Positions 1-64,000 of a stretch of DNA of 64,000 nucleotides are shown one piece after another. Made by a program: the position numbers and the translations under genes. Origin of the DNA: an archaeon (GTDB lineage: Archaea > Nanobdellota > Nanobdellia > Woesearchaeales > UBA9642); NCBI GenBank assembly GCA_020057295.1, contig JAGVGF010000003.1, forward strand, positions 186,236-250,235. The letters are read 5' to 3'. Below the pieces are notes generated by a model. The model searched no databases, was not told the origin of the DNA, and worked only from the letters and a program-made list of their open reading frames with translations. The first letter of the stretch is position 1, and each line of letters starts with the position of its first letter.

Positions 1-2979
1 GGTCCTTCTGCATTTGGAAGATTAGATCCTGATATTACTGCACCGGGTGTTAATATTCAGTCAACACGTGCAGGAAATTTAACTCCTTCAAATTTTGTTT
101 GTAATGGAAATTATTGTACTGCATCAGGAACAAGTATGGCTGCTCCTTTTGTTGCAGGAGCTGTAGCTTTATTATTAGAAAATTATCCTTCCTTGACACC
201 TTCGCAGGTTAGAGCTATTATTATGCAATCTTCAAAAGATGTTTCTGGAAAAGTATTTCAGAAAGGAACAGGAGAACTAGATTTACAGAATTTGTTCCAA
301 TCACATGTTTATGCTAATGTACAATCAGCTAATCCTTACGGGATTAGTGTGATAAATGATAGATGGGAGTTTGTTATAACTCCTTATTCTACTAACTATG
401 CAAATATTACTATAATAAACAATAATAATTATAATATTACTTTTAACACTTCTATAGATTCTATAAGTAATATGGAAAATTCTCAGACATTAAATATTTC
501 ACAATTACAATTACCCTTAAGTTTTAATGTGACCAATAGTAGTAATTATACTTTTATGATAAATTTTACATTGTCAAATTTCACTAGTATTTATGCTACA
601 ACTTATGGTGGAGCAATTATTCTTTCAGGACTTGGTAATAACGGTTCTAATAATATTACTAAAACATTACGCGTTCCTATAGTAATCACAGTTCCTATAA
701 TGAATTATGGATTATTGAGTAGAACAATGACTAATAATCCTAATAATGCTCCTTTAGATAATGAGGATGTATATTTCTACGCTTATTATAATAATAATTC
801 CCGTAATCCTAAGGTTCAGATTAACTGGTCGAGTTCATCAAACGATTTACGTTTATATTTATATAATTCTACAGGAGATTTTGATGTAAATTCTAAAACT
901 CTGTTAACAACTACACAGTCTGTTAATACTTTTAAGAATGATGTTTTTAAGTGGTTTAGGATTGATGGTTATGATTTTTCTCCACCAATAACATTTAATA
1001 TTAATATTACAGAACTAGGAAATACTGCACCAACAATAGTAAATATTACTGATGTGAATGATACATACAATTCTACAAATGGTTCAACTACTTTGTTAAG
1101 ATTTTTACGTGGAACAAACATTACAATAAAAGTTAATTATACTGATAGTGATAATGATAGTGTTACGGTATCATTGAACGATTCTAGATATAATTTAATC
1201 AATTCTTCAAATAATTATGCATTATATCAACTAGATTATAATTCAAGTCTTCCAAGCAATCACACAGCACTTGTTACGTTGACAGACACTTATGGTGCAT
1301 CTTCAACATATTATGTTAATATTTTATTATATACAACAATTAATATTCTAAGTTTTACGCCTTCAAACACAACAGTTTATGTGCGTAGAAATGACACCAT
1401 TAATTTTACACAGTATACTACAGAATCTAATGCTTTAACATTATATTATTATTGGTTTATTAATACAACATTGAACGCTACTACACAAAATTTTACTTTC
1501 AACACGACAGGATATGTCGCTACCAATTATAATATAACATTCACAGTATCCAATAATGCCTCGATTAATACTACCAACGAAACTGTTACATGGAATGTTT
1601 TTATTGATGATCAAGGACCAACTGTAAATATAATAAGTCCTAATATAACACAAAATTATTCAAAAATATATATTAATTATACTTCTACAGATTCTCTTTC
1701 TGGAGTATCATCATGCTGGTATTATATTAACATAACAAATACTTCAATCAATACCACTTCTGGTTCATGTTCTAATATCTCAATATATCTTCCTAATGGA
1801 GATTATACGCTGATTTTATATTCTAATGATACTGTAGGAAATGTAGGTTATAACAATTTAACATTTAACTTAAATGATACGGTTGCGCCAGTAATTACAA
1901 ACCCTTTGCCTAGTGCAACGCAAAGTGCTGGTGTGATTAGCGTTACTTTAAGTGTGATTACAGACGAAAATGCTACATGTAAATATAGCACAACGAATGT
2001 GAATTATTCTCTCATGACAGGTTCATTTACAGACTCTGTTACAAATCATTCTACGAGTTACAGTGTTGCTGACGGATCAACAAATACTATATTTGTACGT
2101 TGCAGCGATATGTCTAATAATTCCAATAATTTATCTACAAATATTTCTTTTAGTGTCAATAGTCCTGCGCCCGTTTCTACTTCGGGCGGTGGCGGTGGTG
2201 GAGGCGGTTCAATACAAAGATCTGTTGATACAATAACAAGTAGTATCGATACAGTACATGTGGGTGAGACAAGCATCGCTGTAGATAGTTCTACCATTCC
2301 ATTAAGCAGGATATCTTTTGAAACAAACGATGTTGCAGAAAAAGTCAAATTCACAATTAGTAAAGTAAATTCTCCCGCAAATACTTATAGTGATAATAAC
2401 AATAAAGTTTATGCATATGTTAGTGTTGATCATGTAAATCTTCCAGAGAGTATTGTAAAAAGTGCAAAAATATACTTCGATGTAACATCTGCATGGCTCT
2501 CAAATAATAATATAAATAAAGAATATGTGAAACTTGTAAGGTTTAATAATTATGATAGTACATGGAATGTTTTATCTACAGAATTATTGAACGAAGTTGA
2601 TGGAAAATTATATTATGTTGCAAATAGTCCCGGATTAAGCTTATACGCTATAAGTTATCAATTGCCCGTAATTAATGATACAAGTGCTATAATTATTCCC
2701 AATATTACTACGGAAAATGTTACTCGAGATAATACTATAAGAATCCTTGACTCAAATAATTCTAACGTTTCTAATAATCAGAAAACTAATAAACAGGTAA
2801 ATAACTCTAATTTCTATACACAAATGGTTGTTGTTATATTGTTTAGTGTGTTTGTACTTGTATTGTTAGTAGGATTTATTGTGCGTCAAAGATCTACCAA
2901 AGAGTATGAGGAAGAAATTATTCGAGAAACAAATAATGAGCTTAAAAGCAGTAAGATGCCTCGAAATAAAATGAAGTGA
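1..2979 (+). CDS. Cell-surface subtilisin-like serine protease (S8), 5' partial
   Basis: The reading frame is open from base 1, so the start lies before the window. Nucleotides 130-150 encode GTSMAAP, the catalytic serine motif of S8 peptidases, so the Asp and His of the triad lie upstream. After about 60 residues of protease come roughly 600 residues of Asn/Thr/Ser-rich beta-sandwich-like repeats with very many N-x-S/T sequons. A poly-Gly linker (about nt 2185-2208) follows, then a segment resembling the archaeal PGF-pre-PGF domain, a membrane helix (about nt 2818-2885) and a short charged cytoplasmic tail. I infer a large, heavily N-glycosylated, membrane-anchored extracellular protease. 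The stop codon is 4 nt before thpR. Confidence 0.88.
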   Translation, partial: GPSAFGRLDPDITAPGVNIQSTRAGNLTPSNFVCNGNYCTASGTSMAAPFVAGAVALLLENYPSLTPSQVRAIIMQSSKDVSGKVFQKGTGELDLQNLFQSHVYANVQSANPYGISVINDRWEFVITPYSTNYANITIINNNNYNITFNTSIDSISNMENSQTLNISQLQLPLSFNVTNSSNYTFMINFTLSNFTSIYATTYGGAIILSGLGNNGSNNITKTLRVPIVITVPIMNYGLLSRTMTNNPNNAPLDNEDVYFYAYYNNNSRNPKVQINWSSSSNDLRLYLYNSTGDFDVNSKTLLTTTQSVNTFKNDVFKWFRIDGYDFSPPITFNINITELGNTAPTIVNITDVNDTYNSTNGSTTLLRFLRGTNITIKVNYTDSDNDSVTVSLNDSRYNLINSSNNYALYQLDYNSSLPSNHTALVTLTDTYGASSTYYVNILLYTTINILSFTPSNTTVYVRRNDTINFTQYTTESNALTLYYYWFINTTLNATTQNFTFNTTGYVATNYNITFTVSNNASINTTNETVTWNVFIDDQGPTVNIISPNITQNYSKIYINYTSTDSLSGVSSCWYYINITNTSINTTSGSCSNISIYLPNGDYTLILYSNDTVGNVGYNNLTFNLNDTVAPVITNPLPSATQSAGVISVTLSVITDENATCKYSTTNVNYSLMTGSFTDSVTNHSTSYSVADGSTNTIFVRCSDMSNNSNNLSTNISFSVNSPAPVSTSGGGGGGGGSIQRSVDTITSSIDTVHVGETSIAVDSSTIPLSRISFETNDVAEKVKFTISKVNSPANTYSDNNNKVYAYVSVDHVNLPESIVKSAKIYFDVTSAWLSNNNINKEYVKLVRFNNYDSTWNVLSTELLNEVDGKLYYVANSPGLSLYAISYQLPVINDTSAIIIPNITTENVTRDNTIRILDSNNSNVSNNQKTNKQVNNSNFYTQMVVVILFSVFVLVLLVGFIVRQRSTKEYEEEIIRETNNELKSSKMPRNKMK

Positions 2980-2983
2980 TATT

Positions 2984-3541
2984 ATGAGAATGTTCCTATC
3001 AATTAATTTAAGTAAAGAAATTGTTACAGAATTATCTAGGTTACAGCATGCTATACGAAGCAATTTATCCTCTGTAGATAAGTTGCTGCTTGTAAAGCCT
3101 GAATCTATTCATTTAACACTAAAATTCTTTGCAGATGTAGACAAGAGCAAATTACCTCAAATTCTTGAAGCACTACGATCTGTTGCTTTGAGTATAGAAA
3201 AATTTTCTATAGATACAGATAAATTAAACTATTTTACAGCACCAAACGGTAGACCACGAGTTGTGTTCTTATCATTTAAAAAATCTGTTCAATTATCAAA
3301 ATTACATGAAGATATAGGATTGAAACTTGCACCATTAGGATTTAATAAAGATGAATTTAAATCGCACGCGACTTTATTTAGGGTAAAATTCTTACGAGAT
3401 AAATTCAGACTTATAGAGATATTAAAGCATGTAAAAGTCGAACCACTAAAACTAGAAATAAATTCAATAGAGTTATTTGAAAGTGTTCTAATGGAATCTG
3501 GTCCAACATATACTCTTGTTGAGAAATTTGAATTGAAATAA
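2984..3541 (+). CDS. thpR: RNA 2',3'-cyclic phosphodiesterase (LigT/ThpR family)
   Basis: 185 residues, the usual length for this 2H phosphoesterase family. The two signature motifs are present: HLTL (His43) and HATL (His128), whose histidines form the active site. Family members hydrolyse 2',3'-cyclic phosphates on RNA to 2'-phosphomonoesters and can ligate tRNA halves in vitro. In an archaeon with spliced tRNAs (two in this window) a role near tRNA processing is plausible but not shown here. The start is fixed by a GTGAT ribosome binding site overlapping the end of the upstream protease gene, so the two may be cotranscribed. Confidence 0.9.
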   Translation: MRMFLSINLSKEIVTELSRLQHAIRSNLSSVDKLLLVKPESIHLTLKFFADVDKSKLPQILEALRSVALSIEKFSIDTDKLNYFTAPNGRPRVVFLSFKKSVQLSKLHEDIGLKLAPLGFNKDEFKSHATLFRVKFLRDKFRLIEILKHVKVEPLKLEINSIELFESVLMESGPTYTLVEKFELK

Positions 3542-3580
3542 AGAGTAAACTATTTATATCCTTTTTCTAACATATTCCTT

Positions 3581-4912
3581 ATGAACTGGTATTTAGTTTT
3601 TTTCATATTGTATATTCTAATTGTTGTTATAATAGGTATAATCTCTTCCCGCAAAGAATCTGAAGATGGATTCATGATTGCCGACCGTAAAGTTCAAGGA
3701 TTTCAAGTTGCAGCCACAATGAGTGCAGGATTCTTCGATGGAGCAACGCTTGCGATTTACACAGCATATATCTATATGTATGGACTGTCCGCCATTTGGT
3801 TATTTGTAGGTTTAGCTCTTGGTTTTTTGCTTGTTAAAAAATACGCTCCAATTATAAAGAAAAAGGCTGATAAACTAAAAGTATATTCTATGCCCGAATA
3901 TTTTTATAAGGCATTTGGAAAAGATAACGGTCTGATGTTTTCCTTTTTTTTAATATTGCAATTCTTCTTGCTTTTGACAGTAAATTTGATAGTAAGTGGT
4001 AAGATTTTATCCATGATATTTCCTATATCATACAATTTAGCTGTTATAATCGGCGGAATCGTAATATTAACATACTTATTGTTAGCAGGATTCAAAGCTG
4101 TGATTAAGACGGATTTTTTTCAGTTAATGATAATGTTTCTTATGACACTTGGCGTTGCAATAATTTTATTTGGAGATATCAAAGCTATTCCAGTATCCGA
4201 ATTCAATCTTACAAGTCTAGGAATTGGAAATATAATAGGTTTTCTTATAATTGCAGGCGTGGGTCTTTTAGTGGCACCAGATCTTTGGCAGAGGATATTT
4301 GCAACAAAAGATAGAAAAAATCTTGATAGAGGCCTCTCATACTCGTCAATAATAGTAATATTACTAGGGTTGCTACTTAGTATTATAGGTTTAATCACTA
4401 AAAATAATTTTCCAAATATAGCATCTGAAGACGCATTAGTGATAGGATTTTCTAGCTTATTACCGGCAGGAATTCTAGTAGCGCTTGGTATGGTTTTATT
4501 ATATGCTGTAGCATTATCGTCATCAGATACAGCAACGTTTGTTGTATCTTCTATTGTGACAAGAGATTTGAAAAATTATTCTAGAAAAAATTCTACTGAA
4601 TCAATGAAAAAATTAACAAGAATATTTATGATGATTTTTGTTGCTCTTGCTGTAATTCTTGGAATATTTTATCAAAACGTTATGAGTCTAGGATTTTCTC
4701 TCGCAAGTCTTAATCTTGCATTAGTTCCTGTTGTCTTCGGATCATTTTACTGGAAATTAAAAGAACGAGCAGTATTCTGGTCATTAATATTGGCATTTTT
4801 AAGCATCTTAATATTATTTATCTTTGGACAACTCGATCCACAAACTGCTGTAATATCACTGCCTGTAGCTTTGATATCGCTGTTTGTGTTGCAGAAGGTG
4901 TTTAAGAAATAA
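3581..4912 (+). CDS. Sodium:solute symporter (SSS family)
   Basis: 443 residues, almost all in about 12 to 13 hydrophobic helices. The first helix, the short acidic loop ending in an 'ADR' and the following Gly/Ala-rich helix match the SSS/SSF fold (PutP and PanF relatives), which imports a solute with Na+. The substrate cannot be told from sequence. It is slightly shorter than typical bacterial members (about 500). An upstream TATTTATATCC box about 27 nt before the ATG, without a Shine-Dalgarno, suggests its own leaderless transcript. The stop faces the convergent Nudix gene 6 nt away. Confidence 0.85.
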   Translation: MNWYLVFFILYILIVVIIGIISSRKESEDGFMIADRKVQGFQVAATMSAGFFDGATLAIYTAYIYMYGLSAIWLFVGLALGFLLVKKYAPIIKKKADKLKVYSMPEYFYKAFGKDNGLMFSFFLILQFFLLLTVNLIVSGKILSMIFPISYNLAVIIGGIVILTYLLLAGFKAVIKTDFFQLMIMFLMTLGVAIILFGDIKAIPVSEFNLTSLGIGNIIGFLIIAGVGLLVAPDLWQRIFATKDRKNLDRGLSYSSIIVILLGLLLSIIGLITKNNFPNIASEDALVIGFSSLLPAGILVALGMVLLYAVALSSSDTATFVVSSIVTRDLKNYSRKNSTESMKKLTRIFMMIFVALAVILGIFYQNVMSLGFSLASLNLALVPVVFGSFYWKLKERAVFWSLILAFLSILILFIFGQLDPQTAVISLPVALISLFVLQKVFKK

Positions 4913-4918
4913 ACATAA

Positions 4919-5362
4919 TTATTTTCTGATATAGAATTCTTTTCTATTGTAGTTTTCTAGAACTTTAGCGCTTGGAAAATACATAGGGCTAGGAAGTTCT
5001 TTTAAATCAAACCATTTCCATTCTGTAATTTCGTCTGGTTCCATAACTTGTGGTTCTCCCTCGAATTCTTCCGCAAATAGTCCTATTGTTATGAAATGTG
5101 CTGTTTCTATAATATCTTGATTAACACAAATCACTTTAACGTTCTTTAATTTTATTCCTGTTTCTTCAAGAACTTCTCTTGCAGCTCCTTCCTCAAATGT
5201 CTCTCCAAAATTTAATTTTCCACCAGGCATAGTCCATTTTCCTGCACCATTTAGTTGACTTGATGCTTTTTCTGGATCGTCATGTCTTTTTCCTAGTAGT
5301 ATCTTACCATATCTTAGAATCATGACACCAAATCCTGCTCCTATTTTCTTTTTTTCTTCCAT
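4919..5362 (-). CDS. Nudix hydrolase
   Basis: 147 residues with a complete Nudix box at about 47-69: GG-K-x-NFGETFEEG followed by AAREVLEETGI, giving the GX5EX7REUXEEXGU pattern with the metal-binding glutamates. The N-terminal stretch GVMILRYGKILLGKR and the 'GKWTMPGG' lead-in resemble the MutT/NTP-pyrophosphatase type acting on nucleoside triphosphates or nucleotide conjugates. Substrate unknown. It begins only 6 nt after the valS stop and is very likely translated from the same mRNA. Confidence 0.88.
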   Translation of the reverse strand: MEEKKKIGAGFGVMILRYGKILLGKRHDDPEKASSQLNGAGKWTMPGGKLNFGETFEEGAAREVLEETGIKLKNVKVICVNQDIIETAHFITIGLFAEEFEGEPQVMEPDEITEWKWFDLKELPSPMYFPSAKVLENYNRKEFYIRK

Positions 5363-5368
5363 TTTAAC

Positions 5369-7768
5369 CTATATCTCTATCTTCTGTTCTCCAAACTCTA
5401 ACTTCTTTACGTTATGTGCAGAAATAATGTCGTGTTGGATTGGTTTGAACTTCTCGTTGATAACAAGTCTTTGTACTTCGTCTTTCAAACTCTTGCCTTT
5501 TTCTTTCTTTGATTTCCATATGAAACTATTTAATTCTGAGATTTCATCTTTTGTTATATTTACATCTGTATATAATTTCCATTCTTTAACAAATGGTTCG
5601 AAGTGAATGTCCTTACCGCGTATTTCTTTATAGATTTTGTATGTTATTAATGGCATGATTGGTGCAAGCATGTTTAACACTGAATCAAGTATTTTGTTTA
5701 ATGAATATATTGCTGCATGTTGTTGTTCTTTTGTGAATTCTTTATTTTGATTATATGCTCTATTCTTTACTAACTCAATGTATTGTGATGCGAATGTTTC
5801 CCATATGAAATGTCTTAATTCAACTGCTGGTGTGTGGAAATCGTAATTAGGGTAATGTTTATGACATTTTATTACTATGTTGTTTGCTTCATTTAATGCC
5901 CATTTATCTAGCATTGTTAAATGATTCTCTGCCTCTTTTGATTCTTCATCAGTTAATTGTGGGAACATCGTTATGAATTTTGATGCATTCCATAATTTTG
6001 ATATGGTTTTTCCTGCTCCTTCAATTCTTTCAAATGAACATCTAAAATCGGTTCTTTCAAGATTTCCTTCTAATGCAGCCCATAATCTGAACGGTTCTGC
6101 ACCAAATTTGTCTAATACTTCTTGAGGATTAATTCCGTTACCAAGAGATTTAGACATCTTCTTACCATTTTCATCTACAATATGATAATTTATCCAAACA
6201 TTTTCAAAAATACATTTTCCTGTAATCAAATAGTCTTTAAGTAACGTATAATATAACCATGTTCTTATAATCTCTTTTCCTTGTGGTCTTAAACTGCATG
6301 GTGAATTATTCTTGAAGAATTCATTTTCTTTTTCATATTTTAGAATGTATAATGGACTGTTTGAACTATCAAACCATGTATCAAACACTTTTTCTTCGCC
6401 GACAAATTCTGTATGATTACACTTAGGACATTTTTCTACTGGACATTTATCTTTCCATGGCTGATTATATTTTCCTTTTGACGGAACTACTGGATGTTTG
6501 CATGATTTACAATACCATAACGGAATTTCTGTAGCATAATATCTTCTTCTAGATATTGGCCAATCAATATTTATACTATTTATCCAGTCAATTAATATTT
6601 TTCTTGAATCTTCTGAGAAGAATTTTGATTGTTCAGCAATCTTTAACATTTCGTTTCTGAAATCTAACTGTTTTAAGTAGAATTCTTTCATTCCAATAAA
6701 TTCGATAGGATCCTTACTTCTCTCACATATTGGTGTTCTATGCTTTATTCGGGATTGTTTTACAACTAAATCTTTACTTTTTAACTCATCAATTATTGCT
6801 CTTTGTGCATCTCGCGCTTTCATTCCAGCAAATTGTCCTGCATGTTCATTTAACGTGCCGTCCTTATTTATTGCAATTGTAGCTTTAAGGCCATTATCTC
6901 GGAAGAATCTTATATCTGTAACATCTCCAAAACTACACATCATCATGAGTCCTGTTCCTTTGTCCATTTGTGCTACTGGATCTGCTTTTATCGGAACTAC
7001 TTTTCCGAATAATGGCGTGACAGCATGTTTTCCTTCTAAGTTCATGTATCTTTCATCTTGTGGATTGTAACATATCATTTCACACGTACAGATTAATTCA
7101 GGTCTTGTTGTTCCTATAATTATATCTTCTCCTGTCTCTTTGATTTTGAATTTTATATCGTTAAAGAATGCTGGAAGTTCTGCATAATCTATTTCCGCAT
7201 CTGCAAGTGTTGTCTGACATCCTGGACACCAATTATTTGTCCTATAATCTTCATACACTAATCCTTTATGCCATAAATCTATGAATGTATCTTGCGTTAG
7301 CGCTCTATAATCCGCACTATCTGTCTCGTATACTTCTCCAATTCCGGTTCCTTTCTCCCAAGAATTGAATCCTATTCCACATCTTAAGAACGAGTCTACG
7401 GATTCTAAGGAACACTCTTCAAGCATTTCTCTACATTTTGTTATAAACTCAATCCTTGGAGTTTCTGTAAGTTTCATTCCATAACGTTTTTCTGCAGCCA
7501 TTTCTATCGGAAGACCGTTTCTATCCAAACCCAATGGAAATAAAACTTCTTTACCCATCATTCTGTGAAATCGTGCAAACATATCCATACATACATATGT
7601 AGTAACTTGCCCAATATGTACAGGAGTATTAATATATGGTGGAGGAGTATCTATAGAATACACCTTTTTCTTAGAATTCTTGTTAAACGCGTACCTTTTA
7701 TTAGCCTTCCATTCAGTATATATTTCCTTTTCTATTTCCTTAGTCCAATTCTTCTCGTTTAAAGGCAT
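5369..7768 (-). CDS. valS: Valyl-tRNA synthetase
   Basis: 799-residue class I synthetase charging tRNA-Val. The HIGH motif is present as PVHIG near residue 47 in the context PPPYINTPVHIG, and the KMSKS motif is intact in 'GKKMSKSLGNG'. Between them lies the CP1 editing domain with TTRPEL, and a Cys-rich zinc-type module occurs before the 'DTWFDSSNS' motif. The anticodon-binding helical domain fills the C-terminus. Spacing and motif wording fit ValRS rather than IleRS or LeuRS. A TTTAAATA box about 26 nt before the ATG suggests leaderless transcription. It lacks the long C-terminal coiled coil of bacterial ValRS, as is usual in Archaea. Confidence 0.93.
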   Translation of the reverse strand: MPLNEKNWTKEIEKEIYTEWKANKRYAFNKNSKKKVYSIDTPPPYINTPVHIGQVTTYVCMDMFARFHRMMGKEVLFPLGLDRNGLPIEMAAEKRYGMKLTETPRIEFITKCREMLEECSLESVDSFLRCGIGFNSWEKGTGIGEVYETDSADYRALTQDTFIDLWHKGLVYEDYRTNNWCPGCQTTLADAEIDYAELPAFFNDIKFKIKETGEDIIIGTTRPELICTCEMICYNPQDERYMNLEGKHAVTPLFGKVVPIKADPVAQMDKGTGLMMMCSFGDVTDIRFFRDNGLKATIAINKDGTLNEHAGQFAGMKARDAQRAIIDELKSKDLVVKQSRIKHRTPICERSKDPIEFIGMKEFYLKQLDFRNEMLKIAEQSKFFSEDSRKILIDWINSINIDWPISRRRYYATEIPLWYCKSCKHPVVPSKGKYNQPWKDKCPVEKCPKCNHTEFVGEEKVFDTWFDSSNSPLYILKYEKENEFFKNNSPCSLRPQGKEIIRTWLYYTLLKDYLITGKCIFENVWINYHIVDENGKKMSKSLGNGINPQEVLDKFGAEPFRLWAALEGNLERTDFRCSFERIEGAGKTISKLWNASKFITMFPQLTDEESKEAENHLTMLDKWALNEANNIVIKCHKHYPNYDFHTPAVELRHFIWETFASQYIELVKNRAYNQNKEFTKEQQHAAIYSLNKILDSVLNMLAPIMPLITYKIYKEIRGKDIHFEPFVKEWKLYTDVNITKDEISELNSFIWKSKKEKGKSLKDEVQRLVINEKFKPIQHDIISAHNVKKLEFGEQKIEI

Positions 7769-7864
7769 AATATTGTGATTTATAGAAGGTATTTAAAGTT
7801 TGTGCTGTAATTATAATCGGTAAATATATAAATTAAGTAGCTGAACGTATATTATATTCAATTT

Positions 7865-7870
7865 GGAGGG
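7865..7870 (+). promoter_or_regulatory. Strong Shine-Dalgarno of the Cys-rich secreted protein
   Basis: GGAGGG lies 6 nt before the ATG at 7877. It is one of the strongest ribosome binding sites in the window and contrasts with the many leaderless genes. A TATA-like AAATATATAAAT about 30 to 40 nt further upstream (around 7822-7833) gives a short 5' leader. The combination suggests high expression of the secreted product. Confidence 0.7.
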
Positions 7871-7876
7871 ATATTA

Positions 7877-9550
7877 ATGAAAAAGATTCTATCGTTTATT
7901 GTAATGATGGTATTCGTACTATCAATTGTGGGTGCAGCATACGCTGAAGGTAATGATACTAATGTGGGCAGTAATAATTCAACAACATCAACCGGTACAA
8001 ACAATTCAACTACATCAACTTGTGTCATTAAAGAAGGTAAATGTTGTCTAGGAGATATTTGTTCAACAAGTTCCGCAAATTGTGTTCAAGGAACTACACC
8101 TAAATTCTTAGGATGCGATGCTGCATGTGTTGCAAAGGTTGAATGTGTCAAACCTGACGTTAATAACACAATTACATGTGTTAGAGAAGGTAATTCATAT
8201 CCTGTAGGTACAACTCCTGGTTCTCCTACTTATACTTGTTGTTCTGGACTTGTTCCTTACTCTCCTCCAGGATTGGTTGGCGGAGTAAAATGTGTTAAAC
8301 CAAATAGTACTAACACAATTACATGTAAGCCTGTTGATAAAGCTTGTACTGCTAATACTAGACAAGTGATTTTTAAAGATAAGGATGGTTGTGAACAAAT
8401 TCGTTGTGAGGGCTTAGAAGGTCCAGAATCTAATGATGACGAAGGAAGATCTGGTAATGATAATAAAGCAACACCTGTATCTGGTAGAATTCCACAAGGT
8501 GTAGCTGTTGGTCAAAAATGTGATATTTCTGAAGAGTATAAAAATGCTGGAGAAGCATTGAAAGAAGAGTATAAGAACGCTTTAGAATCTAAAAAATTAG
8601 ATGCAGCAAAGGTTGCAAGAGAGAAAATGCAAGAATTAGAACAAAAAATTATGGATCAACGAAGAGCTTGTATGACTTTAAACGTTCCAGGTTTAATTAA
8701 AGAAGATAAAAAAGAATGTTTAATTCCAAAAGATTTGGCAGATAAGATGGAAGCATTACGAGCAAAGGTTGATACTTTAAGAAGTCAGAATGTATCCATT
8801 CCTTCTGATGTTAAAAATCAAATATCAGATTTAGAATCTAAGGCTTCTGATGTTAGAGCTAAATGTAATGCATTAAAGTTTAGTGATCAAGCTAAAGAAG
8901 GCGATGTAGCAGCAATTTATACTGCTAGATTAAAAGAAGCTATGAGCAACAATGATAGTGATACAAAGATTCAAACATTAAAAGAATTAAGAAAAGAGAT
9001 TGATGAAACGATAAAGAATCTTATTGAGCAGAAAAAGAAATTGAAGTTTAGTGATATGGAAGGAGTCGCTGATAAGGTAAGATTAAGACCTAAAACTATC
9101 GATGTAGGAGATTCATCAACATCAAGCGAAGATGTAGAAATAGAAACAGAGATTGAAGGAAGTGAAGTAACTTTATCATCGACAAGCACTGATGTGATCT
9201 TAAGCCAAGATGGTTTGAATGTTACAGCAACAGATTTAACTGTTGATTCAGATGGTTTGAGTGTTGAAGGCGTAGCTGTTAAAATTTCACCTACTGCAAT
9301 GCTCAATAAAAATCAGAATTTAGATAGAAACAGAGCAAGAGTTACTGAAATGAAACTAGAAAAAGAAGGAGAAAAAGCAGTATACAATACAAAGTATGAT
9401 GCTAAGAAAAAAGTTCTAGGATTTATTCCAGCAACAGCAAAGCAAGAAATGAAAATTGATGCATCTAATGGTCAACTTGTTTCTGAAAAGAAACCATGGT
9501 GGGGCTTTATAGCATCAGATGTAAAAGAAGCGAACACTACAACAGAATAA
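7877..9550 (+). CDS. Secreted Cys-rich protein with coiled-coil region, function unknown
   Basis: 557 residues. Residues 1-24 form a clear signal peptide (KK, hydrophobic core, A-Y-A). Residues about 25-180 are Thr/Ser/Asn-rich with around 20 cysteines in paired patterns (KCC, TCC, GCD, AAC), suggesting a disulfide-stabilised outer domain. Residues about 210-400 are Lys/Glu-rich heptad-like coiled coil with a few further Cys. The C-terminal part is a beta-rich repetitive segment ending in a conserved-looking PWWGFIA motif. No transmembrane anchor is seen at the C-terminus. I do not recognise the family; an extracellular structural protein is the best guess. A T-rich tract after the stop may terminate transcription. 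Confidence 0.75.
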   Translation: MKKILSFIVMMVFVLSIVGAAYAEGNDTNVGSNNSTTSTGTNNSTTSTCVIKEGKCCLGDICSTSSANCVQGTTPKFLGCDAACVAKVECVKPDVNNTITCVREGNSYPVGTTPGSPTYTCCSGLVPYSPPGLVGGVKCVKPNSTNTITCKPVDKACTANTRQVIFKDKDGCEQIRCEGLEGPESNDDEGRSGNDNKATPVSGRIPQGVAVGQKCDISEEYKNAGEALKEEYKNALESKKLDAAKVAREKMQELEQKIMDQRRACMTLNVPGLIKEDKKECLIPKDLADKMEALRAKVDTLRSQNVSIPSDVKNQISDLESKASDVRAKCNALKFSDQAKEGDVAAIYTARLKEAMSNNDSDTKIQTLKELRKEIDETIKNLIEQKKKLKFSDMEGVADKVRLRPKTIDVGDSSTSSEDVEIETEIEGSEVTLSSTSTDVILSQDGLNVTATDLTVDSDGLSVEGVAVKISPTAMLNKNQNLDRNRARVTEMKLEKEGEKAVYNTKYDAKKKVLGFIPATAKQEMKIDASNGQLVSEKKPWWGFIASDVKEANTTTE

Positions 9551-9581
9551 ATATTTATTTTTATTTTTTTTAATTTAATTT
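9551..9581 (+). terminator. T-rich convergent termination region
   Basis: The 31 bp between the convergent secreted-protein gene and bcp are almost only A and T, with a run of nine T on the plus strand. Archaeal transcription terminates at oligo-T tracts, so this is the likely terminator of the plus-strand gene. No hairpin is visible. Confidence 0.5.
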
Positions 9582-10040
9582 TTATAGTAATAATAGTATT
9601 TCTTTGCTGTGATCTTTTACAGATACATCATTGAAATGTTTCACAAGTTTTCCTTTCTCATCTATAATGAACGTTTCTCTGCTTGTTCCCATATACTTTC
9701 TTCCCATAAATGATTTTTCTTTCCATACACTATAAGAATTTACAATCTTCTTTTCTGAATCTGAAAGTAATATAAATGGCAGTTTATATTTATCAACAAA
9801 TTTTTTGTGTGATTTAATATCATCAACACTTATTCCAAGAATTATTGCTCCTTTCTTTTTATACAACGCACTGTCGTCTCTAAAATTGCATGCTTCAATT
9901 GTACATCCAGGAGTATCATCCTTAGGATAGAAGTAAAGGATAATCTTCTTTCCTTTATAGTCTGATAACTTATGTGTCTTCCCGTTCTGATCTTGTAATT
10001 CAAAATCTGGAGCCTTTGAACCTTCTTTTAATTGTGCCAT
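9582..10040 (-). CDS. bcp: Thiol peroxidase, Bcp/PrxQ-type peroxiredoxin
   Basis: 152 residues, standard length. The peroxidatic cysteine is Cys46 in the motif DDTPGCTIEAC, with the resolving cysteine at Cys51, the classic atypical 2-Cys arrangement of Bcp/PrxQ. It reduces hydrogen peroxide and organic hydroperoxides using thioredoxin-like donors in the cytoplasm. It is the last gene of the minus-strand redox run, 2 nt after the HD-domain gene, so probably cotranscribed with sod and upstream genes. Nothing odd in the sequence. Confidence 0.93.
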   Translation of the reverse strand: MAQLKEGSKAPDFELQDQNGKTHKLSDYKGKKIILYFYPKDDTPGCTIEACNFRDDSALYKKKGAIILGISVDDIKSHKKFVDKYKLPFILLSDSEKKIVNSYSVWKEKSFMGRKYMGTSRETFIIDEKGKLVKHFNDVSVKDHSKEILLLL

Positions 10041-10042
10041 TG

Positions 10043-10603
10043 TTAACCTCGTTGATTAAAGTATCCATTATCTCTAGCATGCTTTGTAGTCTCTTCGAAT
10101 GCATGTAATATTTCTGGAAAATCTTTGAAGTATTTTTCTTTACTTTTTCTTAAAAATTCTTCAGTCCATCCCTTCCAATCATCTTTATAATCCAATTCGT
10201 GAAGCTCAGCGTCAAAAGAATCCACTGCTTTAGCAAATTTTGCTTCAGGTGTTTTACTTTCTTGAAACTCTTCAAATAATTTTAAATATTTATTTCCAAA
10301 TTTTTCTGGAAGTTTTCTACTAATTATTTTTGCAGCATCTGTCTCTTTTTGTAGTATTTCCTCTCTGTGTTCATCAGGTATTAATGGACTGTCTCCTACT
10401 TCTATTTCTACAAGATCATGGAACAGAATTAGTTCAAAAACGTGAATTTTATCTAATTCAGGATATTGCTCTAGAAAGAAATCTGCTAGAACTAATGCAG
10501 ACCATGTATGTTCTGCTGTTGACTCTTTTCTATTTCCTACAGAATTGAATCTATAAATATCTTTAAGCTTGTATATCTCTCTTAATTTTTGGATGTCTGA
10601 CAT
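10043..10603 (-). CDS. HD-domain phosphohydrolase (YfbR/HDDC2-like 5'-nucleotidase)
   Basis: 186 residues. The HD metal-binding signature appears as 'TAEHTWS' near residue 30, 'LFHDLVEIEVGD' near residue 67 and a later Asp in the 'VDSFDAELHELDY' stretch. This pattern is that of YfbR/HDDC2 deoxynucleoside 5'-monophosphatases. By family it would dephosphorylate dNMPs; specificity is not readable from sequence. It starts 1 nt before the sod stop region and ends 2 nt before bcp, a tight operon arrangement. Confidence 0.85.
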   Translation of the reverse strand: MSDIQKLREIYKLKDIYRFNSVGNRKESTAEHTWSALVLADFFLEQYPELDKIHVFELILFHDLVEIEVGDSPLIPDEHREEILQKETDAAKIISRKLPEKFGNKYLKLFEEFQESKTPEAKFAKAVDSFDAELHELDYKDDWKGWTEEFLRKSKEKYFKDFPEILHAFEETTKHARDNGYFNQRG

Positions 10604-10604
10604 T

Positions 10605-11213
10605 TTATTTTTTTACTGCCTCAAGATATAATCTTTCAACTTCTTCCCAATTTATTACCTTGAAGAAATTTTCTACATATTCTGCACGCTTATTCTGATA
10701 CTTTAGATAGTATGCATGTTCCCATATGTCAATCATTAATATTGGATGTTTTCCTTCTGACCATGGGGTGTCTTGATTTGCTGTTGATACAATTTCAAGT
10801 TTTCCGTTAGAGACTACAAGCCATGCCCAACCAGAACCAAATCTATTCAATGATGCATCTGTAAACTGCTTCTTAAAAACATCAAACGAACCAAATGCAT
10901 GATTTATTACTTCGGTCATCTTGTGCGTTATTGGAACATCTTTCTTCATAATATTCCAGAATTGATTATGATTTAAAACCCCTCCTCCATGATTTCTTAC
11001 AGCATTTCTTGACTGTTCGGGAATGGTGTTTAAGCTTTGCAACAAAGTTTCTATAGGAACTTTCTGTAATCCTGCATATGGTTCGAGTGCCGCATTTAAT
11101 TTATCCACATAAGTTTGATGATGTTTGTCGTGGTGTATTCTCATAGTCTGTTCGTCAATGTACGGCTCAAGGGCGTTATATTCGTAAGGTAATGGTGTTA
11201 ATTCGTGTTTCAT
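10605..11213 (-). CDS. sod: Superoxide dismutase (Fe/Mn family, Mn-like)
   Basis: 202 residues. The four metal ligands are visible: His27 (in IHHDKHH), His82 (LNH), Asp162 and His166 (DIWEH). The motif GGGVLNH and Gln147 in TANQDTP are the combination usual for Mn or cambialistic enzymes; Fe-specific enzymes carry the active-site Gln at the other site. It dismutates superoxide to H2O2, which the nearby Bcp could then remove. An AGGAGG ribosome binding site sits just before the ATG after a 38-bp gap, marking a translation re-initiation point in the run. Confidence 0.94.
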   Translation of the reverse strand: MKHELTPLPYEYNALEPYIDEQTMRIHHDKHHQTYVDKLNAALEPYAGLQKVPIETLLQSLNTIPEQSRNAVRNHGGGVLNHNQFWNIMKKDVPITHKMTEVINHAFGSFDVFKKQFTDASLNRFGSGWAWLVVSNGKLEIVSTANQDTPWSEGKHPILMIDIWEHAYYLKYQNKRAEYVENFFKVINWEEVERLYLEAVKK

Positions 11214-11251
11214 TTTATTTTCCTCCTAGGATTTTCTTTTCAAATTTTCGC

Positions 11252-11818
11252 TTATTTCATAATTTCTTTCAATAGTATAGATATTTTTTCGGTTTTACCT
11301 TCTTCAAAATGTCCCTTATTTTTTTGAATTATTATTTTTGATCCGAGTGTTTTCTTGAATTTATCGGCATTTTTTATTGAGACAAAAGGATCGTTGGTTG
11401 AAAATATTGCTGTCGATGTTTTCATATTAGATTTTACTTTTTTAAAGTCTATTTTCGTTTCTAACCAAGGCTTTGCAATTTCTTTACTTTCTGTTTCATC
11501 AACTGCTGCATCTGTTAATGTTAACCATGGCGCAACAAATAAGACTTTGCCGACTTTTTTTGCTTTAGAAGTTTCAAGATATCTCATAACTGTTTGGCAC
11601 CCAATACTGTGGCCGATGATTATAGTGTTTTCATCAGAATTTTTTGCAATTTCTGAAAGTTTTTTAACCCAAGGTTTTATTTTTGGTACAGCAGGATTAG
11701 GCATGATAGGCTTGATAACTTTGAATCCTTTCTTTGTCAATTCTTTTCCTAACCATACAAACCATCCCTTATTAGGATTTCCATCCCATCCATGAATAAT
11801 TATTGCAGTTTTTTTCAT
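11252..11818 (-). CDS. Alpha/beta hydrolase, RBBP9/YdeN family
   Basis: 188 residues. An N-terminal IIHGWDGNP oxyanion-region motif is followed by IIGHSIGCQ, the nucleophile elbow G-x-S-x-G, at about residue 70. An Asp (NDPF) and His (KGHF) near the C-terminus complete the expected catalytic triad. This matches the small RBBP9/YdeN serine hydrolase family, whose substrates are mostly unknown. It lies in the minus-strand redox run between the AP-endonuclease-like gene and sod, with a 12-nt gap upstream. Confidence 0.85.
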   Translation of the reverse strand: MKKTAIIIHGWDGNPNKGWFVWLGKELTKKGFKVIKPIMPNPAVPKIKPWVKKLSEIAKNSDENTIIIGHSIGCQTVMRYLETSKAKKVGKVLFVAPWLTLTDAAVDETESKEIAKPWLETKIDFKKVKSNMKTSTAIFSTNDPFVSIKNADKFKKTLGSKIIIQKNKGHFEEGKTEKISILLKEIMK

Positions 11819-11830
11819 TTTAACCTCTTA

Positions 11831-12709
11831 TTATTTTAATCCGTCCCAATATTTTTTCATTAAGAGTGCGTCACCTTCGATATTTGGTGATTCGCAGATT
11901 ACAACACCTTTTAATTTATATTCTTTCCACGTCTTGATTAAGTCTCTCCATTTGAAATCTGACTCTTCTAGTATAAGATGATTTTTCTCTCCTTTTTCAG
12001 AGTATGCTATTCCAGACATGTGAATATGCATATTATTTAATCCCTCTTTTCCTAAAACTTTTTCAATCATATTTAACATATCTTTGAATTCCGGAACTGT
12101 ATTATTTTTACCGCCTGTTCTTGCGTGCATGTGTGAGAAATCAACACACGGCATTACTCCTTCAATCTCTGAACTTAATTGTAATATCTCTTTTAGTCCG
12201 GCCCATTGTACAGGTTTTCCTGTTGTTTCAGGTCTAACCCAGATATTATTATCGTTATCACGTAATTCTTTAACAATAGCTTCCATTTGTGTCTTTACAT
12301 TTTCATAAACTGTTTTTTCATCCATTCCTAAATAGAATGCTGAGTGAAACGTCATTGACCATGCGCCTGCAGCACGTGCCATATTTGCTGCTTGTAATAC
12401 TCGTTGAGCTGATGCAGCAACTTTTTCTTTCTCTTTAGCGTTTAAATTAATATAATAAGAACCGTGGCATGTTAACATTACATCTGATTTTTGTCTTTCA
12501 ATGTTTACCTTTTCTGCAGAATCTTCATTTAAGTTAACAGAGTGTACGAACTCAATTTCCATTGCTTCAAGTCCAAGTTCACGAACAGTTCTTACTCCAT
12601 CAAATGTTTTGAGTCCCTTAGAAGATGCTATTGAAGGCATTCCTGCAGTTCCAAATCTAAGTCTGTCTGGTTTCTCTACTTTTATTTTTGAAAAATCAAT
12701 CTGTGCCAT
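11831..12709 (-). CDS. Endonuclease IV-like TIM-barrel protein (AP endonuclease family 2)
   Basis: 292 residues. 'LRFGTAGMP', 'LEAMEIEFVHSVNL', 'LTCHGSYYINL', 'WSMTFHSAFYLG', 'VRPETTG', 'CVDFSHMHAR' and 'MHIHMSG' match the order of metal-ligand motifs (His, Glu, Asp) of endonuclease IV and xylose-isomerase-like barrels. Family enzymes cut DNA at abasic sites using zinc. Sequence is somewhat divergent from bacterial Nfo, so another sugar or phosphodiester substrate is possible. Its ATG overlaps the CYTH stop (TAATG), implying translational coupling. Confidence 0.82.
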   Translation of the reverse strand: MAQIDFSKIKVEKPDRLRFGTAGMPSIASSKGLKTFDGVRTVRELGLEAMEIEFVHSVNLNEDSAEKVNIERQKSDVMLTCHGSYYINLNAKEKEKVAASAQRVLQAANMARAAGAWSMTFHSAFYLGMDEKTVYENVKTQMEAIVKELRDNDNNIWVRPETTGKPVQWAGLKEILQLSSEIEGVMPCVDFSHMHARTGGKNNTVPEFKDMLNMIEKVLGKEGLNNMHIHMSGIAYSEKGEKNHLILEESDFKWRDLIKTWKEYKLKGVVICESPNIEGDALLMKKYWDGLK

Positions 12710-13266
12710 TATATTCTTATTTCTTTGATGTCTATGCTAGACTTTTTATACATATCATTCATCATTTTCTGATACTTATCAGCGTCTAATTCTTTTAATT
12801 TCATCTTTTTGAACAATTTTGATATATTTTCTGACTCCTTGTCTATCAATTTTTTATTATCTGTAACTAATTCTATTTCAATTATTATCCCTAGATATTG
12901 ATGATTCGATACATCGATAGTGTATTTGTCATATTTGTATGTTTCTCTTTTTGATTTTAGTAGCGCACATTTTTTGAAACCCTTTTTCTCCAATTTTTTT
13001 AATGAAGCCTTTACATCTGATAATTTTATATCTTTTTCAGTTTCTGTTCTTGCTTTATCATGATACGTTCCGTTCTTTATTGTTATCTTTGCTTTATCTT
13101 TTCCTTCTTCGTATCTTATCCTTATATATGATGGCTCTTTAAATAACATAGTGATGAGATTTTTTGAAGATATTAGTTTAGCATTATCTTTTAGATATTT
13201 AGTTATCCTTGAATACTCTTTATCTGTAAGGAGTGATCTTTTTTCTATTTCATAATTTGAAGTCAT
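12709..13266 (-). CDS. CYTH domain protein (triphosphate tunnel enzyme / class IV cyclase-like)
   Basis: 185 residues starting with the EIEKR (ExExK) signature of the CYTH superfamily. It continues with alternating basic and acidic strands (YIRIRYE, KAKITIKNG, KTETEKDI-like, YKYDKYTIDV, IIIEIELV) that line the triphosphate tunnel. Family members hydrolyse inorganic or organic triphosphates (thiamine triphosphate, tripolyphosphate) or make cAMP; Archaea have both annotated. The sequence alone does not decide. It follows sufC by 4 nt and overlaps the next gene by one base, so it belongs to the same transcript. Confidence 0.83.
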   Translation of the reverse strand: MTSNYEIEKRSLLTDKEYSRITKYLKDNAKLISSKNLITMLFKEPSYIRIRYEEGKDKAKITIKNGTYHDKARTETEKDIKLSDVKASLKKLEKKGFKKCALLKSKRETYKYDKYTIDVSNHQYLGIIIEIELVTDNKKLIDKESENISKLFKKMKLKELDADKYQKMMNDMYKKSSIDIKEIRI

Positions 13267-13270
13267 TTAT

Positions 13271-14014
13271 TCACCTGAATGATTTATAACCTTCTTTCTC
13301 TAGTTGATCAACAAGTTCTGTACCGCCTTTCTTGATTAGTTGACCATCAAGCATTATATATACATGATCTGGCTTGATATAGTTTAACATTCTCTGGTAA
13401 TGTGTAATAATTAGTATTGTTAAGTCTTTATTTTGTTCTTTTAGTGCGTTTACACTTTCACAAACTTTCTTTAATGCATCAATATCTAATCCTGAATCTG
13501 TTTCATCTAGTATTGCAACTTTTGGTTCAAGCATTGCAAGTTGTAATATCTCCATTTTCTTCTTTTCTCCGCCAGAAAATCCTTCGTTAATATATCTTGA
13601 TGCAAACTCTTTAGGAATATGTAATAATTCCATTTTTTCATTTAATTTTTTCATAAAATCTAATAATCGAACTTGATTCTTTTTATCACGGCGTGCATTG
13701 ATTGCAGTTCTTAAGAAGTTTGATATTGTAACTCCTGGTATTTCTACAGGGTTTTGAAACGATAAGAATAATCCTTTTTTAGATCTTTCATCAGCACCTT
13801 TATCGCTTATATCTTCGCCGTCTAATACTATGCTTCCAGAAGTTTCATATTTTGGATGTCCCATTAATCCGTTTGCGAATGTTGATTTTCCAGAACCATT
13901 AGGACCCATGATTACAGAGACTTCTCCTTTAGCCAATTCTAAATCTATTCCCTTGACAACTTCTTTACCTTCTATGCTTACGTGTATGTTTTTTAAATGT
14001 AATACATTATTCAT
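13271..14014 (-). CDS. sufC: Fe-S cluster assembly ATPase SufC
   Basis: 247-residue ABC-type ATPase. Walker A is GPNGSGKST (about residue 37), the SufC-typical signature is 'FSGGEKKKMEILQLA', and Walker B ends 'AILDETDSGLDIDAL', characteristic of SufC rather than a transporter ATPase. It partners SufB and SufD in the SufBC2D scaffold complex that builds [4Fe-4S] clusters in the cytoplasm. It is 17 nt downstream of sufU and fifth in the suf gene order B-D-S-U-C seen here. Confidence 0.95.
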   Translation of the reverse strand: MNNVLHLKNIHVSIEGKEVVKGIDLELAKGEVSVIMGPNGSGKSTFANGLMGHPKYETSGSIVLDGEDISDKGADERSKKGLFLSFQNPVEIPGVTISNFLRTAINARRDKKNQVRLLDFMKKLNEKMELLHIPKEFASRYINEGFSGGEKKKMEILQLAMLEPKVAILDETDSGLDIDALKKVCESVNALKEQNKDLTILIITHYQRMLNYIKPDHVYIMLDGQLIKKGGTELVDQLEKEGYKSFR

Positions 14015-14031
14015 TTTATTACTCCATATTT

Positions 14032-14442
14032 TTAGATTTTCGGTTTCTCATTACTTATTTTTTTAGATTCGTATTCTATTACCCCTTTCTTTATAGTTAC
14101 TAACGGTAACATTGCACACTTTATTCGTGCTGGTGTAAGTTTTAATCCTATAATCTTCAATAAATCATCAGTATCCATCTTGTGTATATCTGACAATTTT
14201 TTACCAATCACTTCATCAGTTAATATTGAAGTTGATGCCATACATATTACACATCCTCTTCCTTCAAATTTGATATTTTTAATCGTGTCATGATTCTTTT
14301 CATCTAACTTAACATATATTTCTACTTCATCGCCACATGAAATGTTAATATCATGCTGATGAATGTCTGCATTCTTTATTTCTCCCTTATTATGAGGGTT
14401 TTTATAATGATCTAGTAAATATTCTCTGTATAATTCGTCCAT
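14032..14442 (-). CDS. sufU: SufU/IscU-like Fe-S scaffold or sulfur-transfer protein
   Basis: 136 residues. The three conserved cysteines occur in order: ISCGDE (with the partner Asp), GRGCVICMAS and RIKCAMLP. It begins with DELYREYLLDHYKNP, the typical SufU/IscU N-terminus. By family it accepts sulfur from SufS or presents nascent clusters. There is an extra Cys in the second motif (CVIC instead of CAIS). It lies between sufS and sufC with gaps of 17 nt on each side, consistent with a single operon. Confidence 0.9.
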   Translation of the reverse strand: MDELYREYLLDHYKNPHNKGEIKNADIHQHDINISCGDEVEIYVKLDEKNHDTIKNIKFEGRGCVICMASTSILTDEVIGKKLSDIHKMDTDDLLKIIGLKLTPARIKCAMLPLVTIKKGVIEYESKKISNEKPKI

Positions 14443-14459
14443 TTTTATCTCTCATAAAT

Positions 14460-15665
14460 TTAATTTCCGATTATTTTTATAGCGTTTTTAATACTTTCAA
14501 CCAATTTATCGATATCTGCTTTAGTGTTGTAAAATGAAATGCTCAATCTCGATGTTGCTAATAGTCCTAATTTTTTCATTAATGGTTGTGCACAATGATG
14601 TCCTGCTCTTATGCAAACATTATGTTCATCACATATTGATGATAAATCATGAGGATGTACTTTATCTAAGGTAAAACTTATTACAGGACCATAGGATACT
14701 TCTCTGTTGTTATGTCCTATGATTTTAACTTGTTTAATCTTTCTTAATTCTGTTAATGCATAATTTTTTAATGATTCTTCATATTGTAATAATTTTTTAT
14801 AATTATTTTTGTTCAAATATTCTAATGCTTTACTGAATGCAACAATTCCTGGAGTGTCAATTGTTCCGGCTTCGAATTTTTCTGGAATATCTGCCCATGT
14901 TGTATCTTGTAATTCTACTTTATTGACCATATTTCCGCCATAATGGAATGGATGAATTTTTTCAAGTAAAAGCTTTTTTCCATAAACAACTCCTACTCCT
15001 GTAGGACCATAAACTTTATGCGCACTAAATACTAAAAAATCGACATCTAAATTTTTAACATCAACAATATCATGTGCAATCAATTGTGTTGCATCAACAA
15101 TTATTATTGCATTATTGTTTTTCTTTCTTATTTCTTTAACTATTTTTTTTATATCGATTTTTAATCCTGTAACATTACTCATTCCAGTAAATGCCACAAT
15201 TAAAGTATTTTCATCGACAGATTTAGACAGGTCTAATAGTTTCTGTGCTTTTGTATCATAATCTATTACGCGGAACTCTGCTCCTGTTCTCTTTGCTAAT
15301 TGTTGCCACGGAACAAAGTTGCTATGATGTTCGATAACTGTACTAACTATATTGTGTTCTTTAGTAATAACAAGTGTGCGTTCTATACTATTTGCTAAAT
15401 TATTTAATCCTTCAGTTGTGTTTTTAACAAAAACTATTTCGTTGTAATCTGCATTGATGAATTTAGCAACAATTTTACGTGCATCTTCAAGTTTTAATGT
15501 TGCTTCTTCTGATAATGTATATAATCCACGATGTACATTCGAGTTATACTTTTCATAAAAATCTTTAATTGAATCAATAACTATCTTAGGTTTTTGTGTA
15601 GTTGCAGCATTATCTAAGTATGATATTTTACGATTCTGTAATATTGTAAAATCCTTTTCTAACAT
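14460..15665 (-). CDS. sufS: Cysteine desulfurase SufS
   Basis: 401 residues, PLP-dependent class V aminotransferase fold. The PLP lysine lies in 'FSAHKVYGPTG', the N-terminal 'YLDNAATTQKP' and 'VHRGLYTLSEEAT' motifs are those of group II desulfurases, and the catalytic persulfide cysteine is in RAGHHCAQPL. It extracts sulfur from L-cysteine to give alanine and enzyme persulfide for the SUF scaffold. Complete and without visible defects. Confidence 0.95.
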   Translation of the reverse strand: MLEKDFTILQNRKISYLDNAATTQKPKIVIDSIKDFYEKYNSNVHRGLYTLSEEATLKLEDARKIVAKFINADYNEIVFVKNTTEGLNNLANSIERTLVITKEHNIVSTVIEHHSNFVPWQQLAKRTGAEFRVIDYDTKAQKLLDLSKSVDENTLIVAFTGMSNVTGLKIDIKKIVKEIRKKNNNAIIIVDATQLIAHDIVDVKNLDVDFLVFSAHKVYGPTGVGVVYGKKLLLEKIHPFHYGGNMVNKVELQDTTWADIPEKFEAGTIDTPGIVAFSKALEYLNKNNYKKLLQYEESLKNYALTELRKIKQVKIIGHNNREVSYGPVISFTLDKVHPHDLSSICDEHNVCIRAGHHCAQPLMKKLGLLATSRLSISFYNTKADIDKLVESIKNAIKIIGN

Positions 15666-15706
15666 TTTTCTTTCCTTATCGTTTGCTTAATTTTTAATTA
15701 TGCGAT

Positions 15707-16921
15707 TTATGCTATGATCTTAATTTTTATTTCTTCTCTAAGTTTTTCATCAGTGATATCGTTTAATATTTTATCATAAAATCCTTCAATTAATATTTTT
15801 GAAGCTTCTTCTTTGCTTATTCCTCTGCTTTGTAGATAGAATATTTTATCTTCATCAAGTGTTGTAATTGTTGATCCGTGTGTACATTTTACTTCATTAT
15901 TATGTATTTCTAAATCAGGTATAGATATTGCTCTGGATTTATCATCCAATAATATGGTTTCTGATTTTTGATATCCGTTTGAGTTGAACGCATTTTCATT
16001 AATACGCACTAATCCTTGTATTATTGCTCTACTAGATCTTAATACGCATCTATTTTGCATTAATGATTCAGTTCCTCTCCCAGTATGTTCAGAAATATTA
16101 TATAAGGTATATTCAGAATCTTTGCCGCATATTATATTGCTCATTACTGATTTAGAATTTTCACCAAGTAACGTGTTATGTTGTTCTATCAGTGTTAATC
16201 TAGAATCTTTATCAATATTAATCCAGTTAGCATTAGATCCTATCCCTAAATTAAGTGTTTTTCTACCATATACTATATCTCTTACATTCATATTTCTAAA
16301 TTCTACAATATTACTTTTAGAATAATCATCAAGTATTATATCTGTAAAATCTGTTATTATACTATTATGTGATTCATAATTTTCAGGATGTACGGTATTT
16401 ATAGAAATGTTTACATTAACATTCTTGCCAATGAATAATATTAAGTGATTATAACTATTTCCTCTTACATTATTATCTATACGAAATGTTTCTTCCATGC
16501 TAAAGTTATCTTTAAAAATTATTACTTTAATATTTGATAATGCTGCATGAAGATAGTCTAGTTTGTTAAGTTTCTTAACTATTTTATTGCTGAATATGTT
16601 TAACGTGTTAAGTATCTTGTCCTTATGATTCTGATCAATATCTTTAGAATATATTAATTCGTGTAAATTTAATATTTTGATTCTATTATCTAGTAAGTCT
16701 TGATGTGTATGTTTAAATTCTGTTGTTCCTTCATTAAACACTGTATCATAATTAATGAATTCTATATCTGTCTTAATGTTTAGTCCGTGTGAAAGATTTT
16801 TTTGTATTCCTGTATTAAACTTTTCAAAAGCTTCAAGTCTTTCTTCATAGAATCCTCTATGTTTAATCCTATTACTTAGTTCTTCAGATATATTTATTGA
16901 ATTTTCTGTTAAACTGTTCAT
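15707..16921 (-). CDS. sufD: Fe-S cluster assembly protein SufD
   Basis: 404 residues. The N-terminal half is poorly conserved, while the C-terminal beta-helix with 'NENAFNSNGYQKSETILL', 'DLEIHNNEVKCTHGSTI' and 'IFYLQSRGISKEEA' is the SufB/SufD core. Absence of the longer SufB N-terminus and of its central motifs identifies it as SufD. It pairs with SufB and SufC in the scaffold. Its ATG overlaps the sufB stop by four bases (ATGA), implying coupled translation. Confidence 0.92.
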   Translation of the reverse strand: MNSLTENSINISEELSNRIKHRGFYEERLEAFEKFNTGIQKNLSHGLNIKTDIEFINYDTVFNEGTTEFKHTHQDLLDNRIKILNLHELIYSKDIDQNHKDKILNTLNIFSNKIVKKLNKLDYLHAALSNIKVIIFKDNFSMEETFRIDNNVRGNSYNHLILFIGKNVNVNISINTVHPENYESHNSIITDFTDIILDDYSKSNIVEFRNMNVRDIVYGRKTLNLGIGSNANWINIDKDSRLTLIEQHNTLLGENSKSVMSNIICGKDSEYTLYNISEHTGRGTESLMQNRCVLRSSRAIIQGLVRINENAFNSNGYQKSETILLDDKSRAISIPDLEIHNNEVKCTHGSTITTLDEDKIFYLQSRGISKEEASKILIEGFYDKILNDITDEKLREEIKIKIIA

Positions 16922-18306
16922 CCTAATGATCCTTCCATTTCTAATTCTATTAGTCTATTCATTTCTACAGCATATTCTAATGGTAATTCTTTTAGTAACG
17001 GTTCTATAAATCCAGAAACAATCATTTGTATAGCCTGTTCTTCGCTTAATCCCCTGCTTTTAAGATAAAATATTTGATCTTCGCTGATCTTGCCAACACT
17101 TGCTTCATGGACTACATCAACATTTTCTTCTTCTACATCGATTGCTGGATATGTATTTGATTGTGATTTATTATCAAACATCAATGCATCACACGTGACT
17201 GCACATTTACTATTTGTTGCGCCCCTTTTTATTTTAACTAGACCACGATATGCGGTTATTCCGCCATTTTTACTTAAGCTTTTACTTTTGATAGTGCTTG
17301 TAGTATTATTTGCTAAATGATATACTTTAGCTCCCGTATCTTGATTTTGTCCATTGCCTGCATATGCTATTGATATGTGGTCTGCTTTTGCTCCAGGTGC
17401 CATTAGCATGCTTGTTGGATATAACATTGTAACTCCACTTCCTAAATTTCCAGAAACCCATTCCATCGTCGAGTTTTCTTCAACGATTGCTCGTTTAGTA
17501 TTTAGATTAAACGTATTTTTAGACCAATTTTCGACAGAAGAATATCTCATTCTACCATTTTTATGTACAAACACTTCAACACATCCTGCATGAATACTGC
17601 TTGCATTGTAAAGAGGAGCACTACATCCTTCAATATAATGTACTTGTGCATCTTCATCAACAATTATTAATGTATGTTCAAACTGTCCCATACTTTTTGT
17701 ATTCATTCTGAAATATGCTTGTAACGGTAAATCGACATGTACTCCTTTTGGAATATAAATAAATGTTCCACCACTCCATACTGCGCCGTGCAACGCGGCA
17801 AACTTATGTAATTTTGAACTGACGCACTTGGTCATAAAATATTTTTTAACAAGTTCTGGATATTGTTGTACTGCAACATCCATATCTTCAAATATTACTC
17901 CTTGAGCTTTTAAGTCATCGCGAATTTTATGATATACGACTGAACTATCGTACTGTGCTCCTGCTCCAGCAAGTGATTTTCTTTCAGCTTCTGGAATTCC
18001 TAATCTCTCAAATGTATTCTTAATATTTTCTGGAACTTGATCCCATGAATCTGCATTACTTTTTGCGTCAGGCACTAAGAAGTATGTTATCTTGTTTAAG
18101 TCAAGTTTTTCAAGACTCGGACCCCATTCAGGCATTTTTAATTCATTAAATATTTTTAGTGAGTCTAATCTTTTCTGTAAAATCCAGTCCGGTTCATTTT
18201 TATATTTAGATATTTGTCTAACTATATTTTCGTTTAGTCCTGGAACTACTTCATACTTTGTTTCAACATCATCATATTGATCGTATAGTTCTCTTGAGAT
18301 TTCCAT
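16918..18306 (-). CDS. sufB: Fe-S cluster assembly protein SufB
   Basis: 462 residues, normal SufB length. Recognisable stretches include 'GAGAQYDSSVVYH', 'WSGGTFIYIPKGVHVDLPLQ', 'HYIEGCSAPLYN', 'HAGCVEVFVHKNGRMRYSS' and 'KSRGLSEEQA'. Cysteines in the beta-helix region are candidates for nascent cluster ligation. It is the scaffold subunit on which SufS/SufU sulfur and iron are assembled with SufC and SufD. It starts 1 nt after the ArsR-like regulator, so that gene and sufB share a transcript. Confidence 0.95.
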   Translation of the reverse strand: MEISRELYDQYDDVETKYEVVPGLNENIVRQISKYKNEPDWILQKRLDSLKIFNELKMPEWGPSLEKLDLNKITYFLVPDAKSNADSWDQVPENIKNTFERLGIPEAERKSLAGAGAQYDSSVVYHKIRDDLKAQGVIFEDMDVAVQQYPELVKKYFMTKCVSSKLHKFAALHGAVWSGGTFIYIPKGVHVDLPLQAYFRMNTKSMGQFEHTLIIVDEDAQVHYIEGCSAPLYNASSIHAGCVEVFVHKNGRMRYSSVENWSKNTFNLNTKRAIVEENSTMEWVSGNLGSGVTMLYPTSMLMAPGAKADHISIAYAGNGQNQDTGAKVYHLANNTTSTIKSKSLSKNGGITAYRGLVKIKRGATNSKCAVTCDALMFDNKSQSNTYPAIDVEEENVDVVHEASVGKISEDQIFYLKSRGLSEEQAIQMIVSGFIEPLLKELPLEYAVEMNRLIELEMEGSLG

Positions 18307-18307
18307 T

Positions 18308-18640
18308 TTATTTTAACACATTAGTATGAACGCGTTGGCTTCCTTCAATTTTCAAACAGTGCGGACACATTTTTTGTGCATGCTTGTCCACAATTTCAAG
18401 TATTGGAACAATAGTTTCCTTGTTTAACGAATATACTCTCTGTTTTCCTGACCTTTTAACATGAACTATTTTACATTCATATAATCTCTTTAACGAGTGG
18501 CTTACTTTGCTTTGTTCTAATTTTGTGCTCTCTGCTATCTCGCTCACATTCTGAGGTTTTTTTAGAAGTGAATTTATTATAGTCTGATTCGTAGGATTAG
18601 CTAATACTTGGAAAAACTCATTATATGACTGACAAAACAT
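18308..18640 (-). CDS. ArsR-like winged-helix regulator heading the suf operon
   Basis: 110 residues. 'EFFQVLANPTNQTIINSLLKKPQNVSEIAESTKLEQSKVSHSLKRL' (shown in part by its pattern) is a winged helix-turn-helix of ArsR type at about 8-60, followed by a wing with HVKRSGKQRVYSL. Cysteines at the N-terminus (Cys3), mid-protein and in a C-terminal CPHC motif could bind an Fe-S cluster or metal. Its position as first gene of the suf run suggests it senses iron-sulfur status and regulates suf, by analogy with cyanobacterial SufR and bacterial IscR; this is inference. A TATA box at 18663-18671 places the start at the ATG, leaderless. Confidence 0.82.
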   Translation of the reverse strand: MFCQSYNEFFQVLANPTNQTIINSLLKKPQNVSEIAESTKLEQSKVSHSLKRLYECKIVHVKRSGKQRVYSLNKETIVPILEIVDKHAQKMCPHCLKIEGSQRVHTNVLK

Positions 18641-18662
18641 ATGAAACAGTATTCATTTATCA

Positions 18663-18671
18663 TTTATAAAT
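18663..18671 (-). promoter_or_regulatory. TATA box of the suf operon
   Basis: ATTTATAAA-type TATA element on the minus strand, centred about 27 nt before the regulator ATG at 18640. The spacing places transcription start at or next to the ATG, so the suf run would start as a leaderless mRNA. Confidence 0.55.
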
Positions 18672-18674
18672 ATT

Positions 18675-18715
18675 GCTAAGTATGCGCTATCTTATTTAGA
18701 ATTAAAATACTTAGC
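18675..18715. promoter_or_regulatory. Inverted repeat upstream of the suf promoter
   Basis: GCTAAGTAT (18675-18683) and its exact reverse complement ATACTTAGC (18707-18715) flank 23 bp. The inner arm touches the BRE position next to the TATA box of the suf regulator; the outer arm overlaps the last codons of the upstream gene. Possible operator or activator site for the ArsR-like regulator; the assignment is inference. Confidence 0.45.
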
Positions 18716-19193
18716 CTTTATATCCTGATTTTGATGGACCGTTATTATATGCTGCAACAGCAGGCATTCTATCTGGTTTACGATCATAGCTAGCCGTGCT
18801 CTCTTCTGATTTTCCATATTGACTATTATTCCTGTCGTATTGACTTATTTCTTTCATTTTAAGGTTGGGATCTTGAGGTTCAACCTTTTGTGTGTTTACA
18901 TCTATCTCAAACTTTTGTCCACATTGACATCCAGCTACAAATTTTTTACTATGCATATCATATTGTATTACATGTTGTTCTTCAGTCTTTTTTCCAACTT
19001 TTCTTTCGAATTCTGAAAGCTCTTCTGTAGAATCTATAGGAACCATCTTAGCATCTTTATGTCGGTTTGCATGTCTCTCCCATGCTGCAGAATCTTGCAA
19101 CATTCCCTTAATCATCATTTCAAGTTCTTGCTCGCTAATGTTCATTCTACTATCTATTGTTCCATCTTCCACTGCTTGCGTAAAGAATGTCAT
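18711..19193 (-). CDS. Hypothetical protein with a CxCG motif
   Basis: 160 residues, not recognised. The N-terminal half is helical and acidic (TIDSRMNISEQELEMMIKG). The middle has the strand-like 'HVIQYDMHSKKFVAGCQCGQKFEID' with one CQCG pair, resembling half of a zinc ribbon. The C-terminal 45 residues are Ser/Tyr/Gly-rich and probably disordered. No membrane segment. It starts 11 nt after hisS and may be cotranscribed with it. Function unknown. Confidence 0.65.
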   Translation of the reverse strand: MTFFTQAVEDGTIDSRMNISEQELEMMIKGMLQDSAAWERHANRHKDAKMVPIDSTEELSEFERKVGKKTEEQHVIQYDMHSKKFVAGCQCGQKFEIDVNTQKVEPQDPNLKMKEISQYDRNNSQYGKSEESTASYDRKPDRMPAVAAYNNGPSKSGYKG

Positions 19194-19204
19194 TTTTCCT
19201 CTTT

Positions 19205-20509
19205 TTATTTTCTTTCTTGAATAACTAAATCATATACTTCATCTAATGTTACTAATTTTTCTACTCCTGTAATCATATTTTTTACTTTTAACTTCTGCTC
19301 TTTTAATTCTGCTTCACCTATAAATACGACAAAAGGTATCTTTAATGTATTAGCATAATCAAGATTTTTACTTACTCCTCGATCCATTAAATCTATATCA
19401 ACATTTAATCCTGACTCTCTAAGTTTGGTTGCTATAACTAACGATTCTTTAAATGTCTGTATCGGTATGATATATATTTCTGTAACTGTCTTTTTGATAT
19501 TTGGATTAATAAGTTTTAATGCATCTGTTATCGGTTCTAATCCGAAACTTATTCCTACAGCAGGATATTGTCTATTATTTTCTGCATACATTTGAATCAT
19601 ATTATCATATCTTCCGCCACCGCATATACTGCTTGTGACCTTGCTATCTCGCAAGAATCCTTCAAATACTGTGCCTGTATAATAAGCTAAACCTCTTGCA
19701 AGAGTTATATTCAATTTTATTTTACCATGCTCTACAAACTTTAAGTAACCGAGTATATCTTTTAATTCATTTAATCCTTCAACACCTATTGGTGATGTTA
19801 CAATATTTGTTAGATTTTCAAGTATTTCATCGTTAGTTCCTTTAATTGTGAATACTTCTGACAATTTTTCTATTGAATGTTTGTCTATGAATTTATCTAC
19901 TAACTCTTTTTTTACAACATCTGTCCCGTACTTTGTGATTTTGTCTAATGATATTATTACTGTCTCACGTTTTTCAGGTTCTATGTTACAGTAATCCATT
20001 AATCCAAATAATAGTTTTCTATTATTTACTTCTAAATATGCATCTAATTCTAATTTTTTGAATACTTCTAATGCTAATAATAATAACTCTGCATCTGATC
20101 TCATATTTGATGTTCCTGCAATGTCAACATCACATTGCCAGAATTCTCTATATCTACCAAGCTTTATTGGTCCATCCCTAAAGACTCGGCCTATCTCGTA
20201 TCTTTTGAATGGTATTTTGATATTAGGATTTAATGCTATAAATCTAGAGAATGGAACTGTTAAATCAAACCTTAAACCTAGTTCTCTATTTCCTTGATCT
20301 GACATCTTAAATATTTCTTTAGCAGCATCACTTTCAGATCCAGCTGCAAATTTAGCTGTAAGAGTATCTAAACGTTCTATAGAAGGAGTTTCTAGAGGAG
20401 AATAACCATAACTCTCGAAAACAGTCTTCAAACTACTAACTAACTTATCTCTTATTATCTTATCTTCTGGCGGAAAATCTCTAACGCCTTTAGCCATTTC
20501 AACTGTCAT
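19205..20509 (-). CDS. hisS: Histidyl-tRNA synthetase
   Basis: 434 residues, class II synthetase. Motif 1 region begins 'GVRDFPPEDKIIRDKL'; motif 2 carries 'FRDGPIKLGRYREFWQCDVDI'-type wording; HisRS-specific LARGLAYYTGTVFE and motif 3 GGGRYDNM are present, followed by a Rossmann-like anticodon-binding domain. It attaches histidine to tRNA-His. The start is supported by GGGTGAT 6 nt before the ATG. It lies 44 nt downstream of the tRNA-His gene on the same strand. An ATATTTAAA box about 27 nt before the ATG could also drive hisS on its own. Confidence 0.94.
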   Translation of the reverse strand: MTVEMAKGVRDFPPEDKIIRDKLVSSLKTVFESYGYSPLETPSIERLDTLTAKFAAGSESDAAKEIFKMSDQGNRELGLRFDLTVPFSRFIALNPNIKIPFKRYEIGRVFRDGPIKLGRYREFWQCDVDIAGTSNMRSDAELLLLALEVFKKLELDAYLEVNNRKLLFGLMDYCNIEPEKRETVIISLDKITKYGTDVVKKELVDKFIDKHSIEKLSEVFTIKGTNDEILENLTNIVTSPIGVEGLNELKDILGYLKFVEHGKIKLNITLARGLAYYTGTVFEGFLRDSKVTSSICGGGRYDNMIQMYAENNRQYPAVGISFGLEPITDALKLINPNIKKTVTEIYIIPIQTFKESLVIATKLRESGLNVDIDLMDRGVSKNLDYANTLKIPFVVFIGEAELKEQKLKVKNMITGVEKLVTLDEVYDLVIQERK

Positions 20510-20553
20510 ATTATCACCCTGTTTATCTTCTTTAAATATTTAGTGGAATGTAG

Positions 20554-20661
20554 GGCGACTGCCGGGGATTGAACTCGGTCCTCAGGCTTTCTGCCTTGTA
20601 TAGTCCACAAGCGTGAACTGTAATCCACAGGCCTGCATGCTACCATTACACAACAGTCGCC
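20554..20661 (-). tRNA. tRNA-His(GTG) with 36-nt intron
   Basis: Folds into a full cloverleaf. There is an encoded extra G at -1 opposite C73, the tRNA-His identity element. Stems: acceptor GCGACTG/CAGTCGC; D-stem GTGT/GCAT with GG in the loop; anticodon stem CAGGC/GCCTG with anticodon GTG; T-loop TTCAATC with one A-C mismatch in its stem. An intron (20589-20624) interrupts after position 37. The splice region fits a bulge-helix-bulge: bulge GG^A, 4-bp helix CTGT/GCAG, bulge AA^A. CCA is not encoded. 3' end taken at the discriminator base. Confidence 0.92.
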
Positions 20662-20755
20662 ATTGAGAATAATATAGATAAATCTAGAATAATTTTTTAT
20701 TAAAAAATCAATAGAGAACAATCTAAGAATAACTTTACTTGTGATGAACTAAACC

Positions 20756-20770
20756 AGCTTGATTCAAGCT
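20756..20770. promoter_or_regulatory. Hairpin between divergent tRNA-His and tRNA-Arg
   Basis: AGCTTG-ATT-CAAGCT forms a perfect 6-bp stem with a 3-nt loop, followed by TTTT on the plus strand. It sits in the 241-bp region between tRNA-His (minus) and tRNA-Arg (plus), away from either TATA box. It may insulate the two divergent transcription units or be part of a small transcript. No coding sequence is seen in this gap. Confidence 0.35.
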
Positions 20771-20868
20771 TTTGTCCTCGAATTTACTCATAATATAGGA
20801 ATACATCTAAAGTATTTAATATTTTCTATTTTTAATCCGAAAAATATCTGATTATAAAAACAATCAAC

Positions 20869-20877
20869 TTTAAATAT
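20869..20877 (+). promoter_or_regulatory. TATA box of tRNA-Arg
   Basis: CTTTAAATATGC lies about 30 nt before the mature tRNA-Arg 5' end, the spacing expected for an archaeal tRNA promoter with a few leader bases. Confidence 0.55.
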
Positions 20878-20902
20878 GCTTTTCTTGTTCTGTAGAATAC
20901 CT

Positions 20903-21018
20903 GGGTGTGTAGCGCAGCTTGGATAGCGCGACAGCCTTCTATTTGACTGCGTCTAATCCTTTTTGGACGCAACCAAAAAGTAAGCTGTAGGTCCGGGGTT
21001 CAAATCCCCGCACGCCCG
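20903..21018 (+). tRNA. tRNA-Arg(TCT) with 41-nt intron
   Basis: Cloverleaf: acceptor GGGTGTG/CACGCCC, D-stem GCGC/GCGC, anticodon stem ACAGC/GCTGT, anticodon TCT (reads AGA), T-stem CGGGG/CCCCG with loop TTCAAAT, discriminator G. The intron (20942-20982) follows A37. It contains an internal TGCGTC/GACGCA hairpin, and the splice bulges read TA^T and TA^A, consistent with the archaeal bulge-helix-bulge motif. CCA is not encoded. The stop codon of the convergent nucleotidyltransferase begins 1 nt beyond the tRNA. Confidence 0.93.
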
Positions 21019-21019
21019 T

Positions 21020-21676
21020 TTAATTTCCTCTTTCTAGAAGTTCTTTTATTATTTGTAAATCATATTCTCTTATAGGATCTGGTGCTTTTGTTATTCTTTC
21101 TTCTGCTAGTTTTAATTCTCTGAAAAGTAACCGATTTTCTAATGGGACTCTTTCATTTCCTAGTGTTAGTGTTCTCCCTTTTCTTTCTATGTTGAGTACT
21201 ACCGGAGTTTTGTGTGTGTAGGATATTGTACTTCCATCAATTTGATCGTATGGTTTTAAATCTATAAGATGTGGAAAATCTTTTTTTTGTTTTGTTCCGA
21301 ATATAAAATGATGTGCGAACGTACTCGAAATGTCTCTTTGTGTTGATTCATGAAATATGCCTAAATACTTTGTTGATGATGTGTTTGTTAGCAAATCTCT
21401 TGTTAATGTTATGTATCCTTGATTTTTTAAACCAGCTATTAATCTATGAAAATCTCTACGATCAAAACTTATATCTATATCGCAATGATGTCTTGTTAGT
21501 TGCGGCATTTCTAAATCTATGCATAGTCCGCCTGCTACATACCAGTTTATATCTAATCTATTCATTACGGACGCTACTTGTTCTACTTCGTCATACATGC
21601 GTTGTTGATAGATTGCGTTCGGAAGACTTAGTACTTTTTCTTTTTTAGAGTACAATTTAAAATGATACTTCTTCAT
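21020..21676 (-). CDS. Nucleotidyltransferase (aminoglycoside/lincosamide NTase-like)
   Basis: 218 residues. 'WYVAGGLCIDLEM' followed by 'RHHCDIDISFDRRDF' is the G-G/DxD active-site layout of the pol-beta-like nucleotidyltransferases related to AadA2/LinA-type antibiotic adenylyltransferases, with two Asp for metal binding. Substrate in an archaeon is unknown; drug resistance should not be assumed. A CTATATAAAA box about 25 nt before the ATG indicates leaderless transcription. It lies wedged between two tRNA genes, ending 1 nt from tRNA-Arg. Confidence 0.75.
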   Translation of the reverse strand: MKKYHFKLYSKKEKVLSLPNAIYQQRMYDEVEQVASVMNRLDINWYVAGGLCIDLEMPQLTRHHCDIDISFDRRDFHRLIAGLKNQGYITLTRDLLTNTSSTKYLGIFHESTQRDISSTFAHHFIFGTKQKKDFPHLIDLKPYDQIDGSTISYTHKTPVVLNIERKGRTLTLGNERVPLENRLLFRELKLAEERITKAPDPIREYDLQIIKELLERGN

Positions 21677-21755
21677 AGTAACTACAAAAGTGCTGTTTGT
21701 TTTATATAGTTTTTGTTTCCACTACATTTTTAAAGAACTTATTATTCTTTTTACA

Positions 21756-21781
21756 AAGTGCTTAACCGAAGGTTAACACTT
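21756..21781. promoter_or_regulatory. Long hairpin upstream of tRNA-Cys
   Basis: AAGTG-(C bulge)-TTAACC, loop GAA, GGTTAA-CACTT: an 11-bp stem with one bulged base, in the 135-bp divergent region between the nucleotidyltransferase and tRNA-Cys. It lies 30 nt upstream of the tRNA. Copies of ACAAA(A)GTGCT occur twice within the same gap. Role unknown; an operator or a cruciform-forming insulator is possible. Confidence 0.4.
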
Positions 21782-21811
21782 ACTTTTGATGTGACTTTTT
21801 GTAAAAGGCAC

Positions 21812-21883
21812 GCGGGTATAGCCAAGCGGTAAGGCAGTCGCCTGCAGAGCGACCATGCATGGGTTCAAATCCCATTACCCGCT
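21812..21883 (+). tRNA. tRNA-Cys(GCA)
   Basis: 72 nt, no intron. Acceptor GCGGGTA/TACCCGC, D-arm GCC...GGC with GG in the loop, anticodon stem GTCGC/GCGAC with anticodon GCA, T-stem ATGGG/CCCAT with loop TTCAAAT, and discriminator U73, the tRNA-Cys identity base. CCA is not encoded. Followed at once by an A/T hairpin (TATCTTTTTT...AAAAAAGATA) that can end transcription. Confidence 0.94.
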
Positions 21884-21921
21884 ATCTTTTTTAAAAAAAA
21901 GATAGGACCAAAAAACCATAA

Positions 21922-21940
21922 GGACGATACAAGATCGTCC
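21922..21940 (-). terminator. Hairpin after the 141-aa hypothetical gene
   Basis: GGACGAT-ACAAG-ATCGTCC is a perfect 7-bp hairpin 17 nt beyond the stop of the minus-strand gene at 21957. On that strand it is followed by TTATGGTTTTTTGG, so it looks like a terminator for that gene and separates it from tRNA-Cys. Confidence 0.45.
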
Positions 21941-21956
21941 GAAGAACTTTTATTCT

Positions 21957-22382
21957 TTACTCAAAATAATCTTCGTATGAGAAATTTCTTCTGAATGGTT
22001 CGTATGTACAATTGCCTTTTTGTAGGATTACTGCATCGTCTAAGAATTCTTTATATCTATTGATTAAATTTGTGCAATCTGTACATCTCTTGAAATCTGT
22101 TCCTATTTCTATGTCGAATTCTTTCTCATTTATTTTTATTAACTTGCTTGGTGTTGTGGCTTGTTCTTTGAAATATTTATGTATATTTTCTATGAATTTA
22201 TTTTCGTTCATTGCATCTGATAATGTTATGTGTAGTATACATTTTTTTGGTGCACTAAAATTCACAACTTCTTTTTTGATAAGAATACATTTAGCTTTCT
22301 TCATTCTATCTTCTGTTTCCTGCTTATGTTGTATCGTGCTGGCTGGTAGCTTTAAACTTCCATCGGGATTGAATTGCATCAT
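21957..22382 (-). CDS. Hypothetical protein, CxxC-containing
   Basis: 141 residues, not recognised. A short N-terminal helix (QETEDRMKKA) is followed by an alternating strand/helix pattern: 'CILIKKEVV', 'CILHITLSDAM', 'KLIKINEKEFDIEIG'. Then come CTDC (possible metal or redox pair), a helical segment and a further Cys near the C-terminus. No signal peptide. Divergent from the small lipoprotein gene with 89 bp between them carrying both promoters. Function unknown. Confidence 0.65.
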   Translation of the reverse strand: MMQFNPDGSLKLPASTIQHKQETEDRMKKAKCILIKKEVVNFSAPKKCILHITLSDAMNENKFIENIHKYFKEQATTPSKLIKINEKEFDIEIGTDFKRCTDCTNLINRYKEFLDDAVILQKGNCTYEPFRRNFSYEDYFE

Positions 22383-22471
22383 ATTCCAACAAATTTAGAT
22401 TCGTTTAAAAGATTTGTGATTAATTTAAAGTTATAACAATATTTAAATAACGTTGTGTTTAAAGTATTCTT

Positions 22472-22846
22472 ATGACAAAGAAATTATTTGCATTTTTTGC
22501 ACTAATTGTATTATCCTTTCTTCTGGTTGGATGTACTAAACAACTTTCTTGTAAAAATGTAATAGACTCTATACTTAAAGAAAATAAAACCCTTGATATA
22601 AATACTACGCGTCAATTAATGGAGCAGAAATATATTTCTGAAGGTTCTATCTATCCAAAATTTGCTGAAGGAAATCGTGGCATTAATCCTCCTATATCCT
22701 ATTTTGCTATCTTTATTTATAATGAGTCTGATAGGGGATATTATGATAGAGAATATTATTATGTGAATGGCGGATTTTATAGTCAAAAATGGCATGGTCC
22801 GTATAAAGGAAATACTCCTGCAGAATGTCGTCCGCCTAGTAAATAA
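22472..22846 (+). CDS. Small lipoprotein-like secreted protein
   Basis: 124 residues. The N-terminus has KK, a hydrophobic core and LVGC, a lipobox with the cysteine at about residue 21. The rest is a small soluble domain rich in Tyr and Gly with two more Cys. A TATTTAAATA box about 25 nt upstream suggests a leaderless transcript. Function not recognised; it probably sits on the outer face of the membrane. Confidence 0.7.
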   Translation: MTKKLFAFFALIVLSFLLVGCTKQLSCKNVIDSILKENKTLDINTTRQLMEQKYISEGSIYPKFAEGNRGINPPISYFAIFIYNESDRGYYDREYYYVNGGFYSQKWHGPYKGNTPAECRPPSK

Positions 22847-22854
22847 TTATAGAA

Positions 22855-23520
22855 TTATTTTCTTTTTCTAACTAATTCGTAAACGAAATATACTACAATC
22901 AAACTTAATGCTCCGATGAAGAACCACGCAATCATTTCTGATTGTAACAACGGCCTAGATACACTTGTTGTCTGTGTAGCTGTTGTTGCAGTCTTAGAAA
23001 GTGCTTCTGAACTTGCTGCCATTAATTTTGGTGCAACATCTAAATTCGAACCTGTACTCATTTTGACTGAAGAGCCAGTAAATAATGAGAATGCTGATAA
23101 AACGAATCCTGCAGCAATTGTTATTATTCCTAATGGTAAGACTTTATTTAATGCTTCCATAAATCTATTATTATCAGATTTTGGAGCTATAATTATGTAT
23201 TTATTTGCTAACTTGTAATGATTTACTTCCTTACCTTTTGAGGAATAATGGAATTCATCGACAATGACTAGATTAACATCCATTAATTGTTTTAGATTAT
23301 AATGTATTGTAGAGATTGGAATATTCAGCTCTTTAGAAAGATCTGTTTCTGTACATTCTTTCTTTGCTAAATGATCTATTATCTTTCTTGAAGTTTCATT
23401 ACTAATCACTTCAGCAATCTTCTTTGCTTTATTCTCTTCTAATGATATTAATAGGAAATTGTTTTGCATATTATCTTCCTTTTTCTGAACATTCTTTTCA
23501 GACATTCCTTCGGTCTTCAT
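22855..23520 (-). CDS. Membrane-anchored winged-helix transcription regulator
   Basis: 221 residues from the ATG at 23520. Upstream in-frame codons overlap a TTTAAATA TATA box about 27 nt before this ATG, so the longer start is rejected. Residues about 20-110 form an ArsR-type winged helix ('AEVISNETSRKIIDHLAKKECTETDL', 'STIHYNLKQLMDV' by pattern, then a wing with SSKGKEVNHY). Two hydrophobic helices at about 128-148 and near the C-terminus, separated by a Ser/Thr-rich loop, anchor it in the membrane. Likely a membrane-bound sensor-regulator; ligand unknown. Confidence 0.78.
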   Translation of the reverse strand: MKTEGMSEKNVQKKEDNMQNNFLLISLEENKAKKIAEVISNETSRKIIDHLAKKECTETDLSKELNIPISTIHYNLKQLMDVNLVIVDEFHYSSKGKEVNHYKLANKYIIIAPKSDNNRFMEALNKVLPLGIITIAAGFVLSAFSLFTGSSVKMSTGSNLDVAPKLMAASSEALSKTATTATQTTSVSRPLLQSEMIAWFFIGALSLIVVYFVYELVRKRK

Positions 23521-23636
23521 AATAGAACTAGAATAGTGGTATTTAAATATGTTTTTGATTACAAACGAAATGGAAGTTATCATATTACACTAAATTTAAA
23601 TATTCCTATGTGTGATTATGTGTTAAAAGAGGTGTA

Positions 23637-24593
23637 TTGTTGAATATTAAAAAAATTCTTGGCGACGCTCCGCTGAATGAGTCGTTTTGGTTTAATAATG
23701 GCGTCGTGGTTAGGAACATCTATGAGTTAGTAGATGAATTAAAAATATTGAACGATTTCTATTTCAGGTATCATTCAAACGATACACGTGATGATTTTGG
23801 TGCATGGATAGGTGGGGTCTTAGAAGATGTTGAGTTAAGCGAAAAATTAAGAGGAGTCAAGAATAAAGACAAATATATACATATTATAGAACATAGAATT
23901 AGGCATTTAGAACGTGTACGAAAACTTCAGGTTGTTAAACATTTATTTATGGGAAGTGTTGTTGAATGGTCTAAGAAGTATAGTATCTTATCGAAAATTA
24001 CTGTGCTCTTAATACTTCTTCTCGTCGGGATTATAGTATATGTACAATACACATCTGTTGATAAGCTCAATACGATGTCAAATAAATTATCTTATCTTGA
24101 ACAAAAAAGTGCATGTTACAATACTTATTTAGATCAAAAAATAACAGAGACACAATCATATGTTAATACTACATTCAGAGAACCTCTGCTTGAATGTCAG
24201 AAAGATTATTCATTATTAATAAACAATCCTGATCTAGAAAATATTCCTGAGAGAATATCCGTAAAGGATATGACTGTTCTAAGTAATGAAGTAATTTTGC
24301 GTCTTCAAAATCCTATATGGGCTGTGTTTGCTAACACTTCATCAATGATTCCTGTGATTAATCATAATACTAAAGCTATACAGATCAAACCTAAGGATAT
24401 TCAAGAAATAAATGTTGGAGACATTATCGCTTATAGTAGTGGAAATGATATTATTATACATCGTGTAATAAGTAAAGAGCGAGATGATACGGGTTATTAT
24501 TTAATAACAAAAGGGGACAATAACAATGTGGTAGATCCTACTAAAATAAGATTTGAACAAGTCCAAGGAATAGTTGTTGCATTAATATATTAA
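23637..24593 (+). CDS. Signal peptidase I fused to an N-terminal helical domain
   Basis: 318 residues from a TTG start (GAGGTG ribosome binding site at 23629). The C-terminal part (about 225-318) is an archaeal/ER-type S26 signal peptidase: Ser236 in SSMIPV, His275 in IIHRVI (spacing 39) and Asp294 in KGDNN. Residues about 12-95 ('FWFNNGVVVRNIYELVDEL', 'DDFGAWIGGVLED' and 'HIIEHRIRHLE' by pattern) resemble a conserved archaeal domain of unknown function I recall as DUF5752-like. A single TM lies at about 119-138, then roughly 95 residues with coiled-coil character before the serine. Normal enzymes have the serine close to the TM. Cleaves signal peptides on the outer face if active. Confidence 0.8.
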   Translation: MLNIKKILGDAPLNESFWFNNGVVVRNIYELVDELKILNDFYFRYHSNDTRDDFGAWIGGVLEDVELSEKLRGVKNKDKYIHIIEHRIRHLERVRKLQVVKHLFMGSVVEWSKKYSILSKITVLLILLLVGIIVYVQYTSVDKLNTMSNKLSYLEQKSACYNTYLDQKITETQSYVNTTFREPLLECQKDYSLLINNPDLENIPERISVKDMTVLSNEVILRLQNPIWAVFANTSSMIPVINHNTKAIQIKPKDIQEINVGDIIAYSSGNDIIIHRVISKERDDTGYYLITKGDNNNVVDPTKIRFEQVQGIVVALIY

Positions 24594-24676
24594 TTAATGA
24601 AAAATTTTTCTATATTATTTTAGAATTTTTACTAGTAACTTAAAGTCATTTCATTCCTGGCATCGAGATATTCTTT

Positions 24677-25918
24677 TCATTCATATCTCAATGCATCTAC
24701 TGGTTTTAGTTTAGATGCTTGATATGCTGGAATAATGCCTGCTATTACCCCTACACCGACTGATACTGCAATTGCCATAAGCATAGAATTTAATGATACG
24801 ATAGCTGTAAATCCTCCTCTTGCAAATGGAACTGTGCCTCCTCCTATTAGTGATGGTAATATTCCTGAGAGTATTCCTCCAATAATTATTCCTATTGCTC
24901 CACCAACGAACCCTATTAGTGCTGAATTAAATAAAAATATTAAAAGTATGTCTTTATTTGCTGCTCCTATCGCTTTCATTATTCCTATCTCTTTAGTTTT
25001 TTCTAGAACTGACGTAAACATGGTATTTGCAACTCCTACTGCTCCTACAATAAGTGATACTGCTGCTAATGCTACAAGAAATGCTGTTACTGAACTAAGA
25101 GCAGCTGCCCTTGTAGCTTGTTGTTGTGCATTTGATGATATAGAAAAGTCTTGAGTAGCTGCTGTTACATGTCTAGAATTCATTAACCTATTTTCTATAT
25201 CTGTCATTGTTTCATTTAGTAAATCTTGATCCTTCATCTTTATTATGAGTGTATCAAATATGTTCTGTTCCTTGTTTGGTATGATTTGGAATGCCATATC
25301 TATAGGCATATATATCGAGCTACTTTGATCATTTAATATCCCTACGACTCTATAAGAATTTCCTTCAATGCTTATTACTTGATTAATTCCTACAGGCTTA
25401 CTAAAATAAGTTGATGCTAGTCTGCCTCCTATTACTATAACATTTTGGTCTGCAGAGTCTAGAAATCTTCCTTCTTTAATTGTACTTGTAGTAATTTGAG
25501 ACCATACCTTTTGATCAACACCTGTCACACTTACTGTCCCGTTTTTACTTAAGTATGATACTTTTACGTTTCCACGTATTTCTGTATCTACAAGATATAC
25601 ATTAGGAGTTCCTCTTAATACTTGAACATCTGTTCTTGTAAGAGTTACGGCTTTAGTTGTGGCTTGTCCTCCTCCCCCGCCAAAGTCTCTTCCTCCAAAA
25701 CTATTTCCTCCTCGAGAAAATCCTGGAGTAACTGTCAATATATCTCCTCCAAGTCCATTTAGTTGAGATTCTAAAGATGCTTGTGCACCTCCAGCAATTG
25801 AAACTATAGCAATAACTGCTGCAACACCTATTACTATTCCAATTATGGTAAGCCAACTTCTAAGCTTACTATGAAGCACCATTCCTAATGCATGTTTGAA
25901 GCATTTGTATACTTTCAT
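24677..25918 (-). CDS. MacB-like ABC transporter permease
   Basis: 413 residues. A conserved N-terminus 'KLRSWLTIIGIVIGVAAVIAIVS' forms TM1, followed by a large extracellular MacB_PCD domain (about 40-265, with a Gly-rich insert) and three C-terminal TMs of the FtsX fold. It pairs with the ATPase at 27321-28034; the adhesin-like gene lies between them. MacB-type systems are mechanotransducers that act on extracytoplasmic substrates rather than classic pumps; here the likely substrate or partner is the middle protein. Inference from operon order. Confidence 0.88.
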   Translation of the reverse strand: MKVYKCFKHALGMVLHSKLRSWLTIIGIVIGVAAVIAIVSIAGGAQASLESQLNGLGGDILTVTPGFSRGGNSFGGRDFGGGGGQATTKAVTLTRTDVQVLRGTPNVYLVDTEIRGNVKVSYLSKNGTVSVTGVDQKVWSQITTSTIKEGRFLDSADQNVIVIGGRLASTYFSKPVGINQVISIEGNSYRVVGILNDQSSSIYMPIDMAFQIIPNKEQNIFDTLIIKMKDQDLLNETMTDIENRLMNSRHVTAATQDFSISSNAQQQATRAAALSSVTAFLVALAAVSLIVGAVGVANTMFTSVLEKTKEIGIMKAIGAANKDILLIFLFNSALIGFVGGAIGIIIGGILSGILPSLIGGGTVPFARGGFTAIVSLNSMLMAIAVSVGVGVIAGIIPAYQASKLKPVDALRYE

Positions 25919-25954
25919 GTGTTGATTTTCTTACAGTTTTTTATTCAATAAATT

Positions 25955-27319
25955 TTATTTCTTTTTTCCGCTAAAAAAATCTTTTATTTTCTCTTGACCT
26001 GATGTTTTTGTATTTTTTACTCTTTTATACACAAAATATCCTACTATTAGAATAACTAATATTATTATATACATTCCATATTGTGTAAAGAATCCTTGAT
26101 TTTGTGTACTTGATATTCTTCCAGCATATGTCTGATTTGTTGAAAACATTTGAGCTGATACTTTGATACTTTTTGTAATAATTCTTCTTGCTCCTGTAGT
26201 ATCAGTATATGATAATTGAACACTTAATTCGCCAGGATTATTAGAAACATTCATGTTACCAAATCCGCTCCCATTATTCTGACTATTTCGTGTTCTATTT
26301 TGTTGTGTTGATGCTCCTGATTGAAGTTTGAAACTTGCAACAGTATAATCTCCTTTATTTAGATTTCCTATAATCACAGAGCTTGTTCCTGTTACTGTCC
26401 ATCCTCTTTGTTCTGGAATACTTACAGACACTGATGTTGCAGGATTGCTTCCGATATTCGCGATGCTGAGTGATGTTGTTCCACTGGAACTATCTGATAA
26501 TGCTACATCAAAATCTGTCTCTCCACCAACATATACTCCCGCAATTGTTGAAATTGTTTTTTGAGTATTATTTAATGTATCGTAGTAAGATAAGTATAGA
26601 TTTAATTTGTATAATCCTGCTGCAGCATTTGAGTCAGCAACAACATCATATTCTAAATCTGTACTATTATTTATTTCTATATACTTCATATATCTCGTAT
26701 TATCGCTTCCGACTGGTAATATGGTGTTACCGTCATTTGTCCAGTAAAATGTTAAATCTCTAAGTGGAGAATTACCAACATTATTTATTCTAAAAGTTAA
26801 TGTGTCTTGTTTTCCGGGTGTTAATAATGTTTTATCGATATGTATCACTTCAGCGTTTGATCTTGAACTTACAGCAACGTACAAACTCTTTTGAACAATA
26901 TTTCCTGATGCTCCATCAGAATATTTTAATTTAAATTCATATTGTCCTCCTATAGTGTCTTTGTTAACTTTAACCTTGTATGTTATTATTTTCATGTCTG
27001 TAGATCCTATTGCTCCTTGATATGCGTTCATTGTTCCAATATCTTGCACAGGATTATCTCCTGGAACAAGCTCGAATGGATAGCTCGGATTAAACTCTAC
27101 ACGTAAATCATTGACGGCTTGTCCACCATCATTTATTATTCCAATTTTTACTTCCACAATGTCTCCTGCCATAGCAGGGCTTGGATTTTGACTTACAAGA
27201 CTCAGAGATAATGATGCTGGATCTGATGCATACACTATTGATACAAATAGTAATGCAACCGTCATTAATCTTAAAACTAGTATACTTGTTTTTCTAATAT
27301 TTTCATTAATCTTTTTCAT
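25955..27319 (-). CDS. Secreted S-layer/COG1361-like protein with C-terminal anchor
   Basis: 454 residues from the ATG 1 nt after the ATPase stop; a longer in-frame start inside the ATPase gene is not preferred. Signal peptide at about 12-32. The body is a series of NEW3/COG1361-type beta-sandwich repeats ('MAGDIVEVKIGIINDGGQAV', 'DTLTFRINNVGNSPLRDLTF' by pattern). A C-terminal TM (about 418-436) and basic tail anchor it outside the cell. It sits between an ABC ATPase and a MacB-like permease, so it is probably the extracytoplasmic partner of the ABC system. Confidence 0.8.
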   Translation of the reverse strand: MKKINENIRKTSILVLRLMTVALLFVSIVYASDPASLSLSLVSQNPSPAMAGDIVEVKIGIINDGGQAVNDLRVEFNPSYPFELVPGDNPVQDIGTMNAYQGAIGSTDMKIITYKVKVNKDTIGGQYEFKLKYSDGASGNIVQKSLYVAVSSRSNAEVIHIDKTLLTPGKQDTLTFRINNVGNSPLRDLTFYWTNDGNTILPVGSDNTRYMKYIEINNSTDLEYDVVADSNAAAGLYKLNLYLSYYDTLNNTQKTISTIAGVYVGGETDFDVALSDSSSGTTSLSIANIGSNPATSVSVSIPEQRGWTVTGTSSVIIGNLNKGDYTVASFKLQSGASTQQNRTRNSQNNGSGFGNMNVSNNPGELSVQLSYTDTTGARRIITKSIKVSAQMFSTNQTYAGRISSTQNQGFFTQYGMYIIILVILIVGYFVYKRVKNTKTSGQEKIKDFFSGKKK

Positions 27320-27320
27320 T

Positions 27321-28034
27321 TTACGCACCTTCTGATTTTTGATGTTTTCTAATAATTTCACCATCCTTTAACTCGATGGTTGTATGAGCATATTTTGCTA
27401 AATTTAAGTCATGTGTTACCATTATGATTGTTTTTCCTTGTTCTTTCCATAATTTTGTTAACATCTCTAATAATTCTTTACCAGTATTACTATCTAAAGC
27501 TCCTGTCGGTTCATCAGCGAGTAATATTTCAGGATTGCTCGCAAGACTTCTTGCAATTGAAACACGTTGTTGCTGTCCTCCAGATAATTGTGTAGGTCTA
27601 TTATTTATTTTGTCTGATAATCCTACAGTTTTTAATAATTCAGTCACACGTGCTCTAGCATTTGTATCATCATGTTCTAAGAATTCTAATGGCAAAAGTA
27701 CATTTTCAAAAGCTGATAATGATGGTATAAGATTATATTGTTGAAATATGAATCCTATTGTTTTTCCTCTTAATGCAGCAAGCTCTGATTCGCTCATACT
27801 AGTTATATCTCTAGATTTTAGGAATATTCTGCCTTTCGTTGGTACGTCAAGACATCCCATAAGGTTCATCATAGTACTCTTTCCAGATCCTGATGCACCG
27901 ATTATTGCAACAAAATCTCCTCTCTTTATTTCTACAGTGATGTTCTTTAATGCTGTAACATCTACTTCACCCATACTGTATGTCTTCCAGACATCTTTTA
28001 GTTCAAGTATAGTTTCGTTAGTGTTTTTTGACAT
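27321..28034 (-). CDS. ABC transporter ATPase (LolD/MacB type)
   Basis: 237 residues. Walker A GASGSGKST, Q-loop 'FIFQQYNLIPSLSAFENV', signature LSGGQQQR, Walker B 'ILLADEPTGALDS' and the H-loop 'MVTHDLNLA'. This wording is that of the MacB/LolD/FtsE branch. First gene of a three-gene minus-strand operon with the adhesin-like protein and the MacB-like permease. It energises that complex in the cytoplasm. Confidence 0.92.
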   Translation of the reverse strand: MSKNTNETILELKDVWKTYSMGEVDVTALKNITVEIKRGDFVAIIGASGSGKSTMMNLMGCLDVPTKGRIFLKSRDITSMSESELAALRGKTIGFIFQQYNLIPSLSAFENVLLPLEFLEHDDTNARARVTELLKTVGLSDKINNRPTQLSGGQQQRVSIARSLASNPEILLADEPTGALDSNTGKELLEMLTKLWKEQGKTIIMVTHDLNLAKYAHTTIELKDGEIIRKHQKSEGA

Positions 28035-28104
28035 AATGACTCAGTATAATATCTAATATTGCTCTTCTATATAACTCTTACTCAGAATCGATTTATAAAC
28101 CATA

Positions 28105-28119
28105 TGGACTTGCAGTCCA
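28105..28119. other. Terminator-like hairpin with T tract
   Basis: TGGACT-TGC-AGTCCA is a perfect 6-bp stem, followed on the plus strand by CCTTTTTT. It lies in the intergenic region between divergent genes (ATPase start at 28034, membrane protein at 28288), so it does not end a known gene. It could be the 3' end of a small plus-strand RNA or part of the neighbouring hairpin array. Confidence 0.4.
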
Positions 28120-28153
28120 CCTTTTTTATATATCCTGACTCGTGTTCTGAAAT

Positions 28154-28251
28154 GCCAAAGAAATTCGTGTAAATTTCTTGGCCCAAAAAATCTTAAAGAT
28201 TTCTTTGGGATCAAAAACTATATATTGCGGGTTTTAGTTCATAGTTTTTGA
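28154..28251. repeat. Hairpin array A (three consecutive stem-loops)
   Basis: H1 28154-28182: GCCAA-(A)-GAAATT pairs with AATTTCTTGGC, one bulged A, 6-nt loop. H2 28182-28209: CCCAAAAAATCTT pairs with AAGATTT-(C)-TTTGGG, 1-nt loop. H3 28211-28251: TCAAAAACTAT pairs perfectly with ATAGTTTTTGA, 19-nt loop. The array ends just before AAGTTTATATATTT, the TATA region of the next gene. Motifs and order are shared with the array at 39864-40047. Not a CRISPR (no repeated spacer layout) and no ORF. Function unknown. Confidence 0.75.
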
Positions 28252-28287
28252 CATAAGTTTATATATTTGTAAGGATTGGTGATATTT

Positions 28288-28956
28288 ATGGCTGTAGGCA
28301 TTCCTCCTGTATTTAGTCCATGGATTTTTGGTATAGAATTAGCATTCGCTTTAGCTACATTATTATTATGTTTGCTTGTATATTTTAAGACTCGAGAAAT
28401 TTATAGTCTCACGAAGCATGAGGGAATAAGATACTTCAGGGATGCGTTTTTATTCTTTGGTCTATCTTACTTGTTAAGATTCTTATTTGAATTGTCAAGA
28501 TTTTCTATGACTTTTTTTGATTTAGATATATCAAGAGAAGTTGTCGGTCCAATATTTATCTTTTTGCTAGGATATTTTAGCACTATGGCTATATTATATC
28601 TTATATTTACATCACTTTGGAAACGTCTTTCTGGAAAGAATTTTTTAATAGCAGGACATGTAGTAGCTGTTATTCTTTCTGTTGTAACATTTCTAACAAG
28701 ATCGCACATACTCTTAGTAATACTTCAAGCATTACTTTTAGTTACTGCCCTAATTTTAGGATTAATAAGTAAGAATGTGAAGAAAAAGATATCAAAGACA
28801 AAAATACTTTACGTTTTGATATTTGCATTATGGCTCATAAATTTGTTTGTGTTAGAGCGTCGAAGATTGCCTTTTGATATCTCATTACTATTTGAAATAA
28901 TCTCATTAGCAGTTCTTGTAGCATTGTATTACAGAATAACTAAATGGATTAAATAA
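28288..28956 (+). CDS. Seven-helix membrane protein, function unknown
   Basis: 222 residues from the ATG; in-frame TTG and GTG codons 12 and 9 nt upstream are within the ribosome binding site GGTGAT and are rejected. About seven TM helices cover nearly the whole length, with short basic loops (KTREIYSLTKHEGIRYFRD between helices 1 and 2; ERRR before the last helix). I do not recognise a family. The next gene is a small winged-helix protein 24 nt downstream, possibly its regulator. Confidence 0.7.
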   Translation: MAVGIPPVFSPWIFGIELAFALATLLLCLLVYFKTREIYSLTKHEGIRYFRDAFLFFGLSYLLRFLFELSRFSMTFFDLDISREVVGPIFIFLLGYFSTMAILYLIFTSLWKRLSGKNFLIAGHVVAVILSVVTFLTRSHILLVILQALLLVTALILGLISKNVKKKISKTKILYVLIFALWLINLFVLERRRLPFDISLLFEIISLAVLVALYYRITKWIK

Positions 28957-28980
28957 TTTTAGATTATAACATAAAATAGA

Positions 28981-29265
28981 GTGATATGGTTGGTTAAAAA
29001 ACGTGATAGATTAGGAGTAATATATAGTATATTAAAAATAATTATGGAAAATCATAACTCCATAAGATCTACTCCTCTTCTTAGAAAGTCTAATCTCTCA
29101 TCAAGTGGTTTTAGCGATTATTATGATGAACTAATCTCTAAAGAATTAATCAAAGAGATAGTTGATGATTCGGGTAAAAAATATTTAACATTAACAGATA
29201 AAGGATTTTTATACTTAGAAAGATATAAATTCATCCAAGGATTCATTGAAGAATTTGAATTATAA
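28981..29265 (+). CDS. Small winged-helix DNA-binding protein
   Basis: Up to 94 residues. 'DRLGVIYSILKIIMEN' then 'SSSGFSDYYDELISKELI' and 'KYLTLTDKGFLYLERY' give the helix-turn-helix and wing of the archaeal COG3432-type predicted regulators. GTG at 28981, TTG at 28990 or GTG at 28993 could be the start; the GTGAT at 28981 may itself be the ribosome binding site, favouring a later codon. No sensor domain. Ends directly against the convergent gene stop at 29266. Confidence 0.72.
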   Translation: MIWLVKKRDRLGVIYSILKIIMENHNSIRSTPLLRKSNLSSSGFSDYYDELISKELIKEIVDDSGKKYLTLTDKGFLYLERYKFIQGFIEEFEL

Positions 29266-29838
29266 TTATTTTATCTCTAATAATTTATCTGGGATTTTCT
29301 TTACATCTATTCCCCATCTTTTTAACTGTTTCTTGACTGCTTCTCCTGTAATTATTGTTGCAAATCCGTCATGAGATAATCTTTGTAGTAGAACATATCC
29401 GTTATGTAGTTGTTCATTTTTAGGTTTATCATGTTCGCCAGAAGAATATAGTATAGTATACATTTCATCTTTTTTTGGAATTGGATTTAGTTCAAATATT
29501 TCTGTTATCTTTTCAAAAAAGGGTGTGTTATGTTTTATAAAATCTATATTTATGCAAAAATTATAGTTTGATTTTACAAATAATCCTTTATCTGATTTGT
29601 TTCTTCTATCATATTTGCTGAATCCTCTATGTACGTAATCTCCTATTTCAAAGGGTCCTTGTACATTAAATAAACTAAAATACGAGAATCCTTCTCCTCT
29701 ATGCAAAAGTAATGGAAAACTTTCAGATGTAGAGTATCTTTCTGCCATCTTGTAGAGTCCTATGTTTGGAAAAATATGTGCTTCTCTAACTACTTCTGTT
29801 TCGAGATTCATTCTTTTTCCAAGAGTAACTATCTTCAT
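29266..29838 (-). CDS. Hypothetical protein
   Basis: 190 residues with no recognised family, no signal peptide and no membrane helix. Mixed alpha/beta character; notable stretches are 'PLLLHRGEGFSYFSLFNVQG', 'YVHRGFSKYDRRNKSDKGLF' and 'HNGYVLLQRLSHDGFATIITG', with several His and Arg that could form an active or nucleic-acid-binding site. The gene converges tail-to-tail with the winged-helix gene and is divergent from the RNase P RNA. Confidence 0.6.
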   Translation of the reverse strand: MKIVTLGKRMNLETEVVREAHIFPNIGLYKMAERYSTSESFPLLLHRGEGFSYFSLFNVQGPFEIGDYVHRGFSKYDRRNKSDKGLFVKSNYNFCINIDFIKHNTPFFEKITEIFELNPIPKKDEMYTILYSSGEHDKPKNEQLHNGYVLLQRLSHDGFATIITGEAVKKQLKRWGIDVKKIPDKLLEIK

Positions 29839-29917
29839 ATTTTGTGTAATTTTGAGGTAATTATAAATGTTGTTGTTTTTACCATTTATAAGTGATTAAT
29901 ACCTTTCTAGTAACCTT

Positions 29918-29925
29918 TTTAAATA
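29918..29925 (+). promoter_or_regulatory. TATA box of the RNase P RNA gene
   Basis: TTTAAATA preceded by a CC-rich BRE-like AACC, centred about 25 nt before the predicted RNA 5' end at 29946. Confidence 0.6.
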
Positions 29926-29945
29926 CGAAAATCTCTCTATTTTAT

Positions 29946-30262
29946 GTAGGGTAGCGCTTGGTTGTGGGTAGCACATCTTAAACGGTGTGCAGCTCAGGAA
30001 AGTCCGCCCACTAAATAAAGGTCACTTACGGAAGTAAGAACTCTAATAAGGTTGGCTCCAACTCAGAAACGGAACCTGATGTTATAGGGATGATGGATAA
30101 AATTCTTGGCGACAAGATAATAAATCCTGACGTCGTGACATCGATGGTTGAAACGGTTAGTCCTGACCAGTGCAACTGCAGAACGCAGGCTTAGTCGAAT
30201 ACCAAGAAGATTTGCTCGTCGCAAGGCGAAGATCTACAGAAGGCGGCTTACAACTACCCTAC
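29946..30262 (+). ncRNA. rnpB: Archaeal RNase P RNA
   Basis: About 317 nt. P1 is formed by GTAGGGTAG at the 5' end and CTACCCTAC at the 3' end. The universally conserved CR-I element AGGAAAGTCCGCC occurs near nt 50 and CR-IV/CR-V ACAGAAGGCGGCTTA near the 3' end, with the P4 halves complementary. Other stems (for example AAGATTTGCTCG...CGAAGATCT-like) are visible between. The RNA is the catalytic core that trims tRNA 5' leaders. A T7 run at 30264-30270 follows as terminator. Ends are set by P1 pairing and could shift by a few bases. Confidence 0.93.
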
Positions 30263-30346
30263 AACTTTTTTTATTTCAATAATTCTAGATTTTGTTTATC
30301 ACTATAACATAGTAATATTTTTAAACAGATTTTGTTTCCTATTCTT

Positions 30347-30958
30347 ATGATTCCATACTATAAAACTATGATTGGTAAAAGGGATGTTCTTACAAAAAGA
30401 CTTAACATTGATCGATTAGATATGCCTGTGGATGTTATACGTGCTGAAGAAGGTTTAGTTGTAAATCATGAATATTTGAATCTAGTAGGATATTTTACGT
30501 GGGAAGACTTTCGTCTAGCATATGATTCAGAAAAGAAAATAATCGAGTATGCAGATAAAAATTCAAAGACTGCTAAAGAATTTGAGCAAGTAATAGAAGA
30601 ATTAGTTGATCAAGAAAAATTTGATGTTGAAAATTTAAGTAATCATGAAGTGGGTATAGCTTCATTAGTTTTTGCACTATCTGCTTTTTGCTGCGCACCA
30701 ATATCTGGATGCCGAGCTCATCCAAACGGATCATATTCTGATGCTCCATCTGTAGGATTATATGCTCCAAAGAGAAAAGCCAAAACATTACTACGTATTG
30801 CGCAATATTCTACTGTTGGAATAGTAAATAATGATAACATGGATGCTGCTGGCGGTATAGAAATATATGCTCATACAGTCACAGATCTTATGCAATATGC
30901 ACACAACTTATTCGTATCACAAAATCCTTCTGCAAAAAATAAAAGATTAATCAAATAA
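30347..30958 (+). CDS. Conserved-looking hypothetical protein with a CCAPxSGC motif
   Basis: 203 residues from the ATG; a TTTTTAAACAG box about 28 nt upstream supports a leaderless start here rather than the TTG 15 nt earlier. Helical N-terminal half, then a striking segment 'FCCAPISGCRAHPNGSYSDAP' (residues about 121-141, shown in part) with three Cys, His and Asp that looks like a metal or active site. The C-terminus is helical. No TM or signal peptide. Family not recognised. Confidence 0.62.
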   Translation: MIPYYKTMIGKRDVLTKRLNIDRLDMPVDVIRAEEGLVVNHEYLNLVGYFTWEDFRLAYDSEKKIIEYADKNSKTAKEFEQVIEELVDQEKFDVENLSNHEVGIASLVFALSAFCCAPISGCRAHPNGSYSDAPSVGLYAPKRKAKTLLRIAQYSTVGIVNNDNMDAAGGIEIYAHTVTDLMQYAHNLFVSQNPSAKNKRLIK

Positions 30959-30988
30959 CTTTATATATAGTTTTTCTATAATTATTTT

Positions 30989-31618
30989 ATGGTCGGCAAC
31001 ATTGGTGTTAAGCAACAATATTTTATAAAAATCTTTGAGAAGGCAGAGAAACATTATGGTTCCTCTACTAAGAGACTTGCTGCTGACGGATGGGAAAAAG
31101 ATTGGCAAATGCTTATTGCAACAATGATGTCTGCTCAGACAAGAGATGAGACAACAATTCCTGTTGCTGAAAATTTATTTTCTAGATATTCTACGCTTGA
31201 AAAATTATCTAAATCGAAATATGATGATATTTTGAAAATAATTAGAAGAGTTAATTTTAGTCCACGTAAAGCAAAATATATTATTGAAACTGCAAATATT
31301 TTAGTAAAAAATCACGCGTCAAAAGTTCCGTCAGACATTGATGTTCTAGTAACATTTCCCGGTGTTGGAAGGAAAACTGCAAACTTATTTATTTCAGAAG
31401 TTCATAATATGGACGGAATTTGCGTCGATACACATGTTCATAGAATTTCAAACGTTTTTGGATTTGTTAAAACAAATACTCCTGAACAAACAGAAATGGC
31501 GCTTCGAAAACTTGTTCCACAAAAGTACTGGTCAAGAATTAATAGAGTTTTTGTTCTTTGGGGTCAAGAAGTCAGAGGAAAAGATAAGAAGAAATTCTTA
31601 GAGAGGTTAAATGATTAA
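30989..31618 (+). CDS. nth: Endonuclease III-like DNA glycosylase lacking the Fe-S cluster
   Basis: 209 residues. The helix-hairpin-helix FPGVGRKTA contains catalytic Lys129 and the VDTHVHR motif supplies Asp147, as in E. coli Nth (Lys120, Asp138). It removes oxidised pyrimidines and cleaves the DNA at the resulting abasic site. The four C-terminal cysteines that bind [4Fe-4S] in most Nth proteins are absent: the C-terminus runs WGQEVRGKDKKKFLERLND. Only one Cys (Cys145) exists. The 3' end overlaps the next gene by 8 nt. Confidence 0.88.
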   Translation: MVGNIGVKQQYFIKIFEKAEKHYGSSTKRLAADGWEKDWQMLIATMMSAQTRDETTIPVAENLFSRYSTLEKLSKSKYDDILKIIRRVNFSPRKAKYIIETANILVKNHASKVPSDIDVLVTFPGVGRKTANLFISEVHNMDGICVDTHVHRISNVFGFVKTNTPEQTEMALRKLVPQKYWSRINRVFVLWGQEVRGKDKKKFLERLND

Positions 31619-32189
31619 GAAAAAATTCGATATAACAAAAGAAAAGACGGTTACGCCGAAAAGTGTTTCTGATTGGAGAAATTGGCTGAAGAAGAATCAT
31701 CTTAAAGAAACAAAGGTTCATCTAATTAAACATAAGAAACATACGGGAAAATTTTCTTTAATAAACACTGAAGCGATGAGAGAGGCAATATGTTTTGGAT
31801 GGATAGATACTACTATTAGAAGAATTGATGATGAAAGATACTCGCAATGTTTTGTTAGAAGAAATCAGAACAGTAAATGGAGCGATAACACATTGAGGTA
31901 TGGTAAGGAGTTGTTGAAAGAAGGAAAAATGTCTCCGTTTGGTCTAAAGATGTACAAGGAAGGTCTTAATAAGAAAACTCACGATCATGGTATTCCAAAA
32001 GATCCGGACATGCCTTTAGCTTTAAAAAAAGAACTTGATAAAAATGTGGATATAAAAAAGTCATTCGATAAAATATCTCCTTCTATGAAACGAATGTATT
32101 ATAGAATGATTTTACGTGCTAAACGCGAAGAAACAATAAATAAAAGGGTTTCGAACATAGTTAAAATGTGTGAAAAGAAAAATTCTTAG
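31611..32189 (+). CDS. YdeI/OmpD-associated family protein
   Basis: 192 residues. 'SVSDWRNWLKKNHLKETKV', 'EAMREAICFGWIDTTIRRID' and 'RYSQCFVRRNQNSKWSD' match the YdeI-like family, widespread in bacteria and linked to cationic peptide and stress resistance in some species; biochemical role unclear. The C-terminal helical part carries the usual 'SPSMKRMYYRMILRAKREETINKR'-type pattern. Overlaps nth by 8 nt, so coexpressed. Probably acquired from bacteria, judging from family distribution. Confidence 0.82.
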   Translation: MIKKKFDITKEKTVTPKSVSDWRNWLKKNHLKETKVHLIKHKKHTGKFSLINTEAMREAICFGWIDTTIRRIDDERYSQCFVRRNQNSKWSDNTLRYGKELLKEGKMSPFGLKMYKEGLNKKTHDHGIPKDPDMPLALKKELDKNVDIKKSFDKISPSMKRMYYRMILRAKREETINKRVSNIVKMCEKKNS

Positions 32190-32493
32190 AAAAATTAAAA
32201 TAAATTCTTAGAGAAGTTCGATATTTGTTATTTATCGCTACTTTTAGAGGTATGTTTCACAAAGCTTATACAGTCTATTACCCTTCCACGTCTATAGGGG
32301 GTTTATTGACAAGATCCGCGCTGGAAAGCATATACTGTACACACTCATCGGAATTGCTCCCAGAAGGAGCATTTATATTAGGCGTCCTGATGAAATTTTC
32401 TTATGCAAAGACTTTATTGACCGACATATTAAGATACATTCTTGAAAATTATTCTACAAATTTTAGCAACATTACATTATCGCGGGTGACTTC
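32190..32493 (+). promoter_or_regulatory. Non-coding region upstream of the hybrid histidine kinase
   Basis: 304 bp with no convincing gene; a 90-codon open frame here has no start signal and no recognisable protein character. Visible signals: a duplicated AAATTCTTAGAGA (compare the end of nth), a CCCT...AGGG inverted repeat around 32281-32300, a perfect hairpin TGCTCC-CAGAA-GGAGCA (about 32354-32370) and directly after it TTTATATTAGG, a TATA-like box. GGGTGAC before the kinase ATG is its ribosome binding site. The region is locally richer in G+C than the surroundings. The hairpin next to the TATA box may be an operator. Confidence 0.45.
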
Positions 32494-35178
32494 ATGAGCA
32501 AGCCTCTTGAAATTCTATTATTAGAAGATGATGAACAATATCTATCTGTCCTTAAAGAACAATTAGACACTGGTGGATTAGGCTCTAAAATAACCTTAGT
32601 AGGCACAGAAGACGAATTTCTAAAAGAGATAGGTGACCAAAATCACGAATATGATGTATTGTTATCAGGTCATAAACCGCCAGGATTAGACGGTCTCAAA
32701 GCATTAAATATATTTAGGAAAAAATATGTTGACACTCCATTCATCATTGTAGCCGATGAGATGGGTGAGGAGGCAGTCATAGCTGCAATTGAGCAAGGTG
32801 CAACAGATTATGTTTTTAAGGTTAATCTAAAGAGGCTGCCAGTAATCATTAAGAGGTCATTATCAGATTCAGATCTAAAGAAAAGGTTGCGTGAAAGCGA
32901 AATAAAATACAAACAGTTTATAGAAACATTACCTGCAACTATATTTTCTTCAGATATTCAAGGCAATATACATTTTGTAAATCCTTATGGGTTAAAGGAG
33001 TTTGGATATACTGTTGAAGATATCGCTCATGGATTGAATGTGTTCGATATTATACATCCTGAAGACAAACTTCGTTTGACTCAAAACCTCACTCAATTAG
33101 TGTCTACGCATCAAATTTTGTCCGATGATTATAGATTACTTAATCGATTAGGTGAAACATTAGACGTGACTGTAACAACAAATTCTTTGTTAACAAGTGG
33201 TGGACAAATAGAATTACACAGTGTAGTAATTAATAATACTGAACGTAGGCGTATGGAAACAGATGTTATTGCTTCTAGAGATTTATTGCAGAGAGTAATT
33301 GATATTCTTCCCGTACGAGTGTTTTGGAAAGATACTCACTTACACTATCTTGGTTGTAATACTATTTTTGCTCAAGATGCAGGATTAGCGAGTCCAGCAG
33401 ATCTAATTGGCAAGAATGATTTTCAAATGGGTTGGAAAGAGCAAGCAGAAAAGTATCAAAAAGATGATCGAGTAGTTATAGAATCGGGAGAATCTTCTCT
33501 TGATTTCGAAGAACTTCAAACTACTCCTCAGGGTAATAAAATTTGGATAAAAACAAGCAAAGTACCATTAACAAATCCGCAAGGAGGCATACTTGGTATT
33601 TTAGGAACATACGAAGACATAACTGCACGTAAGAGTGCAGAAGAAGCGTTGTTGTTACGAGATTCTCAATTCAAAAAATTATCTCTTCATGTACCGGGAA
33701 TGATTTATCAATTCGAAAAAAAAATCGATGAAACGTATCGTGTTCCTTTTACTTCAGAAGCTATCAGTGATATTTTTGATTGTTCACCGCAAGATGTACT
33801 TGAAGATTTTTCTCCTATTACCAAAAGAATATTGCCGGAAGATTTAGATAGAGTTGTTAAGTCTATTGAATATTCGGCAAAGAATTTAACGCCTTGGCAA
33901 TGTGAATATCGAATACAAATTCCTGAAAAACCGATCAAATGGCTATTTGGTCATTCATCTCCTGAAAAATCAGATAATGGAAGCATTATGTGGTATGGGT
34001 TTAATGCAGACATAACAGAACATAAAAAGGCAGAAGAGGAACTCTTACATACTCAGAGAATGGAAGGTATAGGAAACATCGCTACAGGTATAGCACACGA
34101 TTTTAATAATGTATTGGGAGTAGTTCTAGGTTACGCTAATCTTTTAGAACGTCAAACATCTTCAGAGTCAACTCGAGAATCTTTAGAAAAAATTATTATT
34201 GCTGTAAAAAGAGGAGCAGATATGGTAAAACAAATAATGATTTTTGCGCATAAAGGAGATATTGATTATGTTACTATGGATTTGAGACACATATTAAAAG
34301 ATTCAGCGGATTATGTGACTGAAGCAACTAAAAGCCTCGAATCAAGAGGTGTGCATTATAAGGTAATTTCCTCTCTTGAAAAAACTTCTAATGTTATTGC
34401 GGATATTGGGCAAATGAAACAAGTATTGGATAATCTTTTGACTAATGCTATACATGCAATGCCAAGAGGCGGAACAGTAAGTATATGTTCCAACAATGTT
34501 TCTATAGCTACTCCGCTCGTATTACGCAATACTACTGTGCTTCCGGGCGATTATGTTCATTTCTCAATAACTGATACGGGTTCGGGCATTACAGAAGAGG
34601 TGTATAACAAAATGTTTGAACCGTTCTTTACAACAAAACCTAAAGGTAGAGGTACGGGTCTTGGTTTAGCAAGCGTAAAAAGTATCATCGAGAAACATAA
34701 TGGTTACATAAATGTAGAAACAAAGCTAGGTGAAGGTACAACATTTGAATTTTATATCCGTGCAGTCTCACAAGAAGAAACGCTACCTGCTGTTGTAAGC
34801 ATTGATGATATTGTCGGCGAAGGAAAAATTTTAATTGTCGACGATAACGAACCTTATTTAGCAGTTTTGAAACTAAGTTTGGATATGAAAGGGTATTCTA
34901 CACTTATTGCGAGAAGTTATGATGAAGCTACAGCCATACTTAAGGAAAATAAAGATATAGATTTACTTTTGACTGATATTCATATGATAGGAAGGAGCGG
35001 CATAGAATTAGCGCAAAGTTTGACCGGTAAGAAAGTTTGCGTTGTAGGCATGACTGGACTTATTGACGAAGACACAAGAGAGGCATGGCCTCAAGAGTAT
35101 ACACTACTTCAAAAGCCTATATCTATGGATGAGTTGAATTCTACAATACGTACGGTGCTATCTGCGAATAATGGATAA
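32494..35178 (+). CDS. Hybrid sensor histidine kinase: pseudo-REC, three PAS, kinase, REC
   Basis: 894 residues, soluble. Order: receiver-like domain (1-125), PAS (about 133-250), PAS (260-382), PAS (390-510), HisKA with His535 in GIAHDFNN, HATPase with N-box 'QVLDNLLTNAIHAMP', DTGSGI, FEPFFTTK and GTGLGLA, then a C-terminal receiver with Asp828 in TDIHM. The N-terminal receiver keeps acidic Asp12/Asp13 but the phosphoacceptor Asp is Gly59 (VLLSGHKPPG), so it cannot be phosphorylated normally. Likely a cytosolic redox, light or ligand sensor. No dedicated output response regulator lies next to it. Architecture common in bacteria and Halobacteria/Methanomicrobia. Confidence 0.9.
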   Translation: MSKPLEILLLEDDEQYLSVLKEQLDTGGLGSKITLVGTEDEFLKEIGDQNHEYDVLLSGHKPPGLDGLKALNIFRKKYVDTPFIIVADEMGEEAVIAAIEQGATDYVFKVNLKRLPVIIKRSLSDSDLKKRLRESEIKYKQFIETLPATIFSSDIQGNIHFVNPYGLKEFGYTVEDIAHGLNVFDIIHPEDKLRLTQNLTQLVSTHQILSDDYRLLNRLGETLDVTVTTNSLLTSGGQIELHSVVINNTERRRMETDVIASRDLLQRVIDILPVRVFWKDTHLHYLGCNTIFAQDAGLASPADLIGKNDFQMGWKEQAEKYQKDDRVVIESGESSLDFEELQTTPQGNKIWIKTSKVPLTNPQGGILGILGTYEDITARKSAEEALLLRDSQFKKLSLHVPGMIYQFEKKIDETYRVPFTSEAISDIFDCSPQDVLEDFSPITKRILPEDLDRVVKSIEYSAKNLTPWQCEYRIQIPEKPIKWLFGHSSPEKSDNGSIMWYGFNADITEHKKAEEELLHTQRMEGIGNIATGIAHDFNNVLGVVLGYANLLERQTSSESTRESLEKIIIAVKRGADMVKQIMIFAHKGDIDYVTMDLRHILKDSADYVTEATKSLESRGVHYKVISSLEKTSNVIADIGQMKQVLDNLLTNAIHAMPRGGTVSICSNNVSIATPLVLRNTTVLPGDYVHFSITDTGSGITEEVYNKMFEPFFTTKPKGRGTGLGLASVKSIIEKHNGYINVETKLGEGTTFEFYIRAVSQEETLPAVVSIDDIVGEGKILIVDDNEPYLAVLKLSLDMKGYSTLIARSYDEATAILKENKDIDLLLTDIHMIGRSGIELAQSLTGKKVCVVGMTGLIDEDTREAWPQEYTLLQKPISMDELNSTIRTVLSANNG

Positions 35179-35279
35179 ATAGTTATTATTTATGAATATA
35201 TGTAAAACATTTTTTTATTAGTAGTATTTATTTTTTAGTAGAAAAAGTTTATAAGCAATTTAAGAATCCTATCATACTC

Positions 35280-37070
35280 ATGAAAAATATTTCGCGTTCA
35301 AAAATTCGGGAATTATCTGATGATGTAAAAGAAGCATATAATAATGTTAATTGGAAGACTGCTAGAATTGTTTTTGGAGTTACAGGTGTAGCTCAGATTA
35401 TTGAAGCATATATATCACATGGATTGAACAATTGGCCATTATCTGTTTTTGATGATTCAGGAGAACTATTTCAAACAATTACAACATTAGCATTAGTCAG
35501 CGGCGTAGGATTAGTTGCATCCTATCTTGATTCTCAGAGAAAAAAAGAGTTTTCACGTATAAAACTACTTGAAGAAAAATTTAGAACTGTCGCAGATTTT
35601 ACTCATGATTGGGAATATTGGAAATTACCTAATGGAAAATTTGAATACATATCTCCAGCTGTTGAACAAATTACGGGGTATAGTGTTCAAGATTTTAATA
35701 ATGATCCCCACTTATTAGAAAATATTATTCATCCAGAAGATAGACCTTTCTTTATTAATCATCTAGATGGAGTACCTCTAGAGAGTTCTATCCCTGAAGA
35801 ATTACTCTATCGTATTATAACACGTTCTGGTAAAGAGAAATGGATTTCACACAATTGCACTTCGATTTATAATAGCGACGGAGTATATATGGGTAGACGC
35901 GCAAGCAATAGAGATATTACTACACGTAAAAGGTCTGAATTAATTCAGTCAGCAACATATAATATGTTAGATGCAAGTGTAACAACAAATACTCTTGAAG
36001 AACTATTAGAAAAAATGCATTCTGAGATAGGTAATTTGATGTATGCTAAGAATTTTTTTGTTGCGCTATACGACGAAAAAACAAATTTATATACATTTAG
36101 ATATTTTTCTGACGAAAAAGATAAAGATTCGCCTCTAACTCCTGTACAGATAAATATAGGATTTACAGACTATGTTCGCAAAACTGGAAAACCCTTATTA
36201 GTTGATGAGAATCAATCAAGACAAATGATTAATTCAGGAGAAGTACAACTTATTGGCTCACCATCAAAATCTTGGATGGGTGTGCCTTTGTTTAAAGAAC
36301 AAAAAGTTATTGGTGTTGCAGTAATTCAATCGTATGTAGATACACAACAATATACGCTTCAGGATTTGGATGTTTTCAATCATATTTCTCAAACCATTTC
36401 ATTAACCGTTAATCGAAGAACTGCTGAAGAAAAATTAAAATTTTATAAACATATAATAACAAATTCCGACATGGCATTAAGTGTTACAGATTTGAATAAT
36501 ACTTTTATTTTTGTTAATGCCGCATTCGAAAAAATGTATGGTTATAGTCGAGAGGAAATTTTAGGCAAGCCTCTTAGTATATTAAGATCTAAAAATAATA
36601 ATCCTCGACTAATGAGCCAAATACAGTCTAGAACTTATGAGGGAGGATTAGAGTTTGAGCTTCTTAATGTTGATAAAAATGGTAGAGAATTTCCAATATA
36701 TTTACGTACTTCTGTAATTAAAAACGATCAAGGAGAAATAATTGCGACTATGGGGACTGTTGTAGATATCACAGAGAGAAAAGATCTTGAGACAAAATTA
36801 CAGCAATCAGTTGCAGATCTAACTGATGCACTCGCTAATGTAAAACAGTTAAGCGGTTTACTTTCAATATGCGGTTATTGTAAAAATATACGTACTGATG
36901 AAGGAAGTTATGTTAGAATAGAGCAGTATATCAAAGAACATACCGATGCAAATTTTAGTCATGGTATATGTCCTGATTGCATGAAACAACACCATCCTGA
37001 GATATATGCATCTATTGAAGCCAAAAAGAAAGTTAGTGATGTTACTTCTGGTACTATTAGTCAAAAATAA
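35280..37070 (+). CDS. Membrane PAS-GAF-PAS sensor with C-terminal Cys-rich module, no kinase
   Basis: 596 residues. Two TM helices (about 27-45 and 62-82), PAS (about 97-222, with a full PAC segment), GAF (about 235-390), PAS (395-515, PAC 'ATMGTVVDITERKDLE'), a coiled coil and a C-terminal module with LLSICGYCKNIR and HGICPDCMK. This last module, with CxxC pairs, is frequent at the end of bacterial multi-PAS proteins and may bind zinc. There is no histidine kinase, GGDEF or other enzyme. It may relay its signal to the hybrid kinase gene 101 bp upstream. Bacterial origin likely. Confidence 0.83.
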   Translation: MKNISRSKIRELSDDVKEAYNNVNWKTARIVFGVTGVAQIIEAYISHGLNNWPLSVFDDSGELFQTITTLALVSGVGLVASYLDSQRKKEFSRIKLLEEKFRTVADFTHDWEYWKLPNGKFEYISPAVEQITGYSVQDFNNDPHLLENIIHPEDRPFFINHLDGVPLESSIPEELLYRIITRSGKEKWISHNCTSIYNSDGVYMGRRASNRDITTRKRSELIQSATYNMLDASVTTNTLEELLEKMHSEIGNLMYAKNFFVALYDEKTNLYTFRYFSDEKDKDSPLTPVQINIGFTDYVRKTGKPLLVDENQSRQMINSGEVQLIGSPSKSWMGVPLFKEQKVIGVAVIQSYVDTQQYTLQDLDVFNHISQTISLTVNRRTAEEKLKFYKHIITNSDMALSVTDLNNTFIFVNAAFEKMYGYSREEILGKPLSILRSKNNNPRLMSQIQSRTYEGGLEFELLNVDKNGREFPIYLRTSVIKNDQGEIIATMGTVVDITERKDLETKLQQSVADLTDALANVKQLSGLLSICGYCKNIRTDEGSYVRIEQYIKEHTDANFSHGICPDCMKQHHPEIYASIEAKKKVSDVTSGTISQK

Positions 37071-37179
37071 TTAAATTTCTTAATAGTTTGTTGTCGAACA
37101 TTTTTTGATTTTTTATCTAACAGAAAAATTTATAAATAGAAATTAGTTACTTCTTAGTAGTTATTATAGGGTATTTTTT

Positions 37180-37656
37180 ATGGGTAAAGATTTAGATTTA
37201 AGGACTAATGAAGCACATATACAATATGCAGGTTTACATAATCATTTGAAAGATGATAATGCTAGATGGATTGCATATCATAGATTAGGCGTTGGTTCTC
37301 ATCCCCAAACATTGTATGTAAAAAGTTATGAAGGATTATTTAAAATAGCAGAAACCACTATCGATGTATTAGTTGATTTAAATAAAGCACTCGATGATAA
37401 ACTCTCCATTGTTGTAGATAACATAAGATATTATGGAAGTGATGGTAGAGAATTTTTACTACACGGTATTATGATGCGTATGAGCCATCAACAAGAGAAG
37501 GGCGCAGATGTTTCCAAGGAAGCAGAACTATTCCATCAAGTATTATCTAAGTTGCCTTCGGGTGATCGTAATGTTTTTGTATCTTTGTATAAAATTTCTA
37601 CAGGTATGAATGTTGATGAAGATAAAGTAAGACCTTATGATGTGTCAAATCAGTAA
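37180..37656 (+). CDS. Hypothetical helical protein
   Basis: 158 residues, soluble, mainly helical, no recognised domain. Contains 'YHRLGVGSHPQTLYVKSYEG' (by pattern) and a helical C-terminal half. A TTATAAATA box about 40 nt upstream provides a promoter. It lies 49 nt ahead of the Sec61-beta gene and could be cotranscribed with it. Function unknown. Confidence 0.62.
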   Translation: MGKDLDLRTNEAHIQYAGLHNHLKDDNARWIAYHRLGVGSHPQTLYVKSYEGLFKIAETTIDVLVDLNKALDDKLSIVVDNIRYYGSDGREFLLHGIMMRMSHQQEKGADVSKEAELFHQVLSKLPSGDRNVFVSLYKISTGMNVDEDKVRPYDVSNQ

Positions 37657-37705
37657 ATTTATAAAAGATTTTCCTTTTCGATAATTATACTTAAGGGTGA
37701 TATTT

Positions 37706-37882
37706 ATGGCTGATGACAAGATTTCAATGCCGAGCAGTGGTGCAGGTTTAACAAGATATTTTGACGATTATAAAAGTAAGATTGAATTAAAACCTGAACA
37801 TGTTATAGTATTAATTGTTCTAATTGTTATTATAGAACTTGTACTTAATTGGCAGGGCGCAGTCTGGTTCGGTCTAGCTTAG
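37706..37882 (+). CDS. secG: Preprotein translocase subunit Sec61-beta (archaeal SecG)
   Basis: 58 residues from the ATG; GGGTGAT 7 nt upstream is the ribosome binding site, so an in-frame GTG at 37697 inside it is rejected. The cytosolic motif 'MPSSGAGLTRYFDDYK' followed by 'LKPEHVIVLIVLIVIIELVL', a single TM, is the archaeal Sec61-beta signature. It is the small tail-anchored subunit of the SecYE translocon. Below the length of most ORF cut-offs but unmistakable. Confidence 0.93.
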   Translation: MADDKISMPSSGAGLTRYFDDYKSKIELKPEHVIVLIVLIVIIELVLNWQGAVWFGLA

Positions 37883-37894
37883 AGGGTTTGAATC

Positions 37895-38431
37895 ATGTGG
37901 TTTTTTTCTAGAACTAAAAAAATAACGGTAGGTTATCACGATTCTGTTAGTATAAAGGCAGAAGAAGAACAAGCTGTATCTACAGTTTTTGGATCCACTG
38001 ATAATTTTTCTAAAGAATTACAAAACGTACATACTCTTTGGGGTCAATGTATTAATTTTGATGGAGAAGTACGAAATGCTTTATCTACATTAGAAGGAAG
38101 TAATATGTTTAAGAATGATCCCTTAATTGTAGAAGCGAATAAAAAGTTATTATCTGATGCTAAAAAAGTATTAAATCAATGTGATGGAATGCTTGATGTC
38201 ATCAATAAATATGGACTAGATGTTGCAGGACTTGAAGAAAAACGATTAAAAGTCATGGAAATACTTAATAAAAAATCTGATTCAGTATTTCTTTCAGACT
38301 TCCTTACATCTTTTTGCTCGATGACTAACGGTGTAATTGGTAGTTCAAATGGAGATCCTTTGAAGAAAAAAGAAATAGAAGAATGGAAGATTAATATAGC
38401 AAAGTTAAAAACAGCTCCGGAGTTAAAATAA
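37895..38431 (+). CDS. Hypothetical helical protein between Sec61-beta and NAC
   Basis: 178 residues, helical, with coiled-coil-like stretches (LEGSNMFKNDPLIVEANKKL; KKKEIEEWKINIAKLK). No TM apart from a slightly hydrophobic N-terminus (MWFF). Starts 12 nt after secG with AGAGGG as ribosome binding site and ends 1 nt before the NAC gene. Being between a translocon subunit and a nascent-chain factor suggests a role in protein biogenesis, but that is only context. Confidence 0.62.
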   Translation: MWFFSRTKKITVGYHDSVSIKAEEEQAVSTVFGSTDNFSKELQNVHTLWGQCINFDGEVRNALSTLEGSNMFKNDPLIVEANKKLLSDAKKVLNQCDGMLDVINKYGLDVAGLEEKRLKVMEILNKKSDSVFLSDFLTSFCSMTNGVIGSSNGDPLKKKEIEEWKINIAKLKTAPELK

Positions 38432-38432
38432 A

Positions 38433-38786
38433 ATGATGCCTAACATTAATCCAAGACAAATGGAACAGATGATGAGAAAAATGGGTATTTCTCAGACAGA
38501 CATCGATGCCAGTCAAGTAATTATAGTATGTCCTGATAAACGTATAGTCATAGAAAATCCTTCAGTGCAAAAAGTTAACATGTCTGGAAAGATAAATTAT
38601 CAAATATCAGGCAATGAACATATTGAAACAAATAAATCAAGTACACCAGAAATGTCTGAAGACGATATTCAAACAGTAATGGATCAAACAAGTTCTACAC
38701 AGGAAGAAGCTATTCAAGCATTAGTCGATACAAAAGGAAATCTAGCAGAAGCAATCCTGTTATTAACAGCAGAAAAAGAAGAATAA
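38433..38786 (+). CDS. nac: Nascent polypeptide-associated complex alpha subunit homologue
   Basis: 117 residues. N-terminal 'NPRQMEQMMRKMGI', the central strand-rich NAC domain ('DASQVIIVCPDKRIVIENPSV' by pattern, then Q-K-V-N-x-S-G) and a C-terminal UBA domain (about 78-114) are the archaeal alpha-NAC layout. It forms homodimers on the ribosome near the exit tunnel and contacts emerging chains. Two consecutive ATG codons; either may start. Grouped with secG. Confidence 0.9.
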   Translation: MMPNINPRQMEQMMRKMGISQTDIDASQVIIVCPDKRIVIENPSVQKVNMSGKINYQISGNEHIETNKSSTPEMSEDDIQTVMDQTSSTQEEAIQALVDTKGNLAEAILLLTAEKEE

Positions 38787-38795
38787 ATAAAAATT

Positions 38796-39491
38796 TTATA
38801 AGTTTGTGTTCGTCCAAAACCTTAATTCTGAACCGTCAAGAAACCTGTATCCTTTATCTTCTCTATATCCATAATCTGCATAAAATCTTAATTGTTCTAA
38901 TTTCTGTCTTGATAATTTGTCAACGAAGAATCTAAGTGCATTAATCATGATTTCTTTTTGTTCTCTTTCAGAGTTAGGACTGTATGAGAAATGTATTTCG
39001 CCTTTTGTAAGGTCTATTGATTGAGAAAACACATCATCTATTGTCAAAGTTTCTTGTCTAACATGACTTCCTAACCATAATTCCTGAACTATTTTTCCAT
39101 TATTCGCTATGATTGTTCCAGAATATTTTGTTTTCCAATATTCTATAATCTGATAAATGTATTTATTCCTTCTAGAAAATTCAGGTATTTTTTTCTTAAT
39201 TTCTTCAACACCTATGTCTATAAATGTCTCGGTTCTCACATGTTGTTCTCTAGGAACACATCTTAACCAAAACAATTCATTCTCGTAATTTGGAGGCAAT
39301 ATTCCTGTTAATTCTTCAAGTCTTTGTATTTGTCCATACATGATGTTTGTTGGCAGATTATGTTTTTTCATAAATTCGGCTTTAGCTTCATTAGCACGCA
39401 CCAATTCTTCAAATGCTGCTCTAGACATTTCTCCAATCTCAACTAATGAATTTCCCCATTCTTTAATATTTATTCTTCCACGAGTACTCAT
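38796..39491 (-). CDS. Hypothetical protein
   Basis: 231 residues from the ATG at 39491. An in-frame ATG 39 nt upstream exists, but ATTATAAAC at about 39517-39525 looks like the TATA box for a leaderless start at 39491. Begins STRGRINIKEWGNSLVEIG, reminiscent of a small DNA-binding fold but not assignable. Charged helical and strand segments follow, with 'YREDKGYRFLDGSELRFW' near the end. No TM. Convergent with the NAC gene, 9 nt apart. Confidence 0.6.
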   Translation of the reverse strand: MSTRGRINIKEWGNSLVEIGEMSRAAFEELVRANEAKAEFMKKHNLPTNIMYGQIQRLEELTGILPPNYENELFWLRCVPREQHVRTETFIDIGVEEIKKKIPEFSRRNKYIYQIIEYWKTKYSGTIIANNGKIVQELWLGSHVRQETLTIDDVFSQSIDLTKGEIHFSYSPNSEREQKEIMINALRFFVDKLSRQKLEQLRFYADYGYREDKGYRFLDGSELRFWTNTNL

Positions 39492-39578
39492 GATAATCGG
39501 AACTACTGCAGAGTTTATAATTTTTTTCAAAGAATTATCACTTAATTAGAAAAATAAGATAAAAAAATAATAAAAAAT

Positions 39579-39785
39579 TTATTCGTTAAATACTGCTCTT
39601 CCTAATGAGAATAGTCCGAATAACGCTATGAATGATGTTACAATTGTCCATAACCATGCGAATTGTATATCATTATTTATAACATACCAGAACCACATAT
39701 AGCCGAAGTATACTAATACCACGCCTACTACGAACAAGTTGGTCTTTTTGAACTGTGGACCGCTAGAAACAATTTTTGCTGCCAT
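39579..39785 (-). CDS. Small two-helix membrane protein
   Basis: 68 residues. The start is decided by the ribosome binding site GGAGGG: the ATG at 39785 is 7 nt from it, while the ATG at 39791 would overlap it. Two TM helices ('LFVVGVVLVYFGYMWFWYVI' and 'LWTIVTSFIALFGLFSLG') with a short loop. Family not recognised; a small accessory membrane subunit is possible. Confidence 0.68.
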   Translation of the reverse strand: MAAKIVSSGPQFKKTNLFVVGVVLVYFGYMWFWYVINNDIQFAWLWTIVTSFIALFGLFSLGRAVFNE

Positions 39786-39863
39786 GAGCATCCCTCCTTT
39801 TAAATATAATCCTATATTATCATAACTTATTTATAAATATTCTGCCTTTTATAGTCTATTATT

Positions 39864-40047
39864 ACAAAGAAATTGCACCACATCATAGCTCTTTATTTAT
39901 ATATGCAATTTCTTGTTCAAAGAAATCTTGCAAGATTTCTTGAACTGAAAATATTTAAAGATTTTCATGTTCCAAAAACTCGTGTTTAAACACTAATATG
40001 ACGTCTTAGGCTTTAACTTTATGATATATCTAAATAGCGAGTTTTTG
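39864..40047. repeat. Hairpin array B (four consecutive stem-loops)
   Basis: Part of the 355-bp gap 39786-40140, which holds no other gene. H1 39864-39916: ACAA-(A)-GAAATTGCA with TGCAATTTCTTGT, 26-nt loop. H2 39915-39945: GTTCAA-(A)-GAAATCTT with AAGATTTCTTGAAC, 2-nt loop, a near-perfect 31-bp palindrome. H3 39946-39967: TGAAAAT with ATTTTCA. H4 39973-40047: CAAAAACTCG with CGAGTTTTTG, a 55-nt loop that itself starts with GTGTTTAAACAC. Followed by GCTTTATATATTA, a TATA box. Shares motifs and bulged A with array A. Confidence 0.75.
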
Positions 40048-40140
40048 TTATCGTAAGCTTTATATATTACTGTGGTTAGGATATATACGGCAATACTTCG
40101 TTTAATAATACCTTATTCACCTAGCCAGTTTAGTCTAAAA

Positions 40141-40611
40141 ATGGAATCCTTTAACATATTACGAGCACAAGCTGAAGAGAAGCTTAAGATAGCGGATCAC
40201 TTAGTCGGTACAACCTATTCTTTGGTTAAGGAACCAAAATTATTAGTTTCAGTAATTGAAAATATTTATTTAGCATTTGACCTGGCAATAAGTTCATTAT
40301 TGGAGTATGAAAAAAATTTTAAGACAATACCAAGTTATAGTAACAGTTTTGAAAGCAAATTCGAATTATTCAGAAGAAAAATAGTCACAAAATATAATAT
40401 CAAAAGTGAAATTCCAGAATTTATATTAGATATTAAGAAAACATTAGATGAACACAAAAAATCTAGCGTTGAATTCATACGTAAAGAAACATTCGTCATA
40501 TCAGATAATAATTACAATCTTACAACTCTAAAAATTGAAGATGTTAAAAAAACATTAACTAAAGCTAAACATTATTTTGAAGAGTTGTTTAAGATCATTA
40601 AATATACTTAA
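40141..40611 (+). CDS. HEPN-like helical protein, function unknown
   Basis: 156 residues from the ATG at 40141; a GTG 69 nt upstream extends the frame but lies only 15 nt from the TATA box, so it is less likely. All-helical, with 'AEEKLKIADHLVG' at the start and 'TKAKHYFEELFKII' at the end, patterns seen in HEPN and other small helical bundles; no clear RxxxxH nuclease motif. It stands immediately upstream of another helical gene and downstream of hairpin array B. Start and family are uncertain. Confidence 0.55.
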   Translation: MESFNILRAQAEEKLKIADHLVGTTYSLVKEPKLLVSVIENIYLAFDLAISSLLEYEKNFKTIPSYSNSFESKFELFRRKIVTKYNIKSEIPEFILDIKKTLDEHKKSSVEFIRKETFVISDNNYNLTTLKIEDVKKTLTKAKHYFEELFKIIKYT

Positions 40612-40631
40612 AATTCGCGAGGTTTAATAAA

Positions 40632-41450
40632 ATGAGAGATGCTATTGAAAACGCTGTTGAAGAACTAAAACGTGTAGACCATTCGATATTCGTGAGTCTA
40701 AAATATACTAGAACTGTCGATATTCTTATTAATATTCTTATTAGAATGGTTGATTGCTACGAATTTTTAATGTTAGCATTATTAAAGTATGCTGTAGAAA
40801 ATAAAATGATTGGAGAAATTCCAACCACTCCTAAAGAGCGTGCATTATTATTGAAGGAAGTGTATAAGGAACAGGAAGTTCACAATAATGTAGACTTATA
40901 TTTGTTGTTAAAGGCAATGCTTAAGAGTAATTATGGTAAAGAAAATGAATACAGAAGACATGTTGCAATGCGTGCAATAGTTGCTGGTAGAGAAGAGATA
41001 ATTAACATAAATATTATATCGCAATATTATGAATATTTAACTGCATTCTTTCATTTAGTAGATAATCTAACTAAAGGAACATACGTTTTAGGAACAGGAG
41101 TATTGATGCAAGAAGGAATTATAGAAACTACCGATGAAGAAAATCCTAATAATCCTTATTGGACTCAAGTTGAAGAAATGAAAAAGGAAGCTGCAATGGA
41201 AATTGCACGTGATAAAGAAATTAAGGAAAGAATTAGGGCAGAAAAGGCTACACGTGAAGTTGAGAGAAGTAAACGTTATGAGGATATGAAACCTAAGAGA
41301 ATCACTAAACGTAAACCTAAGATAAAACCTAAAAGAATTGTGCCTGCAGAACGTTTAAAAATGTTAGAGTTAAAGAAACAGGCTAAGAAACGTATAGAAA
41401 AAGATAAGAAGAAACCTAAAAAGCCAGCTAAGAAGAAAGGTAAGAAATAA
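40632..41450 (+). CDS. Helical protein with a long basic C-terminal tail
   Basis: 272 residues. Residues 1-170 are helical, resembling the preceding protein in general layout. From about residue 200 the sequence becomes almost purely Lys/Arg/Pro (KRITKRKPKIKPKR..., KKPKKPAKKKGKK), a histone-tail-like stretch likely to bind nucleic acid or the ribosome. GAGG upstream of the ATG is a ribosome binding site. Probably cotranscribed with the gene at 40141. Function unknown. Confidence 0.62.
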   Translation: MRDAIENAVEELKRVDHSIFVSLKYTRTVDILINILIRMVDCYEFLMLALLKYAVENKMIGEIPTTPKERALLLKEVYKEQEVHNNVDLYLLLKAMLKSNYGKENEYRRHVAMRAIVAGREEIININIISQYYEYLTAFFHLVDNLTKGTYVLGTGVLMQEGIIETTDEENPNNPYWTQVEEMKKEAAMEIARDKEIKERIRAEKATREVERSKRYEDMKPKRITKRKPKIKPKRIVPAERLKMLELKKQAKKRIEKDKKKPKKPAKKKGKK

Positions 41451-41457
41451 ATATTAT

Positions 41458-41490
41458 TTTTTTAATTGTTTTTTAATTGTTTTTTAATTG
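41458..41490 (+). repeat. Three tandem copies of TTTTTTAATTG
   Basis: Three perfect, contiguous 11-bp units between the basic-tail protein and the MinD-like gene, ending where the GAGGTG ribosome binding site starts. Each unit contains T6, which in Archaea can promote termination, so it may be a graded terminator/attenuator ahead of the MinD-like gene, or simply slippage. Confidence 0.6.
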
Positions 41491-41498
41491 AGGTGTGT

Positions 41499-42152
41499 AT
41501 GGTCAGAGTAATATCAATAATATCTTTGGGTGAAGGTACAGGAAAAACTACAACAGCACTAAATCTGGGATTATTATTGCATAACATGAACAACAGAGTT
41601 CTAGTGTTTGATACAGACTTTAACAAACATAATATGATTGATCATCTAGATATACACAATTTACCTGTAGATATAGGTCATGTTCTTGATGGAGAATCAC
41701 ATATCAACAACGCAATATACAAACATACAACAGGTCTAAGAATTATTCCATCAAAAATTCATGATTATCAGGACTTATCTTATCATTTTCAAGATTTACT
41801 CGGGGATTATGATTTCATAATACTTGATACTCCTTCAAAACAGCCAGATTTAGATGTTGTATTAAAAAATTCTAACGAAGCAATAATAGTTCATCACCCA
41901 AAATATTCATCAAAAATAATTCTTGATGCATCAGATTTACTTGAGAGACATAAAATACTAAATCTTGGAATAGTATTAAATGGTGTAACAGATGGAAGTG
42001 TTGATGAAATATTTAAGAATCCAGTTCTAGTAAAAATACCAGAACACAAAGATGTTGTACGTGCGTTTGCTCTAAAAAATCCTGTCGTATATACACATCC
42101 AAAAAGCCTAGTCACAAAAAGATTCGAATTGTTAGCAAAGCTGTTAGGATAA
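41499..42152 (+). CDS. MinD/ParA-like P-loop ATPase
   Basis: 218 residues from the ATG preceded by GAGGTG; the longer frame begins in the tandem repeat and is rejected. Walker A is GEGTGKTTT, followed by 'VLVFDTDFNKHN' (switch I, D-x-D) and 'DFIILDTPSK' (switch II). The overall layout is MinD/ParA/SIMIBI. The signature lysine of the deviant Walker A (KGGxGKT) is replaced by Gly. C-terminal part short. Role in positioning or partition cannot be told; no ParB, MinC or chromosome-site partner is adjacent. Confidence 0.82.
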   Translation: MVRVISIISLGEGTGKTTTALNLGLLLHNMNNRVLVFDTDFNKHNMIDHLDIHNLPVDIGHVLDGESHINNAIYKHTTGLRIIPSKIHDYQDLSYHFQDLLGDYDFIILDTPSKQPDLDVVLKNSNEAIIVHHPKYSSKIILDASDLLERHKILNLGIVLNGVTDGSVDEIFKNPVLVKIPEHKDVVRAFALKNPVVYTHPKSLVTKRFELLAKLLG

Positions 42153-42249
42153 ATTATTCTTCTTACTAAGTATAAGTGTAGTGAATAAATTAACACTACT
42201 TTTTCTTTACTCCGCAAGGTTTTTTAATATGTTACATTATTCTGTGTTT

Positions 42250-42603
42250 ATGGAAAAAGCAAAAGTTTACTTATTCACATCTCCAACATGTTCACATTGT
42301 CCTTCTGCAAAGAAGTTTATACATAATTTTAAGTTCACTCGTGATGATTTTGATTTGATAGAATATTCTACAATAACTGAAGAAGGCCAAAAAAAAGCAG
42401 AACATTTTGATGTTATGTCGGTTCCAACATTTATTGTTAAGGGACCAGGATATAATGGCAATATTGGTCTTAGAGGAATTCAATCTAATGACGTTATGAA
42501 TAAATATCTTGACATTGTTCTAGGGAAAAGATCTATAGAAGATCCTAAAAAAGAAAAGAAGCCTTTAGAAATAAAAATAGGAAAATTTAGATTAATGTTT
42601 TAA
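42250..42603 (+). CDS. Thioredoxin-fold protein with CSHC active site
   Basis: 117 residues from the ATG; a TTTTTTAATATG box about 28 nt upstream indicates a leaderless start, so the longer frame is rejected. 'VYLFTSPTCSHCPSAKKFI' carries the C-x-x-C pair (about residues 13-16) and VPTFIVKGPG the cis-proline loop, as in glutaredoxin-like small thioredoxins. A basic C-terminal extension follows. Probably a cytosolic thiol-disulfide oxidoreductase. May serve Bcp or the ArsR-linked redox protein; not shown. Confidence 0.82.
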   Translation: MEKAKVYLFTSPTCSHCPSAKKFIHNFKFTRDDFDLIEYSTITEEGQKKAEHFDVMSVPTFIVKGPGYNGNIGLRGIQSNDVMNKYLDIVLGKRSIEDPKKEKKPLEIKIGKFRLMF

Positions 42604-42632
42604 AAATAATAAAAAAATAAATTTTTTTAGAT

Positions 42633-43352
42633 TTATCCGTATTTTAGATAAAATGGTACGAATGTTGACTTAAGATTTGCAGACAAGTCTTTAACTGTAT
42701 CTTGCCTGTTCTTTACTGCATCACAGAATTTGTTGACGTTACTAGTTTCTTCAGATATTTTAGCGATATACTCTTGGTTATTGCTAAATTCTGTTTGTGT
42801 ATTAACTACTTCTGCCCATGCATTATTCATATCAACACATATGATATAGAGTTTTTCGAAGTTTTTCTTGTCTGATTCTTCGATTGCCTTTTCCATTATA
42901 TCATGAAACTCAGTCAAGTAGAATCCTAGCATTGTTACGTTGTTTCTTTTGAATGTTTCTTGCCATACTTGTCTGACCTTCTCCAATTCTAGATGTGCCT
43001 CTTTAGATTTGTTATCCTTAATCAGTATATCTGCTTTAGCTATTACTGTGCTAATTTTATCAAGAGAGTTCTTCCATTCAATATCCTTACTATACGGACT
43101 TAAAGGATTAGTGTTATAAGAGCTATAGAATGCTTGGAAACTTTTCTTATAATTTGACATTAATGTAGAAGTTTCTGGCTTTTCCTGTCCGGACGCGAAT
43201 AATACATTTTTATAATCAACATTCATGTTGTTATATGATTGCCCGAATGCTTCTTTTGTCTTTTGATTATAGATGAATATCCCTCCTATAATTAAAAGAA
43301 TCAATGCAACTATTAAAATACCGTAAACTATTATTTTTGTTTTCTTTTTCAT
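42633..43352 (-). CDS. Membrane-anchored helical protein, function unknown
   Basis: 239 residues. A KKK start and one TM (about 7-28) place the rest outside. The body is helical ('ADILIKDNKSKEAHLELEKV' by pattern, 'FYLTEFHDIMEKAIEES'), resembling a four-helix cytochrome- or metal-binding bundle but without CxxCH. It lies downstream of the small secreted protein at 43389 on the same strand and is probably cotranscribed with it. Confidence 0.65.
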   Translation of the reverse strand: MKKKTKIIVYGILIVALILLIIGGIFIYNQKTKEAFGQSYNNMNVDYKNVLFASGQEKPETSTLMSNYKKSFQAFYSSYNTNPLSPYSKDIEWKNSLDKISTVIAKADILIKDNKSKEAHLELEKVRQVWQETFKRNNVTMLGFYLTEFHDIMEKAIEESDKKNFEKLYIICVDMNNAWAEVVNTQTEFSNNQEYIAKISEETSNVNKFCDAVKNRQDTVKDLSANLKSTFVPFYLKYG

Positions 43353-43388
43353 ATTTACCTCTTATAAAAATAAAAAAATAAAATAAAT

Positions 43389-43799
43389 TTATCTCGTCAT
43401 TGGACAACTGTTTTGTAAATCAGCATTCATTTTGCATCCTTGTCCGTTGCCTTGACCTTGTTTCATGCCTTGTCCAAGTCCTAATTCTGCTCTTACACTA
43501 TCTGCCTTTATTGTATCTCCTGAAAGCATTGCTTCATGCATCTCTGCGAATTTTCCAAAATTATCTTTGTTGATTACTTGGAACATTCTACCTTGCATTG
43601 GTAAGTTGTTATCTTTTCTTATTTGTATCCATGCATCATAGTTTCCTGCATCTATTGCTGCTTCAAGTTTTGTTTGTACATCTGCATCATAATTTGGTCC
43701 CTTAACATCAGGATTTCCTTTGTATGCCATTACAACAATTAATGATGCAGCACTTATAACAAATACTACAACCATTGCTAACCATATTTTTTTATTCAT
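43389..43799 (-). CDS. Small secreted or anchored protein with Gln/Gly/Met-rich tail
   Basis: 136 residues from the ATG preceded by GGAGAG; the 26 upstream in-frame residues include no start signal. One hydrophobic helix at about 6-24 (signal anchor). Conserved-looking 'AAIDAGNYDAWIQIRKDNN' (by pattern) and 'NFGKFAEMHEAMLSGDTIKA' followed by RAELGLGQG. The tail is Met/Gln/Gly-rich with two Cys. I have no family name. Divergent from the regulator at 43945. Confidence 0.65.
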   Translation of the reverse strand: MNKKIWLAMVVVFVISAASLIVVMAYKGNPDVKGPNYDADVQTKLEAAIDAGNYDAWIQIRKDNNLPMQGRMFQVINKDNFGKFAEMHEAMLSGDTIKADSVRAELGLGQGMKQGQGNGQGCKMNADLQNSCPMTR

Positions 43800-43944
43800 A
43801 TTATTCTCTCCATGCCATTTCCTTGTTTGGCATAGTATCATAAAGATGAAACCATATATCTTAATTTCTGAAACCATTATATTGATTATTGAAACTGTTA
43901 AAATTTATGGAAAACTTTAAAACTTACACAAAGTTCAGCATAAT

Positions 43945-44484
43945 ATGATTAAAAAGAAAACCGTAATATCTGGATTAATAATCGTAGCGTTTATACTATT
44001 CTTAGTTAGTGTAATATTTTATGCTAACACACTTCATAATTTAAAAAAAATTGATCCATTAGAATTAGAATCAATGTCTCGGGATCAGATTATTCAAGAG
44101 GTATACAAAAGACAAACAGGCACACCATTCTATTATTTTATACCGATATTTGGATTCTTTGGTATTGTGGTTGGAGCATTAGTATATTATATAATGAGCG
44201 GAGATGTTGAAAAGAAGGAAAAAATACTTTATCACAATACTGATGTTATTATGCAATTGCTGGATTCGGAAGAACGTAAAGTTATAAAGAAGATAGTAGA
44301 AAATCAGGGAAAGATACAACAAGTAGAAATAACATATATGGAAGGTTTCACAAAAGTTCGAGCTCATAGAATAGTAGAATCATTAGTTCAGAAAGGAATT
44401 TTAGATAAAGAAAAGCTTGGAAAAATGCGATTAATACGCATGAATAAGGATCTATATGAGATATTGAAGGATAAGAAAAAATAA
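43945..44484 (+). CDS. Membrane-bound winged-helix regulator (COG2512-like)
   Basis: 179 residues. Two TM helices at about 7-27 and 58-78, then a cytosolic winged helix (about 100-175: 'EERKVIKKIVENQGKIQQVE', 'FTKVRAHRIVESLVQKGIL' by pattern), as in archaeal COG2512-type membrane-associated regulators. It is divergent from the secreted-protein pair at 43389/42633 with 145 bp between, so those genes are its likely targets. TTTAAAA about 28 nt before the ATG suggests leaderless expression. Confidence 0.78.
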   Translation: MIKKKTVISGLIIVAFILFLVSVIFYANTLHNLKKIDPLELESMSRDQIIQEVYKRQTGTPFYYFIPIFGFFGIVVGALVYYIMSGDVEKKEKILYHNTDVIMQLLDSEERKVIKKIVENQGKIQQVEITYMEGFTKVRAHRIVESLVQKGILDKEKLGKMRLIRMNKDLYEILKDKKK

Positions 44485-44534
44485 TTTTCTAAATATACTC
44501 TTTTGATACTTTTTTTAGTAAACTTTATATGTTA

Positions 44535-44556
44535 CATATCAATATATATTGATATG
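44535..44556. promoter_or_regulatory. Perfect 22-bp palindromic ArsR operator
   Basis: CATATCAATAT joined to its exact reverse complement ATATTGATATG. It starts 5 nt after the TTTATAT TATA box (44524-44530) and covers the predicted transcription start and the ATG (44554-44556). The sequence type (ATA..TGA..T.A..TAT half sites) fits known ArsR/SmtB operators. Binding by ArsR would block transcription initiation: autoregulation of arsR and the two downstream genes. Confidence 0.8.
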
Positions 44557-44862
44557 AATAATTTTTTATTCAAAGCTTTAGGCGAAGAGACAAAATTTCT
44601 AATTCTAAAATTGTTATTAGATGGCGAACTATGTGCCTGTAACATTCCGAAACAAATCAAGAGAACTCAATCCAATACTTCTATGCATCTTTCTAAATTA
44701 TTAGAATGGGACTTGATACAATCACGTAGAGATGGCAAGATGATTCTTTATTCCATTAAAGATAAAAGAGTAAACAAAGCATTTATGTTAGTAAAATGTC
44801 AGAAATCAAAGATTTCTGAGCATGATAAAAAACCACAGTTTTTTACAGGTGATTTGAAGTGA
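44554..44862 (+). CDS. arsR: ArsR-family metalloregulator
   Basis: 102 residues from the ATG inside the palindrome; the longer frame would start before the TATA box. Winged helix of ArsR type with ELCACNI: Cys27 and Cys29 form the ELCxC metal/metalloid-binding motif at the start of the recognition region. The recognition helix is QSNTSMHLSKLLEW, the wing RRDGKMILYSI. A third Cys lies near the C-terminus. Expected to release DNA upon As(III)/Sb(III) or another thiophilic ion. Overlaps the next gene by 4 nt. Confidence 0.92.
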   Translation: MNNFLFKALGEETKFLILKLLLDGELCACNIPKQIKRTQSNTSMHLSKLLEWDLIQSRRDGKMILYSIKDKRVNKAFMLVKCQKSKISEHDKKPQFFTGDLK

Positions 44863-45086
44863 AAATAGAAATACTAGGAATAGGATGTTCAAAATGTAAA
44901 CAGCTTGAAGCAAATGCCAGAAAAGCGGTTGAAGAAAAAAATGTCAAAGTAGACATAATAAAAATTACTGAAATGACAGATATAATCCGTTATGGTGTTA
45001 TGTCAACACCTGCTCTTGCTATTGATGGACATATTAAGTGTTCTGGAAGAATAGCGAGTGCTGAGGAAATAAAGACGTGGTTATAA
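44859..45086 (+). CDS. Small thioredoxin-like redox-active disulfide protein
   Basis: 75 residues from a GTG that overlaps the arsR stop (GTGA). 'GIGCSKCKQLEANARKAVEE' (by pattern) gives the C-x-x-C active site at about 10-13 and TPAL the cis-Pro loop; this is the small 'redox-active disulfide protein 2' (TIGR00412) type. Such proteins accompany ArsP-like permeases and may deliver electrons or metalloid. The next gene starts with no gap. Confidence 0.9.
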   Translation: MKIEILGIGCSKCKQLEANARKAVEEKNVKVDIIKITEMTDIIRYGVMSTPALAIDGHIKCSGRIASAEEIKTWL

Positions 45087-46070
45087 ATGGACATATTCTT
45101 TCCTATTCAATGGTTTGCAGATATTTTAAGTTATAGTTGGATAGGCCTTGGAAAAGAAACATACATTGGTAGTGCAACAAACTTCTTTATTTATGATATC
45201 ATAAAGATAGGAATATTGTTGTTACTAATAAATTATTTGATGGCGATTGTTAGATATTATTTTCCTATGGAAAAAGTGCGTGATATTCTAACTAAACGTA
45301 GATGGTATGGTCTTGACTATTTGCTTGCGGCATTGCTTGGTGTAATCACCCCGTTCTGTTCATGTTCATCAATTCCGTTATTTATAGGATTTGTAGGTGC
45401 AGGAATTCCCTTAGGTGTAACATTTTCGTTTCTAATAGCATCGCCACTTATTAATGAAGCATCATTATATCTTTTTCCTACAATGTTTGGAATGAAAGTC
45501 ACTTTAATCTATAATCTTATAGGAATTGGCGTTGCGATTCTTGGCGGTATGTTAATTCATCATCTAAAACTTGACAAGTATGTAAAGCAAGAATTACTCA
45601 ATATAAAGACCAAAGAAGAAGTTGAAAAAGAACTTGGAGAAAAATCTCCTCCAATAAAAGAGTTACTACTATTTTGGTGGAAAGAGGGTTTGAATATTTC
45701 AAAACAAGTTTTTCCTTATGTTATTTTAGGTGTTGCAATAGGTGCACTCATACATGGATTTGTTCCTACAACATTTGTTGAAAAATATTTGTCATCAACA
45801 GAATGGTGGGCAGTACCTTTAGCAGTTGTCCTTGGTGCACCGTTATATGCAAATTCAATAAGCGTAATTCCTGTGATGGAAGCATTAATAGGAAAAGGAG
45901 TGCCTTTAGGCACAGCATTGGCTTTTATGACTTCTATTGTAACTATTTCTATTCCTGAAATGCTTATATTAAGAAAAGTGATGCGTTGGCAGCTTCTTGC
46001 AATATTTACAGCAATAACTATAACAGGAATAATAATTATGGGATATATATTAAACACGATTCTTTTTTAG
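45087..46070 (+). CDS. arsP: ArsP-like permease (DUF318 family)
   Basis: 327 residues, about eight TM helices in two repeated halves. Both have the family pattern: 'GVITPFCSCSSIPLFIGF' with three conserved Cys-Ser residues in the first half and NSISVIPVMEALIGKGVPLG in the second. ArsP exports trivalent organoarsenicals through the conserved Cys pair; other family members handle different ions, so the exact substrate is open. Third gene of the arsR-redox protein-permease operon. Confidence 0.87.
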   Translation: MDIFFPIQWFADILSYSWIGLGKETYIGSATNFFIYDIIKIGILLLLINYLMAIVRYYFPMEKVRDILTKRRWYGLDYLLAALLGVITPFCSCSSIPLFIGFVGAGIPLGVTFSFLIASPLINEASLYLFPTMFGMKVTLIYNLIGIGVAILGGMLIHHLKLDKYVKQELLNIKTKEEVEKELGEKSPPIKELLLFWWKEGLNISKQVFPYVILGVAIGALIHGFVPTTFVEKYLSSTEWWAVPLAVVLGAPLYANSISVIPVMEALIGKGVPLGTALAFMTSIVTISIPEMLILRKVMRWQLLAIFTAITITGIIIMGYILNTILF

Positions 46071-46143
46071 CTGTTGTACTCTAACTTCTAAGCGCATTTT
46101 CTAAACAGTCACCTTTTAAAACGTATATTCATTCCCCTAAGTT

Positions 46144-47286
46144 ATGAGTATTACTATAGGAGTTATCGTTAACAAAGGTTTTGAGAAGGTGGCTGTACGT
46201 CAGATTAGAGAAATTCTTGAAGACGTTACAGATATTCGTGTAGAAGAAACTATTGTTATCTTTAAGGCTAATACGTGGGATGAAGTTTTTAGATTTGTAT
46301 ATAAGAATCAGATTGCAAATCGTGTAATATATTACATGAACGAGATAGAGTATAAAATTGATGAAGAATTAATAGATGCTGTCTATCCAAAATTAGAAGA
46401 TGAATTTTTTAATGAACAATTAATTAATGGAGTTCGAGGATTTCGCGTTACTTTGAGAAGTGATGAACATATGGATATCACTTGGCTTGAGGCAGAGATT
46501 GGCGGCAAAATTATCGAGTATGCAAAAAATAATGCTAAAGAATTAAAAGTTAATTTAACTACACCTGCATTAAATTTCTATATTCATGTATACAATAATA
46601 CCGCATATTTTGGTATTGATCTATCTGATGATTTAAGTAAGAGAGATTATAAAATATTTAATAATGCAGTCTCACTTAAAGGACCTACAGCATTCGGATT
46701 ATTAATGTTAGCAGAATATGTTGTTAAAGATTCATATCTCAATCCACAATGTTATTCAGGAACTATAGAGATAGAAGCAGCATTATATGCTACAAATATT
46801 TCTCATAGATTCTATAATAAATCGTTTCCATTCATGAAATTTTTTGATAAAGATTGGGATAAAGTTTTCAAAAAACTTGATTCTGAACGTGTAGATAAGA
46901 AATTTCCTATAACTGGATCAGATCCTTTACTAAGTAGTATTACTGCAGCTACTAAAAATGCTAAAATTGCAGGTGTAGAATCATATATAGACTTCAGAAG
47001 AATTGATTTAGATTGGATGGATATAAAGTATGAAGAAAAAAGTATTGATAAAATAATCTCATTTATTCCTGGTAGTTCTAAACATGACAAACATTTAGTT
47101 AAAGGCTTTAAACAAATATTTTATCATGCGGAATATATACTAAAAGATTCAGGAGTTGCAATTATTATGTGTTTATCAAAAGATTTATTAATTGAATCGT
47201 CTATAGAACATTTCAGCTTAGATCATGAATTAAGTGTAAATTCCGGGGGACAGTTAATGCGTGTGTTATTCTTTAAGAAAAAGTGA
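46144..47286 (+). CDS. THUMP-domain RNA methyltransferase homologue, catalytically degenerate
   Basis: 380 residues. N-terminal THUMP/ferredoxin-like RNA-binding region (about 1-160) and a C-terminal Rossmann methyltransferase fold of the Trm14/RlmL type. Motif I, normally DPxCGSGT, reads NPQCYSGT; motif IV, normally NPPYG, reads FIPGSSK. Loss of both suggests no or altered methyl transfer, leaving RNA binding. Fold calling rests on the THUMP-linked order and 'SLKGPTAFGLLMLAEYV'. An upstream CTTTTAAAAC promoter-like box is present. Confidence 0.78.
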   Translation: MSITIGVIVNKGFEKVAVRQIREILEDVTDIRVEETIVIFKANTWDEVFRFVYKNQIANRVIYYMNEIEYKIDEELIDAVYPKLEDEFFNEQLINGVRGFRVTLRSDEHMDITWLEAEIGGKIIEYAKNNAKELKVNLTTPALNFYIHVYNNTAYFGIDLSDDLSKRDYKIFNNAVSLKGPTAFGLLMLAEYVVKDSYLNPQCYSGTIEIEAALYATNISHRFYNKSFPFMKFFDKDWDKVFKKLDSERVDKKFPITGSDPLLSSITAATKNAKIAGVESYIDFRRIDLDWMDIKYEEKSIDKIISFIPGSSKHDKHLVKGFKQIFYHAEYILKDSGVAIIMCLSKDLLIESSIEHFSLDHELSVNSGGQLMRVLFFKKK

Positions 47287-47301
47287 GTGTAGGTGATTAA
47301 T

Positions 47302-47772
47302 ATGGCCATATGCGAACTTTGTGGATCAGGAAATTCTGTGTACGATTGTGAAATTGAAGGCACTGTAATGCGTGTATGTAGTGAATGTTCCAAATTTGGC
47401 AAAGTTAGAGGAAGTTCTAATGTTAAAATCGTAGTTCAAGAACATAAAAGACCCGTATCGAATGAACCAGAATTTGTATTCATTCAAGGTTATGGTAATA
47501 TTGTTAAGAATGCTCGTGAAAAGCTTAAGTTAACACAGGAAGACTTTGCAAAAAAAGTAAGTGAACATAAATCTGTAATTCATCAGATAGAGTCAGAACA
47601 TTTCAAGCCAAGCGTTGACACGGCAAGAAAATTAGAAAAAGCATTACATATAAGGATTATAGAAGAAGTAAAGCAAGACTCGGATAATAATTCTAATATA
47701 TCTAAGAACGTCTTTAAATCGAAAGCTTCTGAATTTACCCTTGGCGACATGATTAAAGTGAAAAAGAAATAA
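47302..47772 (+). CDS. mbf1: Multiprotein bridging factor 1 (MBF1)
   Basis: 156 residues from the ATG with AGGTGAT upstream; the in-frame GTG at 47293 is inside the ribosome binding site. Zinc ribbon C-x2-C ... C-x2-C at about 4-32 (CELC, CSEC), then a Cro/C1-type HTH (about 70-130: 'IVKNAREKLKLTQEDFAKKV'-like) as in all archaeal MBF1. It links TBP to regulators in eukaryotes; in Archaea it associates with ribosomes. Starts 15 nt after the THUMP gene. Confidence 0.93.
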   Translation: MAICELCGSGNSVYDCEIEGTVMRVCSECSKFGKVRGSSNVKIVVQEHKRPVSNEPEFVFIQGYGNIVKNAREKLKLTQEDFAKKVSEHKSVIHQIESEHFKPSVDTARKLEKALHIRIIEEVKQDSDNNSNISKNVFKSKASEFTLGDMIKVKKK

Positions 47773-47803
47773 CTTTTTAAAGCTTATTTAATACTCAATT
47801 ATC

Positions 47804-48142
47804 ATGAAACGTAAAACTAAATTCGTCGAGAAAAAGTATGTTCAAAAGAAGGACAAAGTTTTCGCTATAACATCATTAGTCTGCGGATTATTGTTCTGGG
47901 TACCATTATTTAATGTTATTCTAGGACCATTGGCAGTAATATTTGGAATTCTTTCAATTAAGCGTGTAAGAGCAGAACCTGAACGTTATGGTGGTCAAAT
48001 CTTAGCAATTATAGGATTAATACTTGGTGTAATATCTGTAATATTTACTGTTGTTGGAGTATATATTACATTATTTCATCCAGAATTAGCAATTGGTGTT
48101 GATGGTACAGTAAATACGACGTTGGGTGCGTTATTCAAGTGA
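47804..48142 (+). CDS. DUF4190-like two-helix membrane protein
   Basis: 112 residues. A basic N-terminal 20 residues, then two TMs with the DUF4190 pattern 'AITSLVCGLLFWVPLFNVILG' (by pattern) and 'GGQILAIIGLILGVISVIF', and a short C-terminal extracellular part. Role unknown; many DUF4190 proteins precede or accompany envelope genes. The following glycosyltransferase ATG is 4 nt after its stop. Confidence 0.8.
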   Translation: MKRKTKFVEKKYVQKKDKVFAITSLVCGLLFWVPLFNVILGPLAVIFGILSIKRVRAEPERYGGQILAIIGLILGVISVIFTVVGVYITLFHPELAIGVDGTVNTTLGALFK

Positions 48143-48146
48143 TTTT

Positions 48147-49406
48147 ATGTTTATAGAATCATTAATGTGGATATTTGGACTAGTATTACTTGTATTGTTT
48201 CTATTTTTAGCGTTTACAGGAGTAATAATATTTATCTCATTATTCAAAAAACCGAAATATGATCCTTACACTCCTAAAGTTAGTGTAATTATTCCAGTAT
48301 ATAATGAGTCTAAAAATATTGTTAAGTGTTTAACCAAAATATTTGCATCTTCTTATCCTAAAAATTTGTATGAAGTTATAGTTGTTGATGATGGAAGTAC
48401 AGATAACACGTTAGAACTCGTTAAAAAATTTAAGAATGTTAAAATATTATATACGAGACATCAAGGAAAATCTATAGCATTAAACTATGGTATTAAGCAT
48501 GCTTCTAACGAGATACTATTGACTGTTGATGCTGATACGTTTTTATATCCTGATGCAATGACTAAAATGGTTTTACCATTCAACAATCCTATTGTAGGAG
48601 CAACTATTGGAACATACAAAGTTGGTAATCGTAAAAATATGTGGACTGCGTTTCAAACAATAGAATACTCATATAATAGTCTTATAAGAATGGCATTCAG
48701 TAGAGTGTTTAATAATAGTGTATGGTTTTATGGTGCAATGAGTTGTTATAGGGCTGACGCACTAAAAAAGATTGGATACATGCATGCTGATGTATTGACT
48801 GAAGATATGGATGTAGCTATAAGATTAAACAATAAAGGCTATAATATTATTCATGTATATGATGCATTCAGTGATACTCTAGTTCCAGACACTTTCAGTT
48901 CATTGATTAAGCAACGTACACGCTGGTGGACCGGAGTTTTACAGGCTATGCGTAAACATCGTAGTGCATCATATAAGAACATTCGTTCAAGACCTTCTGT
49001 TCCCCTAATATTTGTCTACTTAAACCAATGGTGGTGGTCTTTATTCTCTATAATTTGTTTTCCTATGTATATAATTCAAGTATTATATTGGCTACCATAT
49101 AACCTAGCAACCTTCACAGATACGTTCATGTACTTATTCCGTTGGTTTAGTCTTTTAGGACCAGCTTATGTGCTCTATAAAATTCCAGAATGGGGTATAA
49201 ACTTTTATAGTATATTTGGGATACTTTCAGGGGTAATAAGCGTAACATTTATAATTATATCCGTGACTATATTTAAAGAAGCTATCAGATTGAGAGAGGT
49301 GCTGGCGTTAATCTTTTATTTCCCGTACACGCTGGTGCTTAATGTGATAATGATGATTAGTGTCATACGACACTTATTATTTGATTCAAAGGGCTTCAAA
49401 AAATGA
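48147..49406 (+). CDS. Processive family 2 glycosyltransferase (membrane-bound)
   Basis: 419 residues from the ATG with AAGTGAT before it; the longer frame overlaps the upstream gene. N-terminal TM, then GT2 catalytic core with VVDDGSTDNT, the D-x-D DADTF, the acceptor-side TEDMDVA and QRTRWWTG (QxxRW), the four motifs of cellulose/hyaluronan/chitin synthase relatives; C-terminal TMs (three to four). It would polymerise and export a polysaccharide from UDP-sugar. Clustered with another GT2 and a UDP-sugar dehydrogenase. Confidence 0.9.
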   Translation: MFIESLMWIFGLVLLVLFLFLAFTGVIIFISLFKKPKYDPYTPKVSVIIPVYNESKNIVKCLTKIFASSYPKNLYEVIVVDDGSTDNTLELVKKFKNVKILYTRHQGKSIALNYGIKHASNEILLTVDADTFLYPDAMTKMVLPFNNPIVGATIGTYKVGNRKNMWTAFQTIEYSYNSLIRMAFSRVFNNSVWFYGAMSCYRADALKKIGYMHADVLTEDMDVAIRLNNKGYNIIHVYDAFSDTLVPDTFSSLIKQRTRWWTGVLQAMRKHRSASYKNIRSRPSVPLIFVYLNQWWWSLFSIICFPMYIIQVLYWLPYNLATFTDTFMYLFRWFSLLGPAYVLYKIPEWGINFYSIFGILSGVISVTFIIISVTIFKEAIRLREVLALIFYFPYTLVLNVIMMISVIRHLLFDSKGFKK

Positions 49407-49458
49407 TTCAGGTAAATTATTTAAAAATGATTAAAATCATACATGTTCAGGTGAAATA

Positions 49459-50820
49459 TTGATTCAAGAATACTATGCAAATTATGCCTTATTTTATAAA
49501 CAATCTTCAGATGCTATAATTAATGGTTATATTGCTGCCAATAGACCTATATTAGATTTTATACATTCAGCTTTTGATAATTTATTCTATATGTTCTTAT
49601 ATATTACAGTAGCTGTATCAGCATTATTCATCATAATGAGTATATATGCTATATTCTCTAAAAAGAACAAGAAAGAATACGATTTAGACGAAACTCATGC
49701 GCCATTCGTAACCATTCAAATTCCAACATATAATGAACTTGCAGCACTTAATTGTGCACAGAAATGCTTAGAAATGGACTATCCTAAGGATAGATATGAA
49801 ATAATTATTGGTGATGATAGTAATCAGAAGGAAGTTTCAAGAAAAATCGACAAGTTCGCTGCAAAACATCCAGGAGTAATTAAGGTAACTAGAAGAGGAA
49901 GCAATATAGGTTTTAAGCCTGGAAACCTTAATCACATGCTAAAATATACTAGTGGAGAAATCATTATAATATTTGATTCTGACTTTTTGCCTGATAAAAA
50001 TTTTATGAGAAAGATAGTTGCTCCATTCCAGCATGATAAAAAGATTGCTGGTGTACAGTCTAGATGGAAATTCATAAATAATAATCAGAATGTTTATTCG
50101 TTCATGGGTTCATTGGTTGTTGAAGGATTCCATTATGTATACTTGCCTTTTATGAAAAAATTTGGTAAATTATCATTCTTATGCGGTTCAGGAGAGGCAG
50201 TTAGAAAAAACTTGCTTGTCAAGATGGGTGGTTGGAGAAGTGGATCATTAACTGAAGATATTGAATATTCTATAAGAATATTAAGAGAAGGTTATAAGAT
50301 TGCATACTTAGAAGATGTCGAAGTACTCTGCGAGGCACCATTCACTGCAAAGGACCTTTACAGACAACAGAAGCGTTGGGCATTCGGCGTTATTTCATCA
50401 TTATTATCACATTTCAAAAGTATTGTTACAAGTAGAAAAGTTAATTCTAAAACTAAATTGTTCATACACTTTCAAGGCTTAGGATACATATTCACATTAT
50501 TATTAGGTTTGATGTTTGTTACAGGAATAATTAGTCTAGTATCTCATAGACCTGCACCTATAGAATGGATGAAATTCTTGACAGAAACAGGAAGAAATTT
50601 CTTAATAACTTCTGGAGCATTAATTATCTCGCTTGTAGCATTATGGCGTACGAAGAGATTAAACCAATGGTGGAGAGCAATAACTGCATCACTCAGTGTA
50701 GGATTAGTATTATTATATTACGTTAACGAGGGCATTGTTAAGGCAATTCTTGGTGGCAGAATGGAATGGTTCATGTTAAAGAAATTAGGAAACACTAAGA
50801 AAGTTAAAGGTAATGTTTAA
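49459..50820 (+). CDS. Second processive family 2 glycosyltransferase
   Basis: 453 residues from a TTG start with AGGTGA 7 nt upstream. Layout as the neighbour: TM, core motifs (GDDSNQ, FDSDF, TEDIEYS and QQKRWAFG) and three C-terminal TMs. It is closer to the BcsA/CslA-type synthases, judging by 'IQIPTYNELAALNCAQKCLE' (by pattern). Two synthases in a row may make two glycans or form a heteromer. Donor sugar not determinable, but the Ugd gene suggests UDP-uronic acid. Confidence 0.88.
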   Translation: MIQEYYANYALFYKQSSDAIINGYIAANRPILDFIHSAFDNLFYMFLYITVAVSALFIIMSIYAIFSKKNKKEYDLDETHAPFVTIQIPTYNELAALNCAQKCLEMDYPKDRYEIIIGDDSNQKEVSRKIDKFAAKHPGVIKVTRRGSNIGFKPGNLNHMLKYTSGEIIIIFDSDFLPDKNFMRKIVAPFQHDKKIAGVQSRWKFINNNQNVYSFMGSLVVEGFHYVYLPFMKKFGKLSFLCGSGEAVRKNLLVKMGGWRSGSLTEDIEYSIRILREGYKIAYLEDVEVLCEAPFTAKDLYRQQKRWAFGVISSLLSHFKSIVTSRKVNSKTKLFIHFQGLGYIFTLLLGLMFVTGIISLVSHRPAPIEWMKFLTETGRNFLITSGALIISLVALWRTKRLNQWWRAITASLSVGLVLLYYVNEGIVKAILGGRMEWFMLKKLGNTKKVKGNV

Positions 50821-50990
50821 TTAGAATTCTCATATTTTTAATACATTTCTAAATTATTTGTACTAAAGATTTTACTATAACAAACTTTATTAATAATTCT
50901 AAGATTTTCCAACCATACTTATAAGTAATATATTGTTACTAATTTATTAAATGTAAATACTAAATGTATATATTGTATGTGGTGATTTAA
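50821..50990. promoter_or_regulatory. Promoter region of the sugar-dehydrogenase gene
   Basis: 170 bp, A/T-rich, no gene. It holds an AGTAA-TATATTG-TTACT inverted repeat (about 50926-50942), a tandem-like TAAATGTA...TAAATGTA, and GTGGTGATTTAA before the ATG as ribosome binding site. It separates this gene from the two glycosyltransferases. Confidence 0.4.
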
Positions 50991-52391
50991 ATGGTTAAAA
51001 TAGGCGTTGTAGGAACAGGATTTGTAGGTTTGACTCATGGCGCTGTAATGGCACGTTTTGGTCATGAAGTTGTTTGTTATGATATTGATAAACATAAAAT
51101 TGACGCGTTTTCTTCTGGAGACAAGAGTTTAATTGAAAAATATATTTATGAAAATGATCTGTCTGAATTAGTTGCTGAACAATTAAAATCAAACAGATTA
51201 AAGTTTAGTTTTAATCCTAATGATTTGTATGATGCTAAACTATTATTTATGTGTCTGCCAACTCCTTATAAGGATTCTGGAGAGAGCGATTTATCCTTCT
51301 TATTCAACGCTTCTGAAGTCTTAATTAAAATGTTCAAAGAACATAAGGTTAGTGATTTTAGGTTATTTGTTAACAAGAGTACTGTTCCTGTAGGAACTGC
51401 AGGAAAATTAAGAAATTTTTTAGAATCGCACGGAATGCACAATTTTGATGTTGCGTCTAACCCAGAATTTTTGCCTGAAGGGGTAGCTGTATCACAATCT
51501 ATTCACCCACCAAAAACTATTATTGGGGCAATAAGACATGAATCTTTCGAGCTATTAAGAAATGTATATAGTAGTTTCTATAATAGTCCTAATACTGCAT
51601 ATATTGAATCTAATCCAGAAACTGCTGAAGCCATAAAATATGCATCTAACACGTTATTATATAGTCAAATTGTGGCTTGGCAAGCTATAGCTGGTAAATT
51701 ATGCGAGTCTAATAGCGAGATTGATTTCGAGATTTTACGTAAGGGTGCACTAGCTGATCCACGTGTTGCTAAATGGGGTTCATATGTTAGTGCGGGTGCT
51801 GGGGGAAGTTGTTTTAAGAAAGACGATTTATCACTAGCATTTCAACTAGAATCAAAAGGTGTTGACAGTTCTTATGTGCGTTTAATTGATACTATTAATG
51901 AGCATCAGAAAACTTATCTTATAAATAGAGCTGAACATGAAGCAGAATTTGATTTTAATAATAAGATCGTTGCAATACTCGGAGTTTCATTTAAACAAGG
52001 CACTAATGATATACGTGAATCCAATACATTAAAGATTATTCCGTTACTAATTGAAAAAGGTGTTAAAGAAATTAGATTATATGATCCTCTTGCATTAAAT
52101 CATGCACGTACACATTTTAATAAAGCAACTTACGCTAATAAAATAGTATATAATGAAAGTTCAGAATTAGCTTTAAATAACACAGATTGTGTGATAATAG
52201 CTACAGATCATCAAGAATTTAGAGTCTTAGTTCAAACAATAATAAATAAAGTTAATAATGGTCTTATTAATAAACCTTATTTATTGATCGATGGTCGTAG
52301 AATAATTCCTAAAGAGGACACTCAATTACTACTAGAATCTGGTATAGATTATCTTCCTGTAGCAGGAGTTTATATTAAGAGTCTGAAATAA
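50991..52391 (+). CDS. ugd: UDP-glucose/UDP-sugar 6-dehydrogenase
   Basis: 466 residues. N-terminal Rossmann fold GVVGTGFVGLTHG binds NAD; the catalytic cysteine is in GGSCFKKDD; the C-terminal UDP-binding domain has 'ILGVSFKQGTNDIRES' and the DGR motif. It oxidises a nucleotide-sugar (UDP-glucose, UDP-GlcNAc, GDP-mannose) twice to the uronate. The family has Pro in GGSCFPKD, here Lys, a change that may reflect substrate. With the two GT2 genes, it makes uronate polymers likely. Confidence 0.88.
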   Translation: MVKIGVVGTGFVGLTHGAVMARFGHEVVCYDIDKHKIDAFSSGDKSLIEKYIYENDLSELVAEQLKSNRLKFSFNPNDLYDAKLLFMCLPTPYKDSGESDLSFLFNASEVLIKMFKEHKVSDFRLFVNKSTVPVGTAGKLRNFLESHGMHNFDVASNPEFLPEGVAVSQSIHPPKTIIGAIRHESFELLRNVYSSFYNSPNTAYIESNPETAEAIKYASNTLLYSQIVAWQAIAGKLCESNSEIDFEILRKGALADPRVAKWGSYVSAGAGGSCFKKDDLSLAFQLESKGVDSSYVRLIDTINEHQKTYLINRAEHEAEFDFNNKIVAILGVSFKQGTNDIRESNTLKIIPLLIEKGVKEIRLYDPLALNHARTHFNKATYANKIVYNESSELALNNTDCVIIATDHQEFRVLVQTIINKVNNGLINKPYLLIDGRRIIPKEDTQLLLESGIDYLPVAGVYIKSLK

Positions 52392-52444
52392 AATAAGGAT
52401 TAGACATTATTTAAATTAGATATTTTTTGAAAAATTATTTTATC

Positions 52445-53818
52445 TTAAGAATTATACATCCAAACCTCAACATCACTGTTGTAGTATATTCGATCAAACT
52501 TTCTACTATTCTCTATTAAAAATAGTAATCCCTCACGCTCTTTTAAGTAAGAATTGAAGTCCTTATCTATAATTAAATATTTAATATTATATTTTTGTAA
52601 TAATGATTCTGTACGTTCAAGATTTCTCGAAGACGTTATATTTTCGAATGCTTCAACTCGCGATTTATCATGTTGATATGTTGTATCATCAACCAGTACT
52701 CTTCTATCAGCATAATATTCTATAATATAACCATATTTAGGATATCCTATAATATTTTCTGTTGGTAATGATTGTTTTTTAACAAATTCTAATGCATCAA
52801 CATATGTTGGTAGAGGTTCAGAGCGAACCATTCTTGTAGTATATACTAATGTTGAAAATAGTATGCTACAAATTATTAGTAGTATGGTTGTCTTTTTTAT
52901 TATTGTTATAGACCATTTACGTCTATTCAAGTATATGAATGCAAATCCTGCGTATACTACTAATATAAAATTTATATATACTCTTATTGTTGTGTTGAAA
53001 AATGCTAATGCTGTTATTAATATTAATAAAGCATATGTTAACAAGTTTTTCCAACCATTTTCCCATAATATTACTAATCCAATAACTGCTAATATTAGTA
53101 TTGAAAATGATAATCCTATATCTGCTCCTATGTCTGTGATTATGTTTTGTGCAGTAAATTGGAATATGCGCCAGATATTATATCCATAATATGTATTTAT
53201 TACAATGCTTAATATTATTCCTGACAGTACAGCAATGCTTGTTATTCTATAACTCGCATGATGTTTCTGACTAGAGAACATATATATTATCATAAATACT
53301 AATGTTATTATTCCAGAAAATATGTCTATAAATGGTATTATACTAAATAATATGCTGCTGTATAATGTCTTATTATCCAGAAGGAAATATAATCCTAGAA
53401 TATTTAATACTATTATAACAGAGTATATTTTATAGTCTGTGAATATATATGAATATATAGGACTTACAATCATTAATCCTAATATTGCAATGATTGTTTT
53501 TTCTGACACGTTTTGTTTTTTTAATACAAGATATGCTAATAGTACTGTTATTATTCCTAATAATATAGGTAAAATTCTGAACATTATCATTTGTCCAGTA
53601 CTATTTAATGGTATGAGATTTAGAATATTTAATTGTATACTACGGCCTTGTAAGGCATCATAATTTATATTTCCCTGATTGTATACTCTTATATTATTGT
53701 AACTTTCAGAGTTTATGACAAAAGCGTTATTATTTATCAATCTAATAATCGTAGGTGTAACTAGTAATATTGCAGATAGCAACATTATTAGTATAACATA
53801 ATTTCTTGTGTTTGTCAT
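52445..53818 (-). CDS. STT3-like GT-C membrane protein with altered WWDYG region
   Basis: 457 residues: about ten to eleven TMs (1-320) and a C-terminal extracytoplasmic domain (about 340-457). There 'IIGYPKYGYIIEYYADRRVL' (by pattern) aligns with the WWDYGY..Y.A.R region of archaeal AglB/STT3, but the motif is YPKYG. The first luminal loop lacks the usual DxD. Candidate glycosyltransferase of GT-C type or a non-catalytic relative of oligosaccharyltransferase. Starts 1 nt after the other STT3-like gene. Confidence 0.7.
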   Translation of the reverse strand: MTNTRNYVILIMLLSAILLVTPTIIRLINNNAFVINSESYNNIRVYNQGNINYDALQGRSIQLNILNLIPLNSTGQMIMFRILPILLGIITVLLAYLVLKKQNVSEKTIIAILGLMIVSPIYSYIFTDYKIYSVIIVLNILGLYFLLDNKTLYSSILFSIIPFIDIFSGIITLVFMIIYMFSSQKHHASYRITSIAVLSGIILSIVINTYYGYNIWRIFQFTAQNIITDIGADIGLSFSILILAVIGLVILWENGWKNLLTYALLILITALAFFNTTIRVYINFILVVYAGFAFIYLNRRKWSITIIKKTTILLIICSILFSTLVYTTRMVRSEPLPTYVDALEFVKKQSLPTENIIGYPKYGYIIEYYADRRVLVDDTTYQHDKSRVEAFENITSSRNLERTESLLQKYNIKYLIIDKDFNSYLKEREGLLFLIENSRKFDRIYYNSDVEVWMYNS

Positions 53819-53819
53819 T

Positions 53820-55322
53820 TTATTCTACCTTACACGTGGTGTAATATATGTATGCGTTTCCTATGTAGTATTGTGGTAGGAAGCATTTATTATCTTTAAC
53901 ATAGGATATATCTTTGAGATTGTAAGTTTGTAACGTATTTGATGTTATTAGCACATATTTAGAGTTATATTTATTTAGTGTGCCTAATGCTTTAGTTTCA
54001 AATGTTGTAGTGTATATTTCATTAATGTCTAATAATCTTTGATCTATTCTTGGTGTAAGTAAAAAATTGTTATCCATAAGATTTTTTCTATGAGCATAAT
54101 ATGTTACTAAGTTTCCTTCTCCAAGAGTTGAAGTGATTATAGCATCTTGTGGAAGATTTGTAGAAGCCCATTTTAATACAGCAACATCATCACTACTTGG
54201 TGTAATCTTTGTACGCTGCATGCCAAATATCACTGAAGGAACTATTGCTGTAACTATAAATAATATTAATAGTAAAGTGTATAATGCCCACTTATATTTT
54301 TGTATTTTACTTTTTGTTATAAAGTCTCCAAATCTCTTCAACGAGTATGCAGTTAAAATAACTAGTGTTATACTTAAGAATATTAGTCCTGTGATTAGAT
54401 CTGTTAGTTTAAACCATAATAATATGAATGAACTCATTCCTACGGATATAAGTAACATTATTTCTTTGCTGTGTTCTATATGAAATGCTGCATAGTATGC
54501 GTACACACCGAATATTAATGGTATGATGCTTACTGTTAAGAATAATTCTATGAATGTTGTTTGTCCAAAAAAGTTTGACAGCATTTGCACAGGAATGTTT
54601 TGCCATACTACTAACAGTCCATGCGTTAAGAATGCATTCTTGTATATTAACAGGTTTACCCAGAATACTAGAAATGTGAAGAATAAAATTATTTCTAACT
54701 CCTTCATTTCTATAGATAAATTTTCTAACTTAGATAATAATAGATATAGTAATAATCCTATTATAAGTATGAACGCTAATGGTGTTGTAAGAACTAGTAA
54801 AAACATCAATATCAATGCATAATCTACATATTTACGTTCACCAATCCTGAATATACAGTATATTATGCTAAACACAAGCAATACTGCAAGATAATCTACA
54901 GTAATTTTGTTAATATCTAAGAAATATATTGGTATAAATCCTGACATGAATGCTGTAGTTAAAGATATACGCATATTTTTAGTAATTTTTAATGATAGAT
55001 AATATACTATCACTATTAATAGTGCGGCAAATATGTTTGGTAAAATTTTTCCGACAAGTTCTGGAGGAAATATTAAACTAAATGTTGCAAGAACGTAATA
55101 ATTTAGTGGTGCAAATAATTGTGTCTTTCCACCATAACTTAATGGATCTTTATATAATGGGAATCCTGTATCTTTAATATGTTCTACTTGTCTTAATGTA
55201 AAATAAGCATCGTAATTAAACATCGGTGTTTGAAATGCAATATATAGTCTTACAGCTAAAACTAACACAAATATTAGTATGAGCCAAAATGCTGGTTTAT
55301 CTTTTAAGTCTTTGAAATTCAT
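53820..55322 (-). CDS. STT3-like GT-C membrane protein
   Basis: 500 residues, about eleven TMs and a C-terminal outer domain. The first loop 'FNYDAYFTLRQVEHIKDTGF' (by pattern) resembles the STT3 'DPYYHLR.VE' loop with its catalytic Asp. The C-terminal 'ITSTLGEGNLVTYYAHRKNL' is at the place of WWDYG, again not conserved (TLGEG). May transfer glycans to protein or lipid with its partner gene downstream (1-nt gap). Divergent from radB. Confidence 0.72.
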   Translation of the reverse strand: MNFKDLKDKPAFWLILIFVLVLAVRLYIAFQTPMFNYDAYFTLRQVEHIKDTGFPLYKDPLSYGGKTQLFAPLNYYVLATFSLIFPPELVGKILPNIFAALLIVIVYYLSLKITKNMRISLTTAFMSGFIPIYFLDINKITVDYLAVLLVFSIIYCIFRIGERKYVDYALILMFLLVLTTPLAFILIIGLLLYLLLSKLENLSIEMKELEIILFFTFLVFWVNLLIYKNAFLTHGLLVVWQNIPVQMLSNFFGQTTFIELFLTVSIIPLIFGVYAYYAAFHIEHSKEIMLLISVGMSSFILLWFKLTDLITGLIFLSITLVILTAYSLKRFGDFITKSKIQKYKWALYTLLLILFIVTAIVPSVIFGMQRTKITPSSDDVAVLKWASTNLPQDAIITSTLGEGNLVTYYAHRKNLMDNNFLLTPRIDQRLLDINEIYTTTFETKALGTLNKYNSKYVLITSNTLQTYNLKDISYVKDNKCFLPQYYIGNAYIYYTTCKVE

Positions 55323-55359
55323 GCTCGATAATCATAGTCAGGATAGGTTTAAAAATGTT

Positions 55360-55378
55360 AGGGTTTACGACCCTTTTT
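55360..55378 (+). promoter_or_regulatory. Hairpin plus T5 in the divergent radB region
   Basis: AGGGT-TTACG-ACCCT followed by TTTTT looks like an intrinsic terminator but lies between divergent genes. A second inverted pair, GTTAT...ATAAC, follows. Possibly an operator near the two promoters; function open. Confidence 0.3.
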
Positions 55379-55440
55379 ATGGTTATGATGTGTTATTTTA
55401 TGATAACTACATTTAAAAACCCTTCTTCTTTACATATGTT

Positions 55441-56112
55441 ATGAAGGTTTCATCTGGTGTGGATTTTGTTGATGTTCTTCTTGAAGGAGGATATGAGGAC
55501 GATGTAATTACAACTATTTCTGGTCCTCCGGGAGCTGCTAAGACTAATTTTTGTTTATTAGCAATGACCTCTATTAAGGATAAGAAGATATTATATGTTG
55601 ATACAGAGGGAAGTTTTTCTTTTGAAAGATTTAAACAAGTATGTCCAAATTATGAAGAAGTTCTTAATCGTACAATATTTTTGACTCCTACAACTTATTT
55701 GGAACAGAAAGATGCGTTTGAATTCTTGCGTAATGCAGTTGATGAGAAATTTGGATTAATAATTATTGATTCTATTGCCGCACTTTATCGTTTAGAGATT
55801 GGTGTAAGTAATGATGTGCAAAATGTTAATCGTGAATTAGGAATGCATATGGCAATGCTTACTGAGATTGCACGTAAAAAAAAGATTCCTGTAATCCTCA
55901 CTAATCAAGTTTATACTGATTTTGGTGATCGTGAAAAGACTCGAAGTATTGGTGGAGATACAATGCGTTACTGGAGTAGGGCAATGCTTGAGATAAATAA
56001 ACAAAAAGGCGATTTAAGAAAGTTAACAATAATAAAACATCGCTCTATCAAAGAAGGAAATTTTTCTATATTTAGAATAATACAAACGGGATTAGAAGAA
56101 GTTAAAGGATGA
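55441..56112 (+). CDS. radB: DNA repair/recombination protein RadB
   Basis: 223 residues, RecA-fold core without the N-terminal HhH of RadA, the RadB size. Motifs: Walker A GPPGAAKT (family GPPGTGKT), Walker B 'LIIIDSIAALYRLE', 'ILTNQVYTDF'. RadB is a euryarchaeal/DPANN RadA paralogue with a mediator role in recombination. The Gly before the Walker A Lys is Ala here, which may weaken ATP hydrolysis. CATTTAAAAACCC about 26 nt before the ATG is the promoter. Confidence 0.9.
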   Translation: MKVSSGVDFVDVLLEGGYEDDVITTISGPPGAAKTNFCLLAMTSIKDKKILYVDTEGSFSFERFKQVCPNYEEVLNRTIFLTPTTYLEQKDAFEFLRNAVDEKFGLIIIDSIAALYRLEIGVSNDVQNVNRELGMHMAMLTEIARKKKIPVILTNQVYTDFGDREKTRSIGGDTMRYWSRAMLEINKQKGDLRKLTIIKHRSIKEGNFSIFRIIQTGLEEVKG

Positions 56113-56143
56113 TCTCTTTTATTTTATACGTTGATATTCTAAA

Positions 56144-59100
56144 TTATTTCTTGCGTTCTACATGTATGTGATGCATTAATAATAATATTATAACAGCACA
56201 AGCTAATATTATTAATGGTATTGTATAATCGATATCCATGTAAGGTATATCTGATATCATATTTCCTGTGAATACGTTTCCATCATCGCTGCTTGTTCTG
56301 TTGAAATTTCGAGTTTCTGTAGTTACTGTTGCTGTAGCATTTGTCATAGAAGCATAGAAGGAATATGCTCCAACAGTTGTAGTATTTTCTAAACTTATGA
56401 ATCTCCATTCTGAAGTACTATATTTGTTTAGACTTGATGCATAGATTTGTGTTATCTCTGTAGAATCTAATGTTCTATTCCATATTTTTATTTCATCTAT
56501 AGTTCCATTCCAGTAATTGAAATTTGTGAATACTCCTATGTTGAAGAATGCTGATCCTGTATTCCACATTGGTCTACTGTTTGTGGATCTTAAATTTCCG
56601 TTAGTGTATAATATCACATCTGATCCATTATATGCTGCACATATATGATTCCAAACATCAACAGACCAGAAACTATTCGTATAACATGCACTTCCTGAAC
56701 TAGCGTCTACAAGTAAATTTGCGTTATCTCTACCAATGGAGAAAGTTTGATTTGTTGATTGAGTGCCCCATGCAATTATTGTTCCTCCTCCTGTAACACT
56801 GTTTGTTTTTGCCCATGCACATACTGTTCTGTTCTGTGTTCCATTTGGTATTACTGTTTTATATCCTACTGCTACTTTTCCTGCACCGCTACTTCCATTG
56901 AATTCATATGCTCCATAGTATTTTCCTGTACTGTTGTACCAAGACGATCCGCTAACCGTTCCATTATTAGCATTCTTTGAAATATCTACAACTTTTGAGG
57001 AATTTTCTCCTAGTGCAGACATATTATCAAAATTAATCATAAACACTAGATTATCGTCATATAAAGAGTAATTTGCGCTGTTCCAATTTAATATAAATTG
57101 TGTTAGTGTAGGATTTGTGAAACTCACATTAACTGTTGCATTATCGTGCAATGTATTTGTTCCATTTATTATGGTTGATGTAAAGAATGTTATTCCTATA
57201 TTTGTATATGTTGCATTAACGTTTACTGTTGCATTATTATAATATCCATCAAATGCCATTGCTTCAATAGTGTTGCTTCCGTCTGATAAATCTAAATCCT
57301 TGCGCCATGTTATTGTTCCAGTAGCATTCATCCATGGTCCTGTATATGTACTGTTCTTTACTCTTACTTGAACATACGATATTCCTGTAGTATCACTAGC
57401 ATTTCCGTATACTCTTATACTTGCCGTGTTATAATTTTGACTTTCAGTAGGATTTAATATGTTAACATTTGGAGGACTAATATCTGGAGGGATTGTTGCT
57501 GTTATATTTGCATGATATGTCGTAGAATTTTTGCCTAATAAATCTACAGATATAGCTTCTATAATATTTGTTCCGTTATATAATAATATTGTAGCCGTCC
57601 AATTAACTGTGCCTGTAGCATTTACCCATGTTCCATTGTATGTACTATTTGTTGCTCTTATTTTAACGTAAGTTACTTGATTATCGTCCCATGAAGTTCC
57701 GTTAACTTGATATGATGAATTTGTATCATTGAATGTTACTACAGAATTATTTGTAAATGAAGTTATTGTAACATTAGGATTGTAAATATCTATGAGTCTA
57801 CCTATTAGTGTTAAGTCATCAATATAGAATGTGTTATTTGCTGGAGATTGTGTTGTAAAGTCTATCCTATTAAATAAATTATTATACGGATTAAGATCTG
57901 TCATATTTATTCTCTTATAGACCCAGCCGTTAGTCGTATTTCCTAAAACTACGGAAGGGAATGTTCCGTCTCCTTCGAGTTGCATTGTTATATATTCACT
58001 AGAACCTCCTCCATGAATATAGAATCCTATGCTACTATATCCGTCAGGGTCTGGAACAGTTGCATATCCTACTCTACCAATAGATAATGCTGCCCATGCC
58101 GCACTATTATTGAAGCTGATTGAGTAAGTTCCATTATTGACTGTGGATGTTTCAGTATAATTATCTGTACCGCTCCATGATTGATCGTTCCAAGTAGGAT
58201 CTAATGTGTCATTAAATATGATCCAATCTAATTCTCCGAATAGTGTAGCTGTTATTGTCACATTTGCTGTTGTTGATGGATTTAATGATGAATCTATCGC
58301 TTGAGCGTATATAATATTTGTTCCGTTCTTTAATATTGCAGATCCAGTCCATGATGTAGTTCCTGTTGCTGTACTCCATGTTCCATTATTAACTTTATAT
58401 TTTACATATAATACTTGCATATCATCAGATGTAGTACCGCTTATATTTATAGTATAATTTGTGAAATTTTGTCCATTGGATGGTGAAGTTATACTTGTTG
58501 TTGGAGCATTTGATTCGACACTCCAATTTGCAGGTTTTGCCTTCATAATTGCATTATGTCTCTTGTATAATTCTAGTATTGCAACATCTCTATCATCGCA
58601 AATGTTTCCTCCAAACTCATTACATTTTGTACCGTCATATACATATTCCCATAATAAATCTCCTGCTGCCCTATTTTCTGAAATATTCCACCATGCAAGA
58701 TATATATCGATTTTTCCTGAAGAATCTCCACTTCCCTCTTCATCACTACCATACTCTCCTAAGATTAATGGTTTTCCTACCATATCTGCAATATCTGCAT
58801 GATCTTTAACATATGCCACTCCATCAACTATTTCATTTGTCATTCCAAATGTTGCAGGATATAAGTGCAGAGATAAAAAGTCTAGTTCTGGTATTTGAGA
58901 ATTTAGTATAAAACTAGTTCCATCACTAACTCTCATCCAATATGTATTGGTATAATTTTGTGTGTAATTTGTCGGACTATTAACATCGAATCCTTCTTCA
59001 CCGTTAGATACGAGATGATTCGAATCAATACTCTTAATGTACTGAATAATATTTCGTGTCCAATCTCTCATTGGTGTTCCGTTTGTTCCAGGATATCTTG

Positions 59101-60709
59101 GCTCGTTCATTAATTCCCAAGCCATAATTGTTGGTTCATCTTTATACTTTATTCCGGTATAAACATTTGTTCTATTTAAGACTGTTTGAATGTAATCTTT
59201 GTACCATCCTTTAACAGTCTCGTTTTCATAGAATATTGCTGCAGATGTTGCGTTTGGACTGTTATCTTCAGGATATCCTGCCCATGTTGAATATGCACAG
59301 ATTCCTCCGTGTGCTCCCCAGAAATTTGTGAATGTCAAAATTAGTTTTATATTTCTATCCTTAGCTTTTTTAACTACAGAATCAAGAAGTTGGAAATTTG
59401 TTTCATTATACACTCCTGGAGTAATTTGAATTGCTGGATCTCCAGACCAGTACCCACATGCACTTATTTCTCCATCATAATGTCCCCAAATTCTTGCGAC
59501 TGTAACATTATTTGCAGCATAAGAATCTAATGTATAATTTATTAATGTCGGATTAATTTTTTCATATGTTATTAGGTAATATGCATTACTTCCGCCGAAA
59601 TAAAATTCTGAACCATTACTATAAAATTTAGTTCCGGAAACTGTAACGAAAGGAGATATTATTGCAGGATTTACTATTGTTACATTTACTGTTGTTGTAG
59701 TGTTTATATTATTTAATGTGTCATTTGCTACTGCATTATATGTTATTATTGTTCCATTTGCGTAATAGTTTGTCGTGTAGTTGCATGGTGATGTTGCACA
59801 ATTTTTTACGTTTGTGTTATTTACGTAGATTTTTATTTGCGATATTCCGTTTGTATCGTTTGCTGTTGCTGTGAATGTAATATTTTGTGTACTATTAGGA
59901 TTTGATGGAGAATATGTTATGATTAATGAAGGACTTGTTGTATCTGGTGTAGGTGCACTTGGTGTACTTCCTCCGCTTGATCCTCCACCACCTCCCCCTC
60001 CGCCGCTTCTGACGGTTGTTTGATTAGTTATATTACTAGGTGTTATAGTTATGTTTGATGGGAGAGTATTATTTTGTTGTAGATTTGTATTGTTGGTTTG
60101 CGTATTTGTATTATTTTCTATTATTTGTGTAGGTTTTTGCGTTTCTGGATTCTTTGCTTTTTCTATTTGTTTGTTCGAATTCTCTCCAAAAAATTCTATT
60201 GTTGATGATTGTTCCTCATTATTTAGATCGTATTTTATATTTATGCTTCCACTAATTTGTGTCAAATCTATGTTTGGACAGTTCAAGATAATTTTTATTA
60301 TTTTATACTCCGATGCGTTGAGATATTCTTGGTCTATATACACGCTGTTGCATGTTTTCAAAGATTCTGATAGATTATTTACACTTATTTTGCTTATCGC
60401 TCCGACAGATTTCTGTGTTTTTAAAAGAATAAAGTTTTGCCCCTGAGTATTTGAAGAAGTATTTATGTTTAATAACACTTGTTCACATGTGAATGTTCCG
60501 TCCGAATGACATGTTGATTCTGATGCAGTATACCTATAGTAAGTATAAACTCCTCCAACTATTACTAAAGCTATTATTAACATTACGATTAATTGAGTTG
60601 TTATAGGATTTGGTATAGAGTTTGCTACTAAAAGTTTTATAGAAGTAGGACTAGGATTGACTTTCTGGGTTCCACTATTTAAAACAGCCTGTGGTTGTTC
60701 TTTACTCAT
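56144..60709 (-). CDS. Giant surface protein: GH5-like glycoside hydrolase with Ig-like, CBM-like and LamG domains
   Basis: 1521 residues. TM at about 35-55; a short domain with Cys pairs; poly-Gly/Ser/Thr linker (about 233-255); Ig-like domain (258-350); GH5-type TIM barrel (about 355-745) with acid/base Glu536 in ELMNEP and nucleophile Glu652 in ILGEYGS; Ig-like (750-840); a jelly-roll CBM-like part (845-985); two Ig-like (990-1200); LamG/ConA-like (about 1235-1430); C-terminal TM and short basic tail. Very many N-x-S/T sequons. The fold fits beta-mannanase/endoglucanase of GH5. Probably degrades an external beta-glycan, membrane-anchored at both ends. Confidence 0.88.
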   Translation of the reverse strand: MSKEQPQAVLNSGTQKVNPSPTSIKLLVANSIPNPITTQLIVMLIIALVIVGGVYTYYRYTASESTCHSDGTFTCEQVLLNINTSSNTQGQNFILLKTQKSVGAISKISVNNLSESLKTCNSVYIDQEYLNASEYKIIKIILNCPNIDLTQISGSINIKYDLNNEEQSSTIEFFGENSNKQIEKAKNPETQKPTQIIENNTNTQTNNTNLQQNNTLPSNITITPSNITNQTTVRSGGGGGGGGSSGGSTPSAPTPDTTSPSLIITYSPSNPNSTQNITFTATANDTNGISQIKIYVNNTNVKNCATSPCNYTTNYYANGTIITYNAVANDTLNNINTTTTVNVTIVNPAIISPFVTVSGTKFYSNGSEFYFGGSNAYYLITYEKINPTLINYTLDSYAANNVTVARIWGHYDGEISACGYWSGDPAIQITPGVYNETNFQLLDSVVKKAKDRNIKLILTFTNFWGAHGGICAYSTWAGYPEDNSPNATSAAIFYENETVKGWYKDYIQTVLNRTNVYTGIKYKDEPTIMAWELMNEPRYPGTNGTPMRDWTRNIIQYIKSIDSNHLVSNGEEGFDVNSPTNYTQNYTNTYWMRVSDGTSFILNSQIPELDFLSLHLYPATFGMTNEIVDGVAYVKDHADIADMVGKPLILGEYGSDEEGSGDSSGKIDIYLAWWNISENRAAGDLLWEYVYDGTKCNEFGGNICDDRDVAILELYKRHNAIMKAKPANWSVESNAPTTSITSPSNGQNFTNYTINISGTTSDDMQVLYVKYKVNNGTWSTATGTTSWTGSAILKNGTNIIYAQAIDSSLNPSTTANVTITATLFGELDWIIFNDTLDPTWNDQSWSGTDNYTETSTVNNGTYSISFNNSAAWAALSIGRVGYATVPDPDGYSSIGFYIHGGGSSEYITMQLEGDGTFPSVVLGNTTNGWVYKRINMTDLNPYNNLFNRIDFTTQSPANNTFYIDDLTLIGRLIDIYNPNVTITSFTNNSVVTFNDTNSSYQVNGTSWDDNQVTYVKIRATNSTYNGTWVNATGTVNWTATILLYNGTNIIEAISVDLLGKNSTTYHANITATIPPDISPPNVNILNPTESQNYNTASIRVYGNASDTTGISYVQVRVKNSTYTGPWMNATGTITWRKDLDLSDGSNTIEAMAFDGYYNNATVNVNATYTNIGITFFTSTIINGTNTLHDNATVNVSFTNPTLTQFILNWNSANYSLYDDNLVFMINFDNMSALGENSSKVVDISKNANNGTVSGSSWYNSTGKYYGAYEFNGSSGAGKVAVGYKTVIPNGTQNRTVCAWAKTNSVTGGGTIIAWGTQSTNQTFSIGRDNANLLVDASSGSACYTNSFWSVDVWNHICAAYNGSDVILYTNGNLRSTNSRPMWNTGSAFFNIGVFTNFNYWNGTIDEIKIWNRTLDSTEITQIYASSLNKYSTSEWRFISLENTTTVGAYSFYASMTNATATVTTETRNFNRTSSDDGNVFTGNMISDIPYMDIDYTIPLIILACAVIILLLMHHIHVERKK

Positions 60710-60783
60710 AAATACTTTACTTGCCCAACAATCAAGTCCTTTACGTATTATTGACCTATTTATTTATATAGATTATGGTATAA

Positions 60784-60797
60784 TTAAGTATACTTAA
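60784..60797. promoter_or_regulatory. 14-bp palindrome upstream of the giant GH5 gene
   Basis: TTAAGTATACTTAA is a perfect palindrome about 20 bp upstream of CTATATAAATAA (about 60757-60766), the likely TATA box of the minus-strand GH5 gene. A site at this distance is more typical of an activator than a repressor. It shares its AAGTAT/ATACTT half-site with the inverted repeat before the suf operon. Confidence 0.4.
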
Positions 60798-60837
60798 CAG
60801 AAATTTTTGATAAATAAAATAAATAAAAAAGACGATT

Positions 60838-61437
60838 TTATTCGTCTGAGAAGTCTTGCATTGTTGCTTTGAAGTCTTCTGGCTTCTTTATAATGTGTCT
60901 ATTTAGCAAGTATCTTTGTGTTAATATTAAGAATAATATTCCTAATGATTTCTTTCCTTTATTGTTACATGGTACAACTAAGTCTATGTAGTTTGCATTA
61001 TTGTTTGTATCACATAATGCTATTACTGGTATTCCTACCTTGTATGCATCCATTACTGCATTCTTGTCTGGCCATGCATCAATTACCATTACAATTTTTG
61101 CTTCTAAAAAATTCTTTAATGATGGATTAGTCATTAATCCTGGTGTATAACGTCCTGCGAATGTTTTTGCGCCAGTCATTTTACCGAACTGTTTTACTGC
61201 TTTCCATCCGTTTTCTCTTCGTGAAATTACTACAATATCTTCAGGAGCATATTTGCTTAACATGTCTGCTGTTAATCGTATTCTCTCATCGATTTGTTGA
61301 ATGTTTAGAACTGTTAAACCATCCGGTCTTGTCTTGTAGATGAATTTCTCCATATACTTAGTCTTAAATTTTGTTCCAATGTGTATTCCTGACTTTAAAT
61401 AATCCTCTGTTGGTACTAATAAACTTTGATCTGACAT
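60838..61437 (-). CDS. rps2: Small ribosomal subunit protein uS2
   Basis: 199 residues. 'LKSGIHIGTKFKTKYMEKFI' (by pattern), 'TVLNIQQIDERI', 'VVISRRENGWKAVKQF', 'GRYTPGLMTNP', 'AWPDKNAVMDAYKVGIPVIALCDTN', 'IDLVVPCNNKGKKSLG' (shown as motifs) match archaeal uS2/Rps2 throughout. It binds the 30S head-body junction. AGAGG before the ATG is the ribosome binding site, preceded by a leader of about 118 nt. Confidence 0.96.
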   Translation of the reverse strand: MSDQSLLVPTEDYLKSGIHIGTKFKTKYMEKFIYKTRPDGLTVLNIQQIDERIRLTADMLSKYAPEDIVVISRRENGWKAVKQFGKMTGAKTFAGRYTPGLMTNPSLKNFLEAKIVMVIDAWPDKNAVMDAYKVGIPVIALCDTNNNANYIDLVVPCNNKGKKSLGILFLILTQRYLLNRHIIKKPEDFKATMQDFSDE

Positions 61438-61556
61438 TTTGGTTTCCTCTGTAATCTTTTATTATATTATTACGTAAACCTATAAGAACGTTTCATGCAC
61501 CATTATTTTAACCTCAGGTGCCGTTCCTTGCGACTATAGCGTCGTAGGTTTGGTAA
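61438..61556 (-). promoter_or_regulatory. Possible structured 5' leader of rps2
   Basis: The TATA box TTTATAAA at 61579-61586 sets transcription start near 61556, so the mRNA has an unusually long leader of about 118 nt in a genome where many genes are leaderless. The leader has a CGAC-GCTATA-GTCG stem, further G/C-rich segments (GGAACGGCACC) and a 7-codon mini-ORF. Candidate autogenous control by uS2; inference only. Confidence 0.4.
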
Positions 61557-61645
61557 TACTATGAGGAATAAAGAGGGATTTATAAAGCTAATGGTTGAGA
61601 ATAGGTGTTAAAAATTAGAATAAAAAAGAAAAATAAAAGAGATTT

Positions 61646-63355
61646 TTATGGTTTTACGCATCCTGTTAGCCTTGCTAGAGTGTCTATGGTTTGTTCTCCA
61701 GGATAGCTCTTACTGCCGATAGTCCATGTTGGATATCCTGTAATTCCTGCATCAGTACATTCTTTAGTTTGTACTTGAGGATTATCTTTCTCTGCACATT
61801 CAACATATGTAACATATGCTAAGGATTCTCCAAACATTGCTTTCTGATTTTCACAGTGTGGACACCATGATGCTCCATAAAATTTTGCACCTTTATCTGT
61901 TAAACATTGTGCAAATTTATCTAAACTCTTTGGTAATGTTGTTAATGTAGTTTCGTTAGTGTTTGTCTTTTCAACATAGTTTACTATTATTGCTTTAGAT
62001 CTTAGATCTGCTACTAATGCATCAAATGCTTTCTGTGCCAAATCATTGTATACTGTAAGGTTTACTTGATCATATACTTCTGTAAGATTTAATGTTCTTC
62101 CAGGAATATTTTCAAGCTTCTTTATTAGATGATATCCAAACACAGTTTTTACTATTGTTGTTTCGCCAATATTTAAGTCAAATGATGGATCTTCAAATTC
62201 TGGATTATTGAATTCTCCCTTAGCGAAAGTGTACTTTCCACATGTATCTTTACTTCCTGTATCATCTGTATATTTCGTTACTAAGTCACAGAAATTTGTA
62301 CTTGTTAATTCCTTGTTTACTTGTTCAATCTTTTCTTTTGACTGATTTTCTGTAACGTTTTCACTTATTGCTATTAGTATATGTTCTACTGTAACTTTTG
62401 ATGGTACTTTGAACTTTTCAATGTTTAAATTGTAATATCGTTCTACATCACTATTCTTTACAGTAATATTTGAAATTACTGTTTTATTCAATAATTCTCT
62501 TATTAGTAAATTCTTTTCTATAACCGCTCTTAATGATTCTAGAGTCATTCCTTGTTGTGTTAATGCTGTCTGTAAATCTGCATCAGTCATTTTATTCTGT
62601 GCTTTTATATTATCTATTTCTACTTGTACTTCTTCTTTTGGAATGCTTAATCCTAAAGCTTTAGCATGTTGCATTAATAATAATTCATCAATAGTCTTAT
62701 TTACTAATAATGGTACACTATATAATGATTGAATCATAGGATTCATATTATTATAGTCTCTTATTACATCCTGTAGATATACTGGTTCACCGTTGACTGT
62801 TGCTGCAACATCTTTTGCAGTTTCATTAACAGGAACTACTGGTGGCTTTGCCTTATTTAATAGTACAAATACCAGTGCAGCTACAAGTATTAACACTAGT
62901 ACTCCTATGCCAATCCATAACCATAATTTGTTAGTATTTTTATTATCATTCTTAGACTTATGTTTCTTAGACATGTTATCATCTCCAATTTTTTTAGGTG
63001 CATACGCACTTTTTTTGATAATGAAGTGTTTTTTAATTTTAGGTTTTGGAACACTTTTTGGTTCTGTCTTTACAACTTTTGGTTGCGTTTTTACAACTTT
63101 GACAACCTTTGGTTGAACTACTGGCTTGAAAACTTTTTTAGGCACAGGTTTTTTTACAACAACCTTTTTTACCTCTTGCTTCTTTATAGGTTTAGGCTTT
63201 TCAATCTCAGAATTTTCTTTTTCATCTACTATTTCATCAACTACTTCAACTTTTTCTTCAGGAACATCCTTTACAGGATCAGAACTAGTTACAAAATCGT
63301 TAATACGTTCAATGCTTGACTCATCAGTCTGAACGTTTTCCTTATCATCAGCCAT
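61646..63355 (-). CDS. SurA-type chaperone/parvulin PPIase fused to a thioredoxin-like domain
   Basis: 569 residues. Residues 1-140 are cytoplasmic Lys/Pro/Val/Glu-rich low-complexity sequence with repeated PKVVK-like units; TM at about 147-167; SurA_N-like helical domain (about 180-320, 'ATVNGEPVYLQDVIRDYN', 'TIDELLLMQHAKALG'); parvulin-type PPIase (about 322-420, 'VEHILIAI', 'VTKYTDDTGSKDTCGKYTFA', 'TVFGYHLIKKLE'); C-terminal thioredoxin-like domain (about 480-569) with SWCPHCENQ and GYPTW, as in VKOR-linked domains. Three folding activities on one outer-face protein: chaperone, prolyl isomerase and disulfide oxidoreductase. Confidence 0.88.
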   Translation of the reverse strand: MADDKENVQTDESSIERINDFVTSSDPVKDVPEEKVEVVDEIVDEKENSEIEKPKPIKKQEVKKVVVKKPVPKKVFKPVVQPKVVKVVKTQPKVVKTEPKSVPKPKIKKHFIIKKSAYAPKKIGDDNMSKKHKSKNDNKNTNKLWLWIGIGVLVLILVAALVFVLLNKAKPPVVPVNETAKDVAATVNGEPVYLQDVIRDYNNMNPMIQSLYSVPLLVNKTIDELLLMQHAKALGLSIPKEEVQVEIDNIKAQNKMTDADLQTALTQQGMTLESLRAVIEKNLLIRELLNKTVISNITVKNSDVERYYNLNIEKFKVPSKVTVEHILIAISENVTENQSKEKIEQVNKELTSTNFCDLVTKYTDDTGSKDTCGKYTFAKGEFNNPEFEDPSFDLNIGETTIVKTVFGYHLIKKLENIPGRTLNLTEVYDQVNLTVYNDLAQKAFDALVADLRSKAIIVNYVEKTNTNETTLTTLPKSLDKFAQCLTDKGAKFYGASWCPHCENQKAMFGESLAYVTYVECAEKDNPQVQTKECTDAGITGYPTWTIGSKSYPGEQTIDTLARLTGCVKP

Positions 63356-63504
63356 AAAACACCTTCCTATAACATTTTAATAAACTTCTTTGCACGTCTA
63401 AGAATTTTAAGATTATATATAAATGTTATTATTTTTCAGACATACAAATCGTCTATAAAAATCTTATGCGTATTTTCGTCACCATCTTATGACAGATATA
63501 AAAA

Positions 63505-63512
63505 TTTATAAA
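63505..63512 (+). promoter_or_regulatory. TATA box of the HerA-like gene
   Basis: TTTATAAA, 26 nt before the ATG at 63534, in AAAATTTATAAACTTGG. Spacing indicates leaderless transcription. Confidence 0.55.
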
Positions 63513-63533
63513 CTTGGATTATAGGATAATATC

Positions 63534-64000
63534 ATGTATGATGTTATAGTGGGAAGAAATGATGCTGACAGGGAGAAGTATGGTGATAAAGGTACGATTT
63601 TCTTAGGTAAACATTATGTTAAAATGGGTCGTACTGTTTCTTTAAGTAATAAAGTGTTTATTGATGTAACAAGAGCTCACGTATTCTTTATTGTTGGTAA
63701 GCGAGGTTCAGGTAAATCTTATACTATGGGTGTGATTGCTGAAGGAATTTCAGACCTTCCACCAGATATTAAAAATAATATTTCAGTAGTATTACTTGAT
63801 ACAATGGGAATATATTGGACTATGAAGTATGCTAATCAGAAAGATAAAGGATTATTAAAAGAGTGGGGTCTTAAAGGTAAGGCTTTAGATATAAAAATCT
63901 ATACTCCATCAGGATTCTTTAAAGATTATAAGAAGAAAGGAATTCCAACAGATTTCCCATTTAGTGTAAGCCCTTCAGAACTTGATGCTGGAGATTGGGT
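63534..64000 (+). CDS. HerA/DUF87-type ATPase, 3' partial
   Basis: 155 codons before the window ends. N-terminal HAS-barrel-like beta strands (MYDVIVGRND..., 'GTIFLGKHYVKMGRTVSLSN' by pattern), followed by Walker A VGKRGSGKSYT and 'ISVVLLDTMGIYW' (Walker B with D-T-M-G, typical of the HerA/VirB4-like 'DxxG' type). HerA acts with NurA in DNA end processing; DUF87 ATPases of other function exist. The C-terminus lies outside the window. Confidence 0.85.
   Translation, partial: MYDVIVGRNDADREKYGDKGTIFLGKHYVKMGRTVSLSNKVFIDVTRAHVFFIVGKRGSGKSYTMGVIAEGISDLPPDIKNNISVVLLDTMGIYWTMKYANQKDKGLLKEWGLKGKALDIKIYTPSGFFKDYKKKGIPTDFPFSVSPSELDAGDW

Follow-up and report, generated by a model that had tools for sequence, protein, structure and literature searches.

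A chain of hairpins in Woesearchaeota genomes, best read as a new family of non-autonomous mobile elements

The hairpin array at positions 39864-40047 of the window (the whole stretch of 64,000 nucleotides that was analysed) is best read as a non-autonomous mobile element built as a hairpin chain and belonging to a new family found in Woesearchaeota. Its closest known counterparts are the PATEs, the palindrome-associated transposable elements of Haloquadratum, which are mobile even though the TnpA genes are mostly broken (PMC3119063). It is very likely that the family is mobile DNA, and we regard movement by IS200/IS605-like single-strand transposition as probable, with moderate confidence. 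A literature search found no description of this hairpin-chain family, and few descriptions exist of repeats in DPANN archaea; in Woesearchaeota genomes the family would account for many contig breaks and for odd hairpins between genes.

Results

Hairpin arrays in the window

The first-pass annotation had described array B as four consecutive stem-loops, and reading of the sequence at 39864-40047 bore this out. The features of array B and of the second copy, array A, are as follows.

39862..39865, + strand: left junction TTAC of element B, a target-like tetranucleotide also seen at related copies in G116 and G001
39866..40051, + strand: whole element B, AAAGAAATT... to ...TTTTTGTTAT, with bounds set by homology to the copies of other genomes
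39865..39915, + strand: hairpin H1, CAA(A)GAAATTGCA...TGCAATTTCTTG with a bulged A, from the sequence, a stem scan and alignment with L037
39915..39945, + strand: hairpin H2, GTTCAA(A)GAAATCTT-gc-AAGATTTCTTGAAC, with linkers GTTC (39915-39918) and GAAC (39942-39945), from covariance model R1
39942..39972, + strand: hairpin H3 with both linkers, TGAAAAT...ATTTTCA at 39946-39967, from the linker rule and stem covariation
39973..40047, + strand: hairpin H4, CAAAAACTCG...CGAGTTTTTG, with a 55-nt interior, from the sequence and the centroid fold
40048..40051, + strand: right-end TTAT of element B, a right end conserved among relatives
40059..40067, + strand: TTTATATAT, a TATA-like word outside element B, one of eight such words in the window
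28154..28254, + strand: array A, a decayed copy, with ends TGCC and ACAT, from an R1 match and the sequence
28154-28182, 28182-28209 and 28211-28251, + strand: the hairpins of array A, with linkers GCC/GGC and CCC/GGG

The bounds 39866-40051, which start after TTAC and end with TTAT, are the better ones for element B; a TTAT at 39860-39863 overlaps the left-junction TTAC. The bulged A is identical in H1 and H2, the linker GAAC at 39942-39945 is common to H2 and H3, and the second linker of H3 is GTTC at 39969-39972. Nested-hairpin analysis placed a decayed CTTTAG-type hairpin within the loop of H1.

Arrays A and B had been taken for members of one family, in which the order of the hairpins is fixed and the bulge recurs. 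This was confirmed by the R1 model, which was trained on the core of array B and six relatives with array A left out, and which nevertheless found array A on both strands at 38 bits (E about 1e-6). Array A is best explained as an older, decayed copy of the element family of array B, and it has three hairpins, not the four first reported. The word ACTCGTGTT does occur in both regions as claimed, but not at a homologous position, since the copy in B overlaps H4 on its 5' arm, whereas the copy in A is upstream of the array. A genome-wide search for bulged palindromes, as the first-pass annotation had envisaged, was run with the pattern CAAAGAAATN{4,34}ATTTYTTG over the window's 1.2-Mb genome and matched only arrays A and B and one coding-frame site at 22476. 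The feature is confined in this genome to two sites, 12 kb apart, a spacing that may reflect a local hop or chance. These only copies in the 1.2-Mb genome, A (28154-28254) and B (39866-40051), have the same orientation, and each lies in a divergent intergenic region.

Distribution among Woesearchaeota

When the array B region was compared with 60 relatives by blastn, the same hairpin chain turned up, with 71-85% identity, in further families of the order, and one genome (G052) held four near-identical copies. The conserved layout is H1; H2, as TTCAA(A)GAAATC..GATTTCTTGAA; H3; TTCC; H4; and then TTTTTGTTAT. R1 matched 51 of the 288 genomes of the archaeal order at E<=1e-6 and 156 of them at E<=0.1, though some of the weakest of these (E 0.01-0.1) are probably accidental. 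The named hosts are Candidatus Woesearchaeota, and in GTDB genomes a strict pattern occurred only there and in one bacterial contig, a match taken as chance; viral contigs had no strict-pattern match. The closest relatives of the window's genome, G002 and G003, gave zero R1 matches. Many copies are present per genome by R1 matches, and many of them stand at contig ends. The element measures about 105-425 bp between its junctions and has no coding capacity and no ORF inside.

Stem covariation and the linker rule

In the alignment of seven sequences that served to build R1, nine stem pairs had changed on both sides, a number reached in 0 of 500 shuffles. In a larger alignment of 91 distinct rows, which was fitted to the structure, 18 of 20 pairs had changed on both sides. 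The linkers follow a rule of their own: every linker is complementary to both neighbours, for example GTTC-GAAC-GTTC and GTGC-GCAC-GTGC, and those seen were GTTC, GAAC, GTGC, GCAC, GTAC, GGAC and others. Among 75 distinct R1 matches, partly dependent because some arrays entered on both strands, 98% of positions paired between linkers L1 and L2 (62% when shuffled) and 86% between L2 and L3 (66% when shuffled), and only the L1:L2 pairing was included in R1; both pairings were satisfied in 60 matches, G-T allowed. Successive hairpins are therefore overlapping palindromes that share one linker, and the full extension of both at once is impossible. This double complementarity is a clear structural rule that calls for a recognising protein.

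Ends, junctions and empty sites

Copies with sharp common ends and unrelated flanks were found in five genomes (G147, G102, G090, G052 and G116), and those of G052 and G090 are 91-97% identical. The left junction was TTAT or TTAC in 33 of 35 cases from nine genomes (the other two were GTAT and CTAT), against a background of 1.2% for TTAY in these loci; the count omits pattern matches in coding DNA and rows sharing upstream sequence (L089, L091, L149, L150), and no exact probability is claimed for it because copies of the same genome are partly dependent. The right ends are also TTAT or TTAC with few exceptions, the example ends being TTAT|TGAAAATC...TTTTTGTTAT|. The two words may differ, with TTAC on the left and TTAT on the right in L090, L038 and the window copy, which fits IS200/IS605 better than target duplication. 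Head-to-tail copies share a single TTAT or TTAC word in L095, L124 and L130. Ends read in five copy sets showed palindromes near both ends and no terminal inverted repeats. Two copies of G147 (L086, L087) were compared with the sister species G113 and G170, where the orthologous intergenic regions hold no element; the one readable empty site has its junction in T-rich sequence and places the cut only approximately. Integron attC sites were dropped as a candidate on the ends alone, which are conserved as TTAT/TTAC and are not the attC core.

Several single copies deserve mention. In the single-contig genome G015, which has neither Y1 nor above-threshold TnpB, L141 and L142 are 92% identical over 135 bp, with GTGC/GCAC linkers and GTGTTAT ends. 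The copy at L048 of G052 lies directly 3' of an apparent tRNA gene. At L085 and L108 of G147, simpler two-hairpin units, e.g. CAAAAAGC..GCTTTTTG-GGACTCC-CAAAAATC..GATTTTTG, stand near a Y1 gene and near arrays, and are perhaps a reduced form of the hairpin-chain element.

Discussion

Comparison with known elements

The element resembles PATEs in being archaeal and non-coding, with many divergent copies, no terminal inverted repeats and palindromes near the ends, and likewise in its short target word and in movement despite scarce intact TnpA (PMC3119063); it may also share the lack of target duplication, to judge from left and right words that sometimes differ and from the T-rich empty site. 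As in PATEs, the copies are many and too short for a transposase gene. Unlike PATEs, they line up three or four hairpins in a chain whose linkers are complementary to both neighbours, and the analysis found no parental IS605 element that shares their ends. IS200/IS605 elements are marked by insertion 3' of a fixed tetranucleotide, absence of inverted repeats and hairpins at both ends (PMC7290912; PMC5934647), and IS608 inserts 3' of TTAC with the guide AAAG (PMC5934647). The element shares with IS608 the insertion 3' of TTAC, the lack of inverted repeats, the hairpins at both ends and a guide-like AAAG beside TTAC, and it agrees with the wider group in inserting 3' of a fixed tetra- or pentanucleotide; it differs in lacking tnpA and tnpB, in having TTAT/TTAC and not TCAA at the right end, and in its extra internal hairpins. 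REP/BIME sequences with TnpA-REP (PMC8266576) are similar in the tetranucleotide followed by a bulged palindrome, the inverted neighbours and the dispersed, intergenic location, but here the tetranucleotides vary and are not GTAG, the linkers pair with both neighbours and the insertion junctions are defined as TTAT/TTAC. MITEs are also short, non-coding and dispersed, whereas this element has no terminal inverted repeats and no target duplication beyond a possible TTAT/TTAC.

Mode of movement and the mobilising enzyme

On the favoured reading, the element would move as folded single-stranded DNA. The cutting and joining would be done in trans, either by an IS200/IS605-type Y1 HUH transposase or by a comparable nickase, and the mobilising enzyme would recognise the bulged hairpins, as proposed for PATEs. 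Copies behind TTAC start with AAAG and those behind TTAT with ..AAAA (p 0.01 by Fisher's test, with no correction for relatedness). Hairpins with a CTTTAG apex stand at fixed places in H1 and H4, where they are 7.7 times commoner than in flanking DNA, and these nested hairpins resemble those at the ends of Y1 elements that the genomes also carry. The guide-like words and the CTTTAG hairpins are leads, not proof of IS200/IS605-type movement.

Against these leads stands the distribution of transposases. The Y1 domain (PF01797) is present in 101 of the 288 genomes of the order, not preferentially in element carriers and with no significant association. It is lacking in 12 of the 26 genomes with high copy numbers, in the window's complete genome and in the single-contig G015, and TnpB exceeded the cut-off in only 1 of 14 carriers. 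No autonomous partner and no parental IS605 element sharing these ends came to light: the surroundings of 21 Y1 loci gave no R1 match, and the IS605 copy of G116 has ends that differ from those of the element. A search for IS91-type Y2_Tnp had no match, but its control genomes had none either, so that this negative carries no weight.

A rival reading is that the element is mobile but moved by another enzyme than IS200/IS605 TnpA, such as a replication-type nickase of plasmids or viruses, or that the host's own recombination or replication works on the folded single strands. This is suggested by G090, G102, G052 and G015, which have high copy numbers and similar copies with no Y1 or above-threshold TnpB. 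We consider it rather unlikely, because the junction words, the absent inverted repeats and the bulged hairpins closely match IS200/IS605, the transposase may have been lost after movement and most of these genomes are incomplete; the lack of strict-pattern matches in viral contigs also speaks against it. In a bolder form, which we hold to be unlikely, the hairpin chains with their shared tetranucleotide linkers would be a mobile class of their own, amplified without a known single-strand transposase and so moved by an unrecognised enzyme or by host replication and recombination proteins. Copy number and known transposases do not match, which turns the mobiliser into a question that can be tested.

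Genomic context

A regulatory role was also weighed, in which the palindromes would be operators, or an RNA attenuator, controlling the two downstream genes beside a TATA box. Both window copies are indeed in divergent intergenic regions and stop shortly before TTTATATAT; the gap is 3 nt in A and 7 nt in B, so that the word does not follow at once as had been stated. In other copies TTTATATAT is not part of the element. For 48 copies both neighbouring genes could be seen; these genes are convergent at 20 copies, tandem at 19 and divergent at 9, the orientation relative to tandem genes is unbiased (9 to 10), and the dispersed copies adjoin unrelated genes. In G002 and G003, moreover, the array is missing at the orthologues of the downstream gene. 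Such a distribution of contexts fits a mobile element and does not fit a regulatory site common to two genes. The fixed TATA-proximal position proposed earlier is accordingly not a property of the family, promoter-linked regulation is ruled out by the context counts as a general explanation, and the regulatory reading is very unlikely. We read the position of TTTATATAT next to both window copies as insertion that spared promoters, and the two copies are probably fixed remnants of the mobile family, whose location upstream of promoters would be owed to chance and survival.

It is still less probable that the array is a structured non-coding RNA gene or a terminator array repeated in the genome. 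In favour of it the stems covary strongly, but G-T and A-C mismatches in them are equally rare (12 and 11), and this lack of a G-U excess makes selection for an RNA fold unlikely and fits DNA. There is also no strand bias to the neighbouring genes, and the arrays had no Rfam match above the gathering score, the window's only matches being RNase P and tRNAs. Chance palindromes in AT-rich DNA are a negligible explanation even at the 31% G+C of the window and with partly accidental weakest model matches, given the near-identical copies elsewhere, the covariation controls and the folds of arrays A (z -3.5, 0/200 dinucleotide shuffles as good) and B (z -2.9, 1/200). Non-overlapping hairpins with stems of at least 11 pairs number 21 in the 64 kb, and four of them belong to arrays A and B.

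Other features of the window were recorded. Positions 40141-41450 encode two adjacent alpha-helical proteins with no Pfam match, which, judged by eye, are possibly HEPN-like; the first is present in 30 of 40 relatives, often adjoining a second copy, and a ParA-like ATPase comes next at 41466-42152. An archaeal RNase P RNA lies at 29949-30259. Two tRNA genes at 20903-21018 and 20554-20660, each longer than 100 nt and missed by ARAGORN, probably hold introns.
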